Part shown: positions 1 through 64,000 of the stretch, one piece after another
Layout: the number at the start of each line of letters is the position of its first letter
How positions within the stretch are numbered: the stretch's first letter is position 1
DNA from: Quercus robur
Taxonomy: Eukaryota; Streptophyta; Magnoliopsida; Fagales; Fagaceae
Length of the DNA stretch: 64,000 nt
Reading direction: 5' to 3'
Assembly: GCF_932294415.1 (NCBI RefSeq)
Contig: NC_065535.1
Span: 69,371,362 to 69,435,361 of the forward strand
Notes under the pieces: generated by a model
Told to the model about the DNA's origin: nothing
What the model saw: only the letters and a program-made list of their open reading frames with translations
The model's database searches: none
Program-made: the position numbers and the translations under genes

Positions 1-326
1 TCCTTTTGATATTTTTTTTTTTCCTTAAAAAAAAAAAGTCTAATGTAGGTGGGATATGATTTTAGGTTTCTTATTTGATAACAACAGAACTTATGGTCAA
101 ACCTAAAGTGATAAACATATGGAAATTGTTAACATTTGCAGTTTACATATCAAATAACAAAAACCACCAATGGAAATCCTACTGCGGTACTGCTAGTGCT
201 AGTATTGTATCAAATTACGTTTTTATTCACAAAGAAACTAGTACAGTGGATTCATAAAAGATAAAATTATAAAGATAGAGATAATCCGAATAAACTAGTC
301 TTCCAAAGTTACTTTCTATGATTCTC

Positions 327-358
<32 letters not shown>

Positions 359-1425
359 AGGTTACTTTCTCTCATACATTTCTTCTCCCTCACGTAAACA
401 GAAACACATGCGTACGATATCCTCTCTACATTTTGCTCAAACCATCAAATTAAGAGTCCCAAAAGAAGGATAGGCCTATGTTTGAAGGAAGCCGAAAGTG
501 AAAAGAAGTTCCAAAAAAGTTGTATTGACAGCAGGAATTGCTTTCGATGCGTGAATCCTGATAAACATATGAACACCTATGTACAAGTGTTGCTGAAATA
601 ACAATCCTCCTAAATTTTGTTTTATGAACCTAAAAGATAAAATACAATTCCTCCTTTGTCCTTGAGTTACCTTATTTTCATGGATTAACCTGATGATGTC
701 CCTAGTTTATCATTAGCATCTTTATGAAATCTCTATTTTTCTTACGATATATCTGATTAGGAAAAAAAAAAAGCTTAATCAAATCACTATAATGATTAAT
801 GAATAACTCAATCGAATATCAATTTTGCAACACGTTAGGGACATTATTATATTTCCTTATACCTCAAATAAAATATGAGAAATTTTCCAATAAAAAAAAA
901 GTACCACAAAATACTAGAAGCAGAAAACCGAATATTTTTGTGTGGCACAAGTAGGTTAGCGCCAGAGTTGTGGCACATGACAATTTGACAAACACAGCAA
1001 GATGAATTACACCCCCATAAATCGGATTAAGTCCAATCCTCTCCATTTAATTAAACAAAAACTTTATAAATTCAAAAAACAATAGAAAAAGGTAACAAAC
1101 AAAAAGTCAAAAAATATACGATAAGTAATTTAACTGATAAAGTCTTTTTGTAGTCAAATAAAAAATTTTAAATTTAATCTCGCTTATGCCAAAAATTAAA
1201 GCGCTTTATCCTAATAACAAAATCAATTACTATATAATAGGCACTACATATTTAAATTACACAGTATCTATAAAATAAAAAATAAAAATACAGCACAGAA
1301 TTTACTAATTTTTAGACTCTTTTTTAGATAGCGTGTCGGTATAACAAAGACGTCACCGTGACTTTCTTTCTTTTCAGTTTCTTCTTCAAAATTCTAATCA
1401 TTTTTATTATTTTTTTCAAAAACAT
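1..1425. other. AT-rich upstream intergenic DNA
   Basis: No gene is visible. The stretch is AT-rich with long A tracts (about 327-353). Near the Rab gene it contains an ACGT-core motif (GACGTCAC, about 1349-1356) that could be a bZIP site. The short open frames here have no recognisable protein features. Confidence 0.5.
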
Positions 1426-1431
1426 TATATT

Positions 1432-1441
1432 TATATAAATA
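1432..1441 (+). promoter_or_regulatory. TATA box of the Rab2 gene
   Basis: TATATAAATA lies about 190 bases before the ATG at 1623. It is followed by a CT-rich leader (about 1465-1622) typical of a plant 5' UTR. Transcription probably starts near 1465. A GT/TTG microsatellite (about 1545-1575) lies inside the leader. Confidence 0.55.
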
Positions 1442-1622
1442 CAAAAGACATAATAATTTACATTCCTTTCCTCTCATTTCAAGCCTCGACAACTCTCCAA
1501 CTCGAACCTTCTTTCTTTCTTTCTTTAAGGTTTCAGGTTTGTGTGTGCGTGTGTGTGTGTGTTGTTGTTGGTGGTGTTGGTGTCTCTGCTTGATTTCTCT
1601 ACACGACATCGTATCATCGGCC

Positions 1623-6020
<4,398 letters not shown>

Positions 6021-8126
6021 TGAAATAGGAAGAACTTCTGTACTTGATCCTTTTGTGCAATTTACTACGTTTGTTCATCCCCACGACATGAATACACTCT
6101 TTAAACTGTCATGACTTGTGAAGAGCATTAAGATGTATAGATTTAACTTCAGTTGTTCTTGGGAGTTGGGACAGATTTAGTTCTTATATCAGTAATTCAA
6201 CTCTTAGTGCTCAAAGATAACTTAATGACGTTTGCACCATGACAAAATTGGTTAATGATATGTGGATATTACTTTTTTCTTTAGTGTACTTTTGGAGAGT
6301 GAGAATGCTTGCTTGAGTCCGCAATTCTTTCATTTCTTTTTTGGTGGTTTAATTAAATGGTGAGAGGTCACATATTGTGTGTAGCCTTGCCCAATTTTCT
6401 TTCCCCTACTGGGGATGTAACACTTATATAATGAGGATGGTGCGCTGGTGGAGAATTGCATTGCATTCTGTTGATCTTCAAATGCGCCACCAAAAGCAGA
6501 TTTGTTTGTTTATTTATTTTTGCTATATGTATAAGTAGTAAGTTTTATTAGAAAAATGAAGATCAAGTACACAAGAAGTATACCAGACATGTCTCCAAGC
6601 TTTAAAAGTACAATTATAAATAAACTCTTAATAAAGCATATCCTCATCAGGCTAGTCAGACTAGCTATTTGGTAAAATAATAAATAAACACCCCTAAAAA
6701 TAGCATGCATCAGGCTCAATAATGTAGCATTCAACAATAACAAATGAATAAATGAATAGTAACTCAATATCTCTATTGAGTTATCGACATTCTACACACT
6801 CGTGTTCTCCACAGAGCTCTCTCGCAGATTTGGATTGATTTTGCTTGGGTTGCTTGTGGTGGGTTGATATTTTGATTGATTTTTGCGGATCAACTTTGGG
6901 TTGCTTCATCAACCTGGTTATGGTGGAGCTAATGACGACTTGGAGCTTGAATCAGAGTTGGGAGATGATTGATCAAAGCTAACGTTTGTAGATTTGGGTT
7001 GCTCACGGTGGCGGAGCTCATGGGTTGACTGGGTTGCAATGGCAGAGCTCGTGGGTTGTCTGGGTTACAGGTTGCAGTGGCAGAACTTGTGGGTTTGCAA
7101 GAGACTAAGTTGATTTTGGAAAGGAGTAAGAAATTTTTTTTTTTAAAAAAATAGAATATAAATAGAGTATGTCTAGAGCCTAATGTGAATGCTTTCAAGA
7201 AAGAAAATTTATCTACGCCCACCAAAGGCAGAAAAGAAATTCTATATATACAAAAATTTTCACACCTAATGTGACAGATTGTTAAGTAGCAAGATGTCAT
7301 TAGTGTGTCTAGATAAAAATCAGTAAAAATCTGTTAACTCAATTGTTGTTGTGAAAAGTGATAAATTTTTTTGTGCATTCAGCATTGCTCAAGGCAAAAA
7401 ATATGCCTCGTTTCTCTTTGATGCTCGGCATGTTTCGATGAATAACGTAATTTGGTAAGAAAGATTTATAGTGCTGTGGTAGGCCCGACCATTATGACTT
7501 CTAGGTAGACATTTTCAAACTTATGGAATCGGAGACCAGATAACCATTGCCTCGACCTCTGTTATTACATGTGACAGTTGTGAATGAATTCCTTCTGCAG
7601 GACTCGCAAGCAATCCAGCAAACAAAAAAAATACGTTTTCAGCCACAGCTCCATATAAGTGCAACTGTGATGATACTTTGTACAAATCAAATTTGAATTA
7701 AAATATGGAATTAGTAAAAAATAAAGTAGACAACCATGCTAATAATTTGGCCCAGAAATTTTCACAAAGTGTAGGGCAGACATTCAAAGTGCCCTCAAGA
7801 AAATCCATTTCAGACATGGAAAGAACCGATTGATTATCTGGAACTCCAAGAAAGTCAGCAGTTCATAACTGTATTGGTGTCAACTGTCAAATGTGGTTCA
7901 CACGTTGATTTCAAATGGTCCCTTGAGTAATCAGAGAGCACAGAATAAACTACTGAAGAATTCAAATGAAAACAACAAAACCAAGACTGACTATAAACTC
8001 ATTATAATGTTGGGAACTCAAATTACAAAAATGAGTTTTCACACAAGTATTCACAAGTATATGCATTTGGCACTCAACTTAAGAACTTGATATTTAACTT
8101 ATGTCAATTGCTTGAATACTTCATCA
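6021..8126. other. Convergent intergenic region with repeat fragments
   Basis: This holds the 3' ends of the converging Rab2 and ESF2/ABT1-type genes. The segment about 6526-6600 resembles the antisense 3' tail of a plant LINE. The segment about 6850-7110 is a run of short G/T-rich repeats (GGGTTG units) that looks transposon-derived. No protein-coding gene is supported. Confidence 0.4.
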
Positions 8127-10935
8127 CTAAGAATCAGCAAATACCTGCAAAGAGAATTGTTGGACAAACTTAAACAAGAAATGATAATAAAATAGATGAA
8201 ATAGTTGTCAATTAACAAACTGACTTACCCCAGCCAGGGTATCTTTCGAAAGTCGAGCTTTGGCTTGTCCTGCATTATTTGTAACTGGTTGCTTTTGTGG
8301 GAAATGGCGAATAACCTTTGCTGCCTGCTGGCTAACAGGGAGATCGGAGTTCACTCCTAACTCTTGTTGGACCTTTCGCTTCTGTGGATGCAAGATAAAA
8401 CAGATCGTATTGAATTACTGTAATGGCCTGTTTGGATGGAGGGGAGTAGAGTAGAGTTGACTAAAAATAAGCTAATTTTATGCTAAATCTACTCTACTCT
8501 ACTCCCCCTCTCTCTCCCTCAATCCAAACGGATCATAACATTTCTCAAACCAAGAAAATCCTAAACTGAATGTCCTCAGTGAACTAAATTTCTGACTAAG
8601 AATGCCAAGCCTAAGGAGCAATTTGTATAAGTCAACATGATTGAGCAAAACCACGAAAGAGTAAATGAACTGCCACAAAATGCTTAATCCAAAATTCATG
8701 AATATCCATTAGTTTTTTTATAGAAGCAGATAGCTCCATCCATTAATAATAATCAAACCCATTTTTAATTTAAATACATCACATAGTTTTGCAAAGTTTT
8801 AAACCTTCATCAAATCAAAAATTTCAGTGATACCAATGCATTTGAATATTTCCAAATAAAGAATATAGACAGAATTCTACAAAAAGCTCAATCAAACTCA
8901 TGGTTTTTTTCATGGGAAAAACACAACTCATACAATCACTGAACCCTACATCTCATTCTCCATCTCTTGTTATACTTGAGGAAACAGCACTATATTCAAA
9001 GATCATGCCTGCTAGTAAATTTGACAATGTGGATATTCTCTATTTAGCATTCCAGTTTGTTAAAAGTAATCAATTCCGCAAAACGGCAATGTATAAAGAT
9101 CTTAAAAAACCTTTTTAAGCATCCAAAGCTGAGTTTTTATATTAACTATGTCAATCAACATACAGAGTCTGGTCAACTGCATCCATAGTGTGATCAAGAA
9201 AAAGTATTATTTTGAAAAAATATATTTTGTACCTTCTGTAATCGTTCTTCTATAGCACTCAAAGCACGGGACTTATCAACTTTTTTGAGATAGAAATCCC
9301 GTTCCCTTTTGGCCGCAGAAATTTCTAAATCTAGTTTTTGCTCTCGAATGGCATTCTTCTCAACTGCAATAGAAGCATCTTAGGTTATATCGCTAAAGCA
9401 CTACGATTTATTTCACAGCACAATTCACAAAGGTCCTACCAATCTCTGCAGTAAGATCATCCCACTTGAATTTACTCAAGTACTTGATATTCCACATATC
9501 ATAATAGAATTGTGACCTCTTCCTTCCACCTAAAGATGAACAAAAAAAAGCAGACAATTGATTCTCAATTACAAGAGAAAGACAAGTTGGCCACACTTTA
9601 CTAGAAAAAACGAATAATATATATAAGCAAACTTAGAGAAATAAATCCTCTAAAATGGTTTTTTTTTTTTAATTCAATAGCTAGGGGAGAGAGGATTTGA
9701 ACCCTAGATATCATTGTTCGAAACACCAGGTGCTAGTTGAGCTATAAGGCTGTTGGCCCTCTAAAGTGTGTCCAAAAGAACCCACTTTGCAGGTCTTGAG
9801 AGGAACACCAATAATCTTTATGTATAAACAATTAAAAAAAAAAAAAAAAAGAACCGAAAAAGAAGGTGATAATTTCCATCAAAACACATACCTATTTGTT
9901 CACCATTTAACATATTAGCAACTCTCTTAGCAACCTTTTTATCTGTAAATTCAACCCATCTACACGGCAAACAACAACTATCAAATAATTGGATACTACC
10001 AATTACAATTATCAAGCTTTAATAAACTAAAATGGAAGATATAAAAGAATTTTCAGACATACCCTTCAGAAAATTTTTGCTTTCCGTACTTACCAGCTCG
10101 ACTACGATGTACTTGAGAAGCTGGATCTGTAAAAAACCAAAATTTCAACATGTATAGAAAATCATTGAAGGAAAAGGAAAACCAAAAAGGAAACAAGAAA
10201 AACCATGTAATTTTTTAAATTAATAAAAATGACAAAAGAAATTTACACTGGTTGCTTACTTTGAGATACCAGATAAATCCGATCTATTTCTCCATATTGA
10301 GAGAGAATAACACGAAGACCATCAGGATCCATTTTTGGAGGAATCCGACTCAAGTAGCAAATGCCACGCATGCCACCCTTTGCAGCTCGCTCCAAAACCC
10401 GCTTCTTCTTTTTTTCTTTCTGAAGATCTGCGGCGATCTTAGCATTCGCTTCTGAATACTCCTTATATCTTTTAACCATTTGTTCTTCCTCATCCAAATG
10501 ACTCTCTCCATTCACCTCTTCTTTAATCTTAGCCTTCCCAACTTCCACCGACAAATTTTTTTGTTCGTTTTCACTAGCATCGTCATCAGATTTTGAATTC
10601 CCCTCCACTTCTTTTTTGTTTAACAATAACTTATGTTCAGTTGGCATTTCATCATTGGATTTCAGACTATTAACCTCGTCTTTCTCCTCTAGATGATTCC
10701 CTCCCTTAAACTCTAGTTGATCCTCTTGTTTATTCTCAACCTTCACAGTTCCCACTAATAAACCCTTTTTCTTGCTGTTTGTGATTGCATCATTGAATTT
10801 TGGATTCCCTTCCATTCCGAACCTCCTGTCAACTGCTTCCTTTTCATTTAATAATTGCTTCTTTTTATTTTTCTTTTTTATGCTACTTTTACCCCTGGAT
10901 TTTGCACTATGAAAATCGCATTCTTCATCAACCAT
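8127..10935 (-). CDS. ESF2/ABT1-type RRM protein (pre-18S rRNA processing)
   Basis: Seven coding exons on the minus strand: 10935-10260, 10126-10063, 9959-9892, 9529-9440, 9363-9233, 8381-8229 and 8144-8127, which together give 399 residues in phase. Residues 1-190 are a lysine- and glutamate-rich, low-complexity tail. A single RRM follows at about 195-300, starting near GICYLSRIPP and running past WVEFTDKK and MLNGEQIGG. The conserved stretch NIKYLSKFKWDDL and a basic helix are typical of yeast Esf2 and animal ABT1. These proteins act in the nucleolus in the small-subunit processome. An upstream in-frame start at 10965 is possible, but 10935 directly follows a likely 5' UTR splice acceptor. 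The promoter holds telo-box-like and site II-like motifs that suit a ribosome-biogenesis gene. Confidence 0.92.
8424..8535. mobile_element. Tourist-like MITE in an intron
   Basis: A 112-bp foldback whose ends TGGCCTGTTTGGATGGAG and the reverse complement of CTCAATCCAAACGGATCA pair well, as do the GGAGTAGAGTAGAG arms inside. TAA on both sides (8421-8423, 8536-8538) is the target duplication expected of PIF/Harbinger elements. It lies between exons 5 and 6 of the ESF2/ABT1-type gene. Confidence 0.75.
9659..9757 (-). mobile_element. tRNA-derived SINE
   Basis: On the minus strand the element shows box A TAGCTCAACTAGC and box B GGTTCAAATCC and ends in a poly(A) tail (T run at 9659-9672 on the plus strand). 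Imperfect target duplications flank it (CCTCTAAAATG near 9648 and CCTCTAAAGTG near 9758). It belongs to the same family as 32480-32575. It lies in an intron of the ESF2/ABT1-type gene, in the gene's own orientation. Confidence 0.65.
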
Positions 10936-11541
10936 TCTTACCAATGAAAACAGGACATAAATCACAGTTTGACGATCACACTACAAAAAAAGACAACATA
11001 AAACTGACAACCATAAGTAAATAAATAACAGCAGCAAGAAAATCAATATACAAAACTTATTTCATACAATTTCAAACCCCCCCAATTCTCATTTTAACCC
11101 ATGAATCCTCCCCCTTATAAAGAAAGCAAAAAAATCAATCTGACAAAAGATTAACCATGCATATCACAATCAAAATAGACGTTTATCAGTATCATTGCCT
11201 CAAATTAGCGGCTTTCAAACTAGAGAGAAATTCAGATAAACCTTCAAATTCCACAAACTACAAAGCAAAGCAGTGAAAGTACAAACCACCCCACTTCCTT
11301 TACACAGTTTCACGCCTATACACATTACATAATTTACATCACCCACCCAATTCAGAAAACTCTCTCTCTCACTCTCTCTCTCTCTCTCTCTCTCAAGTTC
11401 CAAGATACCCAAAACTCAACAGTGTAAAGAACAAATTTTTTCACATATACAACAACAAAAACTCAAACAGAACAACAATAGCATAAACCCATATCAGCGT
11501 ATAACCCTATGGAGAGAGAGACAGAGAGAGAGAGAGAGAAC

Positions 11542-11640
11542 CTAAAGATTGTGGGTAGCGCCGCCGAGCTGAGGTTGTGGGTGTGCGAGACGAGAGAAGA
11601 AAGAGATGACAGTGATATAGAGAAGAGAGGGAAATTCGAT
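11542..11640 (-). other. Probable 5' UTR exon of the ESF2/ABT1-type gene
   Basis: The minus strand here is a CT-rich leader ending at a clean donor (CTTTAG followed by GTTCTC). A plausible acceptor lies one base before the ATG at 10935 (TTTTCATTGGTAAG). The intervening ~600 bases contain a GA microsatellite (11360-11396). This is inferred from sequence only; no transcript was seen. Confidence 0.45.
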
Positions 11641-11665
11641 GGGGGTGGTATACTGCTTGGTCAGC

Positions 11666-11700
11666 TGGGCCGTAACTTAAACAAACCCTTCAAGCCCACT
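11666..11700 (-). promoter_or_regulatory. Site II and telo-box-like cluster
   Basis: Within 35 bases are TGGGCC (11666-11671), AAACCCTT (11683-11690) and AGCCCA (11693-11698), just upstream of the inferred 5' UTR of the minus-strand gene. In plants, site II elements bound by TCP factors together with telo boxes mark ribosomal-protein and ribosome-biogenesis promoters. That fits the ESF2/ABT1 assignment. Confidence 0.55.
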
Positions 11701-12580
11701 TACTTACTTCGTAGAGGTTTTTTTTTTTTTTTTTTTTAAGACGAGAATTTTTTTTACTTGACTGTGTTTGCAATGTTGGGCTCATTAAAATTTCCCAACC
11801 AATGAAAGTTTTGGTTTCCAACAAACACGTTTGATGTTCAAAATCTTGGGAAATGCTTGGCTTCAATGCGTTTTGTGCACTGAATCTGATGGGATACTGC
11901 CATGTGCTGATTTTTAAACACCAAAGTATTCTATCAAATCTAGTGCACAGGACACTGAACTTAAGATGGATCTTAAAAATCCCATATCTTTCAATTATCA
12001 AAAAACAGATTTGTGAAAATAATAATAATAAATAAATTGATGTATTAAGAATTAGATATCCCCATCTTGACATGTGGTGGCACAAATCAAATGGCTTTCA
12101 AGACACCAAATATTTCATTCTCTCTCACACATAAAAATGAATCTCTATTTTCTTATTTATTAAAATGAATTGAATCTATCTTGTACTTAGATTTCCAAGA
12201 TTCATTAGAATATAATGGGTCCGTTGGGTTAAACATTTTTGAAGCTTAAAATAGCATTTTAAAAACTCAAAACTTTGTTTTGCAATCACAACTCTATATA
12301 GTTTTTTTTTTTTTTTTAATGGCCGAAACTCATTTTAAACTCAAAACATTGTTTTCCAACAACTTATAAAAATACACCTAATATGTATGAGATTCATTTT
12401 TATCTTATAACTGTGTCTGTTGGGCTATTAGTTATAATTAGTTATAACTAGAATGGACCCATGATCATCTCCTCTCTTTCGTTTTGGGTTTTCACTTTTC
12501 TCCCTAGAAGATTGAGATGGATTGGGACTATCCTCTAATTTTATTTTTTTTTTGGCTCTATATATCATGATCATTATTCA

Positions 12581-12624
<44 letters not shown>

Positions 12625-12786
12625 TAAAAAGAGAAAATCGAGCCTAAGTAACCCAGCCCATATATCCACATAAATTAAAACGGTGCGCTTAACCCCAAAA
12701 AACCCAGCCAAAAATTTCACTATCCCATAGCCAAAGGGTTTTACTTGTACTTGTACAGTGTGAAACAGAAACAGAGACGAATAGCA
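11701..12786. other. Bidirectional upstream region
   Basis: AT-rich DNA between the head-to-head ESF2/ABT1-type and PPR genes. A (TA)n tract lies at about 12595-12619. An AGCCCA motif at about 12655 could serve as a site II element for the PPR gene, since such sites are frequent in genes for mitochondrial proteins. No other gene is seen. Confidence 0.45.
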
Positions 12787-15700
12787 ATGAAGCTTCTCTT
12801 CCAATCTTTCACCGGTAATCCTCCATTTCCATTTCCTATTTCCCAATCTCTCAAAAACCCATCTTCCCAATTTCCTTCTTTTTTTTTTATCATTTAAATC
12901 TCATAAATAAGATTTTTTTTTTTTTTTATATATATATAAATTTTCAGGCCACCATAGATCAGTAGCTCGAGTACTGGGTCGCCGGTACTTTGCAGCTTCA
13001 ACAGAAGAGTATGCAAAGCGAAACTACGCCAACAATGTCTCTGAGTACAACTCTGTTGTGGGCTCACTCACTGCCCAAAGAAGGTACTCTTTTTTTTTTT
13101 TTTAATACTTCTATACATTCATCTTTAGCTTTTTAACATTAACAAAATTTTCATCTTTATCTTTATTAGTATGTGAAAAGAACTTACTTTTTTTTTTATA
13201 GTACAAGACTTGATTTTTATGGGTGTATACTATATAGGCATTTCTTGTTGAGGGATGTGTATGATGATATGATGTTGGATGGGGTGCAGCCCACAAGGGA
13301 TGTGTTCCACTCCCTCATTGTTGGGACAATGAAAGGTGTCCGCTTGCAAGACGGTTTTTACTTCAAGGATCAAATGAAAACCACCGGTTTGCTTCCTGAT
13401 GTATGCGTCTTTTACTCTCATTTTTTAAAACTATAATTCATGTAGTAGGACTTAGGACTATAGTTTTTCTTAGGTGTTGTGGATTATATTACTTAAATTA
13501 AATTTAACAGCTCGGTTGCATTGGAATTTAATTGTCATTAGGGAAGATAACACTGTTTGTTCTGTATTCGTAATGCAGTCAAGTGATTGAATTTAATTGG
13601 GGAGCTTAAGTTTTTCCCATTTAGTATATATGGGATTTTCAGAAATGTGATGTTTGTAGATAACAAGTTTTTAAATTGATCCTTATTGAGCAATTATAGA
13701 GGCCCGTTTGGTTTTTATTTTTATTTTTTGGGTTGGATGATTGATGCTGTGTATGTATGGGATTTATTGCAGGTCAGAAATGTGATGTTTGTATATAAAA
13801 ATTTGCTCATGTGATCTCTGTGAGAATTTTAGAACCCCAATTCTTTTTTTCATGTTAATGTTCTGTTTGATTGCTGATGTGTATGAGGAACAAGTAGTAA
13901 GGAAGCTGGGACCTTTTCCTTTTCTGTTTAAAATCTTGCAAGGAGAAACAGATTGGTTTGATTTTTGTTTTGTGCTGATGTTTCTCTCATAGGACATAAA
14001 GAAGATGGGTTTGGTTAGTTAAATGTTAATATTAGTTGTGTGAAGTAGGGTTGTGCATGTTCGTTATTTATTGTATTCGCTATACCTTTCAGGGCATTGT
14101 GCTTGAATATGACAGAGAACTTCTTGTGGCTGATACAGTGAATTACGGATAAGATAAGCTTATGCAATCAGTATTAGGATTTTTTTCTGTGCTTTTTGTG
14201 TGTGTGTGTTTTTCAGGGAGAAGCTGTGTGCATTCATCTGTACCAAAAATAAATATGTGTCCCTTTTGAAGTTTTCCCCCCTTCAAGTAGGGAGAGATTG
14301 TTTTATTCTCTTATTTATAGTATGCTGCAAATTTAATTATTTTCAAATGCATGAATCCACTAGACCAGTGAATAAGTTGATCCAATATTTGTGTATGTGC
14401 TCTGTTTTGTATCTCTTAATGTCAAAGCTTTCAATTATGTAAGCCAAATTTATTATTAATTCTTTTTTTTTAACAGATGTGAATTTGTGTTTTTATTAAT
14501 GTTATAGGTTAATTTATACAACATTTTAATCTCGTTATGCGGGAAATGCAAAAACTCTGACCAGGCAGTCCAGGTATATTGGAGCCTTAATTTGTAATGA
14601 ATACATTATTTCGTTTTTATAGCATTTGAAGCTTAATCAGACTGTTTTCTTAATAACTTTTTCTATTTGAATAAAAGATTTTGGAAGAAATGAAGAAATC
14701 TGAAGTAAAGCCCAATGCCCAAACTTTTGTCTGTCTACTTAATGCATGTGCTGCAGCAGGCCGGTTAGATCGAGTGTATGTTACTTTTTGCTATGAGTTT
14801 TCATATTGGCCTACCTTGGTACATTTTTTACTACAAAATTATAAGCTACACTTTAACATGATAGGTATGCAATTGTTCGTGATATGACTGCTGCTGGTGT
14901 TGGGTTGAACAAATTCTGCTATGCAGGACTTATAACTGCACACAAGAACAAGACACCTGTAGCAGATGATTTTGCCACCAAAGTATCCAAATATGTTTCT
15001 CTGCTTTAATTAGTTCGTATTGTCTCATTTTTCTTTTAAGCGTTTTCTAATATTTCACTTTTGTGGAAAGGTCATTGAGTTTGTTGAGCGGTCTAAGGAC
15101 TCTTTGGCAGTTGATTCAACTGGCACTACTGCTGAAAATGTGATGATGGGTGTTTCAGAAGAAGAAATGTATAATATACCCACTGCCGAATATGTTTATA
15201 GGCGTGGAGGTTTTGTAAACAGGCAGCTGATGATTTATCATGTTGCTCTTCATGCTTGTGCAGATCTCAAGAATGTAGAGGTACTAGTCAACATCTCTGC
15301 TTACCTCTTGATTTTACTTGTTAAGAAAAATCAAATTCTTCCAGCTCCTATTCATGTGTGTGACTGTTCTTACAAATTTTGGTACTGACAACAAAAATCT
15401 CTTATCTGATAAGCCAATGAGTGCTAGCTCAAATGACATTCAAAAGCATGCTTAAAGCTTAAAGCCTAGCTGGCCAAAGCATATCTGATCTAATGAAGCT
15501 TGTCTCAAGTGAACACATTTTTGGTGCTTTTTGAAGAAGCACAAAAGCTTGCCTAGGCATTCCTTTTTTCCATTTTGGTTTAAAAATATTTGAATCATTA
15601 TAATTAATCACTTAATTGTGAAGGAAATGACATAGACCACTGAATCATTATACAAATAGTATTCTTCAGGTGTTCTATTACACAAACAATTTTTTGTTTA

Positions 15701-18700
15701 CATATTAAAAGACAAGAACAATATAGTTTTAGTGGATGAATCTAGACAAGAGTAGGGTGGATGAAGTGAAGAACCACAAAAGATCGCTCTATAAAAATTT
15801 ATACAATACTTATAAAACTGCTATTCGAACTATTGTGCTCTAATGAATGTTGAACTGTTAAGAGGCAACATGTTCATAAAATGAGCGTAGCTGAAATGCA
15901 AATGTTAAGATGGATGAGTGAAAATATACGGAAAAATAGGATTCAAAATAAGGAAATCCACTGAAAGATCGGGGTAATCCCTATTAATGAAAAGATGAGG
16001 GAAAGTCACTTGAGATGGTTTGGTCATGTTCAGAGGAGAGCAATTAATGCACCAATAAGAAAGAGTGAATTGATCCTAGTTGAGGGAACGAAAAGAGGTA
16101 GAGGAAGACCAAGAATAATATTATTAGAAGTTAAAAAAAAAGGGCGTTTCAATTAACAAAGTAACAGAGAGTATGACTTTAGATAGAATAGAATAGAAGA
16201 AAAGAATAAATGTGATTGACCCTAACGGATTTGTTGAGGATCCATAGCTGACTCCAAAATTTTGGTACTAAGGTATTTTTGTTGTTGTATCAAAAGACGA
16301 ACAATTATAATTTTATCATTCTTGTGCTTTTTGGTTTTTGCCTTTGGTATATATTTTGATTGAACCAAATACTTCATTTTAATCATAGCTATTATAATTA
16401 TGTATTTTTATAAAGCACAAAAGATAAGTATTGTATAAATTTTTATGTGTAAATTTAAGCTGACTAGACTATTATCATATTGTTCATTGCTAATTGTTTA
16501 CAAATTTTATATTTCAAAATTGAAATAATTTATTTAAAATTTGAACTTATAAAAATATTTTAAATTTGAACTTATAAAAATATTTAAAATTTGAACTTAC
16601 AAATTTTATGCAATGCCATTTCCATTTGAGCTTAGGACAAAAAATATTATCTTGATTTATTAACTTTTTTTATTTATTACTATGAATATAAGAGGTTGTT
16701 AATCATTATATTTGAAAAATGTGCACTTTACTTCAACAAGGTGTGCCCTTGTGAATTGTGCATAGACTACAGGATGCATGTGTGCTTGACATTTTTACCA
16801 ATGCTAGTACCTTCTCCCCTTGTAAGAGTAAGGTGGAAGGGTGAGGTCATGCTGTCATGGTTTCAAGACCAGTGTGCATGCAACTTACCAACAAGGGAAA
16901 AAAAATATCTTGTCTGAAAGGTAGCATTATATGTGATGATGAGCCAATGCTTATGATACAAATCTTTACTTGGGAAATGCCAGCTGTAAAATTAGATTGA
17001 AACTTTGTTGGTTACATGTTACTTATCTGAACATAGTTTAGAACCTTGTTACCACCATCAAATTAGTTGACATTCTTGATACTCTAGTATATTTGAGCTT
17101 TTTTTCCCCTTTTCACAATTATTCTCTCATCTGTAAAAACAAAAGGAACTTATTCAGGCAAGTTCTGTTTAAAATAGTTCATATTCTGGGTCCAAGAAAT
17201 CCGAAATCAATAAGAAAGAATAAAAATTGGGCTATGTTTCCCAAGAGAAGCTGCATTTGATTAGTAGATCCCCTTCAGTATGATGTCTTAGCCCGATCCT
17301 GCAATATCATGTGAGTGAAGAATGGCAATGCCGCTTGTAAAGCTCTTCATTTTGAAAGGTTTTGTCATCATGGCTGCAAATGAATAGTTCAAGCCTTTCT
17401 CTTTTTTCAGATAAGCAAGCTCAAGCCTAACTTTTGTCTGAACAATATGCTCTCATGACCTTCTGTCACCTATTTCATTTGTTAGTTTGTATCTATAATT
17501 ATATACAGACACAGAAGACTAGGAAAAAATTGTTGTTTTGAAACCCTAATGTAGAAGTCCTTATTTATAACATAAATTTTCCTCTATTGTTGCTTGGTTT
17601 AGTGATTTTTTTTTTTTTAATAAGCAATAAATTTCATTGAAAAAAGTTAAAAGAAATTACAAAGAATGCAAAGCACACAGGCAGTGTGCTAAGAGGCAAA
17701 CTGAAAAAAAATTAAATAACAAAGAAAGTATAAAAATCAAGCAGATCAGGCAGAGAGTTGAAAGTAAAAACAGCTGAAGCATTTACGCATCCAAAAAAAG
17801 TCTGAAAGAAGAGAAGCTTCAACTCATTAATTGCTTAATTTTCATTTATTTTTCTGTTGCTTAATATCTAAGAATTGAGAGAATTTTCTGTTGAATGCTA
17901 TGAAGCAATTTTCTACTTTTATATGGGTGCTTTTTTTTATGACCATGGTAGGTGATGGAAACTTTGTTGGAAATGCTAAAGAATAATGGAAACACTCCTG
18001 ATGTCTTTACGGTGATGCAAGTTATGAGGTAAATAGTTGTTGATGAATAATTTCGAATTATTTCTTGCTTAAATGAGCTATGGACTACCATGGATGTGGC
18101 AAATACATGTATACATACATGATATATGTTTATTTGTACAGATGCATTCATTGATATTAAGATCATGACTGAAAAGTTCAATTCTTAGTGCATGTGTGCT
18201 TTTTCACTTGTGGTTCATACTTGCATTTTAAGTGAGAATAGCTTTGTCTCTTAGTTTAGTTGATCTGTTCTTCTCTGTGCAACACTGGCCTAAAAAGGAA
18301 CAAAAAAAAAAAAAGGCGTGAAAAAGCCTTTGCACATAAATCATTAAGAGATGCAGCTGTCACAGATTCACTAATTTTATATAAGGTTTAGAATCTGTAT
18401 TTACATGACCTTCCTGATCACTACTCAATATGGGCATCCTGGCCATGGAACATTTGGTGCAGTAGCCTACTTTAATCTGCAATCCATTTTGATGTTAATG
18501 ATTTGCGATTCTCTTGTTGTGTGCGTTAGATAAATTTTGTAAAATGCAATAATTGATACTCCTGACTGGCAAATGCATATTTTTTGTTTGTGTGCCATTT
18601 GAGCTGGAGTGGGATGTGTGTGTGTGTGTGTGTGTGTGTGGGTGTTTTGATTATGTAAGGATGTTTCTAATCCATTTGAGTTTATTTTAATTGACCAACA

Positions 18701-21700
18701 TATATGCTACACTTTCTTCTTCTTCTTCGTTTTTTTTAAATTGAGAATCTAATATGCTACACTTCTATGATAACAAAACTAGAAGAAAAATAATTTTGGT
18801 TATAATCATCAAAAAAGAGTGTGTATCTGCATCTGTAAACTGCAACAAGTCATGCTCCTAAAGTGGCCAATACATATAGAAGATGTGTTTGTCTGATTTG
18901 GTTAAGCTAGAGCATTGCCAGTCCATTTGAGTCAAGCTAAATTGGTAAAAACATTATGTATGCTTCTCTTATAACAAACTGGAAGAAAATTAATTTTTTG
19001 GTTATCGATGTGAAGGTGAACTTACATGTAAGCTAACTGCCCTGCTGATTGTCTCATGAAATTGGTATCTCTCACCAGTAGCTGCTGCATGTTACTTAGA
19101 ATTTTTTTAATAAAAAAAGAAAAGAAAAGGCAAAAACTGTATGGTCTGGTTGATGAGCTTAGAGCAGCTCTATAGATGAATATCTTTGGTTTTACAAATC
19201 CCACTTGCCCAAGCATATTCTTGGATGGGATGTGGTTTGCATTATGATACTTATCAAAAAATATATTGTTAAAGAGAAAAATAAAAACATAACTCAGGAC
19301 CAGCAGCACTGCCAAGGAAGTTTGTCATGGCTAATAACATTTGCAATTCAGCCATCACTTTATAGGTCCTTTGCAGTGAGCCAAAAGCTTAATCTTTTCT
19401 TTGGTTGTATCTTCAGAAGTTCCACTGATCTATATCTTTGTAAGGTAGGCTTTTCTATTTTCTTCCATTCCTTGTAAACTCTGGTTAGGTCTGTCTGTGT
19501 CTGTTGACTCTATTCTGGAATCTCTCTATTAACCTGATTTCTTTGGACATTACGTTCTATCCACCTTGCCATTTTGTATTTTGTGTGTATGTGTTCTGGA
19601 ATACTTTCTCTATTTACTAGACGGTGCTTCTGATGTTATATTCTTTTATTTTGCCTTCATCCTATCTTTTTTTTTTTTGAGAAAGTTCATCTTATCTTAC
19701 TTGACCTTTCTTTTTGGCCATATCACTTTACATATTTCTGTATTGCCTTAAACTAACATTTATTTGCAGGTGCTATCTACATTCTGGGGACATCGATCGT
19801 GGCCTTAAAACTTTTGAAGACTACATGAGTTCAGGGAAGCCGCCTATAGTGGAACTATATGTGGTGAGTTTTTAAACCAATACAATTTCTGCAATGTGCT
19901 AAGTCAGATATCTTTTCTTTCAGTAAATAATAAAAATTCTTTTAAAAATTAATGAATAGATAGACAGGAAGAGTATACTACTTCCCAAGAAATTAGAATA
20001 AAATTTTAAGAGAGAATTGCAATTATGAATGAATATATTAATTCTTAATATCTGAATGCTGTTACCTTTGTTATATGATCTTGACAAAATTTTGGATTTA
20101 CAGTTTTACATTGTTCTTGGTTTTAGACAACCCGATGAACATATCACTTTGCTGTTAATACTGCATTAAGTTATCAGGGTAATTTGTACTAATCAAAAAA
20201 GTTTATTGGAGTAATTGTGTAATGACCAGCTTTCTTAGAATGTTTTTTCCCTTTATAAATTTCCTCCATCCCAATGTTTATCTCATTACTTTTTTGTGTA
20301 GATGTATTTTTCAATTTTGTTTTTGCTCCTTTTGGCTCTTTCTTTTCATTTTCCCTGTGTACTAGGATAGTGCTTTTGTTTTGGGGGGTGCTATTTTAAT
20401 GATATTCAGTTTGTTATTGAAAAGGAAAAGCTCCTTGGGGGGACAACGAAGATGTTTCTATTCATGTTTGTCAGTGACAATCGTTTGGTTACTTTGTGCC
20501 GGTTAAAAGTGGATTTCATGTTTATGTAATGTATAGTCATATCAAGATATTATTGTATTATACAGACATTAAATTACTGTGATTTATGTGGTTGTAGACA
20601 CTTGTAGAGGGAGCCATGGTTGGGCATACTCCCAAGGGAATGCAACTTGCTCAAGACACGCTGGTATGGTTGTTATGTAGCTTCTTACTTGAGTTCCTGA
20701 TTCATTGTCTTGATTGTTTTAACCCTATCTGCGGTTCTACATTTTCTTATGCAGGTAAACATGAATTCCAGGGACTTCTTCTTGAGCCCAAAAATGGGGA
20801 GTGATCTCCTCCTTTTAGCTTCTGGTGAAAAAGTACGTAATACCTTGTTTAATTACTTGATTAGATCCCTGTGGTTGCTAGGGAGAAGGAGAGATTTTGT
20901 TATTTGTCCTGGCTCTATATGATTCTTTATCATTCTTCCTAGCCTGTATATTTTGGTTTATACTGTCTATTTTCCAACTAAATTATAATATATCCTTGCA
21001 GACTGGTGGATATACTACTGCTAACTATATATGGGATCTGATGCAAGCTCGCAACTTTATTCCTTCACCTCCTGCTGTGGAAGCATATTACAAGGGCTTA
21101 AAAGTGAGTTTCTTGCCTAGATAATGCTTAAGAAATAGTAAATTCTCATGAGTGATTTTCTTAGCACATCTGTTTCGACAATGGTGTTACTTAGCTGTTA
21201 GACTGCAAATCACTCTGGATGTTACTTTGAAATCTATGGTGTTAAATATTGTTTGAAAACTTTGAAAACAAGTTGAAATCTTCAACAAAAGGAGCCTAAA
21301 ACTACTGTTTGAGTATTTTTTTGGGGAGCAACATTTAAGTTAATTGTGCTAGACTGCTAGTGCTGGGCTAGAAAGTATTGTTTGAGCTTTGAAGACTAAG
21401 CCAGAAGAGGGAATAGAAATCATTTATTGTCATGTATGAGGGATTTTTTTTTTAGATCCAAAAAGTTAGTAATGACCTAGATTGTTTCCAGCCCAACACA
21501 ACCAGAAGTTGTAATACTTCATAGCAGAAAGTGCAGCTAGCTATTTTTACAGTCAATAACAATATCCTCTTTGTCAAATTCCAGTCCTTGGTCTTCTGGA
21601 TGCATCCAAATGCCTGCAATTGCTACTATGTCTGGCCATGCTGGCCCTCATATAGTTAGATATCTCTTCATATATGAATTATGTGCATATTCATAACTGA

Positions 21701-21850
21701 TTCCCATTATGTGCATATTCGTAACTGTGTCCATTTTTGTTCTGGGTTCAGGAACGTGAAATACCTGAAGATGATCCACGACTGTTGCTGGTTTCTAAGA
21801 CTTACGACAACCTTCGCCAAAGATCTGGACCAGGACCTCGACGACCTTAG
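12787..21850 (+). CDS. Mitochondrial pentatricopeptide repeat protein (At4g35850-like)
   Basis: Thirteen coding exons: 12787-12814, 12948-13083, 13238-13400, 14508-14573, 14678-14775, 14865-14982, 15071-15280, 17952-18028, 19770-19863, 20598-20663, 20755-20832, 21002-21103 and 21752-21850, which total 444 residues. The N-terminus (MKLLFQSF, then several Arg and Ser) looks like a mitochondrial presequence. PPR helices are visible, for example SEYNSVVGSLTAQRR, QPTRDVFHSLIVG, LYNILISLCGKCKNSDQAV and KPNAQTFVCLLNACAAAGR. This layout and length resemble the Arabidopsis At4g35850 family; that match is from memory. PPR proteins bind organellar RNA or sit in mitoribosomes. So many introns is unusual, as most plant PPR genes have few or none. 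Intron 7 (about 2.7 kb) holds an RTE LINE fragment. No frame break is present. Confidence 0.93.
15725..16291 (+). mobile_element. RTE-type LINE 3' fragment
   Basis: One frame encodes the C-terminal part of a plant RTE-clade reverse transcriptase, with HVHKMSVAEMQMLRWM, then a stop, then EKMRESHLRWFGHVQRRA and KRGRGRPR. The 3' end has the short TTG-rich tail (near 16278-16290) typical of RTE elements. It is 5'-truncated and carries stops, so it is dead. It lies in intron 7 of the PPR gene in the sense orientation. Confidence 0.85.
17608..17830 (-). mobile_element. Possible antisense LINE tail
   Basis: A T run followed by AATAAGCAATAAATTTCATTG and an A-rich body resembles the reverse complement of a plant LINE 3' end with its poly(A). 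No coding remnant was identified, so this is a weak call. Confidence 0.3.
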
Positions 21851-22797
21851 TTGGATGATAACAAAAGATTCCTTGGAGAGTCTTTGGCATGGATTTTTTG
21901 GTTATATTATTTATGTTTTGATGCAAGAGATACAACTACAAGGATTTGTGCAGGCCTAATCCTCTGTTGTATCAAAGATCATGTAGAATTTATAATGGTC
22001 TCTGTATTGTTCTTAGCTTCATACACAGTTTTAATCAAGTTTTAGAATGAGAAACATGAGGAATAAGGACATTGTAGTATTTTGATATTTCTTCAAGTAA
22101 AGCATCAATGTGTTGGCTGCTTCTTAGTTCTTGGCTTCTTGCCCCTTTCCTTCCACTTTCTATTCTTGTATACAGCAATGAGTTGCAGGCATGTACTCAT
22201 TCCATAAGGACCTAATTAAACACTGAACTAATAAATAGAAATTGAGCTTCACTGTCCTATTGGTTATTTTTTTAGGTAAAACTACAATATGTATTGATTG
22301 AGTGAAAAAAGTGTCATCGTGTCAACCATATTCATAAATCATATGATACATGTGTATTATATAAATCATATGTATTTGATTTGTAAATCACATGTATCAT
22401 TCATAAAAAAATAATAATAATAATAATATAAGTCACATGTATCGGATAATACATAGATATATGTGCATTTAAATTGGATTTTTTTGTTCAAATTTCTGCT
22501 TTTACTTAAGTGCAACAAGTTGTTGGACTTATTTTTTAGTAAAAAATTATTGGGTTATTGGTTGAAGCCAATAAGATAACATGTTCAAGATTTTTTTATT
22601 TTTTATTCTCTTACTCTCATACAAAATTTGGACCACACTTAGACATTTTAGTTGGACATTTGATTTTTTTTTTTTTTAATTTATAATTATGAATAAAGTA
22701 TTAAATAACCATATAAATTTTATTTTATTTTTATAAATCCAAAAAAACTTGAATGTCAAGAAGAAATATTAAACGTTGGAGATGATGAAGATATAAT
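21851..22797. other. 3' region of the PPR gene and AT-rich DNA
   Basis: This holds the probable 3' UTR of the PPR gene, then low-complexity DNA with several imperfect ATACATGTGAT-type repeats (about 22320-22470) and an ATA/AAT tract. No gene is visible. Confidence 0.5.
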
Positions 22798-22808
22798 TTT
22801 GCATTGTT

Positions 22809-22984
22809 AACCACCGGGGTGATTGGTCTAGTGGTCATGTCATCATGGGCTTACTCTTAAGGGTTTGGGAGGTGAATGTTCCAAGTTCAAATCCCACAAT
22901 GGAAAGTATATCACGTGGAAGACGCTAACTCAAGTTGCCTCCTCTTTTATCCATTTTTAGTTCATCAAAAAAAAAAAAAAAAAA
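22809..22984 (+). mobile_element. Full-length tRNA-derived SINE with target duplication
   Basis: A 176-bp element with box A TGGTCTAGTGG (about 22833-22843), box B AGTTCAAATCCC (about 22886-22897) and an A18 tail (22967-22984). A perfect 11-bp duplication, TTTGCATTGTT, flanks it at 22798-22808 and 22985-22995. The intact boxes, long A tail and exact duplication suggest a recent insertion. It differs in body sequence from the minus-strand SINEs in the left genes. Confidence 0.88.
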
Positions 22985-22995
22985 TTTGCATTGTT

Positions 22996-24785
22996 CGTTA
23001 ACAATTCTGGACTTGGAAGATTTTTTGTAACATATGTGATAAGGTGGTTATATAAATATCTATATATATATATATATATATATTGTGTAGGATTGATTTC
23101 AAATTAAATTATAAAGTTCAAATTAAGCTCTAAATATTTGTTCTAAAAAAAAATTAAGTTCTACATATTAAAAAATGTTTAACTCGAAGTTTCAAACGAT
23201 AAACCTTATTAGTTATTTTAGTTTTTTTTTTTTTTTTTTTTGATAATCAACTACACACCTTTTTACGATAACATTGTTAAGGAAAAGTGCTTAAACAAAT
23301 TATTTGATGTGATTACTTGATACATGCATCTATCGGTTTATGAAAATTATTTTACTGAAGTATTTTTCATCAACGGCATCATCACACATAATGGGTTATG
23401 GGTTTAAATTAAAACTTTTTTTTTCCCTTAAACTTGTAGATTCTAATTTAAAAATTTTGGAAAAAAATATTGTAAAGTTTAATTTGAAACGACCTTAAAG
23501 GCCTAAAGAGATATTTTCAAAGAGTAACATTTGAGACATTGCTTTCTCATAGATTCATCATTAATATCACTTAAATTAACATTAATCACAACATATCAAT
23601 TTAACAATCATAAAATAAATTTACGTCTTAGAACGTATATTCTTTTTTTTTTTTTTTTTGAGAAAGAACGTATATTCAACTTATTGGCACCTCCTCTCCT
23701 ATCTATCAGACTATCTAAAAAAAGAAGTTTGGTCATATATATGGTTCTCGTATCAGATCATTGCACATCCTTTAATTCTCACAGTCTGTCTGAATGAATG
23801 CACCGATATATACGCGCTTTCCATTTAATTCTCTTGCTTCATGCACGTTCATTATAGTGCTTTCTTTTATGGTTTCATTTAATTGATTAGTTGGCCTTTT
23901 ATTTTAATCCTTGCAATGCCTCCAACAAAAGAAAGTTTCACTTTTCCCACTGCAATAAACTTTTGCTCTACCCCATATCCGTGACCAATTGATGATTTAA
24001 GGTGGCTAGGTAGTAGGTACCACCCTGAATTTGTAACTAATATTCTTTTTCTACTTTTTTTGGCCGGAGAACTGCTTAAATGATGATTAGAACCTGTTAT
24101 CCTTCACTTGTACGGATTAGAATTCTGAAGATTCCAAATGACTCCATAATATGCTGCTTGATTTCTAGTTATTTTGGTTATTACCATACCAATTGCACAT
24201 GCTTCTCTTTTCCCCTAACCATTGCAGATGTTCTACCATTTGCCACTTCCAAATTTACATTTAGCACAATCTAATATTGAATTGGTTTCCAAGAATTTTC
24301 TAACAATTAAACTCATTCGAAATGCACATGAACTGAGTGTGACTTTTCAACACTAAAAATAATAATAATAATAATAATAATAATGAAAAAACCTTAATGC
24401 CACCAACAAGAAAGAGAAGAAAATAACATGCGTTGTGTTCCTAATTAATTTTCATTTTTAATTCTTAAGAGGCTTCATATTAGTGTTCATTTTCCACGTT
24501 TTAAATTCATTGGGTATTAAATAAGTTTGCTTAAAAAATAAGCTTGAGATTAAGAGTAACAAACACTGGTTTAGATGTGCAAGAGTGCAAGAACAGGGTG
24601 CAGAATGCAGATACAATACCAACCCTTCTACCAATAATCAACTTACCATTCCAAGTAGTATTTGGAAAAGAAAAGGATAACATAAACTAAAAAAGCAAGA
24701 TCATTCTTAAACGAATTACAAACCAAATTACAATGCATTACAGGATCACTTATGATTAAGGACATGTAAATCCAATGAAGTCCCA
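22996..24785. other. AT-rich intergenic DNA
   Basis: No gene is visible. It contains (TA)n at about 23060-23084, long T runs and an (AAT)n tract at about 24357-24384. The short open frames have no protein features. Confidence 0.55.
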
Positions 24786-25190
24786 TTAAGCGACTTTTGA
24801 AATAGAGTACCTTGAGGACAAGCCATTAAGGTCATGACCTTTCTTAAGGCTCTTCAATGATGTAGGGTTGATCTGTACGAACAAGTAATTGCCAGCAAAA
24901 ATATCACCAAAATGAGCCTGACTTTCCTTGAATCTCTTCAACACCTTAGCACATGAGAGTCTCACTGAAGAGAACAGCCTAACTTTCCTCCTCAAGAACC
25001 TTCTCAAGCTTGGAACTTTAAGCTTGAATCTCCTCCTTATAGGCACCCTTTTGAACCTGAACCAGCTCCTTGATTTCCCAACATACCTCTCTCCAATTTC
25101 TTCATCATCATAACCATCGAAACCATCATCATGTCCAAGTCTTTGGTAAGGAAGAAACTTGGTTAGTGAGGCCATCTCAGTGCCAGACAT
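24786..25190 (-). CDS. Small basic plant protein, function unknown
   Basis: A single-exon frame of 134 residues from the ATG at 25190 (MSGTEMASL). Translation could also begin at 25283 or at a second ATG at 25175. A TATA-like CTATACA at about 25244 would place the transcription start just before 25190, which favours the start given. An acidic patch (DDGFDGYDDEE, about 21-31) is followed by a very Arg/Lys-rich middle with many RR and KR pairs. A C-terminal block reads FKESQAHFGDIFAGNYLFVQ. No signal peptide, membrane helix or known enzyme motif is seen. I have an impression of similar uncharacterised proteins in other eudicots but no named family. Good codon structure and conserved-looking blocks support a real gene. 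Confidence 0.7.
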   Translation of the reverse strand: MSGTEMASLTKFLPYQRLGHDDGFDGYDDEEIGERYVGKSRSWFRFKRVPIRRRFKLKVPSLRRFLRRKVRLFSSVRLSCAKVLKRFKESQAHFGDIFAGNYLFVQINPTSLKSLKKGHDLNGLSSRYSISKVA

Positions 25191-28175
25191 GGCTAAAATT
25201 TTAGAAACAAAAAACAAAGACAACCCAGATGAAGTGGAGAATGTATAGCCAGTCCCTTTATTTCTATTCAGATAGTAGTCCAACTCAAATTATACTCTAG
25301 TAGTTGGTCTTCTTATCAAATACGTACTATATTAATAATCACAAGAAGGAAAGAAGGGTTGGTTTTCAGAAACTGTTGGATACACTAAATGCGAGAGGGG
25401 AAGCTGGTGAAAATTGCCTAGTGGTACCAAAAACTATTAATGACCATTGACAAATGAAGTCACAAGTTACGAGTGAGAATATGACTACCACACTTACTTG
25501 CTATCTTTTGTCAAAAAACAAACAAATAGATAGATATATATCCAGCTAAAAAATAGATGGGTCCGGTGAATGTGTGACTTTTTTTTTTTTTTTTTTGAGT
25601 CAAGAACTTGAACTTTATTAAGATAAAAAATAAATCAGTCATAATCGGCACAGAGTACATGAGAAGGGTGTGGAGGAACATTCTCCATCCATACCTAAGG
25701 TCACCTTAGGGCACACATTAACAAATTCATTTTAAAAAAGTTTTATTGGGAATTGAAAAAGTTGTCAAAACTTTTTCAATTTTGGACAAACTTTTTCCAA
25801 AATTGGTTTATTATTGGGGCACACATTAATAAAATCCAAAATGGACAAATGCATACTCACTTTTGTCAACCAAACAATAAATAAATAAATACCCCTGCTC
25901 ACATTCTTCATAAATATACAAATAATAATATGATGCTTACATTCTAAACACACATTTTCTCACAATTTACACATATTTTAATTAATGATTAAATTACATT
26001 TTCATCAAGTATATTAGTGATGAAATCATTCGTAAGTGATGTAATCCAATCATAAGTGACACATAAATACATTTAAGATAAAGTTGATGAATAAAAGAAA
26101 GAAAATTAAATAAACAGACATCCAAAGTTGGTTTATATAAAGCATAGTTTAACTAATAACGAGATTCTTAGTGTGCATTTAGTATCAGCTTATTTAGGCT
26201 TTTGTTAATTTGTTTTTTTTGTTAAAAATGTGCTAAAATATACTTGTTCTTTGAAAAAGTGAATTTTTTTTTTTTTAATGTGAGGTTTTAAAAATTTATA
26301 AATAAAAACTAAAAATTTAAAACTTGTTGAATAAGATGAAGGCAAACAAACAAAAGTGCCCATTTAGGATGCATTTATACGCCAGTTTATTGCTTATTTT
26401 TCCTACTATTTATAAGTCCCACGGAATCCCCTACTTATTTTATTTAGCTCTTATTCTTTTATATTTTATTTACAGTATTTTAAGTATACAGATAGATAAG
26501 TTATTTATAAATGAATACATTATTAAACAATTATTGACTTGTAATCAGGTGGTGGGGATCAGGGCCTAGGAGTCCAAAAACCCATAGAGTTTTCATCAAC
26601 AACCGTCTCTACGTCCGTAAGATTAAATTTTTTTTTTTCTACCATAGCCATTGAATGCTGACCTTCACAAATTACACTAAACAGTTGGGTTTTTTTTTTT
26701 TTTTTTTTTTTCAACGCCAGTGCATAAAACTCATCCACCAGTTGATTATTCTTACGGATGTAAATAATTTTGTGTTTTCACACACCAAATAATTATAAGG
26801 AGAAAAATGTAATGCAGCTCCAAAATAATAGTTAGAGGTTTTCATACTCAAAATCTGAGGAGACTTAGGATCCATTGGGCTAATTTCATGGATCATATAT
26901 TTCACCAGCAGTTGCACGACCTTGTGGAGTACTTTGACATTACAAAAAGGGAAGGAACCAAGGGAATTACCACCCCTTTGATTCCAAATTATTGTACATC
27001 TTACAAATTTGAATATTTTAAAAGAAAAAATAATATTTTTTTGACATAATTTTTTTTTTCTATTACTTATCAATGTTACCCTCTAGTCCGTGTAACCCTT
27101 TCCTTGAATATAATATCCAGAAAATGGTATTGACACAAGCTAGAGTTTTATAGACTGTTTAGTGAGAGAGGAGGGAGAGAGAGAGAGTAAGGGAGAATAA
27201 ATTAGAGTTGGCTAGATATTAATTCATGAATTGGATCAAGCCACACTGACAGTCTATTTTGATAGAAAAAAAAATGATGTTTTATCTATTATTTTTCTTA
27301 GGCAAACCAATGTTTGATTGATTTCAATTAACCTCACTAATGCTTTAGAATAATTTGAAAAATACCTCCCCATACATGTGAAAGCCCCACCCATAACACA
27401 TCGTGTAAGTCTCAGTTCCCTCAAGTTAGAACTGAAGATATGAGAAGCTGTGCATCACTCCGCACATCAACGGACAAAGGCATGTGGGAAATTAAATCTT
27501 GAAAATAAACAATTTCCTCATCTTTTTAGGAATACGGGGACCTTCATTTCAGCATCACTGAAAACAGCCCCATAACTAAATTAATGATCATGTTTAAGAA
27601 AGTTTGACATGTGCCATTCTTCTCTTTTTTTTCTTTTTTTTAATAAGAGTCCCCACACTACATGAAGAAATTGCGTAGTTTCCAATCTAGATGCAGAAAC
27701 ATATTGGACCACGTACAATTGGTGAGAATATGACAGCAATCAAACACTATAATGGCATAGACATTTACTCAAACGATTCCAAGGCCACATTTCTAAAGAT
27801 ATTTTTATAAATTTGTTGTGAATGAATCTGGAAAATGGATGAGAATCCAAGGTGACACAAACCAATTTAGCCCCAAAAAAAGAGTTGCACACCCAACAAG
27901 ACTAAAAGGTATCACTAGCAAAACTGTCATTCATATCCTAAGCAATAAGATTTCTCGCGCAACACCAAATCTAATCGAACAGTTTTGTGCAAAAGAAACA
28001 AAGATCAAGCCGGAAAGTATTTTGGAATGCATTTTATAGATTTTCCGGCATTGATAAATCAATTTACAATCATTCTTTAGAAATCTAAAATGTTTAATTA
28101 CAAAGGATGATGAAATTGACTAACTACAAAGAATTTCGTGCATGAAAACAATTTTGGAAGGAAATAGAACACTAT
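25191..28175. other. Intergenic DNA with repeat fragments
   Basis: The segment about 25580-25700 looks like an antisense LINE 3' tail (T run, then an A-rich segment). A GGGCACACATTAA direct repeat (25708-25720 and 25818-25830) brackets a short hairpin-rich insert. A minus-strand open frame at 26711-27073 has a W-N-Q-R motif slightly reminiscent of LINE zinc-binding regions, but it is unsupported. The last ~250 bases are probably 3' UTR of the RGLG-type gene. Confidence 0.4.
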
Positions 28176-31100
28176 TTAGTAGAGCCTTATTCTGGTTTCA
28201 ATTTTCCTCCTACATATTGGGCATATCTCAAGGTCTTCTCCACAATCGCAACATGTCTGCATACAAAGATATTTATAGAAGAAATTTGTTAAATGTTAAT
28301 ACATTTCCCTCACTTATCTCTTCTAAAGAGAATGAGCAAATGGAAGAGGAAAATTTACCTGGTGTCCACAACCATAGGCCATGTCCTTGACATTAGTAAG
28401 GCAAATGGGGCAAAGCTGTCCAAAACCATGATAAATGTCAATACTAACTCTTGACCAACAAACAAAATTACATTACAGTTAATGCAGTTCTTGTTAAAGC
28501 ATGCACACATACTGAACAACCCAGGCATCCAAGCAAAATATGCCACAGGCAATCAAAGATAACAAATCATTTGTGTTACTGTTAATTGGACCATGTATTG
28601 CTATGACCAACACAATTGAAATGGTAAGAAAGCCGGGATAGAGTAAATCTAAATATCCCATTTCTTAATCCTCATGCAGTTTTATTAACCAACAAGAGAA
28701 TTATCTAAAAGGAAAAAATTATCTTCAATCAAAAACACTTCCTCCTCTTAGAGGTATGGCTAACCTAGAATTTTCACTGAACTTCTACTTTAGAATTTTC
28801 TCCTTTTTGTAACCAAATATCAAGCGACAGCACTTTCTAGAAGGAAAAATTATGAAGAATTACAAAGATCATATTGTTAATGAGCCTAATACCTGGTTTT
28901 CATAAGTGGAATTAGGAACAGGTGGAGCTGTGCTCATAGGGTTGATATCTTCATGATAAGGAGGAACACTCGGTGCACTGCTGGAAGGATAAGGAGGTTT
29001 CAAGCTGCTGGAAGATGTACCATAGATAGGTGTCGGTTCATAACTGCTGGAAGAATAAGAAGGTTTCAAGCTGCTGGAACTGCTGGAAGATGTTGTACCA
29101 TAGATAGGTGTGGGTAGGGGAACCCTCCCGGGAGAAGTGCCCTTCTGATCACTATTTCAAAAGTAAGAAGAAATGGCAAGTATTAAAAAAAAATTAAGAA
29201 AAACAAAAAAAGTGTTCAAAATTCTCGAACAAAAACAATTAGAGAAAATTATTGACTTACCCTAGTATATTAAGCTCTATAGTTGCCTTATACTGAGAAG
29301 GAATTTCCATCAAGGCTGTAAGAGCAAATTCTGTCTCCTTTCGAGCTGGAGCAACATTTTTTGACATAATTTCTGTAAAATTCACAAACTGAAGAAAAAC
29401 AATATAGCAAAAAAATTTCCAGTCAAGAATTTTCCAATAACAATATACATGAAGATACAAACAATAAAATTTTGAAAATTCTAAATGCCAACTGAGACTT
29501 ACTTGAAAATTATCAAATTCCCTAGCAGGAATATTGTCATCAAATTCCTTCATCATGTCCCAAGGTCCATCTCCAACTCCAACTAATATGATTGACAAAG
29601 GAAACTTGCTGGAGAAAAAAAAAAAAAAAAAAAAAGGCATATAAGACAAGAAGACAACTGACCAAAAAGCATTGGAGTAAGTAAATTGCCCCATATTCAC
29701 CTTGCTTCAACAATGGCATCGACAGTCTTCTGCTCTTGCGGACTTAGCTTTCCATGCTCAGTATCAACACTTCTTGTTACCTAGGGTAACCATCAATTTA
29801 AGTAAGATGATCCATAGAGAAATAAAGGCATTACAAGAAGATACTCTCAAATGAAAATAAATAATTTTTGCATTGCAAGAATGATGACATGTAGAATAAC
29901 CAAATGAAGTTCCTTCTTATGCAGTTATCGATGTTTGGGCATTCCCTTCCAACATTGGGAAAAGCATTTTTTTTTCCATATCAACATAAGCACAAGCCAA
30001 TTGAACTAAACCTCAATACCAAGATTCAACGCAGCATTCATAACAATAATGACAAATGCAGCTTTTATTTTTTTTTTGATAAGTAAAAAAAGAATATTAT
30101 TAATAAAAGAATAGCAAGAAAAACACAAAGAGTTCACGGTAGCGAACAAAGGAAAAAAAAAGGAACAAAAAGATAGAAGTAGCCCCTAATCTATTCTAAT
30201 AGACGAAAGAAAATCCAAAAGGGTAGAACAATACAAGAAACCCCAACATCGAGACCAATCAAAGAGGGTCCGGTGGCAAAACTCTACTAATTGAATAAAG
30301 GAAAAATTAGGGTGTCCCAAAACTTTCGACCTAACACATGGCAAGGTGCAAGAAAGTGGCAATAACTTCAATTAAGGAAAACAGCAATCCCAAAACTTCC
30401 AACTAGACACATGATAAGGTCCAAGCACGCGACAAATGCTAGAATTGCAGTTAATTAAAAAACTTGTAAGATAGCAGGTTCCTCTGCATCATATATTTTA
30501 CTAAATAATGTCCAAACAATGTGTGATAAACAAATAAATTACTCTGAAAATTTGTCAACCATATTACTTGAAAACATACACATAGTGACCTACAAATTAA
30601 GTTTACAAATTAAAATTGATTGTGCGTTTAAACCCTATATCCACTTATCAAAGCTTGGTATCAGCACGTGAACCTATATTTAACATTCAGCTCCACCATG
30701 CAATTTTATTTATTGTTAAGTTCTACTCTAGAGCATTTCTCACCAACACCACTTGCACTTTCTCTAGTCCTAGCCCTCTACCTGTAGTTCATTGAAATTG
30801 TGTATACAGATATTCTCATTAACATCATTGCACCTATTTTATGTGATCTGATACAATGATCATATGACCAATCTCAATCTCATACACTAAGTACGAGTAT
30901 TTTAACTAAATTTCAATGTAAAACTTGCAATTTAGATGACAAGCTAATTTAATTTTCTTGTTGTATTGGCATTCTACCCCTCAACTTAACTATGATAATA
31001 TTCATATAAGATGCAAAATACCTGTCCATCTGCAATTATTACAAACAAGAGCATTTCTCACAGACACCACTTGCACTTTCTCTGGCCCTAGCCCTCTACT

Positions 31101-33695
31101 TGTACTTGTAGTTCATTGAAATTGAGTATACAGATGTTCTCATAGACATCATTGCACCGGATCTTGCCATCTGACACAATGATCATGTGACCAATCTCAT
31201 GCACCAAGTACAAGTATTTTAACTAGATTTCAATGTAAAACTTGCAATTTTGATGACGATCTAATTTAATTTCTTTCGGAACTTAGCAAATCCACTTAAT
31301 GTTCTAAATATGTTGCATCAGCATTCTACCCTTCAGCTTACATGATTATGATAACATTCATACAAGATGCAAAATACCTGTCCATCTGCAATTATTACTA
31401 ACACATGATATTGGCCCCCACTCTGCTCCACGATGGTCATGGCCATCTCAATTACAGGTGCAAACGAAGTTGGTCCTACAACAAAATAGGACTTGTATAA
31501 ATTACAAAACTAATATGAGAATTATATCAAACTAAATCAAAACTATGGTGAAAACAAATTAAAACCTGCAAGTCGTAATTTTGGGACTATTTCCCTGTAG
31601 CGCCTCAACACTTCCTCAAATCCATTACAAAATCTCCCATCTGGGTAGAAACTGAATACATCTCTATCATGTGTTGATGCTGTCAAGGGATGAAAGTAAT
31701 CCTTATCATTCCCAAATGTCAATGATAGTTATAATGATATAAATATAGTAGAGATAAGGAGGATGATGATGATTAAAAAAATGAACTAACTAATTTTTTT
31801 TTTTTTTTTTTTTTTAAAAAGAAGAAGAAAAGAAAAGAAATACCATCTCCAAATCCAAAACATGGAATCAGGTTATCCTCATCAAATGCGGACAATGTCT
31901 TCCCAATAATGGATATAGCTTGTTCATAGGGATTTAAGCCACCTCCAATATGATGCAAACTTCGTTTCTGGAATGATTTTGCACCTATTCATGAAACCAA
32001 GTTCAGAAAATTCCATTACAACACACAAACTATATAGCATTACATTGGAAATAAGGCTTAACCTGTCCACTCATTGCTTTTTGTGAAATCAATGCCAACA
32101 ATAAGATTGGAAGACTCAAGGCCAGCCCGTGCAAGAGCCTCAGTCACCTGCAAGGCAAGGTAGAAATATTTTATTTAACTCATTGTTAATATAAGTAAGA
32201 GTATAGAATCATTATAATTTGAAAAGCATCATTTACAACTAAATCTTACATGGACACATGAAAATCATCACTATGTTGTCACACACCTAAAAGATCAACA
32301 TCAAATGATTGGTGGATCTTTAAGTGATGTAGGACAAGCCAGAACAATTCAACAATAAAATATAAGAAGTGAAAAATAAAGGCTCTTAACCTAGCTAAAT
32401 AAGAGGGTCACCCAAGTATACAAGGAGTATACCTCTAAAATAAGAGGGTCACCCAAGTTAAAATAAAGCATCATTAACCCTTTTTTTTTTTTAATTCTAT
32501 AATTGGGGGAGGGGGATTTGAGCCGTGGATGACACCAAGAGGTGCCAACCAGTTGAGCTTCTGATGCAGATTGGTTAAGAAAGAATAAAATATTTTAATA
32601 TTTTATGTTTTTTTTTCTTTCCTAGTGGAATTAGGATTTATTTGATTTTACAAGTTCAATTAAAATCATTTTTCTAGTTGAATTAGGATTTTAATTGTTT
32701 TTCTTTTCCCTTTTTCCTTTCTCAAGTAGAAGTAGGTTTATTATTTCTTTTCCTAAAAGGAGTAGGAGAAATTCTATTCCTATAAATACTCTTTATAGAG
32801 GGATTGATTATTGTTGTTATGCGTTTATTAATAAAAGTTTGCTAGAGAGGTTTTCTCTATTATTTTGCATACTAGCCTAGTGTTCTTGTAGAACTTAGGT
32901 TTCATGGAAGAGTTGTAGTAATTGTGTATTATAGATTCTGCTTTTACATGCCCAAGTTGCATCAGCTTCTTAGCCTAGCTACGAACATACCCAATTCCAT
33001 GAATTACTAGAATCCTTTTAACTTGAACTAATAAACTAAAACAATTGGACTTATAAATAAACCACGATATATGTTAACCACATGCAGTTGTAGTGGTATG
33101 CCAAAGATCCAACCAATAACCTAAGACAAAAGAATCACTAATTGACCATGTTCCAAAATTATTCCAACTATCCAATTACCTAATTAAACAATTCTAAATT
33201 GACACAATAAGGAAAATTAGTGATTTCATATGCATGCAAAATGAACAATATCTTCCTAAAATAAAAAAAGATTGTTTTCCTTAATTGTTTCAAAGCCCTA
33301 AACAAATGCTACAACTCCATACAACATACCACAGTTTCAAGCAGCAAAGTTATTAAATGTTAAAAGTAGACTACCATATCCTTTCCTAAGCTTGGTGATA
33401 GCATAAGTACCTGCTCCAATGAATTGAACTTATCAGCAATTCTTGAATACCTCCTGTCTAGTCTCCTTCTGAGATCAAAGTCCTCGGCACCAACACCATA
33501 ATTTTGTGAACCATAGTCTTGGGCAGGAGCATGATACTGCTGCGTATACGAATGTTGGGGCGGCGCATAGGTCTGACTTTCTTGGTCGAACGGAGACTGA
33601 TATAATCCACCCCACGTATTAGAAGAAGAAGAATCAGTCGAACGGATAGATGAAGTTCGCCCCCAACTCCCGTCCTTGGAACTCTTACCACCCAT
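28176..33695 (-). CDS. RGLG: RGLG-type copine-domain RING E3 ubiquitin ligase
   Basis: Eleven coding exons on the minus strand: 33695-33411, 32147-32063, 31984-31844, 31679-31566, 31475-31378, 29780-29701, 29608-29503, 29388-29261, 29151-28893, 28415-28359 and 28256-28176, making 477 residues in phase. Gly2 in MGGKSSK is a myristoylation signal. A Ser/Gln/Tyr-rich N-terminal region leads to a copine/vWA domain (about 115-370) that starts near LIVGIDFTKSNEW, which includes a metal-site-like D-x-T-x-S motif. A Ser/Pro/Tyr-rich linker carries a repeated PTPIYGTSS segment. A C-terminal RING finger follows (C434-P-I-C437, C448-G-H450, C453, C456, C463-P-I-C466). Arabidopsis RGLG1/2 are plasma-membrane E3 ligases in hormone and stress signalling; this copy has all RING ligands. 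The intron between exons 5 and 6 contains a tandem duplication. Confidence 0.96.
30068..30460 (-). mobile_element. Possible antisense LINE 3' fragment
   Basis: A T run, then GATAAGTAA and an A-rich segment, look like the reverse complement of a plant LINE tail. The body contains the paired phrases ACCTAACACATGGCAAGGTG and ACTAGACACATGATAAGGTC about 75 bases apart. It lies in an intron of the RGLG-type gene. Confidence 0.3.
30731..31048. repeat. Tandem duplication, copy 1
   Basis: This 318-bp stretch is repeated directly by 31049-31403 with moderate divergence. It includes a copy (31022-31045) of the 3' end of RGLG exon 5 with its GT donor at 31021-31020. Confidence 0.85.
31049..31403. repeat. 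Tandem duplication, copy 2
   Basis: The second copy abuts the first and runs into the real exon 5 of the RGLG-type gene. It contains about 40 extra bases (near 31276-31323) that copy 1 lacks. Confidence 0.85.
32480..32575 (-). mobile_element. tRNA-derived SINE
   Basis: On the minus strand, box A AGCTCAACTGG and box B GGCTCAAATCCC precede a tail read as a T run at 32481-32492. It shares layout and wording with the SINE at 9659-9757 and lies in intron 1 of the RGLG-type gene. Confidence 0.55.
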
Positions 33696-33707
33696 TCACT
33701 CAATTCT

Positions 33708-34512
33708 CTACAAAGAAAAGATTCCCCAAAATTTCTTAACAATGCAAGCCAACCAAAAAAAAAATCCCAAATTCAATAACAACCCCAAATCCGCCTAATT
33801 CTTGTCTTTCAAGATGCAATAAACTAATAGACCAAACCAAACCAACACCTAAAAAGCAAGACCCACCAAAGAAAAACACAATAACACCCCCAAATCTGCC
33901 TACTTCTTCTTCTTTTTTTCACAATGCAAGAAAGAAGCTGATAAACCAACTCCCAAATTTGCCTACTTCTTTATGTTTTTTTCACAATGCAAAAACCAAC
34001 CAAACCAAACCAAAATAAAAAAAAGGCGCTTATGTAACTTAGAAAGCAAGGCCAGCCAAAGAAATCTTCTAGTGAACGCCGTTTGCTATTTATATAGAAA
34101 TCAAAAAAAAAAAAAAAAACAAAAGTTAATAATAATCAAAGGCGGTTCCTTTTACGTAAGCCATTTGTACACGACTTGATTACGTAACCGACTAATAAAA
34201 GTAAAACCCTCCACCTTAAGCTTCTTCATCAGATAAAATGCAAAAAAATCCACACATACAAAACACTATAATCACAACACGGCACAAACAGAAAACAATA
34301 TTGTTACGTAAATTTTACCAGAATTCCCAAAAAAAACACATAAGAGTAAGCAAAATTACAGGGGAGTTTGTTACTAACAACAGCAATCTCTTAATATAGA
34401 AACAGAACAGCCAAATGGGTCGGCGAGAAACACTGCAAAAGACACACCTCATTGGTTGGAGATCTTGTTCGCAGTGGCACACAACATATATAGAGCGAGA
34501 AACAGAGAATAC
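33708..34512 (-). other. Probable 5' UTR intron of the RGLG-type gene
   Basis: On the minus strand a good acceptor (TTTTCTTTGTAG) lies 12 bases before the ATG. A good donor (TACAAG, then GTATTC) lies at 34513. The leader exon upstream would run to about 34600. This is inferred from splice signals alone. Confidence 0.4.
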
Positions 34513-34599
34513 CTTGTACCATTGTCTTTCCTTCTTAAGCACTAGCAGAGTTGCTTCCAAGTTCGAACTAGTCTTTCTTCTTGAACGTTACAAGTCTTA

Positions 34600-35657
34600 A
34601 AAGTAAAAACAGAGGATCGGGGAATCTCTGAAATTTCTCTCTTTCTTTGTTTAAATTTCAAATCTCAAAAAGGGAAAACCCCAAAAAGTCCAAAAGCTTT
34701 TGAAATTTTAAACGTTATTCGCTCGCCTTTTTTTTTTGGTTGTTGCTGTTGTTGCAGCAGCACATGGAAATTTCGAGAGATGCTATTATGGGTATCTCTG
34801 TGAGTGATACTATAAATACAATAATTTTGCTTGAAAATCAAAGAGGAATCAATTTGATCCGTTTTTTTAGGTAAATGATTTGATTGATTGTGTGAGTGGG
34901 AAGCAAACAGGTGTGGTACTGTGGATCACGTGGACCAAAGCGTGACAGAGTTGGTTTAGTTTCATCATATCTTTTGTTTGAATGGCCGACGGCGCTGTTA
35001 ATAAACAATTTTTTTTAAAAAAAAAATATTTTACTAATTAATAATATGGTGAGTAATAATTAGTAAATATATAAGATTAACATATGTGAAATTTTTGTCA
35101 ATATTTTTTGTATTTATAAATTTCTTTTTTTATTTTGATGGTGTTTGTTTTATTATTATATAAAAATTGGTTGACAATGATGTTATCATATTAATAATAA
35201 TATAATAAATAAAATTCTTAAATTTTTTTGACCTCTTCTCAAAAGATATCTTGAATATATTTTTTTTGTTTTATTATCATTTTTTATTATAAAAGACTAA
35301 CAAGTTGATAATGGTGTAATAAATAAATTTTAAATGATGATTTTTTTTAATTTAAAAGTTGGTAAATCACTTTTCATGTTTATCTATGATCCATACTAGC
35401 TTCGCATACAGCTATGTAATATTCTTTTCGTTCAAAGATAAATAATTTATCATTTATCAAGATGAGTAATTTATTAGATGTCAAAGAGTTTTGAAAGTTT
35501 CATAGTTTTTTTTTTTTTTTTTTGAGAAACCAGACTAAAATTGGCAAAAAATTAGAGATGATTTATAGTTAATAATTAGAGATGATTTGTAGGTCCCTAA
35601 AAAAAAAAAAAAAGGATGATTTATAGGTATGAAGTTAGATATATTTAGGAGCATTAC

Positions 35658-35695
<38 letters not shown>

Positions 35696-35930
35696 AGAGT
35701 TTTTTTTTTTTTTTAGAAGAAGAGATTTGTTTTCAATTAGACTATTTTATCCCTTATCTTTTTATTTTATTTCAATTTTTCTTTTAACCATTATCTCAAA
35801 CAAAAATGCTAGGTACACAATATTTTCACAATACTTTCACAACAAAACTTAAGTGATAGATTATTATGGTTGGGTAAAAAGTAATTTAAGTTGTTAATTC
35901 AAATTAGAACCAATAACAACTTATTGTGAT
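34600..35930. other. Upstream region and AT-rich DNA
   Basis: The promoter side of the RGLG-type gene, then AT-rich DNA with (TA)n at about 35661-35691. The segment about 35803-35955 has weak inverted ends (CACAATATTTTCACAATA-like) and may be an old MITE, but no target duplication was found. Confidence 0.4.
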
Positions 35931-36067
35931 TTATTGTGAACATAACACTTCTCTTTTTCAAAACTTTTTCAATTCTTTTTTTCATTTTTTCTTAGGAAAA
36001 TCACTTCACACAAAACAATAAAGTTTAATAAAAGTGAATATATAAGATAAGATATAACTAATAATAA
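35931..36067. repeat. Duplicated block, copy A (left part)
   Basis: Near-identical to 41336-41467. It continues at 38561-38700 on the far side of the Harbinger-like insertion, so the two parts form one block interrupted by that element. Confidence 0.8.
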
Positions 36068-36389
36068 GAGCATTCACATCTCATATCTTCAAACTATTCT
36101 ATTTTACCATCTCAAAAGATATTTTATCTATATCATACTATTTTACAATATTCCCAACATACTAACTTTTATTTTACAATACAACACGATAAAATAATAT
36201 AAATTATACAATAAAAATAATAAACAAACTATTTATCTCTCCTCTCTCTCTCTCTCTCAATTCTATCCCTACATCTCTATCCCTCTCTCAACAACCAAAC
36301 AACTCAATCACCACCACGCCACCACCATGCCCACCACGCCACCATTGCCCACTGCCTACCAAAATCCCACCGAAACCAAAAACCTAAAT

Positions 36390-36432
<43 letters not shown>

Positions 36433-38560
36433 CCCAGTATATACCCGCCAAAAACCCAGTCAACCCATTAAAAAAAACCAACAACCCAGTCACCACCATG
36501 CCCACCACGCCACCACTACCCATTGCCCACCAAAATCCCACCGGAACCAAAAACTAAGCATGTACATGGTGCGATGCGGCCAGTTATGAGAGTGTTTTTA
36601 GCACTGCACCTATAAGGTGCAGTTTTCCCTAATGCTTGACCGCACCTCACTAGTGGAGGAGTAAAACCGGTCTACTCAAGGTGCAATTAGTTTAATGAAT
36701 TCCTCGATTTTCTCATAATCCAAACACAACATTTAACACTCCCAAACCACAACATAATCATTAGATAACCCAAATATTCCACACACAAAAACAAACATAC
36801 ACGAAAGAAAACAAACAAAATACGCACAAATTCACAATCTCACAACAACAACAACAACTAAACTAAACAAAACTAAGCTAAACCTAAGTCATAAAAGATG
36901 AAACAAAAATATCAAAGGAAAATATATAAACAAACCTAATAGAACAAAGGGGAGGGGAGAGAGTGAAACTTCAAGAGCAATGCCATGGGTGAAACTCCAA
37001 GAACAAAGCATCAAGCAATAGAGTATGGTGACAGACTGACAGCAAGTGGCGGAGGCTGAAGAGGGAGGGGAGAGAAAGGAGAGGCGGAGATGCTTGGGTG
37101 AGAAAGACTAATGGGAAGAGAGAGAAAGAGAGGTAGTGGACTGATTGGGGATGGGGATATAAGATATTTAGGGTTTATAAAATGACAAGGTTACAAGTTT
37201 TTTTTTTAGTCTAATACCAAAACGACGTCATTTTGGAATTGATATTAAAATTAATATCAGGCTCAAACAGTGTCATTTTGGTACTGTAGAGTTAAAAATT
37301 AAAAACCCTACATTTCCCATCTCATTATCTCTTTCGTTGTTTCCCCTTCTTCCTCCTCCTTCCTTCCTTACCTCTCTCAAACTCTCGCCTTCTCTCTACT
37401 GAAACCTATAGTAACTACATATATAAATTATATAGCATATAAATATATATATATATATATATACACATCGGTGCGGTGCGATTTCTCATCCGAGTGAAAA
37501 ATGGTCACCGATTGTTGCACCGGCTGCCTTCGGTATGCTTAGATCTTTGCCAACCACCTCTTCGAGCATCTACGATGGAGCTTTGAATCGGTCGGATTGG
37601 TTTGGCACCGATCGGTTTCATCGGTGCCAGTCAAGTCCTGAATAGGCCTACCAAAAACCTAAATTATTTAAAATAAAAAAAAAATTAAAAAAAAAAAAAA
37701 CCCCAGCAAACCCATAGCAAAAACAACTCAATCACCACCACTGCCCACCATGCTAACCCAAACCAACGTATCCAAATCCAACCTAAAACCCCATCAGAAT
37801 CCAACCCATCAAAATCCAAAATTCAACCTATCTGAACCCAAAAGACAAAAATCAATCCATGCCTTACTGCAAAACACACAGACAAACACACCAAACATAT
37901 TATGGAGATGAAATAGACCACCAGAAAAAACTCAATAATCCATCCATGCCTTATTGCCACATCTAGCCACCGTCGCCGCTAGATCAACGTTGCCACCATC
38001 GCACCACAACACACAAAACCCAACAACCCATAGCCCCTCAAACCACCCGCACACCACAACCTACCACCGGAACCACGCTAGAAAAATCACAGCCCATCAT
38101 CAGCAAGCTTGAGCAACCCATCATTGGAGGCGAGGTTGGGCACTTCCATCAAAGGAGCATACCATCGAAACCACTAGACTCACAACACCACTAGATCCAC
38201 ACCGCCGCCAAATCCTTGTCAGACCCACAACCCATGCCAGAATTTGCCCATCGTGAGAGAGAGATGTGATGAAAGACAGTTGTGATGAGAGAGAGAGGCT
38301 AGAACGTTGTGGAGAAAGAAAGAGGAGATAAGAAACAAATAAAATGAAGAGAAAGAAAGAGTCAGATATGTTTAAGTGAGTGAATAAAAAAATATTATTT
38401 TGTTTTACAATTGTGTTATAGTACCGTCACAAATTTGTGATGGTACTGTAGCACAATTGTAAATTTTTTTAGGATACAAGACCGGATAATGGGATATTTT
38501 TCTGTTTTGATGGTAAAATATATCTACATATGGCATATGGTAGTGCAGGTGTGAATGCTC
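36068..38560. mobile_element. PIF/Harbinger-like non-autonomous element
   Basis: A 2,493-bp insertion with ends GAGCATTCACATC and the reverse complement of AGGTGTGAATGCTC, flanked by TAA on both sides (36065-36067, 38561-38563). The terminal TIR and 3-bp TAA duplication fit PIF/Harbinger. The unoccupied site is present at about 41465-41470. No transposase frame is visible. The interior is low-complexity, with repeated ACCAAAATCCCACCG phrases, CCACCACGCCACC stretches and GA-rich segments, and may itself hold nested inserts. Confidence 0.75.
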
Positions 38561-38700
38561 TAAGAAGTCTATTCCATTCATATATATAGATTAAATGAAA
38601 ATTTTTAACTTTTTTTTTTCTAAAGTTACCACATAAGTATTCCAAAACCCATAATTTTCCTTTTCTTCCTTGTAATATAATTTCAATTTCACAGTCATTT
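38561..38700. repeat. Duplicated block, copy A (right part)
   Basis: Near-identical to 41465-41605. With 35931-36067 it reconstitutes the block once the Harbinger-like element is removed. Confidence 0.8.
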
Positions 38701-38783
38701 TTTTAGCAACTTTTTTTTTATATAAGATAGAAATTATATTCTAACATAATCTAAGCCATCGTTTCGGATGAAGGTATGGAATG

Positions 38784-39136
38784 TGTTGGGGGAACCACAA
38801 TTTGACTCCCTACAACCATTCTAAAAATAGGCCCACGTGACGTGATATCGAATGCCATAAAAGATTTGAGTGTATTTTCCTCATCACCAATTGCTTTTGA
38901 AATGAAATGGCATAGCTCACAATTCGACAAATGGTATCAGAGCCAATGTCATAGGTTCGAGTCATGAGAGTGTCATTAGGAAGGAGGGATTGTTCGAGGG
39001 ACCACAATTTAACTCCTTACAACTACTCTAAAAATAGGCCTGCGTGGTGTGATGTCGAATGCCATAAAAGATTTGAGTGTGTCTTCCTCATTACCAATTG
39101 ATTTTGAGGTGGAATGACACAGCTCACGATCTGATA
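38784..39136 (+). mobile_element. TRIM (miniature LTR retrotransposon)
   Basis: Two direct repeats of 146 bp each (38784-38929 and 38991-39136) start with TGTT. The left ends in CA and the right in TA. They enclose about 60 bp that begins with TGGTATCAGAGCCA (about 38932-38945), the usual initiator-Met tRNA primer site, and ends with a purine run AGGAAGGAGGGA as polypurine tract. Flanks GAATG and AAATG are a 4/5 target duplication. There is no coding capacity, as expected for a TRIM. Confidence 0.85.
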
Positions 39137-39499
39137 AAATGGAATAAAAAGAAATGAAAATAATAATTTTAGAATATTCTTTCATTCCCTTATTTAGGAG
39201 TTTTAATGGAGGGAATGGAAAATCCATTCATTTTTTTTTAAATTTAAGTGGAAGGGAATGTAATGGGTAAAAAGGAATATTCATTCCTCTCTATTCTCTT
39301 AAAACCTTAAATTTTCATTCCCCCTGAAATTGGGAGGAATGAGAGAGAATGAAATTAGATTTAATAAATTTTTTTACTAAAACTCTCAAAATACCCCTAT
39401 ATATTCAACCATTTATTTTAAAATAGGGGTCTAATAATAATATTTTCATAAAATGATTCAATTTTATTCTCTCTATATTACTCCCAAACAAGATTATTT

Positions 39500-40440
39500 A
39501 CATTCCATTGACAGAAGGCACTTTACTCGTAAGTGTTAGGGTAATATTTTCTATATAATTGGCTAATCCATTGACAGAAGGCACTTTACTTGTAAATTAG
39601 GTAGATCTAAGTTGGGTTTGGTACATATCAAGTGGTTGTATTAAATACATGAAGGTTGATCCAAGAAACAAATGAAGAAAAATTGTTTTACTGAAGGTCA
39701 AAAGATAGCTCATCAGAAATCTACTATTGAGATTTAATGGGCAGCTTAACACAAGCTAGATTTATCGAGCTTTACGAATTAAAAATTTCCAGATCTAAAT
39801 TTTGGCCCATGTTGATGTATTTGTTTAAAGTTTCTTTTTTCACAACCCTAAACATAAATATGACTTATTTTAAAGGCCATCACACACGAATACAAAGACC
39901 AAGAGTTTAATTTTCTCCGTGAGAAATTATTGCGTTTGTACGCCATAGGGTTTTGTAACCAAGTGTTTTCTAATCTTCATCGTTTATGAAGTGAAGAACT
40001 TTACAGCTAACAACAATTATTCAAGTTACTGGAGTTAGTCACGTATTGAGATCCATGCAAAGGAATTAGTCACTGATTGGAGATTTGTGCATCAAAGGAG
40101 AGAAGGCTACTACAAGATTAAGTCCAATTGGGTATTAGAGCAAAGGTTCGACTGTAAATTGGTATTTTGGGATAGGCCAGGGTAGTGGTAAAATTCTCCA
40201 TACTTATAATCGCTTGATTATTGATTAGTGGATTCTTGGGAGTGGTGACCTTAAATTCACTTGGTGGGGTTTTTGTCTTGCAAGAGATTTTCTCAATTTG
40301 TCAATAAATCACAGTGTTAATTTATTTTCTACTGCATATTAGTTTATTTGGTGATTTGTTGGTGCCTCTACGATCTGCATGTAATTTGACTTAATTAATC
40401 AATTTGGATAATTGAATTAATTAACTGGAGTCAAACTCTC
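39500..40440. mobile_element. Possible degraded Copia LTR
   Basis: The segment about 40240-40400 (ending near GGTTTTTGTCTTGCAAGAG and TTATTTTCTACTGCATATTAG) resembles the 3' part of a plant Copia LTR. A short direct repeat, CCATTGACAGAAGGCACTT, occurs twice (39507 and 39569). No primer site or coding region was found, so the call is tentative. Confidence 0.3.
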
Positions 40441-40452
40441 TTAACCTAACAA

Positions 40453-41320
40453 TAAGTAACTTAACACTAAACAAATTCTTATTAAGTTCAATTTGATATT
40501 TCCTAATAAATTTAATCAAATTAGATATTTTCTTTTGTACTAATTCTCAAAAAGGAAAAAAGAGAAAAATTCTCTAATTTAAGATTTTTTATTGAGAATA
40601 TTCAATACTTATAAATTAAATAACTCTATATAAATATTTTTTTTCCATACCTTCTTATGTTTTGCACAGATTAACAACTAGTGTAGTCAAATTTGTTATA
40701 TATTATTCTACCAAAAAAAAAAAATAGTTATATGTCTACTGGCATTATTATATTTTGCCGAAATTATAATGACATTTCTGATGGTCATCTTAAATTATAA
40801 AACTATAGTCAATATTTACAATGTTCATTCTACCATCAAATAGACCGGTTAATACCAATTTATATTCATTTGAATTGTTCATCTCAATTAGTTTTAAATA
40901 TTTTAATTTTGACAAAAATATATGTTTGATCCATAAATTTTGGTTAGTCAATTAGGTTCCTCATTTTGATGAGGATGACTTTTGAAAAAAGAAAAAGAAA
41001 AGAAAAACTGAGTTATCTAAAAAAAAAAAAGAAGGAAGACATGAGTTATCCACGATGCTTTTCAAAGAACTTTACTTAGTACCTTCACCATTTATTAAGA
41101 ACTGCAATAAAATAAAAAAATTTCGTGAAAAGCTTTGTAACTAATCTAGTTGACACCTTGAGATGTTAAAGGTTTAAATCTCCAATCTCTAATAAATAAA
41201 TAACTTTTCAACTTTCACGTGCTAAAGACTAAAATGGAACTAGACTCAAAATTTGGGGACCATTTATATATTTTTCACCTTTTAATATTGATTTTTTGTT
41301 GGTGGCATGAACATGACAAT
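40453..41320. repeat. AT-rich tandem duplication, unit 1
   Basis: Aligns along its length with 41621-42730. It starts at TAAGTAACTTAACACTAAA and ends near GGTGGCATGAACATG. This unit retains the empty site AATTATAAA of the MITE present in unit 2. Confidence 0.85.
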
Positions 41321-41335
41321 TTTCTGTTGTGAAAA

Positions 41336-41605
41336 TATTGTGAACATAGCACTTCTCTTTTTCAAAACTTATTCAATTCTTTTTTTTTTTTTCGAAAAAA
41401 TCATTTCAAACAAAACAATAAAGTTTAATAAAAGTGAATATATAAGATAAGATATAACTAATAATAAGAGTTCTAGTCCATTCATATATATAAATTGAAT
41501 GAAAGTTTTTAACTTTTTTGTTTTTTCTAAAGTTACCACATAAGTATTTCAAAACCCATAATTTTCCTTTTCTTCCTTGTAATATTCTTTCAATTTCACA
41601 GTCGT
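41336..41605. repeat. Duplicated block, copy B
   Basis: The uninterrupted version of copy A (35931-36067 plus 38561-38700). It carries a single TAAGAG where copy A holds the 2.5-kb element. Confidence 0.8.
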
Positions 41606-41620
41606 TTTTTAGATAACTCA

Positions 41621-42730
41621 TAAGCAACTTAACACTAAAAAAATTCTTATTAAATCAAATTTGATATTTCCTAAATAAATTTAATCAAATTAGATATTTT
41701 ATTTTGTACTAATTCTCTAGATTTTTTTTATTGAGAATATTCAATACTTATCAATTAAATAACTCTATATAAATATTTTTTTTCCATAACTTCTTATGTT
41801 TTGCACACATTAACAACTAGTGTAGTAAAATTTGTAATATATTAATCTTCCATTAAAAAAAAAAAAATTGTTATATGTCTACTAGCATTATTATATTTTG
41901 CCAAAATTATAAGGTCATTTCTGATAGTCATCTTAAATTATAAAGAGTAATGTTACAGTTACAAACTATTTTATAATATTTTTACAAACTATAGATGTGG
42001 TAAGTTCTTATTAGTTCTAATATAGGTCTACTACTAACATCACGTTTATGTTTACCAATAATTATTTGAAAATTACTAAAGTCATATCAGCAGTTTGTAA
42101 AAATGTTGTAAAATAGTTTGTATCTATAGCAGTATTTAATTATAAAACAGTAGTCAATATTTACAATGTTCATTCTACCATCAAATAGGCCGGTTAATAC
42201 TAATTTATATTCATTTGAATTGTTCATCACAATTAGTTTTAAATATTTTAATTTTAACAGAAATATATGTTTGATCCATAAATTTCGGGTTAGCCAAATT
42301 AGGTTCCACATTTCGATGAAGATAACTTTTGAAAAAAGAAAAAGAAAAGGAAAGACTGAGTTATCTAAAAAAAAGGAGGCTATGAGTTATCCACTCCAAC
42401 GATGCTTTTCAAAGAACTTTACAACCTTGCTTCGTACCTTCACAACATTTTTTTTTTTTTTTTTGAGAAATTACCTTCACAACTTATTAAGAACAGATAA
42501 AAAATAAATAAATAAAAAATCGCAAAAAACTTTGTAACAAAACTAGTTGACACCCTGAGATATAAGGTTTAAATCTTCAATCTCTAACTATAGAATTGTA
42601 CATAAATAAATAACTTTTCAACTTTCATGTACTAAAGACTAAAATGGAACTAGGCTCAAATTTTGGGGACCATTTATATATTTTTCATCTTTTAATATTG
42701 ATTTTTCGTTGGTGGCATGAAAATGGCAAT
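41621..42730. repeat. AT-rich tandem duplication, unit 2
   Basis: The second copy of 40453-41320. It is longer mainly because of a MITE (41945-42137) and extra T tracts. Confidence 0.85.
41945..42137. mobile_element. Mutator-like MITE
   Basis: A 193-bp foldback with long imperfect ends: the outermost ~45 bases pair, including a shared TACAAACTATTTTA core. A perfect 9-bp duplication AATTATAAA lies at 41936-41944 and 42138-42146. The 9-bp duplication suits the Mutator superfamily. The homologous unit 1 has the single, unoccupied AATTATAAA. Confidence 0.88.
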
Positions 42731-43730
42731 TTTTTTATTTTTTTATTTTATATATATATAGAAGAAAGAACATGGCAAATTAATCTCAAGTTAAGTGGTA
42801 ATTACAAAATATGTAATATATGATCCTGCCAATTTTTTTTTTTTTTTTTTTTTTAAATCCTTTATGATAATTATACCTATTAAACATTTTTAAAGGTATA
42901 GCCTATAAAAATAGGGGTTGACCCCCAAGCAAAAATTTCTAGTTCCGCCCTGAAAGTGTTCTCATAAATTAAGGTAGAGACTTTAAGATTGACCATAATT
43001 TTTTTTTTTTCCATGTTTGTCTTGGTCCTGCAAAATTCCATTCTGGACCTGAAAGTTTCCATGTTTGTCTTGGTCCTGCAAAAAAAGTGTTACGAATATA
43101 GTATATATGGACCTGAAGGTTTCCACGTGAAGATGCCAAATGTTGAATAGAAAATGCAGGTGAAGGCTATCTCAATTCTCAAAAGAAAAATAAAAAATAA
43201 AAAATTGCAGGACAAGGATTAAGCAATTGTTGGAGTAGTTATGTTACACATACGGCTGCAATTTTGTTTGAAAAGCAAACATCTTTCTGTATCATTCTTT
43301 AGTTATTTCTGTTCCTTTTCTATTAAATCTTAGTCTAAAAGTTTCTCCAAAAAAAAAAAAAAAACTTAGTCTAAAACTTTGAGTTAAAGATAAACATTAT
43401 TTGAAATGGTCTAGTCATAAAGAGAATAAATATTTTAAGATTGCGTGCAGATTTTAAGATTAGAGAATACTTTGACGGTGGTGGAAATTAATTTCTTCAT
43501 GGAAAAAATTTTCACAAGTCTCGGTGCATTGGATATATACTAAAATACTCAACCAAATTGTGTTATATATTCATATGTTGAACTTTCCTAAATATTGCAT
43601 AGTCACCTTTCACGTGATCCTTTTTGGGCTGTGTGAAATAGAATGAAACAAAATTTAAACATGATTTTTAAAAATTTTTTTGGTATTTAATAGAATATCC
43701 TGGCTGCACCATATCAATGGTGTTAATTAT
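42731..43730. other. AT-rich DNA with small tandem repeats
   Basis: Contains a T run (42833-42853) and a ~50-bp direct repeat with CATGTTTGTCTTGGTCCTGC (43011 and 43060). No gene is visible. Confidence 0.45.
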
Positions 43731-43887
43731 GAGTAATTTTTAAGTACTCTCGGAACACGGAGAATGGTGCTTCTTCCTCTCACATTCATAGTGGAGTCCA
43801 CTCATTAAATTCATGGTGGAGTTCAATATGAATGTGAGAGGAGGAAGCATCATTTTACTATATTCCAGGACTACCTAAGAATTTTCC
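43731..43887. mobile_element. Mutator-like hairpin MITE
   Basis: A 157-bp palindrome whose arms, both containing CTCTCACATTCAT in inverted orientation, pair over most of their length. A perfect 9-bp duplication GTTAATTAT lies at 43722-43730 and 43888-43896. The end GAGTAATTTTTAAG resembles the end of the MITE at 41945. Confidence 0.85.
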
Positions 43888-46231
43888 GTTAATTATTCAC
43901 ATTTCCCATGTTGAAGATCATGCAGAGAACCTATGTGTGTCTCCCTTTTGACCTATGACCATGAACAATAAGCCTTCAGCATGTTCTAGAGAAGAAAAAC
44001 ATGGACAAATTCTCTTCTATCTCTCTGTTTTTAAATCTGTGAGTCTTGTCAAATATCCTATGTACAAAATAAGAAAGAGCTACTAAAGCTTGAATGGGTT
44101 CATTTGCTAATACAGAGGGGCTTTGTGTCCTACTGATATTGACATTGCTATAAGAGGGGAGTTTTAGATTTAGAGGCTTAATTGCCAAGATTTTGGGATA
44201 AGGAGGTTTAAATTTGTCTCGTTTAGCTACAAATTTTAGCTTTTGCTTTTTCTTTAGCTTTATTTTAAATATATAACTTTTAATATTTTAGAAATAAGCT
44301 AATTTTTTGCTTTTTGTCTCATATATTCAAATAAGCTATCAAAAATAAGTTATACCTAAACACACAATAAGATTGTGGATCCTTGTTTGGGCTATCCCTC
44401 CTCTGCCCGAATGGAGCTACAGTGCCATTCGTTCATTTTTGGCCCAAGTGGGCATTTCTTTTGTAAATTTTTGACATTGTCCCAACCGATTGGGCATTTC
44501 CTTTGTAAATTGTTGACATTGTCCCAACCGATTGGGCTAGGCCTTAATGTCTCGAGGACATGGGCTGAAAAAATAATCCCTCCATAATGTTCGATAAAAA
44601 TCAATGCTTAAGTACTTTAAAGATGTAAATCAATGCTAAAGTACTTTAAAGTTGTTAAAGATGTTTGGTAAAGGATTTTCAAATAATAAAAAATATATAT
44701 TTAAGGGCAAGGATTTGCTGCACATTAAGTTGCAACAACTTCTGCAAAATACACACATGTCAATGTCTTATTTGGTGGAAAATTCAATATTGACGCAGAA
44801 GTTTTTATTTAAACAAAGCCTAGACAGGTGTCTATTCGAGGCATTGACATGTGTGCATTTTTGCAGGTATTGCTTCCACTTAGTTTGTAGCAAATCATTG
44901 TCCAAATATTTATTATGTTGTTAATGTGGCAATATTCACATTCAATTACATGTCAATTTGTAGTATTTTTATAATAAAATTGATAATAACTACTATGGGA
45001 GACCAAAAAGCTTGATCCCATTTAGGCTTAAATTGAGGAACATAAGGCCCAACCATCAACTTGCTTAATTCAAGGTGGCCCAGGTAGACTGAAAAGAAGA
45101 GCTGACCGAAAAAATAATTTTTCCAAGGAAGGCGCTCAGAGAATGATAGTCTGAAGAAGTTGAGAAGTTCTTTTGAATGAACCAAGGGTACTGATTCGAG
45201 GAAGGCAACAATAACCAGCGTGAATAAGAATTTGGGGAAACTTCCTAGTGAAGCTACCATTACCTTCGCATTAAATGCACTGCACCAACTAGGCATGTCG
45301 CATTAATGACCCAATGATACCTGAACAACGCCACATAGTTCGTTACCTGCCTAACACAACCTCAAAAGGAGGGGAGGAAAATGATGAGATAAGAATCCAA
45401 GAAAAAAACTATCCACCATCTAGGTGGAAGGCTAGAATTGAAGTAATGGGACTACAAAAAAGAAGAAGATCCTTAATGTACAGGGATTGGATCTTGAGAA
45501 GAGAAAAAAGAAAAAAAAGATACAATAAAAACAGAAGTGAAATCTGGTATTTGATTAAGTGTAAAGGCTCCTCAGCCATTCCGAGGAAGAAGAAATAAGA
45601 AAAACATGTTTCATTACTAGCTTTAGTTCCACATGCTTTTTATTATCATTCTCGGGTGAGAAATTGTTGTTTCAAGGTCAACTGTTGGTTCATAAACTCA
45701 TCTTTATAAATTAATTGTTGTAGACTTTAGTCCAAGCCCAGCATCTTTTTAGGCCCTTTGGATTTTAGCCAATACAACTACATTTTCAATAAACATGATC
45801 CTTTCTCCGATTTTTTTTTACTCCCATCTAATTTCTTTATTCTCCCTTCAAATTTCCAAACACTTCTTTATTTTCCTTCCATATTTACCAACATAGTGTA
45901 GAAGTTATTAAATATAATATAAATAATGCCTTTTACTTTCTCACTTCCCTCCAATTTTCCAAACATTTCTTTATTCTCCTTCCATATTTACCAACATAGT
46001 GTAGAATTTTTTTTTTTTAATTTTTAATTTTTTAACAAGAAAACAGTGTCTCTTATTACTGGACACAACAGGTGTTGTAAAAAAGAAGTGATAAATATTC
46101 GTACAAGAAAGGCTCGTGGTCCACTTATTGATCATAGATGATATCGATGTGAAAGTTTTTCAATATGGACAACACTAGAGATGACATCCTAGAGTCTAAT
46201 GGAATAGAGGTGGCTTGTCAATATTCAAGTT
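43888..46231. other. Repeat-derived intergenic DNA
   Basis: The segment about 44450-44540 has a ~47-bp direct repeat (GACATTGTCCCAACCGATTG twice). The segment about 45000-45790 is less AT-rich, with gene-like but frameless composition. Phrases such as AGGCCCAACC and GGTGGCCCAGG suggest a decayed LTR. No intact gene is supported. Confidence 0.35.
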
Positions 46232-46964
46232 TAGGAGTGTGCATGGGTCAGGTTGGGTCAGGTTGAGAGATTTTTTGACCCAACCTACCATGGTGGGTAA
46301 AAAAAAATTCAACCCAACCCAACCCATTACATAAATCTAACCCAACCCAACCCAACCCACATGGGTCGAGTTGGGTCTGGTTAAACCCATGGGTTTGACA
46401 AATTTATTATTATTATTATTAAATTGAGTAGAAAAAAAATATAAATATTAATTTATTAAAAAAACCTAAAGATTAGTATCAATGTAACTCCTTAAATGCA
46501 AACAACACTAAAAACTAAACAACAATAGTAATTTATTAGGATTTGTGTGAACTAATTGACTTTTATATATGATAGGAAGAACTGGTTATTTAAAAAAATA
46601 TATTAATTATATAATATTATATATATATATATATATTAAATTAGTATTAGTAGAAGGAATCGAGAAAATGTTGCTCTACAGCTAGTTTTTTTTTTAATTA
46701 TTAAATATATAATATATATTTAAATATATATATATATATATATATAAAAGTGCCCTATAGCTGATTTAAAAAAAAAATTATTAAATATATAATATATTTT
46801 AAATATATATTAAATATGGGTGGGTTGGGTCGGGTTTGGCGGGTTTGTAATTTTATGACCCAAACCCAACCCGACCTGCTGTAAAAAATTTTTTTGTAAA
46901 CCAACCCAACCCACCAAGCCTTAAAAATCAACTGGCGGGTCGGTGGGTTTTCTGCACACCCTTA
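46232..46964. mobile_element. hAT-type non-autonomous element
   Basis: A 733-bp element with ends TAGGAGTGTGCA and the reverse complement of TGCACACCCTTA (10/12 match), then sub-terminal arrays of GGGTTGGGT and CCAACCCAACC. A perfect 8-bp duplication TTCAAGTT lies at 46224-46231 and 46965-46972. There is no transposase frame; the interior is (TA)n-rich. Confidence 0.85.
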
Positions 46965-47742
46965 TTCAAGTTAGGCTTCTACATGCAGATCCATGTAGGT
47001 GAGTTTCCAATGATGTACCATCCCTATCTCTGTTGAAAATTTGGTAAACGATTTTCAACATCCAAAAGTATTGCTTCCACACCCTTCTCTTCTACTTCTA
47101 TGTAACGAGACCCATTACAAGTGACGAAGATAGGAATTTATTTTCAAAGAGAATGAATAAAAATATAACTATTAAGGTTTTTTTTGTTTGGGTTTGTTTA
47201 TAGATACTGTATTCCTTTTATGTATAGTGTACAGTGGCAGAGCCACTTGATGATCGATAGTGCCTTGGTTCCTCCAATTTTTATTTTTTTTGGGAATATC
47301 TTAAATAATTTAAAATTTTTTAAATAACCATATCATTTTGGCCCCCTATACCTGATAATATACATATATATATATATATATATAAAAGAAAGTCTAAAAA
47401 TAAACATAATTTTCATTTAAATAAAATATAATTCATAAATACATATGTTAGCAAATTACAATAATTAAACATTCAACATTTTTAAAATGAACACATAAAT
47501 ATTTTAATAATTACCTCAACAAATAAAAGGGAAACAAATTCTAATTTTCATCCTAACACATCTAGGGTTTACTTGTACATAGCATTAGAAAAATTGAAAA
47601 GTCAAAAACTTTGTTGATGTGCCGCACCATCGAGTCCCCCACACAGTGGCAAAAACATTTTGCCTCACACATTTTACTCTCTCTCTCTCACTCGCTCTCT
47701 CTGTCTCTGTTGGCAACTTGGCATTTGCCTTTTTTTTCTTTT

Positions 47743-48041
47743 GGCAAAAATCCAAAACTAACCCTCTAACTTTTAGCCTTTTTCATTTCAGTTTTTTAAC
47801 TTTTAATTTTATCATTTCAATCATCTAACTTTCAATTGTTGTCAATTCGATATTTAGTTAACCATCTGTTAATTGTCTCTGTTAAATGAGCAAAACGACG
47901 TCATTTTGACTTTTTTTTTTTAATTTTCGTAATTAAAAGAAATTAAAAAAACTGTTATTAAATAAATAAAATAAATAAAACATTTAGGGGAACGACGTTG
48001 TTCCCCTTACCTGAAATCAAAACACAATTCCTACCTAATCA
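47743..48041 (+). repeat. Pack-MULE left terminal inverted repeat
   Basis: Pairs in inverted orientation with 60368-60647. The inner boundary is at ...CTACCTAATCA. Confidence 0.85.
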
Positions 48042-48949
48042 GAACACAAATCGTGTAAAGTTTCTCACATCCCTAAAGTTTCTCACATCAAATTGATAAC
48101 GTCTTAAAATATATACGTGTTATATATTTATGTGGGCGTTATCTCCTTATTACTATGCTTAATTTGTATAATTAAGCCATGATTTGCATTAATCCCTATT
48201 ATTTATCTTTACATAATTTCTTGAATAAGATGCTATTCATTGTGTGTAATTTTCTACTTTCAAGAAATCATGTGAGAAATATGAGTTTATAGGAATTTGT
48301 GAGAGAATGGAGGCCAAACTAGAATTAAAGTGGAGCTAAAGGACCATACTTAAATGTTTAAGGAGGTGTAGCTGGAGTGCTTGGATCATCTACCATGATT
48401 GGAAGCTTCAAATAAGGAAAGAAATCAAAGAGATAGAATCTGAAAAGGAAAAGTCTGATTTGAGCACTGATCAGTATTTTTGGCATATCTCTCTTCTAAA
48501 AAACCCAATTGACACAAAGCCAGATGGGTTGGAACCGTGACTTAAATATCTAAAACTTTGTAGTTTTGAGTTTTTCGAAATTCTCAATTTTTGAAGGCCG
48601 AAATTAATTCACAAATTATTGTTGTAAACCTGGACGGAAATTAAAATAGTAAAAATCTTATTTTCTTTGGACACTTAGACATTAGGGTTTTGAAGGGAGG
48701 CTGGTAGAACAAATTTTGGCAAAGAAAACCTTGTATTTTTCTTTCTTTAATGGCAGCCTAAACTCTTTACTAGGGCTAGGGGTTATGTTTCTTCTATACG
48801 GAATGAATATTCAATGTGATTCTTTCTAGGATTTTATCAACAACATATTTGATTGTTCAATTAGATTTCTTTTGATGTATTAGTTCTTCCATGCTTTCAA
48901 TATGTTCAATCATGTTTTCTTATTGTTTAGATGAATTTTTAATAGTTTT

Positions 48950-49409
48950 TTATGGGATTGACGAGAATGCATCACCTTGAAGAGGTCAACCTAGTGACGA
49001 GGTCATCCCTAGCGACGAGAATCCATCACCGACGAGGGAAGGAAAGTCATTCAATGATGCCAGCAAGTAGCCTGGGCAGTTACGAAACCAGCAAAACAGA
49101 CCGTTGCGGGCCTAATAAAAACCCCATAATTGGGCTGGAGGCATTACCAAAGAGAGGCATTAACACCCCAACGGCTAGCAATCAAGACCACATATATATA
49201 AAGCCCTTACATTGGCAACACAAGGTACACATACTGAGACTCTAAGAAAATACCAATTATTTCCTAGTTTTGCGAATTGCTTTGCTGTTCTAACTTTGGT
49301 ATCGGAGGCGTTGTGGCAGGCACCACACCGGTGACCCCTTTAGTGGATACATTAGTGCTAATGGGGAGTTCCATTTGCCTATTTCGATTGACGAGTTTAC
49401 ACTTCATCA
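48950..49409 (+). repeat. 5' LTR of the Gypsy element
   Basis: 460 bp, starting TTATGGGA (the 3' LTR has TGATGGGA) and ending CATCA. A TATATATAAAG promoter motif lies at about 49192-49202, from which the genomic RNA would start about 30 bases on. Confidence 0.93.
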
Positions 49410-49412
49410 GTT

Positions 49413-49430
49413 TGGCGCCGTCTGTGGGAA
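49413..49430 (+). other. Primer binding site
   Basis: TGGCGCCGTCTGTGGGAA follows the 5' LTR by three bases. This type of site is common in plant Gypsy elements and starts with the TGG complement of a tRNA CCA end. The tRNA species was not determined. Confidence 0.75.
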
Positions 49431-49487
49431 ACGACATTCTTAAATTCATATTTGAAAACGTAGTTTCCATCAACCCTCTACATTCAG

Positions 49488-50975
49488 ATGGAATCCAACC
49501 CAGATTCAGCAACCTTGGCCCAGCAAGTCCAAGCCCTTGCAGCCACCATTGAAGAACTCACCAAACAAAACCAGGAAATGAAGCTACGACTCCAGCAAGT
49601 TCAACAGGCTCAACAGGAAGAGAACTGTTCCAAGGGTAACCTGGAAAGAGAAGGGGATAGCCACCGGAGAGGTACCCCTCAGAGGCCAACTACTCCAGAC
49701 GAGCAGAACTTGGATCTCCTTCGCTAAATGAGGAAGGAAATGGACGAACTGAAGAGCGCCATTAAGGAGAAGACGGACCGGAGCGTAGATAAAATGGTAA
49801 GGGCTACGGATTCACCTTTCACCTCAACGGTACTTGAATGCCCTATACCGTCAAAGTTTCGCTTACCTCAGCTTGAGCCATTCGACAGACTAAAAGACCC
49901 TCAGGATCATCTTAATACCTTTAAGACGACTCTAGGTCTTCAACAACCACCTGACGAAATACTGTGTCGTTCCTTCCCAACCACTCTCAAAGGAGCTGCA
50001 AGAGAATGGTTTACGAAGTTGCCAACCTCGTCTATAGACAACTTCGATCAATTAAGTAGTGCCTTCTTGCGCCATTTCATAGGGGGACAACGTCCAAAGA
50101 GGCCGGTAGACTACTTACTCACCATAAGACAGGGAGAGAAGGAAACTCTGAGGTCATATGTCAAACGATTCACCCGGGAGACTCTGGAGGTGGACGAAGC
50201 CGATGACAAGGTGCAACTGACGACCTTTAAGGCGGGGCTGAGGTCCAGAGATCTCGTGGCCTCCCTCGCAAAGAACCCCCCAAAGACGATGGCAGAAATG
50301 CTCCTGAAGGCACAGAAGTACATAAATACTGAAGATGCTTTAGCCGCCATAAAGAATGCCGAGAAGCCAGGTGACAAAACCAAAAGGGAAGACGACCGTA
50401 GGGGGCAGAAGAGAGATCGACCAGATCGTCAGAACAGTGACGGGAACAGGAGGAAAGATGATAAAAATCCTCGGACGGTAAGATTTACTCCTTTGGTTAT
50501 GCCTGTTGATAAAATTTTCACGCAGATCAAGGACAAGCATTATCTCAAATGGCCCAGACCATTGCACTCATCCCCCAATGTCCGTGACAAGAATAAGTAC
50601 TGCCGGTTCCACAAAGATCACGGCCACAACATGGAGGATTGTAGAGACCTAAAGGAGCAAATAGAGGAGTTAATACGGAAAGGGAAGTTACAGAAATATG
50701 TGAAAAAAGGAGAATATAGCAAGTTCAGGGACGACAATAAAATCCAGCATGAATCCTTCTACCGCGATGACGACTGTCCGTCCCAGCCTCCACACAAGGT
50801 GATCGGGGAGATAAACACGATTACAGGAGGGCCGTTTTCAAGAGGATCGTTTAAATCACTCAAAAAGGCATACCAGAGACAGGTGAATAGCGTCCATGCC
50901 GTACCTCCATCCAAGTACCGACGAATACACCAGGACATGTCCTTCAGTGAAGGAGACGCCATGGGAGTGAAGTAG
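49488..50975 (+). pseudogene. gag: gag of the Gypsy element, with stop codons
   Basis: Starts at the first ATG after the primer site. It is in the same phase to 50975 but has a TAA at 49725-49727 and a TAG at 50973-50975. A glutamine-rich coiled coil (about 49500-49620) precedes the retrotransposon gag domain (about 49850-50290; [21 protein letters not shown]). A charged linker and a zinc-binding [14 protein letters not shown] segment (about 50600-50641) of the kind seen in Tat-type gag follow. Protein context suggests Gln at both stops. The stop at 50973 lies where gag would read on into pol. Confidence 0.9.
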
Positions 50976-53900
50976 CCCCACAACGATCCTTTGGTCATAA
51001 TGCTGAATATAGAAGGGTTCAATACCAAGAGGATCCTCATCGATAATGGAAGCTCCGCGAACATCATCTACCTCCTTGCCTTCCAGCAGCTGAAAGTAGA
51101 TCCGAAAAGACTGTGCCCTTTTGACTCTCCACTCGTCAGTTTCAGTGGAGACAGGGTCTACCCCAAGGGCATAGTGACATTGACGGTGACGGCAGGGGCC
51201 TACCTAGTACAGTTGACCCGACAAGTAGACTTCCTGGTGGTAGATTGTCCTTCATCTTACAATGTCATCATTGGGAGGCCCACACTCAACAAGTGGAAGG
51301 CGGCGACGTCAACCTACTGTTTGAAGGTAAAATTCCCAACAGATAATAGCGTTGGTGAAGTGAAAGGAGATCAAGTCCTGGCAAGAGAATGCTATCAAGC
51401 CATCCTGGCTGGGAAGGAAAACCATATATGGATGATTGAAGAAAAGGAAGAAGACAGGATAGAGGCCCTGGAGACGGTGGAATTGATAGAAGGAGAAGCG
51501 AACAAGACGACCAAGATAGGAACGACGTTGAGCCCTGAGATGAGAACAAGACTCGTAAGGTTCCTTAAAGAGAATCTAGATGTTTTCGCATGGAGCCACG
51601 AGAACATGCCGGGCATATCTCTAGAAGTCATCCGGCATAAGTTGAATGTGGACCCCGAACGAAAACCCATCCAGCAACGACGAAGAACCTTCGCCCCAGA
51701 ACGAGACCAGGTAGTTGCAGAGGAAGTTACCAAACTCCTGACGGCTGGATTCATCTGGGATGTGTATTATCCTGAATGACTAGCAAACATCGTCCTGGTA
51801 AAAAAAGCAAACGGGAAATGGAGGATATGTGTGGACTTCACCGACCTAAACAAGGCATGCCCAAAGGACAGCTTCCCTCTACCAAGAATAGACCAACTCG
51901 TGGACTCCACAGCCGGGCACAAGTTACTGACATTCAGGGACGCCTTCTCAGGGTACAACCAGATAAAGATGGCTGAGGAAGACCAGGAGAAGACCGCCTT
52001 CATCACAAGTCAAGGACTCTACTGTTACGAGGTAATGCCTTTTGGGTTGAAGAATGCTGGAGCTACGTATCAGAGGTTGGTGAACAAAATGTTCAGTCAA
52101 CAGATTGGCAGGAACATGGAAGTGTACGTGGACGATATGCTCGTCAAGAGTAAGGAAGAGCTCACACATCTGGACGACTTGAAGGAAACATTTGCAACCC
52201 TCAAAAAACATTAGATGAGGTTGAATCCAAGTAAGTGTGTTTTTGGGGTAGCCTCGGGAAAGTTCCTGGGATTCATGGTGTCCCAGAGAGGAATAGAAGC
52301 AAACCCAGAGAAAGTGCGAGCCATCGTCAACATGACCTCACCCAAAATCGTCAAGGATGTTCAAAAACTCACAGGAAGGATAACGGCTTTAAACAGGTTC
52401 GTCTCCAGGGCTACAGACAAATGTCTGCCCTTTTTCAAGACCTTGAAGCAGGCTTTTGCCTGGACCGACAAGTGCGAAGCGGCGTTCCAGGAGCTAAAGT
52501 ATTACCTGAGCAGTCCACCTCTCTTAAGCCCGTCCAAAGAAGGGGAAAACCTATACTTATACCTGGCAGTGTCAGCCTCGGCAGTAAGTGCAGCCCTGAT
52601 CAGAGAAGAGGGCAAGAAGCAGCTCTCGATTTACTACGTCAGTCAAGCCTTCCAAGGAGCTGAGTCCAGGTAGCTAAGGATCGAAAAGATCGCGTTTGCA
52701 CTAATAGTAGCCTTGCGCAAGCTAAGGCAATATTTCTAGGCAAATCCCATTCTTGTAATGACAGACCAACCAATCAAGAAATCAATGAACAAGCCTGAAG
52801 CAGCTGGAAGAATGGTCCAGTGGGCGATTGAACTTAGTCAATTTGACATCGAGTACCATCCCAGAACGGCGATCAAGGCGCAAGCTCTGGCGGACTTCAT
52901 CGCAGAGTTCACTCTTCTAGACGAAGACAGGATTACCGATGAGGTAGATAGATGGACAATACAAACTAATGGTTCGTCAGCCCAAAGGAAGGGGGGAGTA
53001 GGGGTCGTCATAACCACCCCTGACGGAGAAGTGCTCAAATATGGGGTCCAACTAAAATTCCCAACCACCAACAACGAAGCTGAATACGAGGGGATACTGA
53101 CGGGACTGAGGCTTGGAAAGGCTCTTGGTGCTAAAAACTTGTTGATCCAAAGTGATTCAAAGCTAGTGATCGGACAGATTATGGGAGAGTACGAAACAAA
53201 GGAAAAAAGGATGTAGAAATACCTCAAGCTGACAAAACATCTAACTCTGGAGTTCGATATAGTGGAGTTCGTGCAGATCCTAAGAAGTCAGAATATGGGA
53301 GCTGATGAAATATCGAAGTTAGCGTCATCAGAAGAAGGGGAGATTAGCACAGATCTGGCGATGGAGGTCTAGAAACACCCTAGTATCGAAGAAATTGCAA
53401 CATTCACCATCTAGAGCACAGATAGCTGGATGACACCCACAATATCCTACCTCCAGGACGGGCGCCTCCCTCAGAACATAGAAGAAGCTAAAAAGATCAA
53501 GAAGAGGGCGGCTAGGTTCACGATCCTGAATGACGCCTTGTACAAGAGAGGCTTCTCTATGCCTTACTTAAAGTGTGTCAACGAGGAAGAGGCTAGATAC
53601 ATCCTGGAAGAAATCCACGGAGGAATTTGCGGCGACCACGCTGGCTCCAGATCCTTGGTGAACAAGGTAGTACGAGCAGGATATTTTTGGCCAACCATGC
53701 AAATAGATGCTGCTGAGATCGTCAAGAAGTGTGACAAATGCCAGTGATACGGGAATGTGCAACGGCTTCCAGCAGAGAGACTGACGACTATAGCTTCCCC
53801 ATGGCCATTTGCACAATGGGGAATTGACATCGTCGGCCTGCTACCCCAAGGTAAAGGTCAGGTAAAGTTCCTACTTGTTGCTATTGATTATTTCACGAAA

Positions 53901-54662
53901 TGGGTTGAAGCAGAGGCTCTAGCAATGATCATTGAGGCTCAAATTCGGAGCTTTGTGTGGAAGAATATAATCTGCAGGTTCGGGATTCCCTTGACGATCA
54001 TATCAGATAATGGGAGGCAGTTCGACAGCCAAGGCTTTAGAGAATTCTATTCAAACCTTGGGATCAAGAATCAGTTCTCATCCCCAGGGCATCCTCAGGC
54101 AAACGGGTAGACGGAAGTGACGAACCGGACGCTGCTCAAGATTATCAAGACCAGGCTGGACGATGCGAAGGGTGCCTGACCAGAAGAATCACCAAATGTC
54201 CTGTGGGCTTACAGAACCACAGCCAGAACCCCGACAGGAGAAACCCCCTTCAGGCTTACCTATGGCACAGAAGCAGTAATCCCAGTCGAAGTGGGGGTAA
54301 CGAGCATCAGATGAGGAACATTCAACGAAGGGATCAATGACGATGAACTACGACTCAACCTGGACTGTCTGGATGAAGTAAGAGACAACGCATCCAGCAA
54401 GATGATGACGTATCAGAAAAAGATGGCCGAGTACTACAATAAGAGGGTTAAACTCAGACGATTGGACATAGGAGACCTCATCCTACGCAAGACCACCACA
54501 GTCACTAAAGACCCTACCTAGGGAAAACTGGGTCCTACGTGGGAAGGACCCTACCGAGTCATTCATTACTCAAGACAAGGAAGTTACCACCTGGAAACCA
54601 TGGACGGACAAAGGTTGCCTCAACCATGGAACATTGAGCATTTAAAAAAGTACCACCAGTAG
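50976..54662 (+). pseudogene. pol: pol of the Gypsy element (PR-RT-RH-aRH-INT), with stop codons
   Basis: One phase from gag to the terminal TAG at 54660-54662, with no frameshift seen. Protease DNGSSA (about 51042); reverse transcriptase from KWRICVDFTDLNKACPKD (about 51816) through YVDDMLV (about 52125); RNase H (about 52430-52760); a second RNase H (about 52955-53330) whose first catalytic Asp reads Asn (AAT, 52968-52970); integrase with an HHCC region (about 53610-53745), GIDIVG and SDNGRQF core motifs, and the C-terminal domain. Stops: 51777, 52212, 52671, 52737, 53214, 53370, 53412, 53745, 54108, 54177, 54312 and 54519 (first bases). The element cannot make these proteins now. Confidence 0.92.
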
Positions 54663-54752
54663 ATGTAATAGACGAATGCAGTCATTATTGAATTTAATAA
54701 AAAAAAAAATTTATTCTCTGATGTCTTTGTACAAACAGGTCTAGTCAATTAT

Positions 54753-54960
54753 AAGGCAAACTAAAGTAACAAGATTTCGCCTTGACGGATGTAAGTTACT
54801 GACGACAACCCCAACGGGTATAAGGCAAACTAAAGTAATAAGATTCCACATTGACGGATGTAAGTTACTGACGACAACCCCAACGGGTATAAGGCAAACT
54901 AAAGTAACAAGATTTCGCCTTGACGGATGTAAGTTACTGACGACCTTCATAACGGGTACA
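54753..54960 (+). repeat. 69-bp tandem repeats in the 3' region of the Gypsy element
   Basis: Three copies with exact 69-bp period start at AAGGCAAACTAAAGTAA (54753, 54822, 54891). Each contains GACGGATGTAAGTTACTGACGAC. Degenerate continuation units run to about 55200. Such 3' arrays are typical of Tat and Ogre elements. Confidence 0.9.
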
Positions 54961-55503
54961 AAGTATATAAAAGCTAAGTGATAAAATTTCGCCAAGATGG
55001 ATGTAAATCATTGACAAAGCCTGAAGTGACGAGATTCCTTAAGTGGATGTAAGTCACCAAAAAATGGCCAAGTGATAAGATTCCGCTTTAATGGATATAA
55101 GTCACTAACGAAGACATAAAAGAAGCAAATGTCCCCAGAACAAGCCGGTGACGAAGACACAATCCTTAAAGCCTACGCAAATGGCAAAGTCCCGCTTGAT
55201 GAACTCAGGATACTGACGAATCCGCAAGAGAAAGGATAAAGAGAAAAAGAAGAAGGACAAGAACCCTCATTAAGGATAAAGAGTGACGGCCAAATCACTG
55301 ACACAGCTAAGAAATTTATGCTAAGTACAAGGTATGGACGAACTTAAACATCACAAACACATGCATGGTTATAAGCACAAGCATAGCCATAAAAACGGGT
55401 AAGTACAAAATCATAAAAAGCCCAAAAACAGCGGGCAATTATCCTTGTTCTTCCTACAGACCCATGAAACAGAGGGTCAAGAGACATTGTTCTGGAAATA
55501 GAT

Positions 55504-55508
<5 letters not shown>

Positions 55509-55535
<27 letters not shown>
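55509..55535. repeat. (TA)n microsatellite
   Basis: A perfect TA dinucleotide run between the tandem array and the antisense gene. Confidence 0.9.
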
Positions 55536-55537
<2 letters not shown>

Positions 55538-55591
55538 ACCAAAAAGCCCAAAACACAACGGGCATATATAACAGATAAATTTTCCTAAGTA

Positions 55592-57828
55592 TCAGGTTCG
55601 GGCGTCAGGAGTGTCAGTAACGGGATCGTCAGCAGTAGCAGGAGCATCATCAGCAATAGGGGCATCATCAACAACAAGGGCGTCACCTTCAGGTGCCGAT
55701 GACTGGGTAGTCTCGTCAGCAGCCATCTCTTGATCCACCACTTTTAGATCCAAATTCGGCAGATCAACTTCGGTAGGATGCTTGACGAGGTACCTACGTA
55801 GGAGCTCGAAACCCTTGAAGTACCAGCTGAAGAGTACTGTGGAGTACTCCTCAGTTTGCTGGAAGGCCTCGATGGACCTAGCAGCGATCGTCTTTAGCTT
55901 CTCCTTTGCTGCCTGTAGCTAGTCGTCCTTCTCCAGGTTTAGCTGACACTAGACCCTAAGGTCGGAATTAAAAGCCTTGACTTTCTCCTTCAAAGTGGCA
56001 GCCTCGTCCATCGACTCTATGATGTCATTTTTCAGCGTGGAGTTCTCCTTCTCCACAGCCTCCATCCTGGACGCCAAAGAAGCCACCTTAGCCTCTTGAG
56101 TGAGACACTCAAAAGCAAGGTGAAGGCTTTCCCCCAACACCTGACAAAGTAAACTAAGTGTGTCAGTAAAAAGAAGGGATGGGGAAATTGATGTGAAAAG
56201 AAACCAAGGAAAATGCATAAACAGTCTTACCTGCACGATCTTATGAACATGCTGACTTGCAACCACGTTGAGAGGCACTCCAGAAAATACCTTAAGGTCT
56301 TCAGCCTTCACAACGTTATGTGCCCGCTCCACGGCCACACCTTTGTTGTCCCAGACGGACGAGCCCACTCTCTCCTTCTCCTTCTCTTGGGCTGACAGTC
56401 TCGACCTCTTTGATGACGGGGTGGGGATCTCCTCAATTGAAGTGGTTGGCAAAGCCACCCGTAGACTTTCTACTCCCGAGACGATGGTAGTGGCATCTGC
56501 GGAGGGAAGGACGGACGGACCCTTCCCTGTGATGCGTACTCCCTTCTTGCCAATGTTCGCCAAGGGTTTGTCCTTCTTGGACCTCATCTTAGCGTACATA
56601 TCTTTGTTGAACCTGGTCGTCATCTCTAAAAAAAAAAAAAAAAAAAATGAGAGAGAGAAACTAAGAAATCTTGAGTACACAAGTGAAGACCAATATTGAC
56701 GAGGAAAACACTTACTCTTCTTCTCCTCGATGTTAATACTGCGCAAAACGTAAGGAGATGGGTCCGGGCCTAAGCAGTAGAAAGCAAGCATCCGTGGGTC
56801 AACGAGGTCGTCCCAACTCTCAATCGACTTTGCGTATTCTATTGCCTTCTCAAGACGACCCTGGTACTTGCTCTTCAGTTTGGGACGTCTTTTAACTACA
56901 AAAGAAAGTGAATAAGTGGTTAGTGACGACCAAATATGCAAAACGAAAATAAACAGACGAGGAGAAACATGGACGCACCTAAGTTTAGGGTTCCCCACCG
57001 ACGAAATAACCTTGGGATATCACCCCAAGCCTCGCTAGAAGGGGTCTTAAAATCATCCCCGGACACGAAAAAGAAACATGATTTCCAGTACCTGAATGAC
57101 GAGGCTAAACCCTCAATGATTCTAGTCCTCCTCATCCAGGGGACTAATTCATAATACCTATACTCTTTCGATTCCTTTAAACGGTAAAGGTGGATGAGCT
57201 CACTCACTTTGATCATATCCTCGTTGGCAGCCAGCCAAATCTCCATACAGTTGATAACTATCCTCCAGGAGTTAGGCATGAGTTGCCTGGGGGCAATGCC
57301 AAAATGACCCAAGAGCTCCATCACCAAAGGATGGACGGGTAGCCTAAGCCCAAAAGTGAAAGTAGCCTCGTAGAAGCATACTTCATCAGGAAAGAAGTGG
57401 CAGGCCCGATCCTCAGGACCAGGCCTACGAATATGGACTCGCGCAAGAAACTGGAACCTATCCTTGAACCTAGCCACGGTGTCAGCGCTTAGCCCACACT
57501 CCTTGTTAAGGGCGTAAAAAGCCCTAACCTGACGAGGGGTGGAAACGATTGTATCACCCTCAACCGGGCCGCCGCTAGACGACAACCCAGTGTCTAGTTC
57601 ACTGGATCTCACCTCCGACATCCTCCTCGTCTCTCCCTCGAACCAAGCTAGTGACTGGCCTAAAATTGGAGACAGTTTCCCTAAAACCACACTCAACCCA
57701 CAACCTTCAAAAAGATAGTCCCCAACCAAAGGAAAAAAGTCCCCGGAGACACCCAAAGCCGCCCCTAAGAGAGTAAAAAAGAAAGAAACTGAGGGGCAAG
57801 CTACCCAAACCTCAGAAGAACTAACCAT
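55592..57828 (-). pseudogene. Antisense spliced gene of the Gypsy element (plant mobile-domain protein)
   Basis: Four exons on the minus strand, 57828-56979, 56895-56716, 56625-56231 and 56140-55592, have GT-AG borders and join in phase to 658 codons including the terminal TGA. Residues about 125-260 (FPDEVCFYEATFTFGLRLP, GIAPRQLMPNSWRI) resemble the 'putative gypsy type transposon' domain that I recall as Pfam PF04195. A KRSR-type basic stretch and a C-terminal coiled coil (EAKVASLASRMEAVEKENS) follow, then an acidic tail rich in Asp and Ala. Two in-frame TAG codons (55951-55949 and 55921-55919) break exon 4. The strand is opposite to gag-pol, and a TATA box lies upstream. The biochemical role of the domain is not known to me. 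Confidence 0.85.
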
Positions 57829-57907
57829 GAAAAGAGGTACACAATTCTAAATGCCCACATATCAAACACGAAAACAACAAAAGCAAAAAACAGAGGAAAA
57901 ATCAGGA

Positions 57908-57914
57908 ATTTATA
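57908..57914 (-). promoter_or_regulatory. TATA box of the antisense gene
   Basis: TATAAAT on the minus strand lies 80 bases before the ATG at 57828, leaving room for a ~50-base leader. It would let the antisense gene be transcribed independently of the LTR promoters. Confidence 0.5.
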
Positions 57915-58336
57915 AGGGGACCATTAAGAAAAAGGATCTGAAAGAAATCAAAGGGGTAGCGTACCTTGAAAAGCGGAACAGACGAGGCCGGAAAAATTTG
58001 TCGCCGGAGCAAGGTCGAAGTTGCCGGAGCAGAATCGGAATAATCGCAGAAGCAAGCAAGAGAGACAAACACTTGGAGCAAAAAAAAAAAAAAAATCGAA
58101 GTGAAGGAAAAAGAAAGGTTTTTGAAACCAAAAATCCAAGGAAACTGAAAAGTAGCGGGAAACCCAAGGGTCATGCCATCAATACCTTCAATCAGCACGT
58201 GCCACGTGGCCACGATGCATACCGCGCCGCCATCGTGCATTAAATTCGAAATAAAACCCCAAGCGTCACAAACAACTCAGGAAAAAACCTTTCACCTTCT
58301 GTGGCCCTCATGACACGTCACTGACGACCACATAAC

Positions 58337-58348
58337 TTGGGGGGCAAC
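58337..58348 (+). other. Polypurine tract
   Basis: TTGGGGGGCAAC directly precedes the 3' LTR, with a six-G run as the likely plus-strand primer. Confidence 0.65.
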
Positions 58349-58808
58349 TGATGGGAGTGATGAGAATGCATCACCTTGACGAGGTCAACCTAGTGACGAG
58401 GTCATCCCTAGCGACGAGAATCCATCACAGACGAGGGAAGGAAAGTCATTCAATGATGCCAGCAAGTAGCCTGGGCAGTTACGAAACTAGCAAAACAGAC
58501 CGTTGGGGGCCTAATAAAAACCCCATAATTGGGCTGGAGGCGTTACCAAAGAGAGGCATTAACACCCCAACGGCTAGCAATCAAGATCACATATATAAAA
58601 ATCCCTTACATTGGCAGCACAAGGTACACATACTGAGACTCTAAGAAAATACCAATTATTTCCTAGTTTTGCGAATTGCTTTGCTGTTCTAACTTTGGCA
58701 ACGGAGGTGTTGTGGTAGGCACCACACCGGTGACCCCTTTAGTGGATACATTAGTGCTGACGGGGAGTTCCATCTGCCTATTTCGACTGACGAGTTTACA
58801 CTTCATCA
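58349..58808 (+). repeat. 3' LTR of the Gypsy element
   Basis: 460 bp, TGATGGGA to CATCA, the same length as the 5' LTR. By eye about 20 substitutions separate the two, and about 12 are transitions. Confidence 0.93.
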
Positions 58809-59357
58809 GTTTCAAATAGAAATCAGGTTTTAAAGTGAATGGATTTTTCTGAAAATTTTTCTAACCGCATTATTAATCGAGATTATCATGCGTTTTTAAA
58901 TTGTCTCAGTTCAACCGAATCATAAGTTTTTAATTGTATAAGAACAATCAATTATGAAATAGATATTTTCTTAGATCACAAAGAATTTCATATCGATATA
59001 AGGAAACACCCTGATGCCCTAGTATTTTACATTATTGATTTAAATCAGTTTTTATTATTATTCTTGTTAACAATCACCAAGCAAAAGTATTTTTCTTCTT
59101 CACCCAAATTGTTATTTAATTATATTGTCTTTGAATTTACCCTGCTCCTTGTGGTTCGACTTCGGTACTCCGAGAATTATATTACTATGATCTCCTACAC
59201 TTGGGAGTGAGCAAGCACAAATTGGTACTCCTTTATGGCAGCTTCAACTGGAAAAGAAATTAAGCCAAGAAATCCCATGAAAAGAAAAGCGAACAGAGAC
59301 TTCTTCATACACACTGAAAGAGAGAGAGGCTTCAGAGATCTCAGTTTGTTATTGGAA

Positions 59358-59585
59358 ATGGTTACTTTCAGGTTCCACCAGTACCAAGTTGTGGAGCATG
59401 CTTTGCCCACTGAATCCGATGAGCACCCTAAGATTTACCGCATGAAGCTCTGGGCCACGAACGAGGTTCGCACCAAGTCCAAGTCTTGGTATTTTCTAAG
59501 GAAGCTAAAGAAGGTCAAGAAGAGCAATGGGCAAGTGCTTGCTATTAATGAGATCTTTGAGAAGAACCTAACCAAGAAAAGTGAA
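59358..59585 (+). pseudogene. RPL18A: Truncated ribosomal protein L18a (eL20) fragment in the Pack-MULE
   Basis: The ATG at 59358 opens [12 protein letters not shown], and about 75 residues follow the plant L18a N-terminus ([43 protein letters not shown]). Homology then stops and an unrelated tail runs to a TAG at 59634-59636. The full protein has about 178 residues, so over half is missing. The frame is intact and also open upstream to an ATG at 59235, so a 133-residue chimeric protein could in theory be read. The MULE terminal repeats on either side indicate capture by the transposon. Confidence 0.9.
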
Positions 59586-59690
59586 CAGCAACAAGACTCT
59601 AGCCATTTTCCTAGTAAAAAAAAGCTTCTAGTGTAGTGTTTGTATGGATGAGACACTGAGGTGTAATGACTTGAGGTGGATATATGTATG

Positions 59691-60309
59691 TAGGGGTGTT
59701 CACCAAACCGCATAAACTGTAAAAATTGTACCAAAACCGCTCACAAAATAGTATAACCACACCGCACCGCAAGTAATAGTGCACCGCACCACATCGCATG
59801 GTGCAGTGCGGTTTGTAGTTTTATAATAAGAAAACAACACAAACCAAACCGCACCACACCCTCTCTATATATTAATATATTTATTTATTTTTAATATTAA
59901 ATATATTATTAATAGTTTAATAACCCTAGTTTTCAAAAAAAAAAAAAGTTTAATAACCCTAACAAGTGTTGACTAGAAAAGCCAACCTAAAATAAAGAAA
60001 AACTAGCTCAATAATTTAAAACTTGGTCCAAAAAAAGGGAAAAATTAGTTTTGGACTGAGTAGGAAAAGCCCAAAATTTAAAAAATATACCGATTTCAAA
60101 CCGCATCTTATATATAGTATCGCACATGTGATTGCAAAAATGAGGTACGGTGTGGTTATAATTTTGGCTAAACTCTAAACCACACCACACCGCATATGTG
60201 ACTGCAAAAATAAGATGCAGTGAAGTTATAGTTTTAGGTAAACTGCATCGCAAAGTGCGGTGCTAAAAATGACTCAAAACAGCACCACACTGCACCGCGA
60301 ACACCCCTA
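59691..60309. mobile_element. hAT-type non-autonomous element inside the Pack-MULE
   Basis: 619 bp with perfect 11-bp ends TAGGGGTGTTC and GAACACCCCTA, and a perfect 8-bp duplication TATGTATG at 59683-59690 and 60310-60317. Sub-terminal ACCGCACCGCA-type repeats lie in both arms. There is no transposase. Confidence 0.92.
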
Positions 60310-60367
60310 TATGTATGTATAGAGGTAATGGTTGGATATCAGTTTGTAGAAGAGAAGCGGTGGTGGA

Positions 60368-60647
60368 TGATTAGGTAGGAATTGTGTTTTGATTTCAAGT
60401 AAGGGGAATGACGTCGTTCCCCAAACTTTTTTTTTTATAACAGTTTTTTAATTTCTTTTAATTATGAAAAAAGAGAGAGCCAAAACGATGTTGTTTTACT
60501 CATTTATCGCAGACAGTTAACAGATGGTTAACAAAATACTGAATTGACAATAATTGAAAGTTAGAGGACTGAAATGAAAAAAGGCTGAAAGTTAGAGGAC
60601 TGAAATGAAAAAACTGAAAGTTAGAGGGTCAATTTTCAATTTTTGCC
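60368..60647 (-). repeat. Pack-MULE right terminal inverted repeat
   Basis: Inverted partner of 47743-48041. It contains a small internal duplication of the unit GAAAGTTAGAGGACTGAAAT. Confidence 0.85.
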
Positions 60648-60899
60648 TTTTCTTTTTAGTTCTTTCCTTTTCCTCTCTCCCACTATTGCTGTAGTTTGTT
60701 TAAAAGTAAAAGTTCTGTACTATGTGACTAAATTAGACAAGAAAGAGTGAAAGATTGAAGCTTGTGTTGTGGACCCCTCATACTGTGACTGTGTAGCGCT
60801 TTATGCCCTTAGCTGACCCCTTGTTTTTAACTCTTTCTCAGGTACTTTACATTTGCTTTGTTTTGATTTTATTTACTTTACTTTTCATTGCTTTTTTTT

Positions 60900-61015
60900 T
60901 TTTTTTAATATTCCTTTTAATTTTAATTAAATACACTTTTGTTTATAACACATTTTCCTTTTAATTTTAATTAAATACACTTTTGTTTATAGTACATATT
61001 TTACTTTTCATACCC
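60900..61015. repeat. ~50-bp direct repeat
   Basis: CCTTTTAATTTTAATTAAAT plus the following ACACTTTTGTTTATA occurs twice (from about 60913 and 60958) near the right end of the outer hAT element. Confidence 0.75.
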
Positions 61016-61079
61016 ACAAAAAAAAAAATTATATATAACTCCTTAAAGATAAATTCCTAACTCTACCACTGATGGTGTA

Positions 61080-61411
61080 TAATGGTACTATAAAACAATT
61101 TAAAATAAAAACAAAATGTGTACTGCAGCAAAACTTATACTTATTAAAAACTAAAGTGTAGATTGCGCCCCTAATTAGTTTGGGATAATCTTGATTTTCC
61201 CCTTAAATTGTAAAAATTATGTTCCCCTTTTTTTAACGTCAAGGATTTGTTTGAATTGACACATATTCTGTTAATGTACTTGTTGATGAATTCATTAAGT
61301 GATACGTAAGCATGCTACTTATGCTAATTGATCCAATATTTTTTTTTTCATAAATTTCTTTGGATTAAAAAAAAAAATCTGCTTTGCAATTTGAAGCCAT
61401 CCTCATCAAGG

Positions 61412-61448
<37 letters not shown>

Positions 61449-61502
61449 TATAAAGAGAAGGCAATCAAAGGAAAACAAATAACTCTCATAAGCAATTGCA
61501 AT
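61080..61502. other. AT-rich intergenic DNA
   Basis: No gene seen. Contains a (CT)n microsatellite at about 61413-61443. Confidence 0.55.
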
Positions 61503-61881
61503 CAAGGTTTTCAGACCCGGACTGTTCATTGAACTGTAAAAGGGAGAGGTTCAAGATTTTCGAGGTCGAACTGAGGTCGAACCGGGATGACGTCATAATT
61601 AATTTAATAATTAATTAAAGCCTAAATATAGATATTAAATTTATAAAACTATCAAAATTGACAATATATCTATATATGTGAGGGAAATTTAATAATTTTC
61701 AAGCATATATTTAATAATTAAATAAGAAAGTTAATAAAATAAAATAATTACCATGAAAACAATAAAATTTATGATTAATTTTTGAAGTAAAGTTGAATAT
61801 CTTTGAAGGATTTTAATTATAATTTTTTTTATTCCTTGTAAGAGATGGATAATTTAATTAAGAATAATAAAATTGTATTAA

Positions 61882-61912
<31 letters not shown>

Positions 61913-62115
61913 TATTTATTTATTTATTTATTTTTTTAAATTGCTAAAGGGTTGGACTGCACGGTTCTCACCGGTTCGTGCGGTCCAACCCCGGTTTTAG
62001 GGGTTCATGGAATTAACGACAAATCTGGTTCTTTATGCTTAAAAAATCGGTTTTCATCTTGGTTCCCAGTTTTCACAGTCCGACCTTTCGGTTCGGTTTG
62101 GTTCTGAAAACCTTG
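61503..62115. mobile_element. hAT-type non-autonomous element
   Basis: 613 bp with ends CAAGGTTTTCAGA and the reverse complement of TCTGAAAACCTTG (perfect 13 bp), and a perfect 8-bp duplication ATTGCAAT at 61495-61502 and 62116-62123. The interior is AT-rich with a (TTG)n run at about 61883-61910. No transposase frame. Confidence 0.9.
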
Positions 62116-62123
62116 ATTGCAAT

Positions 62124-62915
62124 AGCAACAGTATGAGAGTGATAAATGCCTACATTTATAAAAGTGTTAAGAACAAATGATTTTTTTAACTTATTAGCGA
62201 AGCATGTCATAATTTAAATAGCGTTTGACACATTATGTTTTTAAATGTATACTTAAATAAACATTTAAGTATATATTTAAAAAACGCTATACATGACTAC
62301 ATAAATTAATACTACGTATATATTAAAAAAAATTGAATAGTTGTGCATTTTCATTTTTCAATAAACACATTCTATGTCAATAGACATATTTTCATTTAAT
62401 AGATACCTTTACGGTCAATAGACACATTTTCATTTAATAGGCACATTTTCGGCCAATAGACATCTTTTCATTCAATAAGAATTTTTTCAGTTAATAGGCA
62501 CTTTTTGGTATGTCCAATATGAAGGGTTATGACATTTTAATAGACATCTTTTGAGGCCCTTTTTAATATACACCACTGTAAGTTTTTTTTTTTAAAAACT
62601 TCTCGTCTCTCCCCGTGTGTGTGTGTTAAAAATATTTAGTATTCCTAAAAAAAAAAAAAAGACATTTTTTGGCATATCAAATTTGAAAGGTTATGACCTT
62701 TTAGTAGGCACATTTTTGTATATCAAATTTGAAGGGTTATGAAATTTCAATAGACACTTTTTGGCATATATATTACAACCTATATCTTTTATATACAACA
62801 CAAACTAAACTAGAGATGCAACATTTTGTCTCTTATTCCTTCCCACAAAAAACTAATAAATAAAACAATATTGCTTCTTCTACCTAACTAATAAAACTTT
62901 GTACTATTTCTTTTA

Positions 62916-62940
<25 letters not shown>
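62124..62940. other. AT-rich DNA with short dispersed repeats
   Basis: Several imperfect repeats of AATAGACATTTTCATTTAATAG (62340-62480) and of GGCATATCAAATTTGAAGGGTTATGA (62500-62770). No gene is visible. Confidence 0.5.
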
Positions 62941-62955
<15 letters not shown>

Positions 62956-62956
<1 letters not shown>

Positions 62957-63344
62957 GGTACCTAAGGCATGCTTGGCAACGTCCTAGGCATGCATGCAAC
63001 GTCCTTGTCCGTCTTCGGCATGCTTTGCAACGTCCTCGGCATGCTTTGCAACGTCCTAAGCATGCATGCAACATCCTTGGCTGTCCTCGGCATGCTTAGC
63101 AACGTCCTAGGCATGCTTGGCAATGTCCTTGGCCGACCTCGGCATACTTTGCAACGTTCTAGGTGTCCCACATCGAATAGAAATCCCCCCACTTTCTACT
63201 TTATAAGCTTTGAAGCGAAGGAGTTGGCCAAGGACATTGCCAAGCATGCCTAGGACGTTGCTAAGCATGCCGAGGACGGCCAAGGACGTTGCATGCATGC
63301 CTAAGACATTGCCAAGCATGCCTAAGCATGCCTTAGGTACCCAC
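62956..63344. mobile_element. Foldback element of short GC-rich repeats
   Basis: Inverted arms (about 62956-63163 and 63221-63344) share the end GGGTACCTAAGGCATGC and consist of ~20-30-bp units built on GGCATGCTT, GCAACGTCCT and CCTTGGC. The innermost ~75 bases of each arm pair almost perfectly. Both flanks are TA/TG microsatellites, so no target duplication can be recognised. The unpaired loop of about 57 bases holds a promoter-like pair. Repetitive open frames across it are an artefact of the repeats. Confidence 0.8.
63165..63206 (+). promoter_or_regulatory. snRNA-type promoter pair (USE + TATA)
   Basis: GTCCCACATCG (63165-63175) is an exact match to the plant upstream sequence element RTCCCACATCG. 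TTATAA follows at 63201-63206 with 25 bases between. In plant snRNA genes this short spacing goes with RNA polymerase III (U6, U3), and about ten bases more with polymerase II (U2, U5). Start would fall near 63230, and the first TTTT is near 63370. No snRNA sequence follows, so this is a promoter-like element only. Confidence 0.55.
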
Positions 63345-64000
63345 AATATATATATATATATATATATATATTTTATTTTTAAAAAAAATTCATGAATTTT
63401 TACTTACCACTCCAACTCAAAAATAATGGTTTTTTTTTTCTTCCCTAAAACTCATTTAGTAGCTATTCCAGTGCATCGCATGGGTTAGCTACTAGTGGTA
63501 ATATGTGATTAAAACATTTGTGTCTGTTTAAATTAAAATTTTGGCACATAATTGGCTCTTGAACATTCTTTATAATTTTCATTCATAGTGACACTTGGCA
63601 AATATCTACTAGTCTAAGAATAACAATGGTGAGAACCATAATGTAACACATGATACTATGTAATTAGTCATTTTAATGTAATACATAGGTTTGATAGTAT
63701 ATTTTGGTAATTTGTGATCGGTTAACAATTTCACTCTCTACATAAAAAAAAAGGAACTACAAAAAGAATAATTAGAATCTAAAATAACTATAAACACCCA
63801 CTTTAAGGGGAAAAAAAAGCAATGTTTTTTTTTTTTTTTTTTGGGTTTGAGAAGGAAAAAAGAAGCAATGTAAATGTTCTTTAAAAAAATGGATAATAAT
63901 AATTTATAAATGATTTTTTTTTTTTTTTCATGTAGATGAAGATTTCTAATTGAATTTCAAGGGACTTGGTTTAGGTCTAGCTGGACTCGATCAAATAGTA
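63345..64000. other. AT-rich intergenic DNA at the window edge
   Basis: (TA)n at about 63349-63370, then AT-rich DNA with long T runs. No gene is visible. Confidence 0.55.

Follow-up and report, generated by a model that had tools for sequence, protein, structure and literature searches.

How does a transposon come to carry a fragment of a host gene without that gene's introns? The question is raised by a stack of transposons at positions 47232–61071 of the window (the whole 64,000-nt stretch of Quercus robur DNA analysed here), in which a Pack-MULE holding a spliced piece of the ribosomal protein gene eL20 (RPL18a) lies inside one element and has itself been entered by others. The stack is confirmed, as the ends of all five elements match those of other members of their families in this genome. 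Four layers are nested, with a hAT enclosing the Pack-MULE, the Pack-MULE a solo LTR and the solo LTR a Tat Gypsy, while a second hAT sits alongside the LTR. An earlier note had described five transposons nested inside one another; five elements are indeed present, but only four are nested, the second hAT and the LTR lying side by side.

The outermost layer (47232–61071, no strand assigned; 926 bp once emptied) is a non-autonomous hAT with short terminal inverted repeats (TIRs) and the ends CAGTGGCAGAG...CTCTACCACTG, which we take to be Tip100-like in look. It is flanked by an 8-bp target duplication, ATAGTGTA at 47224–47231 and ATGGTGTA at 61072–61079, whose copies (also unstranded) agree at 7/8 positions. 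Both ends of the family were recovered at 4 of the 18 loci scanned, one of which (L047) has an 8/8 duplication. The longest match to relatives reaches 83% identity (query 53–855) and shorter ones up to 87%, with a single 258-base stretch reaching 90%. Within this element, the site entered by the MULE is crossed unbroken by 30 of the 62 rows of the family search.

The Pack-MULE itself (47743–60647, no strand assigned; 1,149 bp once emptied) has TIRs of about 300 bp and a perfect duplication of TTTTCTTTT (9/9, 47734–47742 and 60648–60656); a 9-bp duplication is a trait of MULEs as a family. The emptied element has a full-length match at C3:39992409-39993585 with 90% identity, and the TIR arms align over 115, 85, 40 and 38 nt at 83–87%. 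Among nine copies with both ends, seven have a 9/9 duplication and the others 8/9 and 7/9, and the targets are nearly all A/T (3 G/C in the 81 left-flank bases of the nine copies). Long TIRs, the 9-bp duplication and the presence of host gene fragments (eL20 and a piece shared with contig C6) between the TIRs in transposed copies together identify the element as a Pack-MULE.

Two elements entered the MULE directly. The second hAT (59691–60309, plus strand; 619 bp, non-autonomous, TAGGGGTGTTC...GAACACCCCTA) landed in a TATG repeat and carries an 8/8 duplication of TATGTATG; its termini are constant within the family, with end-to-end alignment in 28 of 39 other rows and a 7/8 or 8/8 duplication in 6 of 10 copies. 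The solo LTR (48094–59217, plus strand; 1,260 bp once emptied) is complete, runs from TG to CA, has its own 5/5 duplication of CAAAT and contains no internal region. Its identity to relatives reaches 95%, and two such LTRs, with a 5/5 duplication of ACAGC, are present in the single full-length relative retrieved (C2:69155872-69163396).

The Gypsy site inside this LTR is spanned by all 40 scored rows at 92–95% identity (389 candidates). The element occupying it (48950–58808, plus strand) is 9,859 bp long, with defective frames, a 4/5 duplication (GTTTT/GTTTC) and LTRs of 460 bp at 48950–49409 and 58349–58808 (both plus strand), between which the K2P distance is 0.045. Pfam domains follow the Gypsy order, with gag, RT, RT_RNaseH_2, RVT_3, H2C2 and rve detected in that sequence (10 of 17 open reading frames scanned). 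A second RNase H and an antisense open reading frame downstream of the integrase are traits of the Tat lineage. Both are present here: RVT_3/RNase_H follows RT_RNaseH_2, and of the two antisense frames at 55949–57828 (minus strand; 349 and 302 aa), the 302-aa one contains Transposase_28 (E 8.5e-9), while the 349-aa one matches no Pfam family. With the window's own two LTRs left out, 35 of 38 LTR rows align over query bases 3–460. A script scored 7 of 10 copies as having a 4/5 or 5/5 duplication; in two of the three misses the motif had been matched a few bases off, and by eye, at TGATGGG, the duplications are TAATG/TAATG and CTTGA/CTTGA, while the left end of the third copy falls outside the coverage.

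The outer-to-inner order of insertion is read from the nesting, and the identity values among relatives follow it only roughly. Given the local flanks, the chance of a target duplication is 0.0014 for the outer hAT, 1e-5 for the MULE, 0.0011 for the solo LTR, 0.033 for the Gypsy and 6.5e-5 for the second hAT. At 0.033 the Gypsy duplication taken alone is weak, and the MULE duplication is T-rich, two points in favour of reading the whole stack as an artefact of assembly or of chance duplications. That reading has next to no probability, and is already contradicted by element ends that match their families and by emptied sites that are intact elsewhere in the same genome for four of the five elements. 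The computed values, together with the family evidence, led us to reject chance duplications as an explanation of the stack.

The termini, duplications and outer-to-inner order proposed in the earlier note are thus borne out by our reading of the sequence and by family copies, and in the family alignments it had suggested as a check on the termini, all five boundaries agree with members from the same genome. Its second suggestion, to remove the layers in silico and search for each empty site, yielded the four sites mentioned above, the outermost hAT being the exception with no second copy: among 26 rows from the same genome, no match beyond the two flanks themselves reaches the junction (23 rows cover no more than 53 query bases close to the left end, and the remaining one matches at 70% over query 373–558, short of the junction). 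Its claim of a repeated target choice is unsupported and was rejected, since no two of the insertions share a site. As a record of insertions the outer stack is clean but ordinary, of a kind common in plants; in the account cited for the nested arrays of wheat chromosome 3B (PMC4290129), insertions are layered likewise and nothing essential differs.

The cargo of the MULE is more complex than the "captured gene fragment" of the earlier note. Host DNA is indeed carried, in a piece that is also present at C6:6993491-6993797, its likely source. Divided by the insertions, this piece lies on the plus strand of the window at 48082–48093 (its first 12 bp), 59223–59299 (up to the eL20 insert), 59574–59690 (from the eL20 insert to the second hAT) and 60318–60385 (its last part). 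The source region contains no named gene in an 8.5-kb stretch; its open reading frames presumably represent pieces resembling laccase and RCC1. The eL20 part, in contrast, is a spliced retro-insert inside the C6 piece. With its own target duplication of 14–18 bp, this retro-insert is a further insertion, older than the arrival of the MULE at this locus.

The eL20 insert (59300–59573, plus strand; 274 bp) comprises the 5′ UTR, exons 1–3 and part of exon 4. It is named from its DNA identity with the native gene on C5, whose exons in turn match 60S L18a/eL20 chains in solved ribosome structures (best E 3.7e-44); the window frame that runs through the eL20 piece hits no Pfam family at E 0.001. Over the part represented in the insert, the native gene is interrupted by introns of 315, 102 and 1,033 bp, each bounded by GT...AG. 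Exons 1-2-3-4 follow one another directly in the insert, and in all five MULE copies that carry it the three introns are gone exactly at these GT..AG sites. The earlier note implied that the Pack-MULE had captured genomic eL20 DNA in the ordinary way, which would fit the terminal repeats and 9-bp duplications of the element, but the clean absence of three introns from all five copies contradicts such capture unless the genome has a native eL20 gene free of introns; the only other eL20 match, on C4, is a single exon-size match of 65 bp at 82% identity. We rejected genomic capture because the introns are missing, and regard it as very improbable.

How the insert is bounded bears on the process that placed it. 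On either side of it lies one copy of an 18-bp direct repeat (59282–59299 and 59574–59591, plus strand), and these copies match at 15/18 positions in the window and at 17/18, 18/18, 18/18 and 15/18 in the sister elements L009, L010, L012 and L013, respectively. Two copies of the 18-mer surround the insert in all five eL20 carriers, whereas a single copy is found both in the C6 source and in an eL20-free sister MULE, L016. In the native gene, a TATATAA box begins 34 bp upstream of the position that corresponds to the 5′ end of the insert, a spacing from which we presume that end to be the expected transcript start, CTTCTTCATACAC. At the other end, the insert stops mid-coding and has no poly(A) tail. 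This 3′ junction shares AAGA between the mRNA (CCAACC-AAGA-TCAAG) and the target (AAGA-AAAG), and the nick site, GGAA/AAGAAAAG or GGAAAAGA/AAAGTG, is A-rich, matching neither W/AAAAWW exactly nor TTAAAA.

The insert shares with L1-like tailless retropseudogenes the absence of introns and a target duplication whose empty site survives with one copy of the repeat. The missing introns, the presumed 5′ start, the tailless 3′ end, the 18-bp repeat and the single-copy site therefore argue for a retroposition origin of this Pack-MULE fragment. On its sequence anatomy, it is a 3′-truncated, tailless retrocopy within host DNA carried by the MULE.

Two other routes could in principle leave a spliced piece in a MULE. 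A staggered double-strand break in the MULE might have been repaired with ready-made eL20 cDNA, synthesized by the reverse transcriptase of an LTR element, with overhang fill-in creating the 18-bp repeat. Capture of cDNA from spliced mRNA at breaks is described in mouse zygotes in the cited extract (PMC4516963), and break repair accounts equally well for the missing introns, the absent tail and the repeat. By itself, however, it predicts neither an insert that starts at the presumed mRNA 5′ end nor the AAGA common to the A-rich target and the mRNA at the 3′ junction, and we consider it unlikely. Alternatively, gap filling during repair of the MULE may have used as its template a processed eL20 pseudogene already present in the genome, in which case the capture was DNA-based and the template alone a retrocopy. 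Gap filling with microhomology is a model for pack-type elements, as presented in the relevant part of PMC8277862, and a 4-base microhomology is present at the eL20 junction. A flanking repeat and a boundary at the mRNA start are not what one would expect from an arbitrary template, however, and no free-standing eL20 retrocopy was found among seven candidates, all scored. We judge gap filling improbable.

Retroposition into the MULE would proceed as follows, in a scenario that we consider probable as a whole. Counting against it are the absent poly(A), a target that is A-rich without being TTAAAA, a transcript start placed by the TATA box, the decay of the repeat to 15/18 in the window copy, the lack of a Pfam family in the window frame and the missing second copy of the outermost empty site. 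A non-autonomous MULE would first have taken up about 0.3–0.4 kb of the host DNA also found on C6; this uptake, we infer, preceded the retro-insertion. An enzyme of L1-like type may then have reverse-transcribed spliced eL20 mRNA into the carried host DNA. Priming probably involved pairing of the nicked target with the internal AAGA of the mRNA, which would therefore give a copy lacking the 3′ part and the tail, reaching the presumed 5′ end and flanked by a duplication of 14–18 bp. The loaded MULE subsequently transposed: five eL20-bearing copies are found, each at a separate site, and those in the sister elements have 9-bp duplications of their own (L009 8/9, L010 9/9, L012 7/9, L013 9/9). 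One such copy entered the hAT at this locus, and the MULE was later entered, in one order or the other, by an LTR element and by the second hAT. The LTR element was reduced to a solo LTR, and the Tat Gypsy entered that LTR.

The relative timing of uptake and retro-insertion depends on the position of the eL20-free sister. The best gene-A tree pairs L016 with the eL20 carrier L012 (p-AU 0.90), and alternatives placing either L016 or L012 outermost are not rejected (p-AU 0.10 each); bootstrap support for the pair is 62 in one analysis and 81 in an unrooted tree on 1,082 columns. L016 is not firmly outside the eL20 carriers, so that recombination between the repeats might have removed the insert from it. 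If so, the retro-insertion might predate capture by the MULE. An open frame runs through host DNA and eL20 in the window (133 aa) and in L009 (119 aa). Because this chimeric frame is broken in L010, L012 and L013 and no Pfam family is found in the window frame, we claim no function for it.

Spliced capture by a DNA transposon is already known from fungi, on the evidence of the report cited here. In Dothideomycetes, histone H3 is found in hAT elements (PMC6710886), and there, as in oak, a spliced host transcript or retrocopy lies inside a DNA transposon that has multiplied it. The fungal case differs in its host, in the transposon involved and in its RIP-damaged copies, and within the cited part of that report neither a target duplication nor an insert-free sister element is given for the H3 piece. 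As with the plant Pack-MULEs described in excerpts of two accounts (PMC4858842, PMC13317346), the oak element has TIRs, host fragments and several copies at separate sites; in contrast to them, one of its two host fragments is spliced and lies within the other, bounded by a target duplication of its own.

The insert itself can be compared with known retrocopies. Tailless retropseudogenes of therian mammals, as characterized in the portion cited (PMC5322556), are 5′-complete (presumably so here), 3′-truncated, tailless and flanked by a target duplication, at A-rich nick sites of the W/AAAAWW kind and with internal priming, as we infer for oak. Here the host is a plant, and the copy lies in transposon DNA that later multiplied it. 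L1-like retrocopies of dicots are likewise plant retrocopies, some with duplications of ~13–17 bp, but the cases named in the cited extract carry poly(A) and none is described there inside a MULE (PMC4838847). In the parts covered of the literature on MULE capture, tailless retropseudogenes and nested stacks, no plant MULE is described that contains a retro-insert bounded by a separate target duplication. Target-duplication evidence for a retro-insert in a DNA transposon thus appears to be new within the literature searched.

The means by which DNA transposons acquire unlinked gene fragments are still debated, and a 2026 review, in the section cited, allows for an undiscovered mechanism (PMC13317346). 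Retroposition straight into an already mobile MULE may be one route by which Pack-MULEs gain gene fragments, through a tailless, internally primed copy with a target duplication that is then multiplied as DNA, and some intronless "captured" fragments in other plants may share this origin; we find this generalization about evenly balanced. If it is true, such fragments would be recognisable by a short direct repeat that is kept as a single copy in an insert-free sister element. In oak, missing introns, the ends and a target duplication make one fragment traceable to reverse transcription, and the test of introns and repeat is simple and applicable to any plant genome.

All five element boundaries are legible directly from the window sequence (C2:69371362-69435361), and a separate repeat search recovered both the MULE arms, as inverted repeats of 115, 85, 40 and 38 nt at 83-87% identity, and the Gypsy LTR pair, as direct repeats. 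Given the local flanks, the chance of the target duplication is 0.0014 for the outer hAT (47232-61071), 1e-5 for the Pack-MULE (47743-60647), 0.0011 for the solo LTR (48094-59217), 0.033 for the Gypsy element (48950-58808) and 6.5e-5 for the second hAT (59691-60309). We stripped the layers in silico one by one and searched the reconstituted sequences against the oak's own genome (785.7 Mb, 42 contigs). The termini claimed by the earlier note are borne out, with family copies of all five elements in this genome giving matching ends. Emptying, which it had proposed as a check, yielded intact sites for the MULE, LTR, Gypsy and second-hAT insertions and fell short at the outermost hAT junction. 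Own-genome matches reach this junction only at the window's two flanks, so the search gave no paralogous empty site for the outer hAT.

Nesting gives the order hAT, MULE, LTR element, Gypsy, as the earlier note had read it from outside inwards; the second hAT postdates the MULE, and nesting leaves it unordered relative to the LTR element. Identity to relatives agrees with this order only roughly (outer hAT, 83% in the longest match, up to 87% in shorter ones and 90% over 258 bases; MULE, 90%; LTR, 95%). As a transposon stack, the locus is ordinary.

Once emptied, the outer hAT has its MULE site crossed unbroken (from query positions below 280 to above 550) in 30 of the 62 matches listed; both family ends occur at 4 of 18 loci scanned, one of these four with an 8/8 duplication. 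At C35:48441257-48443910 (L043, L057 and L060) and at C5:31656258-31657651 (L051), internal segments of this family stand as a head-to-tail triplet. The emptied MULE is matched end to end, at 90% identity, at C3:39992409-39993585, where the solo-LTR and second-hAT sites are therefore both empty. Nine MULE copies were recovered with both ends, seven of them with a 9/9 duplication; these 9-bp duplications are nearly all A/T (G/C at 3 of 81 left-flank bases in the nine copies). For the solo LTR, the query comprised 854 of 1,260 bases, and all of the best 40 of 389 candidates, which were scored, span the Gypsy site at 92-95% identity. The one full-length relative fetched (C2:69155872-69163396) has a pair of these LTRs and an ACAGC duplication at 5/5. 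The second hAT is covered over bases 1-619 in 28 of 39 other matches, and 6 of 10 copies have a 7/8 or 8/8 duplication.

Leaving out the window's own two, 35 of 38 Gypsy LTR matches cover query bases 3-460. Of 10 Gypsy copies, a script scored 7 with duplications at 4/5 or 5/5; two misses, with the motif a few bases off, show proper ends by eye (TAATG/TAATG and CTTGA/CTTGA), and the remaining miss has its left LTR end outside the covered sequence. The LTR pair diverges by K2P 0.045, and the reading frames are interrupted. A Pfam scan of 10 of 17 ORFs found gag, RT, RT_RNaseH_2, RVT_3/RNase_H, H2C2 and rve in the Gypsy, with Transposase_28 antisense, a set that fits the Tat lineage. Between the integrase and antisense ORFs lies a three-copy repeat with 69-bp spacing (54750-54973). 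Outside the Gypsy element, the sole open frame in the window of at least 220 aa is one of 240 aa (10243-10965, minus strand).

The MULE carries host DNA, and inside it lies an eL20 (RPL18a) piece (59300-59573). Searching with this piece gave seven candidates, all scored: the five MULEs, a 65-bp match on C4, and C5:59987679-59988354, which matches in three exon-sized blocks. Joined, the C5 exons match 60S L18a/eL20 chains (best 8azw_I, 3.7e-44). The insert is without any of the three introns in the covered stretch of the C5 gene (315 bp, GTAAGC...TTACAG; 102 bp, GTGAGT...GATTAG; 1,033 bp, GTATAT...ATGCAG), and on this sequence comparison the piece is spliced. Divergence of the copies from the parent exons runs from 12/274 to 22/280 sites. 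The 5' UTR part shows a large AC/AG expansion relative to the native gene in L013 and an AG expansion in L012. A 133-aa open frame (59235-59636, plus strand) extends from host DNA across the eL20 piece into host DNA beyond it; it spans 119 aa in the MULE copy L009 and is broken in L010, L012 and L013.

An 18-mer, AAGAAAAGTGAACAGAGA, flanks the eL20 piece on both sides in all five carriers, its copies agreeing at 15/18 positions in the window, 17/18 in L009, 18/18 in L010 and L012, and 15/18 in L013. Two loci run across this position in the MULE-copy alignment without the eL20 piece, each with a single 18-mer: L016 (C40:37932461-37933411), a MULE with its own 9/9 duplication, and C6:6993491-6993797. 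The MULE's host DNA probably derives from the C6 stretch, since no MULE ends were found around it in 8.5 kb and two short matches to the terminal inverted repeat (TIR; 18 and 23 bases) both fall within the shared host DNA. Within 47743-48093, the right end of this host DNA recurs as a short inverted copy inside the inner part of the left TIR; among the aligned MULE copies, the window's and L009 alone have it, and it looks like TIR growth via gene conversion.

Retro-insertion within the MULE depends on L016 representing the earlier state. Alternatively, L016 may have lost the insert through recombination between the 18-bp repeats. Plain distances to the C6 source favour an early L016 branch (9/235 sites, against 13/241 to 18/236 for the others). 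Support in the gene-A tree is weak: L016 and L012 form a pair in the best tree (p-AU 0.90; bootstrap 62, or 81 on 1,082 columns), and an outermost L016 is not rejected (p-AU 0.10).

DNA transposons that contain a spliced host transcript are already known, from histone H3 in fungal hATs (PMC6710886). Within the literature covered, with subscription journals mostly outside its scope, we found no case of a plant MULE that holds a retro-insert flanked by a target duplication of its own, alongside a sister lacking the insert. The eL20 insert starts at a point that, in the native gene, lies 34 bp downstream of where TATATAA begins, and it ends in ...CCAACC, with AAGA common to mRNA and target at the junction. 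For the origin of the insert, the chief competitor of target-primed reverse transcription is break repair with free cDNA. The insert, whose 5' end is presumed complete, resembles therian tailless retropseudogenes, which PMC5322556 describes as 5'-complete, 3'-truncated and tailless, with a target duplication and internal priming at an A-rich site; L1-like retrocopies are known from dicots (PMC4838847). By target-primed reverse transcription, an eL20 mRNA would have been copied into DNA that the MULE was already carrying.
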